Positions 1-64,000 of a stretch of DNA of 64,000 nt are shown piece by piece. Position 1 is the stretch's first letter; each line of letters starts with the position of its first letter. Both the position numbers and the translations under genes were made by a program. The notes under the pieces were generated by a model. That model made no database searches. It was given only the letters and a program-made list of their open reading frames with translations, and was not told where the DNA came from. The stretch covers positions 1-64,000 of the forward strand of contig JALJCO010007057.1 of the NCBI GenBank assembly GCA_023101725.1. Direction: 5' to 3'. The stretch comes from Atherinomorus stipes (lineage: Eukaryota > Chordata > Actinopteri > Atheriniformes > Atherinidae).

Positions 1-7
1 TTTAAAA

Positions 8-35
8 CACACATACACACACACACACATAAATA
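8..35. repeat. (CA)n microsatellite
   Basis: Short dinucleotide CA tract with one interruption at the very start of the window. A TG-rich stretch follows at 36-50. Confidence 0.8.
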
Positions 36-3000
36 TGGGTATGTGTGTAAGCAAAACTTATTTTTTGAAAATAAACCATTCAAGTTCTGCAGGTTTTTTT
101 CTGTTAAATTAAAAGAGCAAATTTCAATATGTAGGACAAATATGAACCCTGAACATCAGTATTTATGGTCTAAGCGTGCAGTGATTAAACTTTCCTGCAC
201 ATCTGTTCTGTCAGGTACAGCAATGCTTTAACTTTGCCAAGTGTGTATTCGGTATTCTTCGTGGGTTCTGAAATCAGCGCCTATGTTGAACAGTGTTAAG
301 TTTATCAGCCTGTTGAGCCGACGGTAGCGTTAGCATCATGTTTCGTTCGCAGATCATTTACTCAACTTGTAACATCTAAGGCAACTGTTCAGTTGCTACC
401 ACAGGGCCGCGACCTTTCCTCTCTGCCTCCTCCACACGTAGCTTGTCGGGTCGTCTCGAAGTTTACCTGCCTGGCCTGTAGGACTCGCCTCTCCCCATCA
501 CCTCACTGCACTCTGCACGTTGCATTCACATGCTCAGCAGACGTCTGTCAGCAGCGTCTCTACCCCCCCCCCCCCAAAAAAAACCCAAAAACTCATCGGA
601 TCTACACGATTCACGCGAGTCATATATTTTGATCCAAAAACAGCGAATTTCGCCGAAAAGCGACGAGTTTGCAGGTATGTATAAAGGGAAAATGAACTCG
701 CGTTGTTTAAAGGAGCCCTACCATGAAAAATGGACTTTTAAGAGCTTTTCAGCATGTTACTGTGTTATTTTCTCAAAAAAAAGTTAATTTAGGTCGTTTT
801 TTTCTTCATTTGTGCATATTTGAGTAATATCTATGAATAATTAGGCCAAGCTGTAGCTTCCTTAACATAACTGACTTACACCGGTATACACAACGAGGTG
901 GCACCAATCATGAAACGGCAAACACGCATGCGGCCCCTTTTCCCCTAGGGGGAGGTGCTGCATCGGAACAAGACGCCCTCTTTGTTGAACAGAATCTCAA
1001 AGAGACTGCTAACTTATACCCACTTTCTGAGGAAGAAACTAACAGCATCAGGAAGATTTCCTCAGAGACAAGCAGCCATCAGCTAACAGACGTTTGCTCC
1101 AGAGTTCAGGAGATTTTTTTTTTTTTTTTTTAAGCTCTAGAGGACAGCAAGTTGGGAAAAATGTGTGGTTGCGTTCAGCGTGGGAGTTTATTTGTTGTAC
1201 TGGATGAAACCGACTTGCCAGAAGTGGTTGGATTATAACTTCAGGAGCAGAAAAAAAGACGCATCTTTGTGTGTGAACTTCACTCCTGACAACTTCATGA
1301 ATCTCGGCCAGTAAAGTGTTTTTTTTCTCGGGGATTACTTCTGAAACCTGACGCAGTTCCTACTATAAAAACGTGCATGGACAGACAACAGCACCGGTGA
1401 GTGAAAACATCTCTCAGCTCAATGCTAACTGTTAGCCTATGATTTGTTTGCTAATTTCTTACTTGTCAGGGGTCTCTGTGGTACTTCTGTGGTACCTGCA
1501 TGTACTTCAAACTCCATATCAGACTCTGGGTCAGAGCACATACAGCTCCATAACAGGCTGGTCCATTTTATCTCGTCGATTGGAGTCTGATTATCCATCA
1601 ATGTTTACAAATAACATCCATGTGAGCTGCCAGTGCCGGTGCTACATACAATTCTGTGACCCTTCAGAATCAGTGTCTCTTCCGGGGTGATATCATGAAA
1701 TGGGCGTAAAACATGTTGCAATTGGTGAGATCTCTGTGGTTCAGAACAGTCAGCCATCTTACTTCCGTGTTGGAAATGATACGCATGAAAAAACTAATAT
1801 TTAACACCAAATTAGTTTCTATAGTAGCGATGGGAACATATTCAGCTTATAAATGCCTGTGTTTGACTTTTGGGACGTTTGAAAAGCATGATACAGCTCC
1901 TTTAATGTGTGTAATGCATGATTTTCAAACTGTTTAAACCGTTTTTGTGTAACTTGGGGTACTTGCAAATGCATTTTAAAAGGCACGCACAATTTTTTTT
2001 TTACCTTCAACCTCACAAATCTGAAACTTTCATCCTCAAAAAGGCTTTGGCGCAGACAAATCATTTAATCCATGCACGACGCATGGACAAAACTGCATTT
2101 ATGCAAAGATCCGTTCACAAGTGCTTGAAAGGTTTTTAGACTCTTCCTGCAACACCTATGGTAGCCTTGCAGCTTTGTGCATATGGTGTGTTTAAGTGCT
2201 GGCAGACAGCTGGGTCATCTGTGTTGTCCTCAGATTTCCTTCTCCATTGGAGAAGGAAATCTCCAATGGAAATGGTTCATGTCAAGGATTTGCACATAAT
2301 TATAATATGTTACTTCAACTTAAAAAAATTAAGTTAATCATAGCTTGTTGTTCATGTTACTTAAATGAATGTGTTCATGCAACACAAACAAATTATGTGT
2401 GAATAATATGAGACAAAATCATGTTAACTGAACATGAATTTTTAAGTAAAGTCAACAACTGCTCTGATTCAGTTTTTTCAGTGAATTATTTCAAAGTGGG
2501 AAAGATCTTTCTCTGACATATTTTATTGGGCCTTTTTGGCTAATCTTTGGCTCTTAATTGTCACTCTGAATTGAATGGGCAAATAGTTAAACACAGAATT
2601 TGGTTAATACGTACAAAATATTTTTTCTCTTTTCTCTTTAGCCACAACATTAATGATAAATACTGTATGTTGGTGTAATATCACAGTTTGTTTATTAACA
2701 GTTAAAGATATTGGGCATCATTATCCTTTTCCAGCTCCAAAATGATTAATTTATGCAAAATTAGCTGTACATGCAAACACACACGAACACACTTTTTTTT
2801 TTCATAAAGGCCACTGTAAATTCATTAGACATTCTAAGCGTGTCCTATTTTACATTCACATAACTGACTTGATAGAGTTGGAAGTGGTTGAAGGTCTCTT
2901 GGCTTAACAAAGTATTCATGTGAAATGCATTGAAAAAACAGGAACAGATGCATCCATTACATGGTATTGATAACTTGTGTGGTTATTCACTGAAATCTAT

Positions 3001-3297
3001 TGACAAGTCTTATTGAAATGTAGGATCCTTGGCTCCTGCAGCTAATCTCAGTCTCACACTGAAGAGAGATTTTTCAAACTTTGATATATTCTTCCAAGCC
3101 TATGACCTCAGTCAATTCAGACTTTGTTAGAAAATGCACAAGGCACAGATGAAACTTCATAGTAGGAATGGCGAGATTTGCCCTGGTAGACAGAGTTGCC
3201 CTGGTAACATGCCAAGGTTGTTGCGTTGCTCTCAAATATGACCTGATGGGCTGTAGGTTCATACAGATGACTAGTGGTATAATTATAAAGCCCCGTT
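36..3297. other. Non-coding stretch, no gene recognised
   Basis: No protein homology, tRNA or rRNA could be recognised. Visible items are a 13-base C run followed by A-rich sequence at 563-590, a poly-T run near 1117-1131, and a perfect 27-bp palindrome at 2234-2260 (13-bp arms around a single T). The short open frames here show no family motifs. Confidence 0.6.
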
Positions 3298-4010
3298 TCC
3301 ACCCGCGGGTCTGGGTCGGGTCGGGTCAGGCTGGACTGGGTCAGGTGGAGTTTGGTACGGATATGTCGATTTTACGTTGCGTCCTTACAGCATACAGTAC
3401 CCTTAAGCTTGTTGCATACACCACGAGAAGCGAGAACTTTGTTCTTGCCCTCAAAGCTGCAAGAACAAGAAAAAAGTTAGTTTTCGTTGAGTCAATACTC
3501 CACAAGAAGCTCTGTGACTGGGCGCGCGCAGGGGAAGCAGAGGGGAGCGACGGTGTTCATCCAGTGATTATACATTTGCACTAAACCTCTGGAGTTGTGC
3601 ATGTGGCAGTGTATTTAAATGCTACATGTGTTGTTTACATTTTTGTACTTTCTCACCACCTCAATCAGCTGTTTATTAAAACTATTAAAACTATTTGCAT
3701 ATAATAATGGATTAGATTTATATTGCACTTTTCAAGGCACTCACAGTAGGTCCATTATTCATTCACCCCTCATTCATACTTGGTGATGGTAAGCTACATA
3801 TTTCGCCACAGCTGCCCTGGGACAGACTGACAGAAGAGTGTGTTAAGCTCTACCTCTTTGGTCTGGATAGGTTACATCAGTACCCCCACGGAGGGGTATC
3901 AAAAAAGTAGGACGGGTCGGGTTGGATATAAAAGTACCCGTCCCAGTTTTTATCTGTGGAGAAGCAAAAAACTTGGCCTGACCCGACCCAACCCGACCCA
4001 GACCCGTAGA
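3298..4010. mobile_element. MITE with GGGTC-rich terminal inverted repeats
   Basis: The left end carries GGGTCTGGGTCGGGTCGGG (from about 3307) and the right end the inverse CCCGACCCAACCCGACCCAG (about 3981-4004), so the ends form a terminal inverted repeat around roughly 0.65 kb of non-coding DNA. The left flank has the phrase CCCCGTTTCCACC, common at the ends of fish hAT-like MITEs. I could not define a clean target-site duplication, so the superfamily is only a guess. A SINE/LINE tail fragment sits inside. Confidence 0.6.
3705..3840 (-). repeat. SINE/LINE 3' tail fragment, antisense
   Basis: The stretch TTTATATTGCACTTTTCAAG, followed by a CATTCATTCACCCC-like and a CAGCTGCCCTGGGACAGAC-like segment, is the reverse of the 3' part of the SINE-type repeat at 57627-57785 of this window. 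It is therefore a minus-strand fragment of the same family. No coding content. Confidence 0.55.
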
Positions 4011-5389
<1,379 letters not shown>

Positions 5390-6115
5390 GAAAAATACTT
5401 TATTCATCCCAGAAGGGAAATTCAGTATTGTAAAAGCTCACTTTTTTTTTTTTTTTTAAATAAACAAAAAAGTCAGTCAGTCTTGTTCTTTAGGGTGATG
5501 CTGCTAGCAGGAATGAATTTCTGTATCTCTCTGTCCTACAGCGAACTTGACGCAGCCTCCCACTGAACACACTCTGTTGATTCTTCACCGTGTTGTGGAG
5601 AGGATGGGAAGAATCCTCCATCATCTTCATCAGCTTGTGCAGCATTCTTTTTTGAACGATCAGCTCCAGCGGCTCCAGAGTTATCCCCAGCACAGAACCA
5701 GCTTTCTTGATCAGCTTGTTTAGTTTCTTCAAGTCTCTGGTTCTGATGCTGCTTCCCCAGCAGATGGCTGCAAAGCTAATTGCACTTTCCACAACAGACT
5801 TGTAGAAGATCTGCAACATCTTGGTGCAGACGTTGAATGATCTCAGCTTCCTTAAGAAGTAGAGTCTGCTCTGACGTTTCTTGTAGATGTAGTCAGTGTT
5901 GCATTTCCAGTCGAGTCTGTTGTCCAGCTGAACTCCAAGGTATTTGTAGTTCTCCACCACCTCCACCTCCTCTCCCAGGATGTAGACAAGACTATGCTGC
6001 TTATTCTTGCTCTCCTCCTGAAGTCAACAATCATCTCTTTAGTCTTGCTGGTATTTAAGATGAGCTGATTGTTACCGCACCATTTCACAAACTGATTGAC
6101 AAATTCCCTGTACTA
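5390..6115 (-). mobile_element. Rex1-like LINE fragment, 5'-truncated
   Basis: The minus strand encodes the C-terminal end of a non-LTR retrotransposon reverse transcriptase. The first frame has WCGNNQLILNTSKTKEMIVD (about 6088-6000) and the second VVENYKYLGVQLDNRLDW (about 5960), ending with SGRLRQVRCRTERYRNSF near 5510. These phrases are typical of the Rex1/Babar (CR1-like) LINEs of fish. The 3' end reads GAATTTCCCTTCTGGGATGA followed by ATAAAGTATT and a TTTCATT tail. A frame change near 5970-6000 and loss of everything upstream show a dead, 5'-truncated copy. It interrupts the L2-like element; similar ACAATAATGAA and ACAATATGAAG sequences at its two edges may be the target duplication. Confidence 0.75.
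5490..5966 (-). pseudogene. Reverse transcriptase C-terminus (Rex1-like LINE)
   Basis: A 158-codon open frame covering the post-catalytic portion of a LINE reverse transcriptase. The YKYLGVQLDN motif, normally just downstream of the catalytic YADD block, is at its N-terminus, and the RYRNSFLLAA ending is near its C-terminus. The catalytic motifs and the endonuclease are absent, and an upstream piece lies in another frame (5852-6088). It cannot encode an active enzyme. Confidence 0.75.
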
Positions 6116-6389
6116 AAAACAATATGAAGAAAATAAGAAGCAAATACAAGTAAAAACAAATGAAATATGAAAATATTTCACCACATTACCTGGTGTTAAA
6201 GGCAAGTCTGAATAAATGCGTTTTGAGCCTGGCTTTAAAAAGGCCAAAGTCTGTTATAGAGCGCATGTCAGGAGGCAGTTTGGTCCAGAGTCTGGGCCCA
6301 GCGACCGAGAACACCCTATCACCCCAGTGCTTGTATCTGGCTCTAGGGACTTCCAACAAGAGCTGGTTTGCTGACCTTAAAGCTCTGGG
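6116..6389 (-). mobile_element. L2-like LINE, middle segment (antisense)
   Basis: Continuation of the minus-strand L2-like element after the Rex1-like insertion. The sequence around AGGAGGCAGTTTGGTCCAGA and GCGACCGAGAACACCCTATC is the reverse of the coding end of fish L2/Maui-type elements (the 'FAxxGPRLWNxLP' region). It breaks off at 6389, where the 4.2-kb DNA element begins, and resumes at 10581. Confidence 0.6.
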
Positions 6390-7078
6390 GCCTCATTTAT
6401 AAAGCTTGCTTACGCTACTTCTAGACAAATGTGAGAGCCATGTGAGAGCTAAATGAGACAATGGCTTATTTCTCCTGTTTCCCAACCTCGTCTCCAGATC
6501 AAAAACCTAGTCTCACTTCCAGTTCCAGAGGAGATCTCAATCATTTTCTCAAATAATTCTCAGGATGTCTGCATTAAGTTTCAAATAAGACTATTTCCCC
6601 TAGTGAATTTTAGGAGAAACCAAAGAGACATTCATGAGAACGATTTGAAACCTGAATGAGGCTGGGATGAGATCTCCTTTTTGTCTCCTGAGATGCAAAA
6701 GAGAAAGCTTTGAGAAGTAAAATTTTCCTCTGGGTGGGGATCGAGCCCCGTGCAGGCTCTCTGTATGTCCTGTCATTCTCAAAAATTTAATTCCCCTTTC
6801 ATATCAAATTATTTCCATAGATTGACTTTACAGGATTCAAACCAGCAGCGATATTTATGCTGCCCTGTTGAGCTGAAACTATAAGAACCTTTCAAATAAA
6901 TAAAAAGGTCCGTAAGCAAACTTATATGTTAAATCAACATTTCATCAAGTTTTCTCATGATCATATTCCTCTTCCCAATAATCATCAGGGTGATTTATTT
7001 AGCGCATTAACACACAGATTCTGACAAGGTGCGCTGCAATCAGACTTGCTGCACCACACAACAAAAAAAGGTGTTCTG

Positions 7079-7905
7079 TTATGGAGTTTATTTTGTGTTT
7101 TAATAGAAATCAAGAAAAAAAAATAATCTGAAAGAGGAAAATAGGTTTGAATCCAAAATAAAAAATATTGAGAGAATAAATTTGCACACTGATAGCAAAA
7201 ACTGATGTGATTTGAGACTAAAGAAAATGTTTTGAAGGAAAATATTTTATAATAGAATAAATAAAAATAAGTTGACATTTGGAAAATTATTTTCAAGGGA
7301 AAAAAGCTCTCTCAAAAATATATTTTTACTCTCAAATAGCGTTTTTTTGCATTCAGAGTGAAAACATGTTTTCTAAAAAAAAAATTCTCTCAAAACTTTT
7401 TCCTTCTCGCTTTCAAAACCTAAGTCTTTGCTCTCGATTCAGAATTTTTCTCTCGATGTGAAAACTGTGTCATGGGCGGGTCTGTGTTCCTATTGGCCAG
7501 TCTCAACAGAACTGACAGCCGGGTGGTGATATTCTGGGTAAAGGTGGTGACGCCTTCCTCGTTAATATTCATGAGGAAACTCCCGCTGAACCAGACGTAC
7601 TGATCCAGCAGCACGTTTAGAAGGACTCAGACTTTCTGAACGGTTAATAAATGCTGCTGCTGCTTTGGGAAACATGGATACACATCGCTGCGTCTTTCAT
7701 AAAAGTTAATAAAATAAGCAGCCGGGTTATAGTTATCCGTGTACACTTTTAGACATCGACTCGGGTGGAGTGGCTGCAGCCTCAGCCCTGCCAGAGTCTG
7801 ACGAGACGTGTTAAAATTTTCGTTGCCGAGACTGGAGGAAAATGTCAGTGTTTGATCTATCAGACATTCATAAGATGCAGGAAATTCCTGCTTATTGTGC
7901 ATTAA
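7079..7905 (+). repeat. Left arm of large inverted repeat
   Basis: The reverse complement of this ~830-bp arm matches 9230-10064 almost base for base, with small indels and scattered substitutions (roughly 95% by eye). An identical 64-codon open frame occurs in both arms (7420-7614 minus, 9530-9724 plus), which shows the similarity directly. I see no known protein in it. The arm contains repeated CTCTCAAA/CTCTCGAT words between 7309 and 7460. Confidence 0.9.
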
Positions 7906-8179
7906 TCTGCCATTTTGCCACTTTGTTCCCGTTCTGCTTCACATTACCAGCACTGTCTCTGTCTGCTGGAAATGATTCCGGTCTGATGTTTAAAACACGT
8001 CATGTCCAACGAAAAGCAAACTTATTTTCACTGCGACCCGCCCGAACTGCATAAATATCCGCCCTCACCTGAACCGTGATATTAATCTTTGACATTGTGT
8101 CTGCTAAACAGCGTTTTTGCGGGTTATCCGTCAGGTATCCGAATTGTTGCAGGACTTTGGTGCACATATGCACAACACG

Positions 8180-8251
8180 CAGGTGAGGCAGCGTCAACCA
8201 AGCTGCTTGACTGCTTTGGTCAGAAACGATGAAATGATTTTGGACACACTT
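8180..8251 (+). repeat. Nested inverted repeat, left arm
   Basis: About 72 bp that pair with 8395-8466; the shared core is CAAGCTGCTTGACTGCTTTG. The pair sits inside the loop of the larger inverted repeat, so a foldback lies within a foldback. Confidence 0.85.
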
Positions 8252-8394
8252 CCAATAACCCATAACCCCTTTCTGCAATATTTTTTTTTCAATATAAAAT
8301 TGATCTGTGGCAATGCGCGTGATTTAGTTCAGCTACAGAAGTGGAGAGGCGCGCAGAGACGGCACACATCAGCGCGTAATGGATAGGCTGTTGC

Positions 8395-8466
8395 AAGTGT
8401 GTCCATAATCATCTAATCGTTTCTGACCAAAGCAGTCAAGCAGCTTGGTTGATGCTGCCTCACTTG
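8395..8466 (-). repeat. Nested inverted repeat, right arm
   Basis: Inverted partner of 8180-8251, about 90% identical by eye, separated by a 143-bp loop with the word GGCGCGCAGAGACGGCACAC. A CA/TG-rich word flanks the outer end. Confidence 0.85.
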
Positions 8467-8699
8467 TGTGTGTGACGTGTGGTTCTTTCCTGATACCGGC
8501 GACTGCTAGAGAAGGAGGAAGAAAGAGAGGCATCGCCAGCAGGGAGCCTTGTGGTTAAAACAAAACTTGATTAAGAAATAAAATGAATAAAACTAAGTTC
8601 AAATGAATAGGCCTGCGTGATTAAATAAATAACCTAATTAAAATGCCCAAATATAAAGTAGTGAAATAAAAGGAACTAAAAGAAAGACTAAAATGGACT

Positions 8700-9000
8700 A
8701 AAAGGCTGGCGGTGGTCGGCGTCTCGCTCTCTCTCCCGGCTCCTGCTATCTGGGCTCAGTACAGAGTCGACAGCAGCCGCACCCATCAGGCCATGGGCTC
8801 CCCCGGGACTTCAACAGCCGCTCCCGCGGACCCACGGAGAGGCGTACGGTCAGAGTGGCTGCCCGGTCCCGGAGGAGCGGCTCCAGCTCCCAAGCCGCAC
8901 TTCTCAGTCGCCGCCGCCATCTCTCTGCGCCGCCTACGCCTCCTCCGCTCTCAGCTCTGTCCGCACACCGCCTTTTATCCTGCTGGATCCAGTTAGTCAG
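8700..9000. other. GC- and CpG-rich block in the loop of the inverted repeat
   Basis: About 300 bp strikingly richer in G+C and CpG than the AT-rich surroundings, with repeated CCGC, GGCG and CGGAG words. A short open frame (8712-8996, plus) is alanine/proline-rich and looks like a by-product of composition. It could be an internal promoter-like island of the element or captured DNA; I cannot tell which. Confidence 0.5.
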
Positions 9001-9229
9001 GAGAGGAATCCTTCTCCTCAGGTGCCAATCAGTTAATTAATATCACAGTTCATACATTTAGGAATTGACGTGTTGCTCAGGTCTGACAGGGAGAGCCGCA
9101 GTTAGTGGGTCTCGGTTCCGGCGGATGCGAGTTGGTAAAACCTGTGCAGAACTGCCACACGGCAAGTGGTGGTCCATGCGTCCAAACAAAAAGATGATGC
9201 ACTACTTTTTTAGCTTTTGACAGACAGAT

Positions 9230-10064
9230 TAATGCACAATAAGCAGGAATTTCCTGCATCTTATGAATGTCTGACAGACCAGGCACTGACATTTTCCTCC
9301 ATCTCATCTCATCAACGAAAATTTTAACACGTCTCGTCAGACTCTGGCAGGGCTGAGGCTGCAGCCACTCCACCCGAGTCGATGTCTAAAAGTGTACACA
9401 GATAACTATAACCCGGTTGCTTATTTTATTAACTTTTATGAAAGATGCAGCGATGTGTATCCATGTTTCCCAAAGCAGCAGCAGCATTTATTAACCGTTC
9501 AGAAAGCGCTAGTCTGAGTCCTTCTAAACGTGCTGCTGGATCAGTACGTCTGGTTCAGCGGGAGTTTCCTCATGAATATTAACGAGGAAGGCGTCACCAC
9601 CTTTACCCAGAATATCACCACCCGGCTGTCAGTTCTGTTGAGACTGGCCAATAGGAACACAGACCCGCCCATGACACAGTTTTCACATCGAGAGAAAAAT
9701 TCTGAATCGAGAGCAAAGACTTAGGTTTTGAAAGCGAGAAGGAAAAAGTTTTGAGAGAGAAATTTTTTTTTAGAGAAAATGTTTTCACTCTGAATGCAAA
9801 AAAACGCTATTTGAGAGTAAAAATATATTTTTGAGAGAGCTTTTTCTCTTGAAAATAATTTCCCAAATGTCAATTTATTTTTATTTATTCTATTACAAAA
9901 TATTTTCCTTCAAAACATTTTCTTTAGTCTCAAATCACATCAGTTTTTGCTATCAGTGTGCAAATTTATTCTCTCAATATTTTTTATTTTGGATTCAAAC
10001 CTATTTTCCTCTTTCAGATTATTTTTTTTCTTGATTTCTATTAAAACACAAAATAAACTCCATA
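9230..10064 (-). repeat. Right arm of large inverted repeat
   Basis: Inverted copy of the left arm. Differences include a short insertion near 9507-9513 (GCGCTAG) and altered sequence near 9280-9315. The arms end at matching ATGGAGTTTATTTTG / AAATAAACTCCAT words. The two arms are separated by a 1.3-kb loop. Confidence 0.9.
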
Positions 10065-10580
10065 TTCTGTGTTCTGCACACAGTCGCACTAACACAGCGT
10101 TTCCTCCACAGTTCCACAGCGCAACTTCTGGAACAGACCTCTGTTACATCATTCACGCCATAGCAACCTGCTGTCACTCAGCGGACTTTAGTTTATCTGT
10201 GATTCCACTGTGACGCCCAAGTAATATGTTTTTGTGAGGCTCCAACTCACCAACAAGCACCTTCATTTTAGTCTCCACAAAATTATGTTTTATTGGCTTT
10301 TCGGTTGCCAGGATTAAGCTTGCTCATATACATGCAGAAACATCTATAAGGTACTTTACACTGACCATTTATGGTAGAAAGTGGGCGTGTAGGGGGCGGA
10401 ATATGAGCCAAATTCACCTGCGCAAACTTCTAGGAACAGTATGATTTATAAAGGGGAAATTGCTTGAATCTGTGCGTACGCACGGTTTTATAAATCTGAA
10501 TATTTTTTGACATACACAAACTTTTGGTTTTGGTAGTCAGTACACTTTTAGTAAGGATCTTACGCACAGTTTTATAACTG

Positions 10581-11113
10581 AGGCCACTGGTTAGGTTCCG
10601 AGCATGCAAAAGTTTGGACAGGTAAGGAGGGGCAAGGCCTTTTAACTCTTTAAAAACAAATAATGTAATTTTAAAATAAATCCTAAAAGAAGCCAGTGAA
10701 GAGAAAACAGAACTGGGGTGATGTGCTGATGTCGAGGAGTGTTGGCTATAAAGTGGGCAGCTGCGTTCTGAACCAACTGAAGATGGTTGATTGATGACTG
10801 AGAAACTCTGACACAAAGTGCATTACAATAGTCCAGTTTAGAAGTTATAAAAGCATGAATAGCTTTTTCGAGATCACTATGATTTAAAAAAGGTTTTACT
10901 TTTGTTAAAAGACATAGTTCAATAATTGCCACGAAGAGCTGGTTGAATTCTTTTAATTCTTTTGAAACTAGGTCTAAAGCTTCAATTACCAACTCCCGAA
11001 GCACAAGACTTATTTATGAATGGGAAGAAAAGAGTGAGATTTCACAATTACAAGCAGTTGCAGTATGAAAATGGTAGTTCTTCTCTTATAGTCTCACAAC
11101 TGGATAATGAGTG
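10581..11113 (-). mobile_element. L2-like LINE, reverse transcriptase C-terminal segment
   Basis: The minus strand encodes the end of a reverse transcriptase in broken frames. It includes ITSKLDYCNALCVRVSQSSI (about 10840), then LQLVQNAAAHFIANTPRHQH and ITPVLFSLHWLL, then after a frame change ELKGLAPPYLSKLLHARNL. This order of motifs is diagnostic for fish L2/Maui-type elements. It is the 5'-ward continuation of the segments at 6116-6389 and 5301-5389. Frameshifts and missing catalytic motifs make it inactive. Confidence 0.8.
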
Positions 11114-11276
11114 TGTGACAGTGTGGGGTCCTGTCGCTATGCCTCAGATTGATCATGCGCCCTGGCTACTTGGCCACAGGGATGTCCCTTTGGCTGGCTG
11201 GTTAGCGCGCATGACTCTCACCTGGGAGTCTGGGGATCAAATCCTGGCCGGGCACTCTGTTGCATACCTTGCCACA
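11114..11276 (+). repeat. 5' LTR of the TRIM
   Basis: A 163-bp LTR, TG...CA bounded. The tRNA-like part lies at about 11187-11255: A-box-like TGGCTGGCTGGTTAG, then the anticodon-arm-like GACTCTCACCTGGGAGTC, then B-box-like GGGGATCAAATCC. It differs from the 3' LTR at roughly a dozen positions by eye, so the insertion is not brand new. Confidence 0.85.
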
Positions 11277-11279
11277 TTC

Positions 11280-11297
11280 TGGCGTTGTCGGCAGGAT
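11280..11297 (+). promoter_or_regulatory. Primer-binding site (tRNA-Ser type)
   Basis: TGGCGTTGTCGGCAGGAT starts three bases after the 5' LTR. Its complement, ATCCTGCCGACAACGCCA, matches the 3' end of vertebrate tRNA-Ser(AGA/TGA) plus CCA at 17 of 18 positions as I know that tRNA (GACTACG rather than GACAACG). This is the expected place and form for a minus-strand primer site. Confidence 0.75.
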
Positions 11298-11371
11298 CCA
11301 TGCGACGCTCGTAAACATTCCATGGATTCGAAATTGGCGGCACCCTTCACGGAGCACAAGGATGTGCTTGT

Positions 11372-11388
11372 GAAAAGAGGGGGAGAGA
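11372..11388 (+). promoter_or_regulatory. Polypurine tract
   Basis: Seventeen consecutive purines (GAAAAGAGGGGGAGAGA) lie directly against the 3' LTR start TGTGACAG. This is the standard plus-strand primer position of LTR retrotransposons. Confidence 0.85.
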
Positions 11389-11550
11389 TGTGACAGTGTG
11401 GGGTCCTGTCACTATGCCTCTGATTGATCATGCGCCCTGGCTACCTGGCCACAGGGATGTCCCTTTGGCTGACTGGTCTGGCGAATGACTTTCACCTGGG
11501 AATCTGGAGAGCAAATCCCGCCCGGGCCCTCTGTTGCGTACCTTGCCACA
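11389..11550 (+). repeat. 3' LTR of the TRIM
   Basis: A 162-bp LTR. The tRNA-like region reads TGGCTGACTGGTCTGGCG ... GGAGAGCAAATCCCGCCC, slightly degraded at the B box compared with the copy at 15290-15448. It ends CCTTGCCACA and is followed by the AGTG duplication. Confidence 0.85.
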
Positions 11551-12440
11551 AGTGTTTAAAGTTTTAAATCATTAACCTTCACTGATTGTCCATGTTTATT
11601 TATCTCGCATGAACAGCAGCATGAAAGGGCAACGTCAATGATGTGTTTGTTTTTTGTTTTTTTTGTCGTCTAACTTTAGAGCAGTCATAGATTCATCATG
11701 GTAAACCCACAGTGGGAGCTTGGTTGGACCCAGAGGCCGTAAACAAGGGGATGATTCTTTTGCTTACGTGACCCATTAGTTTCTGAAGAGCTAAAAATGA
11801 AGCCAGTTGGGTGTTCCTATCGTCGCCATCTTCGCTGCGTTGGGTGTGTCGTCACTTCCGGAAAATAATAAAATGGGCAAAGCGCGGCCTCAGGGCAAAT
11901 GATTGACAGCTGATGTACTCTGAGATAAACGCTAGCCGAGCTAACTCAAAACTAACAGGAGCTAATGAAGATTAGCCCCCTAAGCGGTGGGGTAAAGGTA
12001 AGACACGCTTAGACTCGCTATTAGCTGACCAAAAACTGCAGTTGTGCTACTCTGCTACTGAGACCAAACCGAGAACAAACTAGCTAACTAGGAGCCGGCA
12101 TCCGGTCGGCCGCCTGTCAATCAAAATGACACGCCCTTAATTATGTGTAATTTCAAGATTAAACACCATCTAAATGGATGACTTATAAAAATAAAAAAAA
12201 TCACCCCCCTTACAGCTGACATGAAGGTAAACTTGACCCATTCAACCTAAAATGATTTTTTGAACCAGGCTGTAATCATGTTTATTTCTGCTGTGAAGTT
12301 GACCTTTTTATGGGGATTTGCTATGTTTTGCAGCCAGCCCCTAGCAGATGAAGGGAGAAATATTTCCTTTTTCCGGGTGGCTTCATAGTTGGCCACTGGA
12401 GGATGCTGCTTGGTTGGACCTTGTAATCTTTTCCACGGAA
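11551..12440. repeat. Probable degenerate fish repeat, unclassified
   Basis: The word GCTTGGTTGGACC occurs near both ends (about 11719 and 12407). The text GCCAGCCCCTAGCAGATGAA with GGTGGCTTCATAGTTGG resembles a non-autonomous repeat seen widely in fish genomes. Borders and class are not determined. No coding potential seen. Confidence 0.35.
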
Positions 12441-14649
12441 ATAAAGAAAAGTTAATAAGAAATTAAATATATTTTTTTTGTTTGACTACCTAACCCAGAG
12501 CTTTTTAACCAGCTTTGTCTCCAAGCATCTCACTCATTTATACAACCTCATAGTTCCTGTTTTTAAGCACACAGCTCTCCAGTTGCCATCTTTTGTCTTT
12601 TTTCATTGAGTGTCATGCCTGTTGGTACTCATATCTGACTTCTTTTAAAAAAAATTTAAGTTTTCATTTTGTGCAACAGCATATTTTTACTTGTTGCAAA
12701 TGTTATTAGCACCCTGTCCTTGTCCTTGTAAACATATGCAAACTTCTTTTGTGCTTTTGAAAGAGAGGGTTAATGTGGGTAGCTCAATGTACTGTATCTT
12801 CAGCATTATCTTTTCCAAAGGGTTACATCTTTTACGCAGCCAAGCAGCATCTGTGCAAGCACCTTCCCCAAGTCCTCTAATAAAGACCTGCCAAGGCCCC
12901 ACACATTACTAGGAATTGCAAATGACTCCCAGTACAAGGCTATACTTGCACAGAAATTCAATTTTCTCCTATCAGGCACTCAGAGAAATGAAATCATAGT
13001 CACACAGCTTGTATGCTTCCACTCTGCCAGTGTTTCTCCTCTTATGATGGAACGTGTAAACACCTGGTTAAGTGAGAGTAATCATAGATTAGAGTAATAG
13101 CTCTCTTCCTTTATTCCTTTTTTCTTGTCATGAATTCATTATTTACAACAACCTCTCCAAATAAAATTGTCATTTGCCGTGCTGGCCAGAAGTAGACTCA
13201 ATTGAACTGCACAGCATTGCAGTTGATCAATGAAAATGCCCCTGATCCTAGACTCCATTGCAACCACTGATTAAGTGTTCCTTCTGACAGGATATTGGCT
13301 AAACATGGCAGCAGTCTTATGACACTAAAGAGGCTTAAATTACCGCCCTTGCCAGAGTCCTAACAGAGTGAGTTTGTCAGAGAGTCAGCACTTCTATGGA
13401 AATAAGATTAAATGCAGTTGCTAAGCGTTGCAGGATGTGCAACATTTGGACACGGCGAAATTACTCATCACTATTTGGCTGGGATGAAACTTTGTGATAG
13501 CAGAATGATACAAGAGTGATACCAGCTACTATTTGGCTTTATTATCACAGGGATATATGAATTACTATCTTAAATGAAAAATTATCTTTATGTGAAAGTG
13601 TATCCCCACATGATAACTTGCTGAGTTGTTGATTTGCCAAAAAGGTTCATCAGACTAGGCTGACGAAGTCGAGCAGCAAGACGTTAGATTTCAGACTGTG
13701 CTGCCTTGAAATATTCAATTCTTTCCTCATGTTGTATTCTGAAAGATTATGCTCGGTGAGTGAAAAAGGGATGGATGGGGAATCTGTTGATTTTGATCAG
13801 ACTGGCTCTCTTTGACTTTAAATTCTTAGGTTTACAAATAGATTGACACAATCTAATAATAATTATCGAATAATAATGACAGATTATTGCTTGATAGTTT
13901 AGCATCTCTCAGAAAAAATATTAGAAGAAGATAAAAATAAAAAAAAAAATAAAGAGTGTAATCTTTGCAACTGAGAGTCAAGTAAAAATCATTATTTTAA
14001 TCTAATGTAATTTCCTGCACAGAGGATTGCTTTTGGGAGTGTATATGTTTGTGCTCAGCTCTTAGACTTCAGATCTCAGCAAGAAATGTGCCTCTACTAA
14101 TTATTTCCTTCCTTTCTCTCAGTTTCTTCCTACCCTTTGTGTTTGGAAGAATTATTTTCTGAAAAAGCAGCAAAGCACCATTTTGGACATGTTTTTCAGT
14201 CTAATTGCTGTCCCAAGTGAATAACTATCCATTTGCTTCTTTTCTAATAACTTTGCATGAAATTGTTCCCTCTCTAAAATTGTCCTTGGCTTCTGACAGC
14301 CACTTCAAAGCTCTGGTTCTACAGTGAGCACCCTGAAGACATTATGAATAACCAATGGTTTACTGATGTTAACATAGAATGAAAGAGATACTCTTTATAC
14401 AGATTTTCTTTCTGTTTGACTGGTGTTTATTGTCTGAGACACACAGACACACACAAATATGCATGCCCACATATTTTATAGATACTGTAGATACATATAG
14501 ATAAGGTTCATATATTTTATGTACATTTGGACACTGACACAAGTTTAGTTATTTTAGCTGTTTACCAAGACATAGTCAAGATACTGCTTCATATGTACGT
14601 ATATGGGCTTAACGTGCAGACCTTCAGCGTTAATTTGAGAGTATCCACA
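12441..14649. other. Non-coding stretch, nothing recognised
   Basis: About 2.2 kb of apparently single-copy AT-rich sequence. It contains A-rich runs near 13930-13950 and a short CA tract at 14440-14455. No exon-like open frame with flanking splice signals and known homology was found. Confidence 0.5.
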
Positions 14650-15560
14650 TATTATAACAACAACAACTATAATTACACATTTTATTTGATAGCGCCTTTC
14701 AAGCTAAGAACAAATAAATGAGTGAAAGTGAAATCATGAATTATTTTGAACAGATGGGTCTTGAGTCTGGGTTTGAGAAAGATGAAGATGTTTCTGATGT
14801 TAGGGAAGAGTCAGTTCCAGAGTCAGGGAGCAGGATGACTGAAAGCTCTGCTGCTCTCCATGGTGCTGAGGCGGGAGGAAGAAGGTGTGAGGTGGAGGAG
14901 GAGGACCTGAGAGAGAGGGAGAGTGTGGTAATATGGATGAGATCAGACAGATGGGAAAGGTTGTGGATGGCTTTGATTTGAAGGTATGGAGGAGGATCCT
15001 AACAGTGGATCTGAATTTGACTGGAAGGTAGCGAAGCTGCTGGAGAACAGGGGTGATGAGGTGAAAGGAGGGGTCAGGTGATAATGTGGGCTGCTGAGTT
15101 CTGGACCAGTTGAAGTTTATGGAGGGATTTGTGGGGGACACCAAAGAGGAGTGAATTGCAGGAGTCAAGATGGGAAGTGATGAGACTGTGGACCAGGATG
15201 GCAGCCTGAGTGGGGAGAGAGAAAAGGGTGGAGGAGATTAATGGAATGAAGGTGGAAATTGGCAGACAAGGTTATATTACTGGTATCAGTGTGGCAGGAC
15301 GAAGGAGGGCCCGGGCGGGATTCGATCCCCAGACTCCCGGGTGAGAGTCATGCGCGCTAACCAGTCAGCCAAAGGGACATCCCCTTGGCCAAGTAGCCAG
15401 GGAACATGAAGACTCGGAGGCATAGTGACAGGACTGTCAACTGCCACATCAGCATGGAAAGAAAGTAAGCTGTCGAGGATGACACCCAGACTCTTTACCT
15501 GAGTGGAGGGGGAAACTGTAGTGCTGTCAGTATTTTAAGAAATTGTGGCTTTGCCGCCAA
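14650..15560 (-). mobile_element. Antisense L2-like LINE fragment
   Basis: A 3' tail (ATTTTATTTGATAGCGCCTTTC near 14680 on the plus strand) leads into minus-strand coding remnants. The minus frame at 14800-15168 contains PSFHLITPVLQQLRYLPVKF and ILLHTFKSK, the reverse transcriptase end of L2-type elements. The text continues after the solo LTR insertion with GATGACACCCAGACTCTTTA (from about 15479), part of the same repeat. Stops and frame changes make it inactive. Confidence 0.7.
15290..15448 (-). mobile_element. Solo LTR of the tRNA-like TRIM family
   Basis: Minus-strand copy of the LTR family found at 11114. It is bounded by TGTGGCAG and CTGCCACA and flanked by a perfect 4-bp duplication TCAG (15286-15289 and 15449-15452). 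Its tRNA-like core is the best preserved in the window: TGGCTGACTGGTTAGCGCG, GACTCTCACCCGGGAGTC and GGGGATCGAATCCC when read on the minus strand. The LTR-end sequence differs by a small deletion from the other copies. No internal region is present, so it is a solo LTR left by LTR-LTR recombination or an equivalent event. Confidence 0.85.
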
Positions 15561-15574
15561 CAAATATGTTGCTG

Positions 15575-16050
15575 AGTTTTTTTCAAGAGACCAAAAGTAA
15601 TTGGACAGTTACTGTAACTTTAAAGATATTTCATGAGCTTCATAGGCTATTTCCTCATTAATCCATCACCAGTCAAGCAGGTAAAAGTCAATCTGGAGTT
15701 GATTCCAGGTGTGGCATTTGCATTTAGAAGCTGTAGCTGTGAACCCACAGCATGCAGTCAAAGGAGCTCGCAGTGGGCGTAAAACAGGCCATCTTTCAAA
15801 TGAATAAAAGGAGAACATGGGGGTTTACAACAAGGTGCAAACTATTAATCAGCCTCAAGAAAAGATAGTCCAGATTATGATTTACCAAAAATTCCTAGAA
15901 AGAAGCCGGCTCAGTTCACAGACAGCATGGACAGATACAACTAAGGTCAACCTGTACCAAAATGAAAAATGTATGGAGAAGACAGCTGATGATCCAAAGT
16001 ACAGCATGCTTTGTGTAAAACATGGTGAAAGCAGTTAGATGGTGAAAGCA
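15575..16050 (+). pseudogene. Tc1-type transposase relic
   Basis: The start (CCAAAAGTAATTGGACAG) and the following text match fish Tc1-like elements. The frame at 15817-16038 keeps recognisable transposase phrases, including AWTDTTKVNLYQNEK, where active Tc1 enzymes have W(T/S)DE around the second catalytic residue. Here the acidic E is replaced by T. The copy is short and lacks the first and last catalytic blocks, so it is dead. Confidence 0.65.
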
Positions 16051-17485
16051 GGTGTGGCTTCGGACAGCTGTGGGTCACTGCCGTTTATTTATGACGCGAC
16101 TGCAACAGGAAGCAGCCAGATGAAGTTTAAAGTTAAAGGAAAAACTTTGCTCAGAACCTGTTTATGCAGTCTGGTACTTGTCTTCCAGTTTAAATAATTT
16201 ATACATTACTTAGGGCACATCAGTTATAAACTACACAAATTATTTTTGTTTTCTGTTGGCTCATTTCTTTCCTTTTTTTTAGATTTTGTCAGTGAGTTTA
16301 GACTTCAGATCATTTCTTGGGTTAGGCTTTAAAGGGTTAAGTTACTAATTTTCAAACAGGATTTCAACTGTTAATGTACCATCAGCATCATCATGCAATC
16401 ATCAGTGGCTGGAAATTGTGGAAATCATGGCTGGAAAAATGGCTTATCATTGCACACCTCAGGTCATGGATATCACCCAAATGTGATTCCTCCGCGCCTT
16501 AGCAACAGAGTAGCTGAAAAATAGGAAGAAATGATCACATTAGGGTTAGGCTGATGTTGTGTTACCAATTAACTTGAATCAATATAAAACATGTATAACA
16601 TCACATATGCAGCAGAAGTTAAATCTGATTTTCAGCAAGCAAAATCTGTTTATTTATTCTAACACAAATGAAAATAGAAACAAAGGAAAACAAAAGAGAC
16701 AGTACAAAGCATCTGACAAAGAGTAAACAGAAATACAGAGAGCTCATTTCCCCTATCACTTTTTAAAAACTGCATAACAGTACAATTATCAATATCTCAA
16801 TATCCCCAATATCCCCTATTTCTTTCAGTTCTGATTATACCAACTACATCCAAAACACTTCATGACCCCTCACCACCTGGATTATTGCAGACCTAATTGC
16901 TATTTATTATTGAAGTTTATATTTAGTTTATATTTAGTATTGTATTCATCCATCCATCCATGGATGGATGGATAATCTTTATTCACTTCCATAATGTTCT
17001 GGTAAAATTATTTTATATGAAATTTAGCTGCTTGTCTTTCATTTTAATTTAGGCTTGAATCGCTCTAAAGATGCATGCTTTGTGGTTTTTGCATGGCTGT
17101 TGTGTGTATGCTTGGCTTGTGCATCTGGCTTCAGGTTTTTGAAGCTGGAAGCTTTCCTTTTGATCATTTCAGTCTGTAATTTCCTTCAAGTCTTTATGGT
17201 TCTCAAGTCTGAATTCTGGCTGAGCTCCTCCAAAATGCTGATATTGTTGTCAAAAAAATAATTTCTTGGGCATTTTGGCTGTGTTTTTCAGACCATTATC
17301 TTACTGGATCGTCCAGTGATGCCCAAGGCCAAGCCCCTCTGCATAATTTGGCTAAAACAAACAGCTAGTATAATGGCAAAGAAGTGTTTTGGTCTATAAG
17401 GACTTGGAGATCGTTGTAGAGGAAGAGTGGTCCAAATATGCCTTGGATACATGCTAAAAGCTTATTGGCAGTTCTAAGAACTTTT
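16051..17485. other. Non-coding stretch with a perfect 26-bp palindrome
   Basis: No gene recognised. A perfect palindrome of ATCC/GGAT units occupies 16948-16973, centred on CATG. The part from about 17055 to 17480 has the feel of an old interspersed repeat, but I could not assign it. The piggyBac element inserted at its right edge. Confidence 0.5.
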
Positions 17486-17879
17486 TTAACCCTCCTGTTG
17501 TCCTCATTTTCTGTATACACCCTATGTCCTCCGGGTCAAAATGACCCGTCGTCATTAAACCCCCAATATAAGCAGTTTAATTTAATTTTAAACACAAAAT
17601 ATTATATTGCTTGAAGAAACAACTTAACATTCACCGCAAATTGTGTGAATACTTGTGTTTTTCTCGTCATCTGGCAGAAAACTGTATTTTATTGAAGACA
17701 CCACTACCATTGTCAGTTGTATTATTGTTTCCTGTATAGGTGGTAAGTAATATTTGTATAGTATTTCTATAACAGAAATGTGCAAAAAGGAGTTTTTAAT
17801 GCATTTTTCATTCATCCCAATGAGTCAGTTTTTTTTTTTGAACATGTGAACCAAACAACAAACATTTCATTCAACAGCA

Positions 17880-19010
17880 CATGTAGGGCAATATACAAGT
17901 GCACAGCCTTTGCAGATAAATTTCTTACACCTGTAGCACACAGTATGTGTTTTACAGTCCTTCTTTGTTGGGCAGAACTGACACCTCTTCTAGGGCTGGG
18001 CGATATGGACCAAAAGTCATATCTCGATATATTTAGACTGAATATCGATATACGATATATATCTCGATATTTTTATCGCAAGGTGAGATCAAATATTTTG
18101 TTATAGTCAGAGCCAAATATGACATTACAAGTAGTTTAATTTAACCAGACCGGATGAAATAATGCTCAGCTGTTCAAAGAATGATCAAATGTAAACAGAA
18201 ATACTGTATAATACTGTATGTAATAATACTCGCAGATGCAAGTAAGGAACATTACACAGAATTAAATGTAACAAACCCTAGTAACGTCAGCATTTATATA
18301 CAAGGACAAAACAAACACACATTGAACTCCATATCTCGATATGGGCGATATGGTCCAATTCCATATCTCATTTGAAAATATATCGATATATTTTTCATAT
18401 CGATATATCGCCCAGCCCCAACCTCTTCGTCTTGCTTGCACCAGCGTGGGCAGCGGCTGTGACAGCTGGCTCCTCAGGTCGGTCAGGAGATGTGGCACTC
18501 TGAATAGCTTTCACAACTGCTGCAGAGGCTTCTGTGCGGGGGACATGCTTCCTTCTTTCAATGAGCGGGGTTACAAGCGCCTTTCCGAGCTGCTCCAGGA
18601 ACACCCTCCTCTTGTTCGCTTACTAGACATGATCTCTCTCCAAATTTCAAATGCATTGTAGGAGGAAACATCAATGATGTTGTGGAAGATGACCAGGGGC
18701 CAGCGGGCCGTCATCCTTCTGCAGCTGTAGGTTCCAGTCACCTTATCCAGGTTGTCCACATCTCCTTTGTTGCAGTTATAGTCAAGGATGATGGTTGGCT
18801 TCTTGTCCTCACGATCACTAATGTCAGCATCTGTGTGCAGGGTGCTACTGATTGATCTGAGACTAAACTAAAACATTCTCGCATTCTATGGCGTGAAACT
18901 AACTCTGTGACTTTGATTTCAACTGAATTTGACTGACGGGTCATTTTGACCCGAAGGACATCTTTGTACCTTTTTTTGTACAGCTTACATGAAAGTGTGA
19001 CTAAAGGCAA
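17880..19010 (-). pseudogene. piggyBac transposase remnant
   Basis: Minus-strand frames give NLDKVTGTYSCRRMTARWPL (about 18753-18694) and IFHNIIDVSSYNAFEIW, the conserved end of the piggyBac catalytic domain. Downstream, split by the MITE, are ASKTKR (18440-18423) and then CQFCPTKKDCKTHTVCYRCK with FICKGC (about 17983-17900), the cysteine-rich C-terminal zinc-binding domain. The upstream catalytic part is not seen. Disrupted by the insertion and by frame breaks. Confidence 0.75.
17991..18420. mobile_element. hAT-type MITE with 8-bp TSD, nested in piggyBac
   Basis: The ends are TAGGGCTGGGCGATATGG and the inverse CGATATATCGCCCAGCCCCA, flanked by a perfect 8-bp duplication ACCTCTTC (17983-17990 and 18421-18428). 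Inside are many ATCGATAT words and no protein. The 8-bp duplication assigns it to the hAT superfamily. Removing it rejoins the piggyBac cysteine-rich region in frame (KTKR then CQFC), so it entered a once-intact transposase gene. Confidence 0.9.
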
Positions 19011-19150
19011 CAGTTCACTTTTTGTAATGTTTGGGTCAATCTAGAAAAAGTCATGAAATTTCAAGTTGAAAAAATATTGTTTAGGGGATTTTTTGTAAGT
19101 TTTTAACACAGTGACGGGTCATTTTGACCCGAGGACAACAGGACGGTTAA

Positions 19151-19360
19151 AGAAAGAATGTGGCATTGATTACAGAGAAAAGGGCATGAAAAATTTTTTC
19201 CACTGTGTTTTTGGGCAAAATGTAATGACAATCAAAAACACAAAACATGTTTATGATAATTCTTAATAATCTTTTGAGTCTCTTTATCATTTAAGTCTTT
19301 TATATGGAAATTTCATGTGACTCAAAATGTTTAGCTAATCCTCAAATCAACACTGCTAAA
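19151..19360. other. Short non-coding gap
   Basis: AT-rich sequence between the piggyBac element and the next MITE. Nothing recognised. Confidence 0.5.
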
Positions 19361-19364
19361 TTAA

Positions 19365-19900
19365 AGGTAGAGTCCGAAGTCCCTCCAGCGTTTCTGTTTG
19401 CAAACAACAGCATTCAAACTTTGCGCTCCTCCCTCTCAGGCTAATGGCCGCCTCGTTCTAGCTAGCCTATTCAACTTCAAGCTCCTCCTTCAGAGCTCAG
19501 AAGCGGGTAAAAGCCAAACTATGATTAACCCTAGTTTTCCAAAGTGCATTATCTGAAGCTCTTACCTTTTCTTCGGTGCATCCACGGTGTTTCCTTTCTT
19601 TTTTTTTCCCCCTTCAAGAGTTCGAGTGACTGGCGTCTGCTCCAATCATGAGCTTATTTCCACAAAGCGTCATACTCTTAGCTCTGTCATTGGCTGCCGA
19701 TATAAACAGAAATCTCCACCCAGAAACGTCCCGACCAGACCAAAACAATACAAAAAAGCAAATTACAGGCAGAGGGAGAGTGAGTTGCGTTCAAGCGCAC
19801 CACGGCATGCAAGTAGAAGCCCAAAGACAGAGTTTGAGATGGATTTCACTTGCTCAAGTCTAACGTTTATTTTTTAGGAGGGGAACTTCGGACTATACCT
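19365..19900. mobile_element. TTAA-flanked MITE (AGGTAGAGTCC ends)
   Basis: Left end AGGTAGAGTCCGAAGT and right end ACTTCGGACTATACCT form an inverted repeat, with TTAA at both flanks (19361-19364, 19901-19904). The interior is 536 bp, partly GC-rich, with no recognisable protein. TTAA targets point to the piggyBac or Kolobok superfamily; the AGG termini resemble the other TTAA MITEs of this window. Confidence 0.75.
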
Positions 19901-19904
19901 TTAA

Positions 19905-20734
19905 ATCTGATAAAAATGCAAAAAGAAGATGAAAAAAAAAAGAGCATTTATATTACTATACTAGCTCTGAAATTTTGCCTGGGTTATCACTGGTTACTTC
20001 TGATGGTTCAAAGACTGAATTAAAGAGCCAAGCCAAGATTTATTAGCACTTTAAAAACAGCAGCAACCACTGACCGAAGTGCTAATATGGAAGTAAAAAG
20101 CCTTAACAATGAGAACATTATATAAAAATCTAAAAAGAAAAAAAAGAAAAAAAAAAAATAATAAAAATAAAAACAGAACCCCCACACAAAACACAGACGA
20201 ATTATTGTGTCGCTGGTGAGTTCACTGGTTTAACATGTTTGGTCAAGGCTAATGCACTAAACACTCAAAGGCAATTTTCCGTCCTCAGTATTTGTCTTCA
20301 ACTTATGTCAGTGATGTTGTCCTATTAACAGCCTTTTTCTGCATCCATTACAAAAAGAATAATAAAAAATTGTATTTCAGATAAACCTCCCATAGTTTCA
20401 CCATTTTAATAAGTTTTATAATGTGCACTTCCCCCTATGTGTCTTCTTCTTTTCCAGGCTGAACACTCAAGTACCACTGCTCTTTGAAAAAAGAAAAGAA
20501 GAAAATGACGCTTCTGCATTCATTTAATCTTCACTGACACATTTAATATTGAGATGCCAAACCTTTGCACTTATGCCTCTCAAGAGGTGTGAGAATCGCT
20601 GAGTTTCTTAATGGGGTTCAAAAAATAAAGAGGGATTTACACAGGTCAAAGGTCCGAGTGCTTGCAAGACTGAAAGGCATGAAGATTAACTGATTAAATG
20701 GAGGTCAGCTGAAATCACATTACTGTAGATCTAG
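19905..20734. other. Non-coding stretch, nothing recognised
   Basis: AT-rich, with an A-rich segment at 20130-20175. No gene or known repeat recognised. Confidence 0.5.
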
Positions 20735-21320
20735 ACTATATTGCCGAAAGTATTTGCTCACCCATCCAAATGATAGGAATCAGGTGTTCTAATCACTTCC
20801 ATGGCCTCTTCCATTTTAAGCATTCGCGAAAGAATGGGTCACTCTCATGAGCTCAGTGAATTCCAGCGTGGAATTGTGATAGGATGACACCTGTGCAACA
20901 AATCCAGTCGTGAAATTTCCTTACTCCTAAATCTTCCAAAGTGAACTGTCAGCTGTATTATGAGATAATGGAAGTGTTTGGGAATGACAGCAACTCAGCC
21001 ACGAAATGGTAGGCCACGTAAACGGATGGAGCGGAGTCAGCGATTGCTGAAGCGCAGTTTGAAGAGGTCACCAACTTTCTGCAGAGTCAATCACTACAGA
21101 CCTCCAAACTTCATATGTCCTTCAGATCACAAATGTGCTTCTGGAAGAATGGTCAAAAATTCCCATCAACACTCCTAAACCTTGTTGACAGCCTTCACAG
21201 AAGAGTTGAAGCTGTTGTAGCTCCAAAGGGTAGAACGTCATATTGAACCCTTTGGATTAGGAATAGGATGCATCTTAAGCTCATATGTGAGTCAAGGTGT
21301 GTGAATACTGTTGGTAATAT
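20735..21320 (+). mobile_element. Internally deleted Tc1-like transposon
   Basis: The ends TATATTGCCGAAAGTATTTG and ATACTGTTGGTAATATT are the degenerate inverted termini of a common fish Tc1-like element. The 5' third of the transposase gene (GAATTCCAGCGTGGAATTG, then ACAGCAACTCAGCCACGAA and GGTAGGCCACGTAAACGG) is joined directly to its 3' end (GCTTCTGGAAGAATGGTCAA onward). The catalytic middle is missing. A long microsatellite begins just past the right end. Confidence 0.75.
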
Positions 21321-21339
21321 TCTTCTGTATGTATCTGTC

Positions 21340-21557
<218 letters not shown>

Positions 21558-24554
21558 GATGTGACAGCATTCTATATGCAAGGATGTGGTGCTGTAACAG
21601 CTGTTGTTATTCCCAGGATCAGACACTGCCTGCATGCAAAATCAGAGTTGTCACTTGTTTAATTATCAGTAAACAGAAAACAGATGTCGCGACAACAAAA
21701 AGAGAAAATGCTCTTTTTGTTTCATTCTGTTGGCAAAGTAAAACCTGGATGGTACATGCAGACAGCACTATTCTTTAAGGAAGAATAACATAGTCACTCT
21801 AAGAAAATTAATGAAAAAATAAAACCCACACATTTTATGGGATAAAAATAAATATAGGACACGTAAGCGTGGCATGTTTATCCTTGGGAATATGTTTCTT
21901 ATCTCTCTCTGGCTGTGTATGATAGCTCTGTGCCGCTTCGTGTTCAGACTGAGAGGAACCAGATAAACCAGCTGCTGTGCAAAGCACAACTGCTGCGAGT
22001 TAACTAAGGAGATCCCAAGACCCCCGCTGAAGACATGAAGCAGGAGGAAATCATTTGATATGAACTGATGTTAAGATGCAGGGTGATGGTCTTTAACAGA
22101 AATGTTCCCGTGACTGTCCCATGACATTTTGATTGTGTTTATTGATTTGAAAACTAAACTATCTAGTAATCTTTTAACTGTAAACCTTGACTATCAGATT
22201 CCAGTTGATTGTTTTAGGTTCAAAATAGATATAGTTTTAATAGAGAAAGTCAGCAAATAAATATGAATGGTGAAAAATAACAGAATTTAGAAAGTACTTT
22301 CAATTAAATTTTGCATTTGATACAGAGTTTCACTGTATGGTGAAACTGATATAGTGCTCTCTATAATAAGAATTAAACAGATCTTGAACTGACGATACTG
22401 TATCTAAAAACTGCCTGCATGCCAGCACCCATTTAAAATCCAGTCACGACCCATCAAAAGGCAGCAATTACAGGCCAAGTTCAAAGTGACCCTTTGAAAC
22501 CCCCTTGAGGAGTCTGTGTCCTTACAACGTCTTTAGTTATTAAGTCAACATCATAAAATTTTCATCCCTGGAGCAGCTTTTCTTCTTTACACCAGTTTCC
22601 CTAAATATTTTGTTAAAAAAGCTGCAGCGGTTTGTTATTGTCTGGGACAGCACTGAAACACTTCAACTCTTATTTAATAAGTCAGAAATGCATGGTTTCT
22701 GATTTAAAGGTAAAACAGAAATTATTTCATTTTCGGCACAAATATCCTTCCACATCCACTGCTACACCACAGCTTAGCAGTGTTATTTCACTGCTAAACT
22801 GATGACAGATTTATCTCCCAGTAAAATCAGACAAAACCTGAAACCTCCCTAGTCTTACAAACTATGGGAACATCAACTGGGCTTTAAGAAAAAAGGTAGG
22901 TCAATATTACAAAAATGGATCCAAATCGTTTGTCCTGACAGTCAGCAGTTATATATCCAGTCTTCTCTTGGTCCTTTATCAGATCAGATTAAACCAAATC
23001 TGAGGAATCTCAGCAAGGTCTTAAACATTTATTCAACTTTTTGGAAACACACCATCTATGCGATGATAACTCAGAAACCTGGAACATATCTCTTCATTGT
23101 TGGGCGACTGTAATAGCTGTTTAATCTCTGTATCATAAATCAATTACTGTCATTTACTCAAAGCAGGTAACAAGGAAAAAAGAAGCTTCCAGCCAAAAAA
23201 AGGCACTTTGTAAAAGTACATTTAAAACATGATCTGTTTATTTGTAACTTTTCTTACTCCCACAGTAATGAAATGTTTAAAAATGAGCCTTTTTTTGTTT
23301 ATCTTTTTGTTTTTTCTTTGATTCCATTTAGAAAACAAAGCGCTGGAGCCTTTCATCTTTATCATGTTATCTGCTCATAACTGGCAATCTAATAATCATC
23401 AGTTATTTTACTCCATCATCCTCATTTTCCAGCGTATTGGCCGAGAATGGAGAGAAAATATCTCTGAACATACTGCCACACTACCTGATTGCCGTCCTGC
23501 AGGTTAGTAAATTACCTTATTCTCAGTATTATAAAGCTGCCTGCCAGTCTGTTCACCATTCTTGTTTTTCTCCTCACATATTTGCCATGAGTCTTTTTTC
23601 TTCTTCTTCTTTTTGTTTTTTCTTTAGCTAGTTGGAACTTCTGAATCTAAATTCCAAATCAAACAAGGAAAAAGGGTTTGGACATAATCTCTGTATTTAG
23701 TTAAAGTGGCAGAATACAAAATTTTGAAAACTGAGAAATAGATTTTGACAAAAATATGTTAGTTTAAAATGTAATACCTGCCACAACCCCCCCCCCCCAC
23801 ACACCAAATAATGACTGTAAAGCAAATAGAAAAGCAAAACGCAAAAAAATGCTATTTATTTATTTACTTATTGATACAATTATTCATTCATCGAATATTT
23901 TATGTTTTTGTCATGTCAATTTCTATTTCAGCAATGTTCTACCAAGTTGGTGAGGCGAAGCTTCTACCCCTTTGTGCTACTATTTCTTCTAAAAACACAT
24001 TTTTGCATTTAGAAAACTAAGAAATGAAGCAATTCCAGTGTTTCTTATTCTTTATGCAAACACATCATAAGGTGTGAGTGTGAGTTTGTCATTGCTTCAA
24101 AATTTTCCACAAATTCTCTGGAACAAATAAGGACTGCAGGAAATCCAGGATCAGTACCCTGTTCTTTAACTATCACTACTTTGTTACGTGTGCAGAGGTA
24201 GGATTCACATTATCCTGCTGAGGGGAAAAATACATGAACTTCAATAGAATCTAGATTTAAAATCTCAATGTCCCGTTCTGCATTCATGCTGCCATCACAG
24301 TGGCGTAAATGACTTTTGCCAAGGGCACAAATGCCATCACAGCTTTGGCTGACTCATTTCTGTGTTCCACAGTGCACTCTTATTTCTTCTAAATAAAAAT
24401 GAAAATAAAGAAAAAGGGGAAAAAAACTAATTGCTTTTGATTTACACAATAATTTTTCTTATACACTCCTTTTGTCCCAAATCAGTATTAAACCACATAA
24501 TTAAAACATACTGTATGTTTGTATATATAGGCTGATTTTATATATAAAATGTAT
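21558..24554. other. Non-coding stretch, no gene recognised
   Basis: About 3 kb of AT-rich sequence. Visible items are a C run at 23787-23796 and pyrimidine-rich TTCTTCTTCTTCT near 23600. No exon, RNA gene or named repeat could be supported. Confidence 0.5.
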
Positions 24555-24960
24555 ACAATTAGGCCCAGAAATGTTTGGACAGTAAAACCATTTTCATGGC
24601 TTGGGTTCTGGATGTCGTCACATTGAATTTAAAATCAAACAACTGAGCTGTAATTGAAGTGCAAACTTTCCGGTTTAATTCAAGTAACTGAAAAAACAAT
24701 CCTATGAAGCATTTGGGAACTGCAACATTTCTATGTGAAATCTCCTCATTTCAGATGCTCAAAAGTAATTGGACAATTAACATTCCTGTAAATAAAATAT
24801 TTATGTTTTAACAATTTTTTGAAAATCCTTTGTAGGCAATGGCTGCCTGAAATCTGGAAGCCATTAACATAAAACACTGTTTTTTTCTCTTTTGTGGTTC
24901 TTTTCCTCACCTTTAATGCAGATGTCTTCAGTTGTTGCCAGTTTGTGGGTCCTACAGCCT
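24555..24960. mobile_element. Tc1-like transposon fragment
   Basis: GGCCCAGAAATGTTTGGACA at the left and TCAAAAGTAATTGGACAATT in the middle are the terminal and subterminal text of a fish Tc1-like family related to the relic at 15575. The following GGCAATGGCTGCCTGAAATC resembles the antisense transposase start of the same family. Truncated, no intact frame. Confidence 0.55.
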
Positions 24961-25750
24961 TAAGTTTAGTCTTACACTTACCCAGCCATACAGGTGCAAT
25001 TTGCTGTTAAAATGGTAATGTTTTCCCGATTGACAATCACATTTATTGTTGCACGTGTCATTCTTCTAACTTTGACCTGACTCACAAAACATCCAACGGC
25101 AGCACACAAAGATCCGAACGTAGATTGATATATTTTGTAATTACAGTGTGAGCATTCCTCACATAATTGTAAGCATCTATTTCTATGCTTTGAGCTTTTC
25201 TTCACTGTACACATGGGGGCCTTGATTAGATGTCCAGCCACTTCACTGTCTGCAGTGCAGAAGATCTTCATGCCTCTCCTGTCTGGATCAACCAGCCTGC
25301 TTCCATCTGCTAGTGTTAATTTACTAGAATTGCTGTCACGGTTCATAGAGTGAGTTTCTGGATATTTTCTGACAGTTCCATGACTGAAAAACTTGTCTGA
25401 AAACTCTATTTACAAATACGCCACCGAGAATTACTAGCTGCCGCTTGTTAACATAGTGTCTAGAGCTGCTTTTGCGTTTGTAAACTTTGAAACTGTCTAT
25501 TGGATGACCATGCCTTGGGAGCGTAGCAAGAGTGCTGAACTTTTTCCATTTGTAGACAGTTTCTTACCATGAACACATTAACATTAGAAATACTTCCGTA
25601 TCCCTCTCTAGCTTCCCACAAATCAACAATGACCATACTCTCTGGACTATTGAGCGCACCTTTACACAAGCTGCACCCACAAGAGAATGAGATTTGTACA
25701 CATACAGGTCGCACTTCTCCATAAGCTGCAGGTTTCCGTGAGATGGTACC
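24950..25750 (-). pseudogene. Possible SWIM-zinc-finger transposon-derived relic
   Basis: Two minus-strand open frames (25564-25752 and 24978-25346) are separated by stops. The second ends NRENITILTANCTCMAG, which resembles the start of SWIM zinc fingers (CxC...CxH, usually CTCMAGxxxxCSH) found in fish transposon-derived proteins. The histidine half is not in frame. A second cysteine-rich patch (CLQLCEECSHC) lies upstream. This is a weak reading from memory of the family; it may be chance. Confidence 0.25.
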
Positions 25751-28229
25751 ATGAGATATTTACAAAAAAATATTTTTTCTTCTAATTAGTCAATCAGTAA
25801 CAGCCCATGTACTGTAAATGTTTTTGTAACATGGGTAGTTAAAAAATAAATGAAAAAAAAATCTTTATGCTGCCATCTCATAACTTTCCTTCTGCACATC
25901 CAATCTTTGAAATTACAACTGTAGGGTTTAGCTCATATCCAACACAAGAAGTCGCGAGTGTTGGTGTGTGGCTCCGGGTTTCCCCATGAAGCTGAGTCTT
26001 ATCCGGTTTTATCTTTTTCTCCCTGAAGAAGCATCAAATACAGGTCCCTCATACAGCAGCAGTTCTAACACCGTTTTTGGGCTGTGGATGATGAATATTT
26101 GATGTGTCGGGCTCGAGCACGATGAGTGACTCCATAAACAAAAAGGATCAGGTTCTTTTTATTTTTCCCCCTGATTTTCTTCATAAAGCTCATTTGCTCA
26201 TAACAATCCATCGATAAGTCGCATTGTTGTTCAAGACCCAGTGTTCAAAGCAAGTGAAAAAATTAGCAGCTTGTTGCCCGGTATTTACGGTATTGATCAG
26301 ACGTCTTTTGAGAGCTCTTTTGTGTGAGACAAGGCTCAAATCAGGCAATGTTTCTTGAGAGCAGCAGACTCAAAATTGATGTGTTTTTAGGGCAGGACAG
26401 CTTATACTAACACCTCCAATCTCATCTCCAGGTTGGACTCCGGGCTGTCCAACTCCTGGCCCCAATTACCTCTGAGAGAAGTCACTTGCTAATGGGTTCA
26501 CATGTTTTTTCTACCCTGCACTGCAGTTAAATAAAAACATTAAAACATATACATTTCTGGTCGTCATTAGTTAAAGAATATGTTTGTCTGTTACTGTGAC
26601 TTGGATGAAAATCAGAACACATTTCATGCCCATTTTTTGCAGAAATCCAAGTAATCCCAATGCTTTTTTTTTCCTTACAATTGTAGATCTGCTTAATCAC
26701 GATTTGTGAGAATGAAAATTTGAAAATGGAAATAAGGTGACATTTTAATGAAAACCCAATTAGGAGGGGAGTGTGAGGATTTGTGTTTGAATAGTTTCTG
26801 CTTTAGTGGTTATTAAAGGCTTAAATAGGCTCAAACTTAGCAAGTGCTCTGCATTTTAAAACAAAATCCTGCTTTAAGTTTTAGAGTGTAATACAGTTCT
26901 CAATTCAAATCTGTCACAGATTTCACCTTTTCAGTTTCGAACGAGTATCCGCATGATGACATTAAAAAAACGTGCCCCTGACTACACAGATGGGATTTCA
27001 TCTTTTTGCACCTGTTGACTTTAATCTTGAACCTGAGACTTTCTGGTGAATGTCACTCCAGGCTTACCTGAAAAATTTCTGCACTATTTTTAGGACCCTC
27101 ACTGAACAACACCATAATCCAACTTTCCTTGTAAATCAGCATGGATTTCAGATTCAAAGAGATGCTGCTTGACAATGACTTGTTTCCCCACGGGGACTAT
27201 AAAAGCAAGCAGAATTCTCGAGTTTTTCGCTGCATGCTTTCTGTACTTGTGCGTTATGCAGGATGCAACACTGAAAAGACCCTCAAATGACTTGAACATG
27301 CTAGTGATGATGAGCCAACTCAAGAGATGAGAGATTTACTGTGCAATATCAGTGAGATTAAAGAACATATCTTTGAATCTCTTTGGAATCTGGGTTACCA
27401 CTCTGATATGAGCCCCACAGCAGTGTATTTGTATTATCTTAACCATCATGCTCTTGCTAGGGGCTGGAGAAACACGAGTTTGCTTGATGAAAATGTAACA
27501 AGACTATTTCTTTTCCCTCAAATCACAGTTCAGACAATGCACATGGTGGACAAAGAGGCCCCAAAGCAAAAAATGTGGGCCCAAGAGAACCGTAAAATGA
27601 AAGGGAGGCTATTATACCAAAACAGGAAAGTGGGAAGAGGTCCTGCCCCATGAGCTCTTCAATAGTCAGAAAGGTAAGTCCAATCTATCGTTATGGAAGA
27701 GTAAAATGAATTCAGTGATGGGTTTGTGATTGTATGCGTGTGACTGTGCAAGTGAATTTGACCAGAATAAAAGGTGCCACTCAAAGATAACTAAACAGAG
27801 ATGAGGTTGAAATCCCACACACAAGTAGTGTAGCGCTGGGAATTGGAAACAGCTCCAACAATGAGCAAGATGCAGGTTTTCATAATTGAATTATTTTGAG
27901 TGAGTGAATTCTGGCCTGGTGGGGTTGTGAGATGACAGTGATTATTTTTCTCAGAGTGCACTTTCAAAGTAACAGGTGTCCCAAATACCCAAAAGAAAGG
28001 GATTCACATGCAAGAAGGCATTTTGAATAATATTACATTTTCGATTTCAATTATAATCATTTATCATTATTTGAAATAATGAGACAGAAACAAAAAAGGA
28101 AAAGAAAGGGCTCAGGCAATGGAAATCAACATAAGCAAAACAGTATGTGTCAAACCTGTATTTGACTATAACAGTGCCTGTGGTCCTGCTTTCCTACAGT
28201 GAACAGAATAAGAGCCCAGCATAACTGCA
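25751..28229. other. Non-coding stretch, no gene recognised
   Basis: AT-rich sequence. A 108-codon open frame at 27327-27653 has no family motif and no obvious splice or promoter context. No named repeat identified. Confidence 0.5.
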
Positions 28230-28234
28230 AATTG

Positions 28235-28450
28235 TCCCAGTCAGTCATTTTCTGTACCGCTTATCCAGTTCAGGGTTGCAGGGGTTGCTGGAGCCTATCC
28301 CAGCTGTTACCAGGCGAGAGGCAGGGTACACCCTGGACAGGTCACCAGTCTGTCACAGGGCCAACACAGAGAGAAAGACAACCATTAACACTTACATTCA
28401 TTCCTAGGGGCAGTTTAGAGTGATCAATTAACCTAACATGCCTAACCAAA
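28235..28450. repeat. Abundant fish interspersed repeat fragment
   Basis: The text TTTCTGTACCGCTTATCCAG, then GGAGCCTATCCCAGCTG, ACACCCTGGACAGGTCACCA and AGAGTGATCAATTAACCTAA is a very common interspersed repeat in fish and other vertebrates. I recognise the wording but cannot assign it with confidence to a family. Confidence 0.6.
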
Positions 28451-28530
28451 TTGTCCCATCAGGTACAAAAAAAATTCTATGTCCAGAATCTTTATTTTTC
28501 AGAAAAAGTTGGAACTACACACATATCTGT

Positions 28531-29485
28531 CACTTTATTAGGTATACCTTATGAGTAATGGGTTCAATCAGAACTGCCTCGATTCTTTGTGGCATAGCCT
28601 CAACAAGGTGTTGGAAACATTCCTCAGAAATTTTGGTCCATATCGACATGATAACATAACACATTTCGTTTGGCAGCTACACATCTATGATGAGAATCTC
28701 CCGTTCCACCACATCCCAATTGGTGTATTATCCTGCTGTAAGTAGCCATCAGAAAACGGTTACACTGTGGTCACAGAAGCATAGACATGGTCAGCATCAA
28801 CACTCAGGTAAGCTGTTGCATTTAAACAATGCTCAGTAAAGAGGCCTAAAATGTACAGAGGAAATTTCCCCCACACACCACCACTATCCTGATCCATCAA
28901 TACAAACCAGGATGGATCCATGCTGTCATGTGTTTGACCAAATTATGACCCTACCATCTGAATCTTACAGCTGAAATGGAGACTCATCAGACCACACATT
29001 TTTTCACCCATCTGTTGTCCCATTTTTAGTAAATCTTTGTGAATTATAACCTCAGTTTCCTGTTTTTAGCTGACAGACATAGCATCTGGTGTTGTCTTCT
29101 GATGCTGTAACCACCTGCTTCAAGGTCTGACATGCTGTGTGTTTAGAAAGCGAATGGTTGTTTTAGTCACTGTTGCATTTCGAACATTTCAAGCCAGTCC
29201 ACCCATTTTCCTCTGACGACATTTTTTTCACAGACGACTGACACTCAGCAGACATTATCCATTTTTCAGACCATTCTCTGAAAACCCTAGAGATGATTTT
29301 GTATGAAATCCCAGTAGATCAGCAGTGTCTGAAATAGACCAGCCAGTACGGCACCAACAACCATGTAATGTTCCAGGTCATTTAAATCTCCTTTCTTCCC
29401 CATTCCCTAGATGTATTGAGTTACTGCTGTGTGCATAGCTGACTATTTGTGTTGACAAGTCATTAAATAAGTGTATCTCAAAGTG
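28531..29485 (-). mobile_element. Degenerate DNA transposon with CACTTTATTAGG ends
   Basis: The left end CACTTTATTAGGTATACCTT and the right end GTGTATCTCAAAGTG are inverse to each other. Between them the text runs parallel to a widespread fish DNA transposon (Tc1/mariner-like by my recollection), for example TTCTTTGTGGCATAGCCTCA and TCTCCCGTTCCACCACATCC. The antisense transposase frame is destroyed by stops. At ~955 bp it is shorter than a full copy. Confidence 0.6.
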
Positions 29486-30735
29486 CTGCTGAGTGTATAA
29501 TTGTTGAGTACTGCCTTGTCAATTACATTGACATTGTGCAAACACTTGATAGTTTCCATTTGTTATTTATTTGAAAAATTCATATGAAAAAGTCAACTCT
29601 GTCTATGTCTGTGCTTGGGAACCACTAATGAGTCAATTATATATGGCAGAGATGCAAGTATTGTTAAGCTATCATTAGTCCTACGAGAAAGGTCATCACC
29701 AAGGGTGTCATGCAACCTTTTACTAGTACTTCCTCTCCCATGGAGAATTTAGATGAATATTGATCAAACAGCTTAACACGAATGGTAGTTATAGCATGTG
29801 CATGCTGATAAGTCTATTATCTTGTGGGTTAAAAACGCATTAACTCCTATGGTTGCGGTACCCTTCCATGCATTTCTCCTAGAGAGAGAAAGATGGATAA
29901 AACAGATACTTTGAAACTCTGATATGACTGAATTCTCAAGTGCAAGAAAATCACACAATTCTTTTGCAGTGAAAGCACAGAGCAAAATAAAAGATAACAC
30001 TTCAGCTAAAAAAACAAAAGCTCAAGGCCTCTCTGCTTCCTCGGCTCTCCTGCAAGTCCTCCACGGTCTTCCATGTCCTGAACTACATCAACACACATTT
30101 CTTTATTGATCTTTTGTTGTTATAGTGTATAAGTTCTTCTATTTTCCCACAGGTGCTGACTTAAACATGACATAAACATTGTTGTTAGTTTTGAACCAAG
30201 TCAGAATGTTCTTTTAGGGCTTGCTCCAACATTTTCAGGGATATTGCATCCATCATTTGATTCTTTTTTAATCTTGCTCATCCTAATACATGCCTGCAAT
30301 GCTTAAAGAATAGAAAGAAACTGTACAATGGAACCGAAGAGTGTGGAAGCTGTTGTTCCACGATGGCAGAATAAGCTTTCAGAGCAGGAACATCCCTCTC
30401 CATATTTATAATTCTCTTCGGGAATTATCTCTTTTGAGACAACCACGTCTAACTCACCTTACCTGCACTTATTTTGCACTTCTATGCCCTCCCTACTTGC
30501 ACTCTCACATTTAAATAGATTTAGCTTTGAATGCTCATATCAAGGTTTCTCATTGTACTAATCTTTGAATGTCTTTTCTCTTTTAAAAGGTCCACAATGT
30601 GAAAATTATGTGGTCATTTGGGGTCATGGCGGAGTGAAGACGTGAACCCCTTTAGCTCCTCGCCTATTTTGACTCTGGACATTCACTAGTCTCATCAGTG
30701 CACAAAAGATCATATCCCCAAAATATAATATGTGA
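29486..30735. other. Non-coding stretch, nothing recognised
   Basis: AT-rich, no recognisable gene or repeat family. Confidence 0.5.
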
Positions 30736-30863
<128 letters not shown>

Positions 30864-31260
30864 TTTATTTATATAGCACTTTTCATACAAATAAAATGCA
30901 ACTCAAAGTGCTTAACAAAAAGAAAGACGATAAAAAACATGAAACCCTCGTCCCTCCCACCCCACCCAGCACCCAGCAAAAAGTCTAATACAGTAACAGG
31001 TACAGTAAAATCGCAAAGCGCTGAGGATCCAGGTGAGGAAAAACCACCTATAGGGGGCCATCCACGCTGAGAGGCGTCACAGTCCAAAGCCACAGGGAGC
31101 GCTGCCTGAGAGACCACCTGAACCAAACTGACCAGGGCAAACCCCACACATGGTGTGGAGTCCCAAGTCTTCCAGGCCCAAGGGATCCCCAAGATAGCAC
31201 CCCAAGCAGACCGGACACAACTCCAAACGCGGAGGGCCCCCATCAGGAAACACTGGAGCT
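30864..31260 (-). mobile_element. LINE/SINE 3' end, minus strand
   Basis: Reading the minus strand: a GC-rich body, then TTAAGCACTTTGAGTTGCAT and GAAAAGTGCTATATAAATAA leading into the ATTG tail. The open frame at 30869-31243 (tryptophan- and glycine-rich) has no recognised motif. The 5' limit is uncertain. Confidence 0.5.
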
Positions 31261-31327
31261 AAAAGCTAAATGCTTAAAAGACAGTTGTAAATAACTAAAA
31301 AAAAATATATAAAAACCTGGTATTTAA

Positions 31328-32082
31328 AGGAGAACTCAGTAACTTTTTAACCTCAATAAATGCTTTTCGGAATCCCTGTGGGGCTAAACAAAGTGTTTAC
31401 GGAGCGATTCAATGTCCCCCCCCCCCCCCTCCCGCCGGGGCCTCTGGCCTGCGAGCAGCTCTAAGCAACTTTGCCTGCGCCGACCCGAGCAGAACTTGCG
31501 ACAACAGAAACCGCTGTACGGTACTCAGGTCCCCTATCTACCGAGCTGCTTCCAGCGCTGATTTGAACCAGACTACCAGCGCTAATTTGAAGAAAACATT
31601 TCTTTAGCTTCACACCACCTAAACACGGCTCCTGGCTCTCATAACCAACCCTTTGCTGGACCAGAGTGATTCACGTAGCTGCGCTGCCTGGGCGCCGGGT
31701 GAAGCATCACTGCTTCAGGCTCAATAATCACTTGTCACGTCCGCAAAAAGTAAATAAAAGTTTGTATTCTTACCTGCTACCCGACAACAACAGAGAAAAA
31801 TATAATCCACGGCATATTTACCCGCAAATCGCGGGTTAAACGTCCCGTTTCAGAAGAGACAGGACTTTGCTTTGAGCAGAGGGAGATGCTGTGCTGCTAC
31901 CAACGCAGCAAAGTAGCATCAACAAGCTAGAAAATGCTTAGAGAGATATCCAGGGATCAAAATAGAGGAAAGACAGGTAGAGAAGCCGTCTGTGTGCTGT
32001 GGGGGTGTAGGGGGGGTTGAACTTTAAGACAGTGAAAGGACGCCACTAGGGGGAGCCCCGAGCTGAAGTTACTGAGTTCTGC
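31328..32082. mobile_element. TTAA-flanked MITE (AGGAGAACTCAG ends)
   Basis: The ends AGGAGAACTCAGTAACTT and AAGTTACTGAGTTCTGC are inverse, with TTAA at 31324-31327 and 32083-32086. The 755-bp body contains a C run at 31413-31426 and a GC-rich core, no protein. Same general design as the other TTAA MITEs here but a different sequence family. Confidence 0.75.
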
Positions 32083-32319
32083 TTAAACAATAAGACATAA
32101 GAATTAAATAATTTAAAAAAATGTACAAAGACAGTAATCAATAAAATGGTTTAAATTTATGATGCAACTAAACATTTATTTATATAAAATAACTTTATCA
32201 TGCAGCCTCACAGAGATAGAGAGGGAGTGTGTACAAAGTGGATGAGACAGGTTCATGTTTCTATTGTGACAGGAAGCACAAGATGGAAACAAGTGGTTGT
32301 CTATCAGTTCAATAGCAAT

Positions 32320-32530
32320 GGGCTATATGCACAACTCCGCTACTTCCTGAACTTAGTAGTGCTCCTTTGCTTCCTGTCTTTCATTACTGGACAAACCGAT
32401 TAATCCAGGTGTGTCTGGCCAGTTACAGAGGTCAAGCACACCTGGATTAATCAGTGTGTCCAATAATGAACGACAGGAAACAAAGGAGCACTACTAAGTT
32501 CAGGAAGTAGTGGAGTTGTGCATATAGCCC
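32320..32530. mobile_element. 211-bp near-perfect palindrome (foldback MITE)
   Basis: Two ~101-bp arms starting GGGCTATATGCACAACTCC and ending GGAGTTGTGCATATAGCCC, separated by about 9 bp (AGTTACAGA). The arms differ at only a handful of positions. The transcript or single strand would form a long hairpin. Likely a small MITE; no target duplication of more than 2-3 bp is evident. Confidence 0.85.
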
Positions 32531-32536
32531 ATTCTA

Positions 32537-32660
32537 CTACTACTGATAATGATGATAATAATAAACTGTATTTATATAGCACTTTCGATTTGTAAGACAG
32601 ATCTTAAAGTGCTACACACTAAAAATAAAAAGCCAAGTATTAAATGATAAAAACAGTTTC
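32537..32660 (-). repeat. Retroelement 3' tail, antisense
   Basis: TACTACTACTGATAATGATG followed by AATAATAAACTGTATTTATA and TAGCACTTTCGAT is the reverse of a SINE/LINE end with an (ATT)-rich tail. Only the 3' end is recognisable. Confidence 0.5.
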
Positions 32661-33018
32661 TGTAAAACCACTGTTTAAAAAAACCACACACACACAAAAT
32701 CTCGACATAACTGCTACTGGTCAAAAATAAGAGCAGCAACCTCCATCTGCTGCATTGTTTCTGGAGCAGGAATCACTGGTTGGACATCATGTCCTCTTGT
32801 CACCCTGTGAAGAGAATACAAAGCCACTGAAGTTCTCCAAGACCCGATGCAACTTCCATGGACGTACTGTAAGACTCGTGAACCCAGGAATTATGATGTA
32901 ACATCTACAGGTTTAACCATCCAAGAAGACAAAAGACGAGCTGGACCGTGGACACGTTTGGTTGAGGAGAGGGTTTACCCAGGATTGTCTGGAAAACTAG
33001 TTCCATTTGGAGGACTAT

Positions 33019-33058
33019 ACTGTATATATATATATCTATATATATATATATATATATA

Positions 33059-33105
<47 letters not shown>

Positions 33106-33118
33106 ATGTTTGTGTGTG
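33019..33118. repeat. (TA)n-(TG)n compound microsatellite
   Basis: TATA units with two TCTA interruptions run from 33019 to about 33073, then TG units continue to 33118. Simple-sequence DNA; open frames across it are meaningless. Confidence 0.95.
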
Positions 33119-33549
33119 AGCTTTATATCAGTCGTAATAAGGAAAAGATGGTTGATATTCTATTTGATATAGTTTACCAGGAATTGAGATTATGTGCACT
33201 AATACAGTCATCACCAAAAACACATAAGCAAATACAATTTGTATATGGAACCCCCCCCCCCCCACCAAAAAAACAACAAAAAAAACTTGCCTATAACTGC
33301 AAGAAATTTGTAATAACTACGTTTTTTCTGGCGGTGCTTAGCGACTGAAGCCAAGCTGAACCAAAGCTAAACTATAACTAGCTGGTAAATCACACAATAA
33401 ATGGAAACTGGCCACATAAAGTAACACTGTTCACCATATTTGTAACAGAAGATTCAGCTAATGCCTCACAATGCCATGAAATGTTGTAATCTCAGACACT
33501 TAATTAACGTCGGTCAATATTGGAACTTTCGACTTTTTGAACTATTTAA

Positions 33550-34007
33550 AGACACACAACGGAACTTTTAGCAGTTTTCTCAGTGACGCGCCCCCTATCA
33601 GCGACTAAACTAGCAACCCTCTTGTATCATACCTGCAGCCTGATTCACTCCAGCCAGTAAAAGACCGTCTTATCTTGACTCTTGTTCTGTCCCTTTCTCT
33701 CTTCCTTTTCCTCTCTTCCTCCTGTAATGTTTCCTTACCGAATCCGACATGAACGGCGTTCAAAACACGCGCGAGGTTGATCCCTGGTTTACATCCGGTT
33801 GCTAGTGAGTGACGCGGTGCTGCAGCCAATAGTCGGCTGCAACATCACAGTCGCGTCCCGGATGGGAATCTTACATAGTGCTGTTTCTGAGCCCCGGGAT
33901 GCCTCTGGGCAGTGACGGCTCGAAAATGTGCAAAATGAATGTTGGTGTGCCATCAAAACGAGTCAGAAACGCAGATTTTTAAGGTCTAAAAGTTACGTTG
34001 TGTGTCT
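33550..34007. mobile_element. TTAA-flanked MITE (AGACACACAACGGAAC ends)
   Basis: The ends AGACACACAACGGAACTTTT and AAAAGTTACGTTGTGTGTCT are inverse, with TTAA at 33546-33549 and 34008-34011. The same family recurs at 53316-53567 in a shorter form. They share AGTTTTCTCAGTGACG near the left end and GGTGTGCCATCAA near the right end. The body is 458 bp with no protein recognised. Confidence 0.8.
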
Positions 34008-34011
34008 TTAA

Positions 34012-34573
34012 AGCTCCATGAACCACGTGACTTCCGCATTCCATTCTTTCTATAGAAGTCTGTGGAAGTGTCACCGCTCTCAATGAATCACTGCTCTACA
34101 GTAAACATCAGACAAGAGTGCATCAGTTCCGGCACATAGTATTACTTATGCCAATCAGTCACTGATCAATCAGTCTTGCCTATTGGCTGTTGACAATTGC
34201 CCGTCAATCACTCCTACTACGGCAATAAGAGTGATTGATGAGCAATAGACAAATAAAACATGCAATGAGAGCAGAAATGATTAATGGATGTCTTTTAAGT
34301 CCCATTACTTTCACAGCTGATGTATAATAATATTTATATATTTAAAGCTTTTAGATAATCCTACCGTATGGGGCAGTGAACCCAATTTCATTGAATATTG
34401 TAATAATTATTCAAAGAAACATCTTATACATCGCCTTTAATGTTGGAGTTCAAACACAAGCATGTTAGGCTGTTTTTATTTTTTATTTTAAACTTGATAA
34501 GACCATGCAGGGTTGTTGGTATAATTTGTTTGCTGATGATCATATAAAGGTGCAAACAGCCTTTAGCTCAGTG
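34012..34573. other. Non-coding stretch, nothing recognised
   Basis: AT-rich sequence between two MITEs, with no recognisable gene. Confidence 0.45.
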
Positions 34574-34775
34574 AGCTCAAACTCTGGTCCTCCAGGGCCA
34601 CTGTCCTGCAGGTTGAACTTATTTTTCTGCTTCAAAACAGCTGAATTAAATCAATGGGTCATTTTGCAAAACGTAGCAATCTGTTGGATCTATTTAATCT
34701 TAACCAGGTTTGTTGCAGCAGGGAAATGTCTAAAACCTGCAGGACAGTGAACCTCGAAGACTGAAGTTTGAGATC
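34574..34775. mobile_element. Small hAT-like MITE
   Basis: The left CCAGGGCCACTGTCCTGCAG and right CCTGCAGGACAGTGAACCTC are inverse around about 200 bp. This wording is a very common fish MITE (ends of the type 'TGGTCCTCGAGGGCC'). Degenerate ends prevent a target-duplication call. Confidence 0.6.
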
Positions 34776-35641
34776 CGTGCTTAACCTGACAGCAGCTGAG
34801 ATGAGTTTCAGCTCTGGATGAAGCAGGTACGGATGAGGAGTGAATGATTATTTCCCTTCTTTGGACTGACAGTTGTCAACCTACCCACCCCCATTTGACT
34901 TGGAAATGCAGATTTTGCTGCCTGCTAAATGTGATAGTACAGTCGTATCATGACTGTTTCATGAACTGCAGTGACGTGTTTCCCTATGTTGTCATTTTAA
35001 TGTCTAGCTGCACAAAAAAGCAAAAGAAAAAAAATTGGAGATGATTTGCTGTAAGACTGGGATAGAAGCCTAACTTTTGCACAAGCACTAAAGAAAGCAA
35101 GTGGGCAAAAAACAGTTAATTATCAGTTCTCCCAGTCAGCACATCTAGTATAGAGTTCTTGCTTTAAATCTCCTTGCATAAAGGTCTGCTTAATCAAAGG
35201 TTCATTTGACACTTGTAGAAATAACTAAGCTCTGTTTTTAAAGATTTTGGAGAGACAAGAAATGATCACTTCAGTTTTGGCTGTCTGGTTGTGCTAATTG
35301 AAGTTTGCATGAGCTGCTAATTCAATTAAATCAACTCTGCTTTTTTTTTTTTTTTTTAACCCAGGTTTTGTTAACCCAGTACCAGTAAGAGGCAGAAATG
35401 AGTTATAGCATCGGTTGATCCCTTATTCCCACATGCTGTCAACTGCCCAGGTCACCTTCAAAGCAGAATACCCATCACAAATAGTTCTTTTTTCTCCCAG
35501 ATATCAAATCATACCTTTTAGCTTCAGCTCTGCTTGATTCAAGGTTTTCTGTCTCATTTAACTTTCAGTAATTTGAATAGAAATATTCACAAAGTGAGCA
35601 AAAAATTTAAACAAAACAAACAAACAGCCCCACATACAGTA
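34776..35641. other. Non-coding stretch, nothing recognised
   Basis: No gene or named repeat recognised; a T run lies at 35341-35357. Confidence 0.45.
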
Positions 35642-35649
35642 TGATAGAT

Positions 35650-36136
35650 CAGGGCTGTCCAATTTGGGGCCCAGGGGCTAAAGTTGGCCCGTAAGTTATT
35701 ATTTTTGGCCCGCTTCCCATTGTCTTTTTTTCCCTTTAAATTATGATTTTCCCAGCAATGTGAAAAGTTCTTTTGATAATTATTCATCGCTGCACTTCCC
35801 TTCCTGACCACAAATTAGCATTGCATTACATTGTGGGGGGTGGCACTGGTTCGTTTATCAGCACAGATCTGGAAGCCCATGATCAGAGAATATGTGAAAA
35901 GATGCTGTTCAAAATAAAACCTCATAAGTAATGTGAAAAAAAAAGATGAACACAATAAAGAACAGTGTTATTCCTTTTCCACATTACTTTTTATGGGGTT
36001 TTATTTTGAACAATTACGCTGTGAGCTAAGCATATTGAATTTTGTTCACTGCAACAAGAATTTTTAGTTTTGGCCCGTGTCCTTCTAGCCCGAGTCATTT
36101 TCAGCCCTCCAATGTAAAAAAAATTGGATACCTCTG
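35650..36136. mobile_element. hAT-type MITE with perfect 8-bp TSD
   Basis: Starts CAGGGCTGTCCAATTTGGGG and ends AATTGGATACCTCTG. An identical 8-bp duplication TGATAGAT flanks it (35642-35649 and 36137-36144). CAGGG-type ends and 8-bp duplications define hAT elements. The 487-bp body repeats GGCCCG words and encodes nothing recognisable. Confidence 0.85.
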
Positions 36137-36144
36137 TGATAGAT

Positions 36145-38048
36145 CATGTAGATGTCTTTTTATGACCCCTTATCATACTCCAGCAACTCTGGATCTTTTG
36201 TTAGTCCTTCATATCTGGGGCGCTTGCTCATCAGTCTTTTGTTTCATTGCTTTTATTACAATATTTCATGAAGCATATCAAGTAGAATTTTATTGTTTCC
36301 CAGGAGTGCATTGCAACAGTGACAACACAAGACTCAAAACACATGGGCAAGTAAATCCAATAACAGAGTATAATACTGTAGGAGTAAAAAAAGGAAAACA
36401 GAAGGACACATCCGAATGTAAAAAGATAAAATAATCACAAAGCAGTGCTCTTAAATGATCAACTCATATTCACTTTTGAGAATGGTGAAGCATAAGCTTT
36501 ACATTGCACAAAGTCCTCTGAAAGAGCATTTCAAACCATATGAATATTACTTATTTTTATGTTAGAATATTTTGAGAGCTCTGTCACAAGAGCTTTGCAA
36601 AAGAAAGGATATCAAATCTTCCTTTTATTCCACCTCATCCAGTTGGAATAGGAAAAGCTTCCCCCTCTCTCTGCCTGCAGCTCCTGTTAACTGCAAGTCT
36701 GTCAGCACCTTTATTCATGGATATTTGCACAGCACAACAATGATGCTCTTATTGACTGAAAAGTTACAGCACAAACACAGAATGAGAGCATTAAACCTCA
36801 CCGATAAAAGATTAAAGAAGCAACTATCTTGTTTTTGTTTGATGCCATCCTGCCAGGGACTGTCTTCCAACAACGCGAGCATCTCTGGTGCTTTATTTAT
36901 CTGGCCATGTGTGCTCTGAATTCTAGATTAATCTGGCCCAATTATTCCAGATCAGGTCGAGAGCTTGTAATTGAAATGCCATTTGATTTGCAGCATGTCA
37001 GTCAATTTAAAATAAATATAAAGCACAATAAATGTTTGTGATAATGGAAACAATCATAAATACAGAGTAATCCCCCAAAAGCACATTTGTATAACACATT
37101 TTAACCCGACAGTTGGTGAACTCATGAAAAATATCCCCTTTTTGTGAATGAAGGGCCTGGTTTGAAGATGCTCTGCAAATCTGAATAATTCATGTCCAGT
37201 TTAATCAACTGCAGCTGTGAGAAGTGCTGCAGTTTTGAGAATTGCTGTGCACCTTCAGTGAGACCAAGAATGAGCAAAGTGAGCGCAGATTTGCTGTATG
37301 GAGACATATATCAAATGAATTGCTCTCAGTCGTGAGAAGAATTCCTCAAGGATGGATTTTATCTAATGGATTTTATGCCTCCAAAAACAAAAGGAAATTG
37401 ACTAGCTCTCATTCTGTTCCATTCTTCACAATTCCATCAGGTGTCATTTCCCCAAAACAATGCATGAAATGATTATAATGCAATTGTTTGAGAAAAAAAA
37501 AGTATATAGAACCCCCCTCCCCCCATTTTCTCACCTTTTTCCACAAACTCACACTTATATACATATGTATACATAATTTTCTCTCATTATTTTCAAGAAA
37601 AATCAAATACTTCCACACATTTGCTTAGCTGTTTCATTATTTGTATCATTTCAGCTTTCACGTTTGTATACAATAGCAATAAAGAACAAACACGAACACG
37701 GCAACTGACTCATGAGAATTTCCTTTTTTGTATATTGTCTCTGAGAGCTTCTGATATGTACAGCACAGATTACCAGAGCTGCGATGACTGTCAGACAAAA
37801 AGCAATGAAACACAGAGCCACTGTGAAAACGAAACGATTTGCAGCAGAGCGACTTCAGAATGCAGTGAAACTGGGGCAAATCCCACATTACTGCCCACCA
37901 CCATAACGTTTCGGCCAGCTGGAAATGTGATTTTCTCTTTTGGCAAGGCAGAGATGAAACTATTCCGATAGCCAGCAGCCCCGGATCAATACAGTCAGCA
38001 TTCTTAGTGAGTTCATTATTTTCTCCTTCAATTCCTTCATCTTCCCAG
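36145..38048. other. Non-coding stretch downstream of the receptor gene
   Basis: AT-rich, with a C run near 37511-37524. It should contain the 3' UTR of the receptor gene immediately left of 38049; I could not place a polyadenylation signal with confidence. Confidence 0.45.
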
Positions 38049-39248
38049 TCAGACATCCATTTGGACCAGCACCAGAACGGGCGGTGCTTCAGCCACTTTG
38101 CTCTTCCGGCGCAACAGGTGAGTCAAGCTCCTGAAGGATGGGGTGGTATGGATAAGAAGCTCCTTGAGGCCTGCCCGAAACTCCCGGCGAATCAGGCAGT
38201 AGAGCACAGGGTTGAGGCAGCTGTTGGTGTGTGCCAGGCACACAGTTAACGGAAAGGCATAGGCCTGCACATTGTAAAAAGCTTTGCTGAATGGAACAAG
38301 GTCAAACTTTATGAGCACCCCCCAGAGTGTCAGCGCCTGATTTGGAAGCCAACACAGAAAGAAGGACAGAACCACAATGACAATAGATTTAGTCACTTTG
38401 GAGCGGCGGCTTTGACGGCCTTGCTTTACTTCCGGGCCTGCTGCGCCTGTGATGCGCCTGCTGAGGACGACGCGCAGAAGAAGTAGATAGCAGACAGTGA
38501 TTATGATCAGGGGAATCAGAAAACCCAGCAGGACTTTTTGAAGCTGGTATAAACCCAAAAGAAGCTGTGGATCCCAGCTGCCTGAGTCTGGAAAGCGCAC
38601 CAGGCAAAGTTCCTCGTCTGACACCTCAGCACTGGTGGAGTAGATGGCGTGAGGTAAGGTTGCCAGCAGGGAGACGGCCCAGATGCCAAGACTGGTCCAC
38701 TTGGCCCTGGTGGCTGCTGCCCTCCGACTGTGCATCTTCAGGGCGGACGAAATAGAGTAGTAACGCGCTACACTCATAGCTGTGAGGAAGAATACGCTGG
38801 CATACATATTCATGGTGGTGACAGAGCTGATGATTTTGCACATCACACGTCCAAACGGCCAGCGGAAGTCCAGGGCCGTGTCAACTGCCCAGAAAGGTAA
38901 AGTCAGAACAAACTGCAGATCTGTGATAGCCAGTCCCATCACAAAGCAGTTGATAGATGACTGCTTCTGCCTGTGACGCGAGTGCAGCAGGTAGAGAGCC
39001 AGTGAGTTTCCTACCAACCCCAGTGCACAGACTATAGAGTACACACACGCTATCATCACACGCACCACTAAGGAGCTGTCTCCTTGAAATTCCATGATAG
39101 ATTCCCTTGTGAGGAGCTGCAGCCAGCAGTGCAGTGACAGGTTGCTGGTGGAACCCACGTTGCTGTTTCCAATGTTGTCCTCTTGTAGTATTTGTTGCTC
39201 ACATGGCTCTGGAGCCAGTGTTTGAACTTCAGTCTCATTCAGCTGCAT
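38049..39248 (-). CDS. rxfp3: Relaxin-family peptide receptor 3-like GPCR (intronless)
   Basis: A single-exon frame of 399 residues encoding a rhodopsin-class receptor for relaxin-3/INSL5-type peptides at the plasma membrane. The RXFP3/RXFP4 family couples to Gi. Visible marks are N-glycosylation sequons at N4 and N36 in the extracellular tail, GLVGNSLALY in TM1 (N81), LAITD in TM2 (D110), Cys137 and Cys215 for the usual disulfide, SVARYYS in place of DRY at the end of TM3, CWLPNQ in TM6 (299-304) and NPVLY in TM7 (346-350). EELCLVRFPD in the second extracellular loop and LYQLQKVLLGF are typical of RXFP3. Human RXFP3 has 469 residues and RXFP4 374, so this length is in range. The start is the first ATG of the frame and gives a normal tail. 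Teleosts have several rxfp3 paralogues (rxfp3.1 to 3.3), and I cannot say which one this is. The frame is intact. Confidence 0.93.
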   Translation of the reverse strand: MQLNETEVQTLAPEPCEQQILQEDNIGNSNVGSTSNLSLHCWLQLLTRESIMEFQGDSSLVVRVMIACVYSIVCALGLVGNSLALYLLHSRHRQKQSSINCFVMGLAITDLQFVLTLPFWAVDTALDFRWPFGRVMCKIISSVTTMNMYASVFFLTAMSVARYYSISSALKMHSRRAAATRAKWTSLGIWAVSLLATLPHAIYSTSAEVSDEELCLVRFPDSGSWDPQLLLGLYQLQKVLLGFLIPLIIITVCYLLLLRVVLSRRITGAAGPEVKQGRQSRRSKVTKSIVIVVLSFFLCWLPNQALTLWGVLIKFDLVPFSKAFYNVQAYAFPLTVCLAHTNSCLNPVLYCLIRREFRAGLKELLIHTTPSFRSLTHLLRRKSKVAEAPPVLVLVQMDV

Positions 39249-39461
39249 GATGGACGCTTCCTCTCACATATCACCTTAAAGTGCAAAGTCAGAAAGCTGC
39301 TGTGTGTTCCAAAACACACAAGAAAAAGTTAGTCTTGATATCATTACCAGCATTCCCATCGTCTGTGTCAGCTTGTCTCCTACTGCGACATGGATGCCAT
39401 CCTTTGATTATCCTCCTCTCATTTCTCCTCGCATCTACTCTCTTTCAGCGCGCTACACCCC

Positions 39462-39469
39462 GTTTATAG
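39462..39469 (-). promoter_or_regulatory. Putative TATA box of the rxfp3-like gene
   Basis: CTATAAAC on the minus strand, about 215 bp upstream of the receptor ATG. A CCAAT sequence (minus strand of 39527-39531) lies about 60 bp further upstream, the usual spacing. A TGACGT-type CRE half site lies near 39633-39638. This is a prediction from motifs only. Confidence 0.45.
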
Positions 39470-39539
39470 CTTTCCGCGTGAACGCGCAAAGCTCAGTCGC
39501 GTTGTTCTCACCTCAGCAGCCCGGTGATTGGAAGAGAGG

Positions 39540-40225
39540 AAATCCACGCTCCGCAAGCATCCACACCAAAATCTGAATGGATGTGAGGGAAGAAGCTTGA
39601 TCACGCTCGTGCTGACTATCACGGAGCGTTTGGTGACGTGAAGACAGAGGCGCGCATGAAATATTCAAATGAGGATTTGCTGAATTCCGACAGACAGGAT
39701 GCTTTCACATCTTGAAGAATTATCTCTTCAGTGATGGACATCTGTCGCGCGGAGATACGAAACACTAAATTGTTAATGTAGGCTACCCGTTTGTTCAGTT
39801 GGAGCTCGTTAAATCAAATTAAATCAAATAAGAAGTCACTATCTTAGAAAAAAGAATCGTTTTGGGAAGGGAAGTCTAAATATTTCTCCAAAAATTCACA
39901 ATACAAGTCATTATTGTGTCTTTAAAAAGTTTTTTTTTAAAGATCATAATAAGAAATAATTGCTCATTCACATATTTTGCTTAATATGTGTTCATCTGAC
40001 TAATTAAGTCCTGTGGGCTATAGAACTATTTATAGACGATACTTTCAATGAATATGAATGATACGCTGAGCAGGGCATGGACCGCGCCATGAGATGTGTT
40101 TATTCATAGTAAACTATTTACAGATGCTTGAATGTAAATGTAATCCGCGAGGAAAATTATTGAAAAAACAACACACAGTCAACTTTTAGGAACCTCCAAT
40201 GAATAAATACACTGTAAATTCTAAT
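39540..40225. other. Upstream region of the receptor gene
   Basis: No further gene recognised. It contains a CpG-richer part up to about 39760, then AT-rich DNA. Confidence 0.45.
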
Positions 40226-40870
40226 AAGTTGGCTTTAATTAAAAAAAAATGAAAAATAAATGAAAAAAAAAAAAAAAAAAAAAGGGAAAGGGGGGGAATA
40301 GGAAAAAAAAAAAAAAAGGGAAAAGGTTGTAGAAAATTTAAAAAAAAAAAAAATAAAATTAAAAAGGGGGGGGAAGAATGGTGGGAAAAAAATATTAAAA
40401 AAATAAAAAAAAGAAAATAAGAAGAAATTTAATATAATATTAAAAATTTTAATTATTATGAATATGATTAATATAATTAAATTAAAAAAAGAAAAAGAAA
40501 AAAATAGAATTATTAATAATAAACAGGAAGAAAAATTAAGGTAAGAGAGATATAAATACAGATATTGTCACATCAGATGTGGCGGAGAGTAGGTGGTAGA
40601 GGAAGGAAGGAATAAAAAAGAAAAAAAAAAAAAGGAGGGAAGGGAGGAAATTAAATAATAAAAAAAATAATAAATTTATAATTATAAATTGATATAAAAA
40701 AAAAGTAAAAAAAGAAAGGAATATGGAAATCTGATCCTTCATTATATCTATTAATTAATTTTAATAAATAATAAATAAAAAAAAATTATATAACATATAT
40801 TCCAAAAATTTAAAAAAAATATATAAAAAAAAAAAAAAAAAAAAATAAAAAGATAATAAAAAAATAAAAA
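40226..40870. repeat. A-rich, almost pyrimidine-free low-complexity tract
   Basis: About 640 bp dominated by A runs broken by G runs (for example GGGGGGG at 40291 and 40365) and AT words, with very little C until 40560. No repeat unit is constant. It may be a degenerate poly-A/purine tract or an error-laden stretch of the assembly. The translated minus frame (poly-Phe/Leu) is an artefact. Confidence 0.75.
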
Positions 40871-43800
40871 ACAAATAGCATTGCATTTGATAATCAAATT
40901 GATTCAATGAATGAATCAATGAATGAATGAAGTTAAAATCCCTCTTGGAATTGTGTCTGATCTGTTTAGCTGGCTGGAAAATTAACTCATGGAAATAAAT
41001 TAATCAAATGAGATTAAGCATTTAACCAAACTTAATAACTACTTATGTTCTATGCCCAGTCCACAGATTCCTGACAGTCTAGTAAAGACAAATTTCTGGT
41101 TTGAAAAGGAGCAGCCTTCTGTAAAGTTAATGATTCCATCTGTTGTTTTGTGTTTATTTAGTTTATATCCATTTGCCACCTCAGTCACACAATCTGCTAA
41201 TCATCTGTAATCAAAATGGACTTCTCCTCAGCCCATGCTATCTGGCTTCAAGTGGGGAATGTGCAGCGCCTTCTGTTATCATTTCTCCCAACAATGAACT
41301 TCTGGTCGATTTAGGGGCTATAATCATGCAAGATTCAAAAAGTACTACAATAACCATGTTCTGCTGTAGTAGCCACTTCCTCCATCATTTCTGCAAAAGT
41401 AATCCCTAGCCTAACATTTCTAAACAAATTACAAAGACACAAACCCACAATCTGCTACTTTTAATCCATTGCGACCCACTTCCTGTCATCTTAGCAGTTC
41501 TTAAACCTCTAAATGTGCAGGAAGCAACAGTATGCCTGCTTTAATGTTATGAGCATTCACATTTTTGATGATGAATAAGTGCACACACTTAGAAACCTGC
41601 TACACCGCGAGTCATCTCTGAAGCACCCTTCACAATAACAGGAGTGTTGATGGAACAATTGGTAATTGCTGTTTCAGCTGCAAACTTACCTGATATGCAT
41701 ATTTTTACTTATAACTCTATTCACTGCCATGCAAAGCTCACTGCCAATCTTTGTGGGAAAAATGAAAATGGAATAATTTGGCAATTCGGAATGAGCCATT
41801 TAACCCCCCACCCACCCACGACCTACCTGTGATTATGCTTGTGGCTCTACTCAATCATGTCCAACTACAATGTCATAAACTCTGCAAAGGGCACAAGAGG
41901 TGATTCAGAATGTGACTTTGGGCCAAGTTGCCTCTAAAAGCATCACTGAGTAGTACTGATGGTAGAAGACTGAATGTTCTTATGAATTAAACCTGCTCTG
42001 ACTCTCAGCTACTATGAGTGGATGCATGTTCAAGGACCTTTAGTATCACTATACAACACGCACGGTAGCCCTGTGTGTTGTTTTGCAACTCATTTCACTG
42101 AAGAAATCCGATGAAAGTTAATCAGTCTTTCACAGTATAAAGCTGATGCCATGAGACCGTCTAATTTAAACTAAAGCCATGATGTTTTCTCTAATCGAAT
42201 AGTTTTGGAGATTCTACACCTTATTGCCCCACCATTCACCAAATTCCTTCTTGAGGCTTTTAGTGTGTTTTGTTTTTATTCTGTGTTGTCAATTTTCTGT
42301 TTGTATAAAGCAGGATATAGACTAAACCTCTTTCAAAGGATAATTGAGCAAACAGAGCAACTGAGGTGGTCATATTTTGCATTCGGAGCAGTAGTGAGAG
42401 AGTTAAAACATCATGATGCAATGATGAAGCCATGTGTGAAAACACTGATGTCACTGTGCAGCTCTATGAGATAAGAAGATGAGATCATCTGTGGAGGTAG
42501 TCAGAGACATCAATCAAAATCTTTGACATGCCGGTAGTTTCGTTAGGATCTGTTGTTGAGGTAGGATGGCGGCAGCTTCATGTAGAAATGACCATAGAAA
42601 ATCAAAGCTTGTAGTTCCTTGTGTTGTTTTTGCCACTTTAAAGGAAGTGAGTATGAGGTTAGAGTACAGGTTAGATGGCTCCATCAATCTCCGGATTGAT
42701 TCAGCAAATTTGAACGCAGTAAGTAAGCAAACATTGCGCAAGCCAGTGCCTAAATGCCACAACTACTTCTTTATTACTGATGACACATATCGTACTGCAT
42801 CCATGGCTCTTACCGATCTCCTGGGGATATCTTATCTATGTTCAGTCACCTATGTGACAGAATCATTAAGAAAAAGAAAGAAGGATTAGATGTGATGACA
42901 TGGATATGTTTTAGATCAATGTGCTTGAGGTTCTTTCTGTTTGAATGAATGAACTGTTTACTATTTTCTCCTGCGGGGCAATAGATTGTACTCACTGAAC
43001 ACTGATGGAATATAAATCACTTGTTGGAGAATGTCAGTTTGTACAGCTGGTTGTCTGCAAACACTCAGGATAACCTTGTGAATGATTGGTATTCAAGGGC
43101 AGAACGAGAAAAGTTTCTGTGTCATCTGCTAGGCTAATATTTGGTGTAGGTTCTGCTCTGAAGTATGCGAGTTGGTGGTCAAACAGCAACTTTACTGCAA
43201 AAGCGATTTATTAATTTATTCTCAACTTACACCCTAAGTTCTCCCCAAGGTTTGTTCTCTTTCATTCAGAATACATAAAGGCACATTTGCCTGCATTTCT
43301 TCCTCAAAACGTCATGCTACTCAACAGTACCACCTGTTAATGATGCTGTAAAGCTTCTACTCTGGTTTCAGATTTTTTTTTTCAGGGTATGCTTTATTAA
43401 AATTTAGTTTTCTCTGCAAGTGTTTTGCAAAGCATCCACAAACAATTGCACTGAGGATCACAATTTACATATAAAAACAAATGTCTGTGAATAAACCAGT
43501 GAATTGAATTCAGTTTAGTATGCTTAACACAGTTAGTTCTTTTACGTGGGCATGTATGCATCCAGGTCATTCACTGTTTTGTGTTTTTAGTATTTAAACA
43601 AGTGATGAATGTAAAGTGCAACAGACACAATTATTGAGTTTAAAAAAAATCAGTTCAGTATCAGCGCTAAGTGAAGCTCTGGTGTGAAATACCGCCCGCT
43701 TATTAAGACTACTCTTTGTTTGCACAGTGTGTGCTTGTGTGTATATCTGTGTTGACTCATCTGCACCAGAGACCACCACATTTCCATCTAAATGTACTTT

Positions 43801-43924
43801 TATCTGGATGAATGAACTGAGGGGTAGTTTGTTTGCTTGTGATGGTTCACTTGCCCACAAGAAATCTGAAATGCGAATGATCTATAACAGTTCATCTCAT
43901 TGTGTGCAATAAAGGTAAATGATC
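40871..43924. other. Non-coding stretch, no gene recognised
   Basis: Starts with GAATGAAT/GATTCAAT simple repeats (40905-40930). A 107-codon open frame at 42566-42889 (plus) has no recognised motif. Nothing else could be supported. Confidence 0.5.
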
Positions 43925-44190
43925 CACATTTATAGCATCTTTTATCATCACCTTGGCTCTACAAAATGCTTCACAATCTGTTTGTCGTTCACTCGACACT
44001 CATACAGGGCTTCTCGTTATATTTTCATAGTTTTTTTTCTTCACACTGATGAGCCTATCGAGTAAAACGGGATTCAGTGTCTATCTCAAAGACACATCCG
44101 TACACCGAGGAGCAACAGATCAGATGAATAGTTTTCCAACTGGAAAACAGCCAATCTAATACCCGAGCCACAGCCACCACAGAGGCAGGG
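43925..44190 (-). repeat. Degenerate SINE/LINE tail, antisense
   Basis: TACAAAATGCTTCACAATCT, TCATACAGGGCTTCTCGTTA and later TCAAAGACACATCCGTACAC with CCGAGCCACAGCC follow the order of an antisense fish retroelement tail joined to its tRNA-like part. It is much mutated. Confidence 0.4.
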
Positions 44191-45569
44191 CTGATCTTGA
44201 TGTGGAATAAGAAATTAAAGACTAAATTTAAGAATCAAAAGAGCAAAACTATCCCTCCATGTATGATAAGCATATCCATATTTATGAACACTTCTTACTG
44301 CCAAAATGTTACGTATTTAAGTCAAGGGATGCAGCAGATAAACACTGCATCTAAACTGCAAGCATCATGCTGAGGTGACTGGATCCAAAGCTGATTAAAA
44401 ATGCTTCCTCCTCACTGAGTTGACTGCCTTCCCAACATTTGGTAGTACTAACCCAGCTTGCAGTTCTGACACAGTGATCAGAGGCAGCAGAAATTGTAGT
44501 GACATCTAGACACTGACAGAGCACCCGTTCCTTCAGCTCACTTAGATTTCAGCATCCAGGCTAATATGAGCTTTAACAACTTTTTTTTTTTTTTTCAAGG
44601 TTACGATCTAAGTCTTGTTAAACGATCAGGGCAAATCTATCTTTTCCTATTACATACTGTATGTCTTTAACATACAACTTTAACAACAGCTCAGTGCAAA
44701 AAGCTCTTCCTGATGATGTTTCTGGCAAAATCACTGAACTTTGATGTAATTCATTTGGAGAGCACATGCTTGTTTTATGATTAGATGCGATTCTTGGTCT
44801 GTCAAGGTAAAGATTAAAGCCTGTCTGGCTCCAGACTGCTGCTCCCACTGTTTACAAAATGGAACCACAATCATTCTGACACAAACACAGCAAAACAACA
44901 TGATGGACAAGTTGCACAAATTGTCTCCAGTGGCCTGAAACAAGCTGAGAAACAGATGTAACAATGTACACAAATACAATGATAAGCTGTTAGCCTGCAG
45001 AGATTTTCTGTGGCAACAAAGTGAATCTTTACAGACGCCGATGATGTGCAGAAAAATGACGAAAGATTGTAGTGCCACTTGCTTTGACTGTTTATCATAT
45101 AATGATTTTGTCTTTTCTGTTAAAGTGTCAGTGTGTTATGGACTTTGGATGGTCCAAAAGCAGATTCAGCCACTTTAAACAGACTTAATCTGAATACCAG
45201 CCATCTATAATGGCTGATTTGTTGTGGAACCTGTGGCTCAGTTGATTCTGTTATTTAGTTAACGTTGATTAAATTCCAGCTAATCAGTCTGTGCAAAGAT
45301 ATTAACTTAATAAAAACAAGCCAAAGACTGAAACTTTTCCTGATTACTGTGTGGCAATCATGTTTAAGATGGGCTACGTAATAACTCATGCATAGTTAGT
45401 CTCAAGTTGCTGAGTGATTTGCCCAAACCTTATATTTGTGTATGTCATGAAGTAGAGGAACCTTTTTAATTAAACTTCACTAAAAGTCCACACCAAGGCA
45501 ATCTAGGGTCATTTCATTCTGATCATCCTTTCTATAAAGGGATGAATTCCCTCCTATAGGAATAACGTG
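44191..45569. other. Non-coding stretch, nothing recognised
   Basis: AT-rich, with a T run at 44581-44595. No gene recognised. Confidence 0.45.
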
Positions 45570-45745
45570 GCCTCACAATGTTAGAATCCATCTGTAAGCA
45601 CAGCCTTTTAAAAAAAAAGTGATTTTCTTTTTCTTTTTATGCTTCTTCTCTTCTGCACCCAGTTGTCATGCCTTTAATGTTTTATGTAAAACACTTTGAA
45701 TTGTTGTACACATGAAATGTGTTATACAAATAAACTTGCCTTGCC
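45570..45745 (+). repeat. LINE/SINE 3' tail, plus strand
   Basis: TTTTATGTAAAACACTTTGA, then GAAATGTGTTATACAAATAA and ACTTGCCTTGCC form the usual end of a fish retroelement ('aaagcgctatacaaataaa' type) with a short TTGCC tail. The body upstream is not identifiable. Confidence 0.55.
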
Positions 45746-48233
45746 ATTTATATATGTTTATATTCCTATTAATGCAATTATGCATATTAATGCTAAATGT
45801 TATGAAGTGGTACTGTAGATCCGACCACAGTAACTTTATTTCTAGTCTAGGGTCAACTAAAAGAAATAATGGAGAGAGTGGCTGGTTCTGGTTTTAGGAT
45901 GATACTAATGAAAAGTGTGGCTAACGTGTGGGTTGGCATTCAGATGGCTCACACACCACCAGCTGCATATCTTTAACACTAATTAGATGACGCCTATGGT
46001 GTGTTCATGGCTTCAGGACACCAAAGTGCTGCTTTAAATGCACAGTTACCACATACATTGTGCTTCCCCCATGAAACCAGTCCAGACTTTTGAAAAAAAA
46101 AAGTGCAACCAACCAATTCTTAACATAAATATAAGTTTCATCTGAAAGTAATGCCAATCAGATACAGGTCTCAAATCGTATGTTAATAAATACTCTGCAG
46201 AATCCAGACTCCAGGCGAAGGTTTAGGCTGTAGTCTGACTTCAGCTGCAGTCTTACTGAGCTGAGATACTTTGAACTGTCTTCATGGATGCACCATCCAC
46301 ACGCTCAGCACTCACAGGGATTAGCTGAGAGGGGTGTGGGCCGAGACTCCAAGGGAGTAAAATTGCTCTGCAGAAAAAAATGAATGGTAAACAACCTCTG
46401 CAGTTTCGTGTTCTCTGTTGAACCTGCAGAAGAAATGGCTTCAAAGACAACAGCTTTGTTAGGTTTCTTTCTCACCGATTGTGTGTAGAAAAAATGAATA
46501 TCTGGAAAAATGAGCTTATTTGACTTTAAACATGAGTGGTCAGGGCTGAAAACAAGAGTTAGCTTTACATTTGTTTATCACTGTATCTGGTGGATGTAAT
46601 GACAATAAATAAATCCTATGTGTTGTGAAAAGATAACATTTTTTAGGTTTGAAATTTTACAGTTTTCTTACCCCAGCACATTTTGCCACATAGAAGAGGG
46701 AAATGCATATTTCATCCCTTACACACTTAACTAATATGTGAAATATTGATTGAATCATGAGCATTCGAACATGAGTAGGTGGTTATTTGTTTCACTTTTT
46801 GAGCCATCCTCTAAAATCCTCTGCAATTCTGTTAATACAAAAGTTTGGAGGGACTGAGGAATATGTCACCAAACAAGATAACACTCCATCTGGTTAAGCA
46901 TTAACATCTTGAAAGAAAAAAAGCCCATTTGTAGATTAAAAAAAAAAAAAAAAAGAAGCTGAGGGGGTCACTTTGATTGACACAAACCAAACTCGGTGGG
47001 AACTGATGTGTCGATCCCCTTCGGCTCCATCGGGACATGGTTAATCAAAGCAGTAGGTTAAGGTTCTGATTAGAAAAGCTGATGCTGGAGAGACTTTCAC
47101 CTTGATTAAAGACCAAACAGAACAGAGTCAAACGAAAGAGGGAAGGAGACAGGCGGAGATCAGATATAAAAAGACGAAACAGCAGGTCTACAGACACAAA
47201 CATGCTCTTATTTATTACAAGTGTACAAAGTGCTTGATATTTCTTTTAACTGCAGTTTAAACAGGAGCAGGTTTATTTTATCTGAGTAGTTTACAGTAGA
47301 ACGCAGGAAACTGGAATCAATTAATGAGGAAAACAAGCCCATAGCAAAGTCAGCAATTAAAACATGGCAATTAATTATCTTAGCCAGACAGGAAGAATTG
47401 AAGCTTCAGGCTATAGATTAATAGTAAAAAGCAAAAAAGTTTAAGGACTATGAGTCTACGTTTAGAACTATATAATGATCTTATTATAAATTCCATTTCG
47501 GTGCTTTTGGTAAAACAACAAAGTTATAGTTCTGACAACAGAAATCAACAACCCTTTTTAATGATTGGACAAGCTGTAAATGAAGTTACTCGTAGTTTAT
47601 ATAACAGGGTTTTGATCTTAAGTAAGACAAAAGTCTCAACAGCTGCTCCAAAATGACTTTGTCAAAGTCAGGAAAGTCAGCTTTGGAAGTGAGAAGCACA
47701 ATTCCAGGATTATTCCAATAATAACACAAGAAAGCCTTCTCTCATACAATAGCTTTTAGAATATAATTCAAGCCGAATAGTTTCCCTGACATGTGAAATA
47801 AGCACAGACTCTCTGTATTTCATCATGTGGAGGAAGCAAAGTGGTAAAATTGGGTATTGACTGAAGCAACAGGCTTCTCTCCATTGTCTTGTTCCAACAC
47901 AGTCAAGTTTGTAAAAGTGTCAATAAACATAATTGATTTGTTTTCTTTGTCATAAACCTTTTCTTTTCTGTGCATTGACACAAAAGCAGTTATTGGTCAT
48001 TTTAACATCTGAAAACTACATTTCTTGTTGAATGTGGGAGGAATTATCTCTCTCTGCAGTTGCATATCACACATCTCACGTCTCTGTGAGATGTGTTCTG
48101 ATGTCCCTGTATGTACTGTAGGACACGATGTCCAAAAACTGCTTTGCTTACAGCATGCTGAAAAAATTAAAGGAGGCCTATTTTCTGCTCATAATGACAA
48201 CAGTTTCAGGCGAAAAGCAGCACTAAGTGGCAA
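45746..48233. other. Non-coding stretch, nothing recognised
   Basis: AT-rich, with an A run at 46940-46955. No gene or named repeat recognised. Confidence 0.45.
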
Positions 48234-48665
48234 TGGTTACATGATAATTAATTCAGAATTAATAATTCAGAATTAAATGATTCCGAATTAAATTATTCTC
48301 CTTTGTGTTTACAAGGAAATAATAATTCCGAATAGAGGTTTAGATGGAAAACACATTTATCTAATTCCAATTTAGATCTGAGGGTTGGGAATGTTTACCA
48401 GAATTACCATTTTTATTTGGAATCCAGTGTTCACGTGACAGTGTGGGGTCCTGTCACTATGCTTCCAGCTGATCATGCGCCCTGGCTGCTTGGGGATATC
48501 GTTCTGGCTGACTGGTTCGTGCGCGTAACTCTCACCCGGGAATCTGGAGACTGAATCCTGTCTGGGCCCTTGTTGTGTACCTTGCCACATTTATAGGGTC
48601 CTTTAAAAGCAGAATTCACTTTTATTTAGAATTAAAGAGGAATTAAAACTTTCATGTAGACATGG
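48234..48665. mobile_element. AT-rich MITE interrupted by a solo TRIM LTR
   Basis: The outer text GTTACATGATAATTAATTCA ... AATTCAGAATTAAATGATTC at the left and TTTAGAATTAAAGAGGAATT with CATGTAGACATGGCC at the right are roughly inverse and resemble a fish MITE full of GAATTA words. The LTR at 48434-48589 lies inside it. Borders approximate. Confidence 0.5.
48434..48589 (+). mobile_element. Solo LTR of the tRNA-like TRIM family (degenerate)
   Basis: 156 bp starting CGTGACAGTGTGGGGTCCTG (first T changed to C) and ending ACCTTGCCACA. The tRNA-like core is TGGCTGACTGGTTCGTGCGC ... GGAGACTGAATCC, with a more damaged B box than the other copies. The flanks TTCA and TTTA match at three of four positions, consistent with an old 4-bp duplication. 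Confidence 0.8.
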
Positions 48666-49730
48666 CCAATGTCCAACCCCAAGTCCAAGAAATATAAGAT
48701 CCTGAGTTAAAAACATACAGAAACTGAATGCAATTATTAGCAAATGTCATAAAACAATATTATATTCATGCCAACTTATTCAATACAAACATGATTTTTT
48801 TTCCAACAGACTCTTCAAAGGAAAATACAATTTCATTTCTTTTAACATGCCTGCTATGTTTCACACTGCAGTTCCAACTTATTACCAGAAAGAAATCTAC
48901 TTTGTGTCACTTCAAACCTCTCTTACTTCCTATGGACATTTACAAGCTTTTTGCAACTTAATTGAATGAGGAAATAGCTACCCACTGACTTCGTTTTCAT
49001 ATTGCAATGTCAACACAGTCTGTCACGTTAAATGTGAAGGAATTCACCATCATTTGGCACATTTCTCTGAAATAAACTTCTAGTCTTCGTATTGCTGCAC
49101 CCCAGAACTCTAGCATGTCTACAATGTTGCACTGAGATGAATGCTCTCCTTGTTCTAAATCTACTTCTGGTAATTTTCTCTTTCAGAGTTACAAATGTTT
49201 TTCACACAAGTTGATGTTTTTTTAAAAAGTGATTTTATGCAATCAACCAGCAAGTTCAAACAACACAGTAACCGGAATCTCCAGGCCCTCTGTGAAGTCA
49301 AGACTACACAGACTATGAAAATTTCCATGTTAACAGTTTCAGTCTAACTGGGCCACAATTTAAGAACACTGTGATCCCACCATTATGTGGTCAGGAAACA
49401 AGCAAGGTGTGTGTAAGTGGTTTGGAAACCGTTCCCTTAAAAAAGTGACTAAGTCAACATATCAGTCACTGAGTGCGAAGTCTGACTCATGAGATAAGAG
49501 GTCATCTGTTCCAACTTTGACCCAGTTTTCTTTTCTTCTCTCTGTGAATCCCATGTGCACTGACATCATACTTACCTGCAGTTGCACTTTCAGCGATTGC
49601 TCCTCTAGAAACTGGATGATTAACCACTTATACTTCAAGCCATTTACTATAGTTTTGGTTTCCCTTTTCTCTCTCTCTCTTTTTTTTTTTTTAATTTTAA
49701 TGTAAAACTGCAATTAGAAACCCAGCCCTC
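48666..49730. other. Non-coding stretch, nothing recognised
   Basis: AT-rich; a pyrimidine tract (CTCTCTCTCT then T run) lies at 49671-49692. No gene recognised. Confidence 0.45.
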
Positions 49731-49734
49731 TTAA

Positions 49735-50641
49735 AGGAATAGTACACTCACAGATTGATTTAACTTTATTTTCCACTTGCCCTCATGGTGAGCAAGGCTC
49801 TGGAGCACTTGTTTAATATCTCAAATGCAGCCGGTGATCAAAAAGGGTTGTCCTTTCCCCCCCAACTTTCATATAATGGAGTTCGCCGGGGTCCGAGCCA
49901 AAAAGGTCCATAAAAGTCCACAAAAACTTGTCAATATTCCTCCATACTGGTCGTCCAATGTAATCCAAGTGTCCTGAGTGAGTAGCGTCCATAATTTACT
50001 CGAAACAACATCATTTAGTATATTTTAGAGCCTAAACAGTAGTACATCTTACTTTCACGAAGCACACATATGCACGTTCATGAAACTACGGAAGCCTCAG
50101 AGTTCACACCCTACTCTGCTGATAATGCAAGCGCAGAAGAAGAAATTTGCTGTTACATTGTGCTAAGAGCGCCAGAGCTGCAGACAAACTGGGACAAACA
50201 CAAGAGGGTCCAAGATGGGTTGGATATTAATTTAAAACAAAGAAAGAAAGAAAAAGAGAACGCGCGATCTCGTCTGCAGCGGCTTCCGTAGTTTTGTGTA
50301 CGTGTATCGGTGTGCTTGCTAGAGATGCGATGTAGTACTGTGTAGGCTCTAAAAATATACTAAATGACGTCATTTCGAGTTAATTCTGGATGCTACCCAC
50401 TCAGGACACTTGGACTACATGGGACGAGCAGTATGGAGGAATATTGACCAGTTTTTGTTGATTTTTATGGACCTTTTTTGGCTCGGACCCCGGCGAACTC
50501 CATTATATGAAAGTTGGGGGGAAAAGAGAAGCCTTCCTGATTGTCTGCTGCATTTGAGATATTAAACAAGTGCTCCAGAGTCTTGCTCACCATGAGGGTA
50601 AGTGGAAAATAGTTACATCATTCTGTGGGTGAACTATTCCT
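49735..50641. mobile_element. TTAA-flanked MITE with ~280-bp inverted arms
   Basis: The ends AGGAATAGTACACTCACAGA and TCTGTGGGTGAACTATTCC are inverse, with TTAA at 49731-49734 and 50642-50645. The inverse similarity extends inward through TTCATATAATGGAGTTCGCC and its complement and on to CACTCAGGACACTTGGA, giving arms of about 280 bp. The unpaired centre has GAAACTACGGAAGCCTCAG-type text. No protein recognised. Confidence 0.85.
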
Positions 50642-50645
50642 TTAA

Positions 50646-51752
50646 GCACAGTCAACAAACAGACAACTTTTTTTTTTCTCAGAACAGCTTTAATTGTTTG
50701 ATTGTGAGGCTACAGTGATGTAAAATGAATGTGTTAAAAGAAGTAGCACCATAAAGGGCAACCAAAAAACAAGACAGAATTTATTACTAACTTTTCAAAA
50801 ATAACACATAGGTAAACAAAGACGAGCCTTTTCTCATCTGCATTTTATTCTCTCAAGTCTTGGTTTTTGGGAGAAAAAATGTTGGAACTGAAACAAACAC
50901 ACAACAGTAACTATTTACATATTTGCCCTTTTTCCTCCAGGCTATTTGGTTATTTTCATTATCATTTACCTATTAGTCTCACAAAACCAATTCCAGCTCA
51001 TTTATTGCGGCACTGTGCATCAAGAACAGCCTCTTTGCTTCACTGCAACCATAGAGGAGCATTATTTTCGTTCGTTTCAGACAGAAATATTGCTTTCTTG
51101 TCACTTGTTGGTCTTTGGCTACTCCTAATTGAGCGTTGCATCAATAGAACCTATCTATTTGGTTGAAAGTTTGACAGGAAGTGACATCATCCTTATTTCA
51201 ACATAGTAGTGACAGCAATCTTTTTTTTATTATGTGATAAACAATTGCGTTTTTCTACAAGACTCATCATGGATTTATGATATAAAACTAAAAAAAAAAA
51301 AAAAAGCATTTTGTGGCTGGATTGCAAACATCAAGGTTGGAATTATCTTTCGCTCGTGGCGTCACTCTTCAGTAGCATGCTGACTCTGCCATGACGGATG
51401 TCAAAATAACGTCCATGAAGCTTGTCAAAAACCATGCAGGTAGCCTGATTTAACTTTTATTTTGCAATTATTTCAGTATAATACCAAGTGTGTTCTGCAG
51501 CCGACTGCTCAAACAGACAAGGATGTACACTGAACCTGGCATTTTACCTTTGATGAGGACAGAGGATGGTGATGTTAGTGTAGCACCTCGTCCCGGTGAT
51601 CCAGCCAGCGACAAAAAACAACCAGACTTTTGTAGACTTCCAAGTCTGCTCCAGTGTAAGGAGATGCACTGTTTATGACATAATGGCATAGATCAGAGTT
51701 CTCCAAGTCGGTCCTATGAGGGCCTGCAATCCTGTTCAAACACACACTCAAA
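50646..51752. other. Non-coding stretch, nothing recognised
   Basis: No gene recognised. The final part (about 51684-51752, TCAGAGTTCTCCAAGTCGG and GGGCCTGCAATCCTG) resembles one half of a hAT-like MITE of the 34574 type, cut by the next element. Confidence 0.45.
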
Positions 51753-51756
51753 TTAA

Positions 51757-52760
51757 AGGCGCTATACCTGATTTTGCACATTTGCGAACCGTGAGCGAGG
51801 TGAAGAGTGTATTTTGAACTGTAAGCCCCGCCCCTAACCGTTTCTCCCAGTGAAAAACGCTCCTACTCTCGTTTCTCTCTCCTTACACTCAACATGCACA
51901 AAATAACATGCACGTTTCATACTCGTGCACAAAGAAACTCTCCAGAGAAAACTTGCATCTTCCAGTGAAATTACTGTTTTGGTTGCAGTAAATGGCTGAG
52001 GATCAGCTAAATGACATTTTCTATCATAACCGGTAGTTTACCGTAACTACAGTTATGTACACAAATGCGCAGTTATGATGAGTTATGATGTCATAGGCGA
52101 CATTACAACATGACAGTCTGATAAAGTTTCTAACCGGCCACTTCGAGAAGCACTGATGTAAAGCTTCGTCATGTTACGTTGTAAATATCATATGTATTAT
52201 AAACGGTAGACCAGCAGAGGAAGCGCCAGCACCAGAGGATGTAAATGTTACTGAGAAGAAAGTTATTGAAAAAAATACCTGTCCAGGCGGACTTCAAGTC
52301 CACATTCAGTCCGAGGCGTCCAGCTGCTCTCTACCTTCAGTACAATCCACCGAGATTTACACGAACTTTATTCCTTCTCTGGTCTCTCCTGCGTTTCAAG
52401 CCTCTCTCCTCCTCAGTTTTGATGCTTACAGGCTGTTTTGCAGCAGTATTGCCACTTTACCTTTGGCAGACGCCATGCGGTTCTGTTTACAAGTGCTGCC
52501 GTGCACGCAAGAGAGGAGGGCACTTCTCGTTAGAAAACGCTGTAAGTGGCTGATTGGAAACAGAAACTTATGTAATGAACTGCATTGGCTTGAAGAGAGC
52601 ATCACGCCATCCTTAGAAACCTAAATGAAAAAGGCCTGGATTCATGCATATACGCAATCAATGAGTGATTTATTTTTATGAAATCACCTCTTTTAACACA
52701 TTATACCGTGTAGAAAGCATTTCTCTGAAAGAGATTAAAATAAAATCAGGTACAGGGCCT
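51757..52760. mobile_element. TTAA-flanked MITE, ~1 kb (AGGCGCTATACCTG ends)
   Basis: The ends AGGCGCTATACCTGATTTT and AAAATCAGGTACAGGGCCT are inverse at 17 of 19 positions, with TTAA at 51753-51756 and 52761-52764. The 1-kb interior contains a cysteine/arginine-rich open frame (52245-52553) that I do not recognise. No transposase motif seen. Confidence 0.8.
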
Positions 52761-53315
52761 TTAAGTGGATCCAACAGCCAAAGATATTCAGAAAAATGAC
52801 TAATTAATTTTAGTCTGGTGCGTTTGAGAAGAGATACATTGAAAATCTGCAGAATTGTGGTTCTTGTAGGACTGTACTGAGAAACCCTGTTGATAATGGG
52901 GCGTAAATTCAGGCAAAGTTGCCAATTTGATCAGATCAAAAACTTGACTTGAACTCGTATTCTTGACTTGAACTGGCCATGTTCTCAAAATAAGTTGTAA
53001 AAACTAGTAACAATCGCAGTCACAGATTTTTCTTTCCTGAGGTCCATCATGGCAGTCCCACGTGATTATGTGACGTAGCTGCAAAGGTCAGTAAACGTCT
53101 TGAAAAAAATCCATAGATCACATACAGGGTAAGCTATTAATCAGAATTTACCCCATAGATACACACTACCATTCCTGGGAAACTCTTGACAATTAAGACC
53201 AATGGTTCCCACCCTGGGATCCATGGATTCTCAGAGGCTTTGACTGTTCGGAACCAGTGTGACTGAAAATAAGGCCATGTCCACACAGAGATGAATTGAG
53301 GTGTGTTTGCTTAAA

Positions 53316-53567
53316 GGCCCACCACAGAACTTTTAGAAGTTTTCTCAGTGACGTGCCCCCTATTGACGGCTAAACTAACATCCATCTTCATCCTACCTGT
53401 ACTGTGAGCTGCAACGTCACCTGGATATAAAACTTACATGTGCAGTTTTTGAGCTTTGGGATGCATCTGGGCAGTGATGGTTCGAAATGACATAATGAAT
53501 GTTGGTGTGCCATCAACACAAGTCAGAAATACATATTTTTAAGGTCTAAACATTACTTTGTGGGTCT
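53316..53567. mobile_element. TTAA-flanked MITE, short relative of 33550-34007
   Basis: The left text AGGCCCACCACAGAACTTTT and right AAACATTACTTTGTGGGTCT are inverse, with TTAA at 53312-53315 and 53568-53571. Internal words (AGTTTTCTCAGTGACGTGCC, AATGTTGGTGTGCCATCAA) match the copy at 33550-34007, from which it differs by about 200 bp of internal deletion. Confidence 0.8.
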
Positions 53568-53722
53568 TTAAGTCTTTGTCATTTGGGTGTTTCATTCACA
53601 TGAAAACAGCGTTTTGGGAGCCGGAAAACACAAAGTTTGTACTAATTAATAATGCCACAGGGCAGACGATTTTTCAGGTGGAAGCTCATCAGTCTTTGGT
53701 AGTTGGATGAAGGGGTCCTCTG

Positions 53723-54179
53723 CACTGCAAAAACTCAAATCTTACCAAGTATATTTTTCTAATTTCTAGTCAAAATATCTCATCACACTTAAAATAAGAC
53801 AAAATTACTTGAAGAGAAACATTTCAGTAAGATATAGGAACTTTAAGACAATGCATCTTATTTCCAGATACCTTATCAAGAAAATTTTGCTTGTCCCAAT
53901 TGCAGAATTTGTTTTGCTTATTACAAGCAAAATAAATCTTGGCCACTCTTAAAATAAGTTGATTTTTTTTTTTTTTGCTTGTAATAAGAAAAAAAAATTC
54001 TGCCAATGGGACAAGAAAAAATTTCTAAGATTTCTTGAAATAAGATGCAATTTCTTAAAACAAGTTCCTATATCCTACTGAAATGTTTCTCTTTTTAAGT
54101 GATTTTGTCTTATTTTGGGTGTGATAAGATATTTTGAAATTAGAAAAATATACTTGGTAAGATTTGAGTTTTTGCTGTG
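53723..54179. mobile_element. MITE with ~190-bp inverted arms (CACTGCAAAAACTC ends)
   Basis: The left arm starts CACTGCAAAAACTCAAATCT and the right arm ends AGATTTGAGTTTTTGCTGTG. The similarity runs inward through ACCAAGTATATTTTTCTAAT and AGAAACATTTCAGTA for nearly 190 bp per side, including the repeated TTGCTTGT and AATAAG words. The only possible target duplication is TG, so the superfamily stays open (CACTG ends suggest, but do not prove, a CACTA-like origin). Confidence 0.8.
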
Positions 54180-54847
54180 TGGGAAAATATGTTGGAAACC
54201 ACTGATATAGGCGACAGCGTTTGAGGGTGCCAGCGATTCAGTGGACTTTTAAGGGTTGGCAAAACTATCAAGAGAGTTGTAGCCCCATGCACTTTGAGTG
54301 GCTTTTTGATTTTTAATAGACATGTTATAGCACTTCACAGTATTACAAATAATCTTTTGACACTTTTTATCTGATGCTATCTTATCCATGAATAAATCAA
54401 AACAGTTACAATCAAATCTTACAAAGAAAGAATGGTCTAAAAAAAACAAAACAAACAATTTAACCATACTTTTTCTAAATCATCCGTTTGAATCAAACTT
54501 GTATAAACCATCACAGCTCTGCCCAGATTCTAATGTGCCTGATTGCTAACATTAACATTGACATTTTCTTAACAAAGACAGGAGATAAAGTATGCACACT
54601 TCAAGGCAAACAAGCCATTTCAGCGTGAGATTTAAATCAATTTTCTAAAAAAACAAACAAACAACAAAAAAAAAAACAAACAGAAAAAAACTGTTTGACA
54701 AATGTGGAAAAGACTGCCTATGCATTAAAGATAAAACAGGAATAATCAAAACTTAATTTCCCTGTTTGTGTAAACAACACTCCCTGATAATTCCCTACTT
54801 AACCATTAGTAGGACTGATTTATGTGGGGTTAACATCCGCATGACTC
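54180..54847. other. Non-coding stretch, probably includes creb3l3 3' UTR
   Basis: No separate gene recognised. The part next to 54848 would be transcribed as 3' UTR of creb3l3. A-rich ACAAACAAACAAC repeats occur at 54648-54690. Confidence 0.4.
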
Positions 54848-61542
<6,695 letters not shown>

Positions 61543-62079
61543 GGTTTCCCTGCTTGGTTGAAGCCCCCAGAACAACTGAGCCCTGTCCAAAATATCTGAT
61601 CTTCTGTGTTATGGAATAGCTCTTTGTGTCTCCCCCAACAAGTCTCCACTGTATCACTCGGCTCCTCTTCTTGGGTTCAAAGTTTAAACTCCAACGCAAC
61701 ACACCCAGCTGACCTGCTTGCTTTGTTGTTATTGGCTAAGAGAAGAGATACCAGTAATCTAATGGGCAACAAAGAGTACACAACTAAATAACCTCAGAAG
61801 TTGGTCTGTCTGGAGCCAGTGGACATGAAGTCTCTAGTATGATGTGAGACATCAAAAAGGGCAAAGTCTGGAGCTTCCCCTTATTCTTTTTTTCTTTTTG
61901 ATAGCGTATTGACATAAAGATAGCTGTGACCTTTGGAATTCATAACACAATAACTTTACATTAGACAAGTTATTGAAGTGAATCATTAAGATTTGTTTCT
62001 TAAAATGTGAAGGGATGTATTCTAAACATTATTAAACCATGACAGTAATTTTTAAAAACTTTTTCCATACAATTATGTA
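61543..62079. other. Upstream flank of creb3l3
   Basis: Should contain the promoter or a 5' non-coding exon of creb3l3 on the minus strand. I found no convincing TATA box or other definite element. Confidence 0.4.
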
Positions 62080-62700
62080 GTGTATTTGCAATTAATGTAA
62101 AATAGCAATTCCAAAAACTTTGAGACACTTTGTAAAATGCAAGTAACAGAGTGCAGGGATATGCAAATCTTTTAAACCCACATTTTACATAAACAATCCC
62201 CCATCAGATGTTGAAACTCAGAGCTTTTACCATTTTGTTGAAAATACTGTAAAAACACATTTCAAAACATTTGAAACAAGGTCAGCAAAAGGCTGGAAAA
62301 ATAACTGGCAATCAAAAACAACACCTTTGAAGAGGTTCTGAAATGTAAAGATGGGTGCAGTTTCACCAATTTGTGGCAAACTGCATATGAAAACTTCGGA
62401 ACAATGTCCGGAAAATGTTCTTCAGTGTGAAACTGCAGACTTTGAAGATCCCACCATCTACAGTGTATAATGTTGTCAAAAGAGCCATAGAAACAGGAGG
62501 AATTTTAAAACTAGAAGAACTGGGTGCTTGTAATCTTCAGGCCATCAGACAGAGCTGCACTACAAACAGACATGATTCTCCACCAGATACAGTATTACTG
62601 CTTAGGAGCACTTCCAGAAATCACTGTCTGCACAGCTCATGCAATTCAAAAATGCAGATTAAAGCTGTTGCTGCTGCTCGTCATGTTTAACCATCAGTTG
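62080..62700. repeat. Degenerate DNA-transposon-like repeat
   Basis: GATATGCAAATCTTTTAAAC, TGGAAAAATAACTGGCAATC and ACAACACCTTTGAAGAGGTT resemble the text of abundant fish DNA transposons, but the frame is broken and no ends or target duplication could be defined. Confidence 0.4.
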
Positions 62701-64000
62701 TCTTGCTTGTCTCAGGCAGTAAGTAAAGTTTGGAGTTTATTTCTCAGTTTATTGTGCCTAGGCAGTGCTTTTTGCAACTTTTTTTTTTTTTTTTTTAATA
62801 AAACCTTTAGTTAAGTTCACCTGCTACAGTAGCTTCTCATGCCAGTCATCATTTGGCACCTACCTCCATGTAGCATCTCCACGAACTATAAGAGACAACA
62901 AGAAGATGTAAAAAAAAGAACCAGAAAAAAATACATCAAGTATTCCATGAAGGTATACAGGAGCTCTTGTATATTTGTTAAAAGAATTACTGTTCTAGGT
63001 ATTTTTTTTTAACCTTTTCTAATCAAAAACTAATATTTGACAGTATGAAATTATATAAAATAATAATACAGAAAGTTACATGGCCACAGGCTATTATGGA
63101 GGCTTCAAAACATAGTGGATTGTTTTGTGGAGGAAAACAAAATATAACTCGGGGAAAAAACTCTCACATTCACTTCAACACCAACACAGCGTGCTTAAGG
63201 GTGAATCTTTTCTATCATTTAAACTGAAAGAAAAGTTCCTTAATAAATCAATGTACAGAATCCTGAAGAAATGCTTAAAAATGTATTATTTTAAGAAGAT
63301 GAAAACTGTGATCATCTGTGAAAATAACAGGAGACAATATAGAAAGACAGGAACAGTGATTGGATGACAGCAGCAGGTTAATCAACTCTGAGCTGTTTAA
63401 TTTTATATTTATTGGTTAGTTCTGTGATTTTCTTTTATTAGCATTCACATAAACATGGAGAGGGAGACTGATGTTTCTGAGATGCTGTTAGGAAGATTTC
63501 ATTTATTCCAGTCCCAACACATAAACTTGTAAATGTTACTGATGTTGTCATTCTACTTTGACCATGTTTACAAAATTGCCAATTTATTCCTTCTGATCTT
63601 AAAACCTCAGTGGGAAGATGTATCTTACCATCACATATTGGCCCTTGAAGAAATGTTTTGCACTTTTCCTGCAACATCTTGCTCTCACCTCCTTTCTGTG
63701 TTGCCATATAGAAAAAAATACAATGAGTCATTACCTCTAACCATTTTCTCGGTAACTGATGTCACATTGCTCTTCAAGATGGCAACAGTTATTTGATCTG
63801 GCGACACGAACCTGTTGTTTGGAATTGAAGCTTTCAGCTGCAGCCATGCAAAATAGACATGATAAATAACCTTGAGAGAGCATAGCGAACAATTTTCTCA
63901 TCACTAACTTTGCAAAGTGACCTCAGCTGTCAAATGCCAGCAAGGGATGAGTTGGTGTAAGCAGCAGAGGCAGTTGGCCTGCAAAAGGAACTGTAAAAGT
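62701..64000. other. Non-coding stretch, nothing recognised
   Basis: AT-rich with T runs at 62779-62796 and 63003-63010. No gene recognised to the end of the window. Confidence 0.45.

What the first reader, a model, noticed from the sequence alone, without database searches (positions are those of the whole stretch)
11110..11554. Complete 437-bp TRIM whose LTRs carry a tRNA-like Pol III promoter
Seen: two ~162-bp direct LTRs (TGTG...CACA), a primer-binding site complementary to tRNA-Ser at 17 of 18 positions, a 17-base polypurine tract touching the 3' LTR, a 4-bp duplication AGTG, no protein, and A-box and B-box words inside each LTR. Known: TRIMs with small-RNA-gene promoters in their LTRs are few. 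Cassandra carries 5S rRNA, and the tRNA-like Helenus type has 4-bp duplications in animals. Inference: this is a fish member of the Helenus type, i.e. an LTR element probably started by RNA polymerase III. This particular family may be undescribed.
Basis: partly seen in the sequence, partly recalled or inferred. Interest (0 to 1): 0.88.

Follow-up and report, generated by a model that had tools for sequence, protein, structure and literature searches.

The report
Fish mini-retrotransposon with tRNA-like ends
A 437-base, gene-less retrotransposon in a fish genome carries a tRNA-like stretch in its end repeats, so it is likely transcribed by RNA polymerase III and probably moved by the enzymes of a larger retrotransposon; it fits a kind described in 2024 but appears to be a new family in a fish group where that kind had not been listed.

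Summary
At 11114-11550 lies a complete 437-bp TRIM: LTRs of 163 and 162 bp (147 of 162 aligned bases identical, one gap), TGTG...CACA ends, an AGTG duplication, a tRNA-Ser primer site (17 of 18, the only such site in the window), a 17-base polypurine tract against the 3' LTR, no protein domain. Two further copies in the window are single LTRs, one flanked by CTGA/CTGA, one by TTCA/TTTA. Relatives show up as chance ORFs from unnamed assemblies: two of nine read from the LTR into the same primer site, four of nine leave the LTR end into other sequence. tRNA likeness beats 300 of 300 shuffles in three of four LTR copies and one solo LTR folds as a cloverleaf; but Rfam and ARAGORN call no tRNA, no window copy has a GGTTC box B, and the A+B pair is at chance in two of four copies. 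The host is a percomorph, probably a cyprinodontiform; published vertebrate Helenus is listed for coelacanth, sturgeon/paddlefish and Ostariophysi, primed by His, Leu or Lys tRNA. I file it as a likely new Helenus (TRIMp3) family. Pol III use and the helper element are inferred. Ordinary in kind, new in host and primer.

The parts
11110..11113 (+). 5' target-site duplication AGTG
11114..11276 (+). 5' LTR, 163 bp, TGTGACAG...GCCACA
11182..11254 (+). tRNA-like stretch of the 5' LTR
   Evidence: local alignment of the LTR to recalled tRNAs scores above 300 of 300 dinucleotide shuffles
11191..11201 (+). A-box-like word of the 5' LTR (TGGCTGGCTGG)
   Evidence: a second A-like word lies at LTR position 58
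11234..11244 (+). B-box-like word of the 5' LTR (GGATCAAATCC, one mismatch to GGTTCRANNCC)
11280..11297 (+). primer-binding site, 17 of 18 to the tRNA-Ser 3' end
11372..11388 (+). polypurine tract GAAAAGAGGGGGAGAGA touching the 3' LTR
11389..11550 (+). 3' LTR, 162 bp
11466..11476 (+). A-box-like word of the 3' LTR (TGGCTGACTGG)
11508..11518 (+). worn B-box-like word of the 3' LTR (AGAGCAAATCC, three mismatches)
11551..11554 (+). 3' target-site duplication AGTG
11562..11565 (+). first TTTT downstream of the element: candidate Pol III stop in flanking DNA; none on the sense strand of the element
15290..15448 (-). solo LTR of the same family, 159 bp, flanked by CTGA/CTGA; its tRNA-like part folds as a cloverleaf
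48434..48589 (+). more diverged solo LTR, 156 bp, flanks TTCA/TTTA

Best explanation
This is a gene-less LTR retrotransposon of 437 bp (a TRIM) whose LTRs hold a tRNA-like stretch that is predicted to act as an internal RNA polymerase III promoter, and it is likely copied and inserted by the proteins of an autonomous, probably Gypsy, element. Shown: the LTR pair, ends, duplication, PBS, PPT, further LTR copies and the tRNA likeness. Inferred: Pol III starts near 11184 in the 5' LTR (tRNA position 1 counted back from the A box), reads through the element, which has no TTTT on the sense strand, and stops in the flanking DNA, here first at 11562; tRNA-Ser primes minus-strand synthesis at 11280-11297; the shared R/U5 part allows the jump to the 3' LTR; the PPT primes the second strand; a borrowed integrase makes the 4-bp duplication. 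Because the promoter lies downstream of the start, it would be kept in new copies. It fits the Helenus type (TRIMp3), as an apparently undescribed family in a percomorph fish.
For: Anatomy. LTR copies with 4-of-4 and 3-of-4 duplications. tRNA likeness above 300 of 300 dinucleotide shuffles in 3 of 4 LTR copies (recalled tRNAs). Minimum-energy cloverleaf in the solo LTR 15290-15448; a three-branch junction occurs in 9 of 500 of its shuffles. Relatives: 9 chance ORFs at E<=1 among 88 candidates; by eye, P0122 and P0123 continue from the LTR end into SGVVGRIH, the peptide that the tRNA-Ser complement encodes in that frame, and P0122 keeps the PPT-side peptide KDVLVKRGGE. By eye, in P0122, P0123, P0124 and P0125 a Val codon (GTN) puts T at box-B base 3, as in GGTTC. 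No TTTT, AATAAA or TATAA on the sense strand of the element or of either solo LTR. Helenus definition and hosts: PMC10886601.
Against: No tRNA called by Rfam over the whole window at gathering scores, nor at E<=10 over the element and solo 15290-15448 (solo 48434-48589 was not searched at E<=10), nor by ARAGORN, also with its pseudogene option on the 4 LTR copies. Solo 48434-48589 is no more tRNA-like than its shuffles (98 of 300 as good), and A+B words are at chance in 2 of 4 copies. Box B reads GGTTC in 0 of 4 window copies. The cloverleaf is absent in the other 3 of 4 copies and from the alignment fold. Over the four copies the tRNA-like part is hardly more conserved (50 of 72 columns) than the part upstream (44 of 69), so selection on the promoter is not shown. 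Lack of TTTT is weak: 26.85% of 2000 mononucleotide shuffles of the element lack it too. P0126 lacks the box-B stretch. No transcript data and no autonomous partner.
Confidence: 0.75

Rival explanations
1. A TRIM with an ordinary Pol II promoter in which the tRNA-like stretch is only a relic, for example of a SINE inserted in an ancestral LTR.
For: A+B words at chance in 2 of 4 copies; GGTTC box B in 0 of 4 window copies; little extra conservation of the tRNA-like part; no covariance-model tRNA hit.
Against: No TATAA or AATAAA in the element or the solo LTRs; the best-kept copy has one box-B mismatch and a cloverleaf; four ORF relatives imply T at box-B base 3 (by eye).
Confidence: 0.21
2. Two tandem or dimeric tRNA-derived SINEs that mimic LTRs, moved by a LINE.
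For: Unit of about 160 bp with a tRNA-like stretch; single units occur alone in the window.
Against: TG...CA ends, 4-bp duplications, PBS beside the first unit and PPT against the second, no tail of simple repeats by eye; two ORF relatives repeat the order LTR-PBS.
Confidence: 0.03
3. Chance direct repeat or local duplication without mobility.
For: None found.
Against: Two dispersed copies in 64 kb with 4-of-4 and 3-of-4 duplications and relatives in other assemblies.
Confidence: 0.01

Closest known systems
Helenus of ray-finned fish (LTR-11_DR of zebrafish and relatives; Kojima 2024, PMC10886601)
   Same: TRIM under 1000 bp, tRNA-like stretch in the LTRs, PBS, PPT, 4-bp duplication in animals, no protein, solo LTRs
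   Different: Host: percomorph, against coelacanth, Acipenseriformes and Ostariophysi in Table 1. Primer: tRNA-Ser, against His, Leu or Lys for vertebrates (section 3.6). Box B GGATC or worn here, whereas GGTTC is described as conserved. The sequences could not be compared: supplements and Repbase were not available.
Bivalve Helenus families
   Same: Some use tRNA-Ser as primer (PMC10886601, section 3.6); animal Helenus makes 4-bp duplications
Cassandra and Ajax
   Same: TRIM with a small-RNA-gene-derived stretch in the LTR
   Different: They carry 5S rRNA sequence; no 5S match here. Cassandra transcripts end inside the 3' LTR (PMC10886601, introduction); here no TTTT lies in the element
tRNA-derived SINEs (SINE2)
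   Same: tRNA-like head expected to recruit Pol III
   Different: SINEs have no LTR, PBS or PPT; the duplication here is 4 bp

Membership tests
Helenus (TRIMp3) | TRIM under 1000 bp with two LTRs and no protein | tested here: met
   437 bp, LTR pair, no Pfam domain
Helenus (TRIMp3) | tRNA-derived sequence in the LTRs | tested here: met
   Alignment to recalled tRNAs beats 300 of 300 shuffles in 3 of 4 LTR copies, fails in 1 of 4. Rfam and ARAGORN negative, so tRNA-like, not a tRNA gene
Helenus (TRIMp3) | PBS and PPT between the LTRs | tested here: met
Helenus (TRIMp3) | 4-bp target duplication in animals | tested here: met
   Exact in 2 of 3 insertions, 3 of 4 bases in the third
Helenus (TRIMp3) | Box A with TRGCY and YGG (most published LTRs) | tested here: met
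   TGGCT...CTGG in 4 of 4 LTR copies
Helenus (TRIMp3) | Box B with GGTTC (described as conserved) | tested here: inconclusive
   GGTTC at box B in 0 of 4 window copies: GGATC in 2, worn in 2; ORF relatives P0122-P0125 imply T at base 3 (by eye)
Helenus (TRIMp3) | tRNAscan-SE or Censor match to the published set | not testable with these tools
   Repbase, supplements and tRNAscan-SE not on hand
Helenus (TRIMp3) | PBS shared with an autonomous Gypsy of the host | not testable with these tools
   Host genome not available; 28 of 32 ORFs of 110 aa or more in the window were scanned and none matched a Gypsy-type Pfam domain
Helenus (TRIMp3) | Pol III transcription | not testable with these tools
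   No expression data; also unproven for published Helenus (PMC10886601, section 4.1)
Cassandra / Ajax | 5S rRNA sequence in the LTR | tested here: not met
   No 5S family hit at E<=10 over the element and solo 15290-15448
SINE | No LTRs, PBS or PPT | tested here: not met
   LTRs, PBS and PPT present

The most novel reading that the evidence does not exclude
A separately born percomorph lineage of Pol III-driven LTR retroelements: a whole tRNA (acceptor to T arm) was captured in the LTR of a tRNA-Ser-primed Gypsy-type TRIM, and its transcripts have no built-in stop but end, SINE-like, at the first TTTT of the flanking DNA, unlike Cassandra, which stops inside its 3' LTR.
Probability: 0.27. Interest if true: 0.6.

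Novelty: new member of a known kind. Interest (0 to 1): 0.46.

Why it matters
TRIMs with Pol III promoters are few and, apart from Cassandra, not validated for transcription (PMC10886601, section 4.1). A family in percomorphs, which include laboratory fish such as medaka and killifish (recalled), would widen the known range of Helenus in vertebrates, add tRNA-Ser to its vertebrate primers, and offer a laboratory host in which the Pol III claim could be tested directly. It may also explain part of the tRNA-like clutter in fish genome annotation.

Tried and rejected
Tandem SINE dimer: rejected for TG...CA ends, PBS, PPT and 4-bp duplications. tRNA gene: rejected, no Rfam or ARAGORN hit. mir-552 and other weak Rfam hits (18.4 bits or less, far below their gathering scores) taken as chance. 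Reading the 148-aa ORF as a protein: rejected, no Pfam hit, and P0122 matches it over part of its length and another frame over the PBS. The 16/18 Glu-like site at 58651 does not start with TGG and is taken as chance. DNA pattern and relative scans of viral contigs and genome contigs, and blastn against phages and plasmids, found no relative; these are not fish collections.

Isotype of the tRNA-like part: unresolved; best local alignments were Pro (5' and 3' LTR), Thr with Asn close behind (solo 15290-15448) and Gln (solo 48434-48589, not above chance).

Literature: apart from PMC10886601, the listings (20 of 2,745 papers shown; 15 of 23; 15 of 664; 1 of 1; 10 of 8,373; 1 of 1; 10 of 12; 8 of 18) showed, by title and start of abstract, no paper on a percomorph Helenus or on a vertebrate one with tRNA-Ser. 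Two passages of PMC12859917 were seen: it only cites Kojima 2024. Repbase and Dfam were not searchable, so 'undescribed' is not established.

Confidence lowered from 0.76 to 0.75 for the missing GGTTC.

Full report
What is in the sequence. The stretch 11114-11550 is bounded by two direct repeats of 163 and 162 bp that agree at 147 of 162 aligned bases with one gap. Both begin TGTGACAG and end GCCACA, and AGTG stands directly before and after the element. Three bases after the 5' LTR comes TGGCGTTGTCGGCAGGAT, which fits the complement of ATCCTGCCGACTACGCCA at 17 of 18 positions. That 18-mer is printed as a tRNA fragment in PMC12025293 and inside a longer 3' fragment in PMC7330628 (one passage of each seen); that it belongs to tRNA-Ser is recalled. 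On both strands of the window no other place reaches 17 of 18 against 21 recalled tRNA ends, one reaches 16, and 0 of 2000 mononucleotide shuffles of the internal region reach 17 in the first 11 offsets. A run of 17 purines ends exactly at the 3' LTR. The ORF that crosses the element has no Pfam domain.

Other copies in the window. blastn of the LTRs finds two more places. One is 15290-15448 on the minus strand, 159 bp, flanked on both sides by CTGA; the other is 48434-48589, 156 bp, flanked by TTCA and TTTA. [quoted passage not shown] The blast matches stop short of some ends (15434 and 15305 in one copy, 48435 in the other); I set the last bases by eye on TGTGGCAG, CCACA and CGTGACAG with the flanks in view. 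Extending the two 5' ends without gaps gives the same starts, so they were not chosen for the duplication, but the 3' end of the first needs a 4-base gap.

Relatives elsewhere. The DNA collections on hand that I could scan are viral, bacterial, archaeal, phage and plasmid; scans of four of them gave nothing, and the genome search did not complete. I therefore used the protein database as a DNA probe: the translation of 11115-11390 found one 92-aa ORF from an ENA contig, and an alignment of three translations found nine ORFs at E<=1 among 88 candidates, that one included. I read them not as proteins of the element but as chance ORFs over related copies. By eye: in 7 of 9 the stretch encoding the A box is in the same frame (PLADWLA-like), in the other 2 it is in another frame; the box-B stretch is in frame in 5 of 9 and missing in P0126. 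P0122 and P0123 run from the LTR end (LPH) into SGVVGRIH, which is what the tRNA-Ser complement encodes in that frame, and P0122 continues to KDVLVKRGGE at the PPT. P0124, P0125, P0126 and P0127 leave the LTR end into other sequence; two of these (P0124, P0126) have a Trp codon, TGG, about where a PBS would begin, so they could also be elements with another primer rather than solo or 3' LTRs. P0128 and P0130 stop before the LTR end, and P0129 is shifted in frame. P0126, P0128 and P0130 share one upstream flank and may be one insertion. This repeats the order LTR-PBS in two ORFs, and LTR-PBS-PPT in one, outside the window. The species of these contigs are unknown and could be few.

The tRNA-like stretch. 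Local alignment to 21 recalled tRNAs scores above 300 of 300 dinucleotide shuffles in the 5' LTR, 3' LTR and solo 15290-15448, but not in solo 48434-48589 (98 of 300 as good). In solo 15290-15448 the second-best alignment, to tRNA-Asn, spans bases 1 to 70 of the tRNA, and the minimum-energy fold is a cloverleaf; a three-branch junction occurs in 9 of 500 shuffles. The other three copies do not fold so. Against this, Rfam gives no tRNA at gathering scores in the window or at E<=10 over the element and solo 15290-15448, and ARAGORN none. My A+B scan was at chance in 2 of 4 copies and picked other A-like words (positions 58 or 50), so the A box at position 78 rests on the tRNA alignments. In the 5' LTR of the complete element box A has G for the usual A, so this copy itself may be weak. 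Box B is GGATC in two copies, worn in two, GGTTC in none. Conservation of the tRNA-like part over the four copies (50 of 72 columns) hardly exceeds that of the upstream part (44 of 69).

Host. The window holds an open 404-codon frame (38052-39263, minus) whose relatives are named relaxin family peptide receptor 3.2b: 93% to Nothobranchius, 92% to Poeciliopsis, 81% to Carassius and Chanos (best 120 of 1338 listed). In a tree of 31 rows it falls in a fork of 20 rows (support 100/99) that I read as percomorphs, next to Poeciliopsis (97/79) and then Nothobranchius (94/77); no smaller fork with it passes the tool's support mark. So: a percomorph, probably a cyprinodontiform.

How it likely works. 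An internal Pol III promoter in the LTR would start RNA near 11184; there is no TTTT on the sense strand of the element, and the first starts at 11562, the 12th base after the 3' LTR. The RNA would carry the same R/U5 stretch at both ends, which is what strand transfer needs, and extra flanking bases at its 3' end should not matter. tRNA-Ser would prime, the PPT would prime the plus strand, and a Gypsy-type integrase would give the 4-bp duplication (only Gypsy elements resembled animal Helenus at the PBS region, PMC10886601 section 3.6). Missing TTTT is weak evidence: 26.85% of 2000 mononucleotide shuffles of the element lack it, though only 49 of 636 overlapping stretches of the same length in this AT-richer window do.

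What is known. Kojima 2024 (PMC10886601; I read the abstract, introduction, methods, results, discussion, figure legends and Tables 1-2, not the supplements) defines Helenus as TRIMs with tRNA-derived LTR sequence. Its vertebrate hosts are coelacanth, sterlet, paddlefish and Ostariophysi, and its vertebrate primers tRNA-His, -Leu and -Lys; tRNA-Ser is reported for bivalves. The present element meets the structural features of the group and differs in host and primer. Whether it is already in Repbase under another name could not be checked.

Verdict. Observation confirmed, interpretation supported, kind already known. The Pol III step is inferred here and is also untested in print for Helenus (section 4.1).

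Noticed in passing
7080-7909 and 9225-10064: Inverted repeat of 842 aligned bases at 96% identity enclosing about 1.3 kb; looks like a large foldback or long-TIR DNA transposon next to the TRIM.
   Followed up: partly
49730-50096 and 50281-50646: Second inverted repeat, 369 aligned bases at 87% identity.
   Followed up: no
53723-54179, 32317-32533, 35906-36012: Self-complementary (palindromic) stretches, hairpin MITE-like.
   Followed up: no
33867-34011 and 53430-53571; 33546-33635 and 53311-53399: Dispersed direct repeat pairs at 84% and 82% identity, probably one further repeat family.
   Followed up: no
38052-39263 (-): Open reading frame for relaxin family peptide receptor 3.2b, used to place the host.
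   Followed up: yes
5493-6023 (-): ORF with a Pfam ALKBH8_N match (E 3e-13); reads like the end of a fish LINE protein (the LINE reading is recalled).
   Followed up: no
P0126, P0128, P0130 (unnamed contigs): Three chance ORFs share the same upstream peptide before the LTR start, so one insertion in several assemblies or a repeated target.
   Followed up: no
P0124, P0126 (unnamed contigs): Both have a TGG codon about where a PBS would start after the LTR end, without the tRNA-Ser site; possibly relatives with another primer.
   Followed up: no
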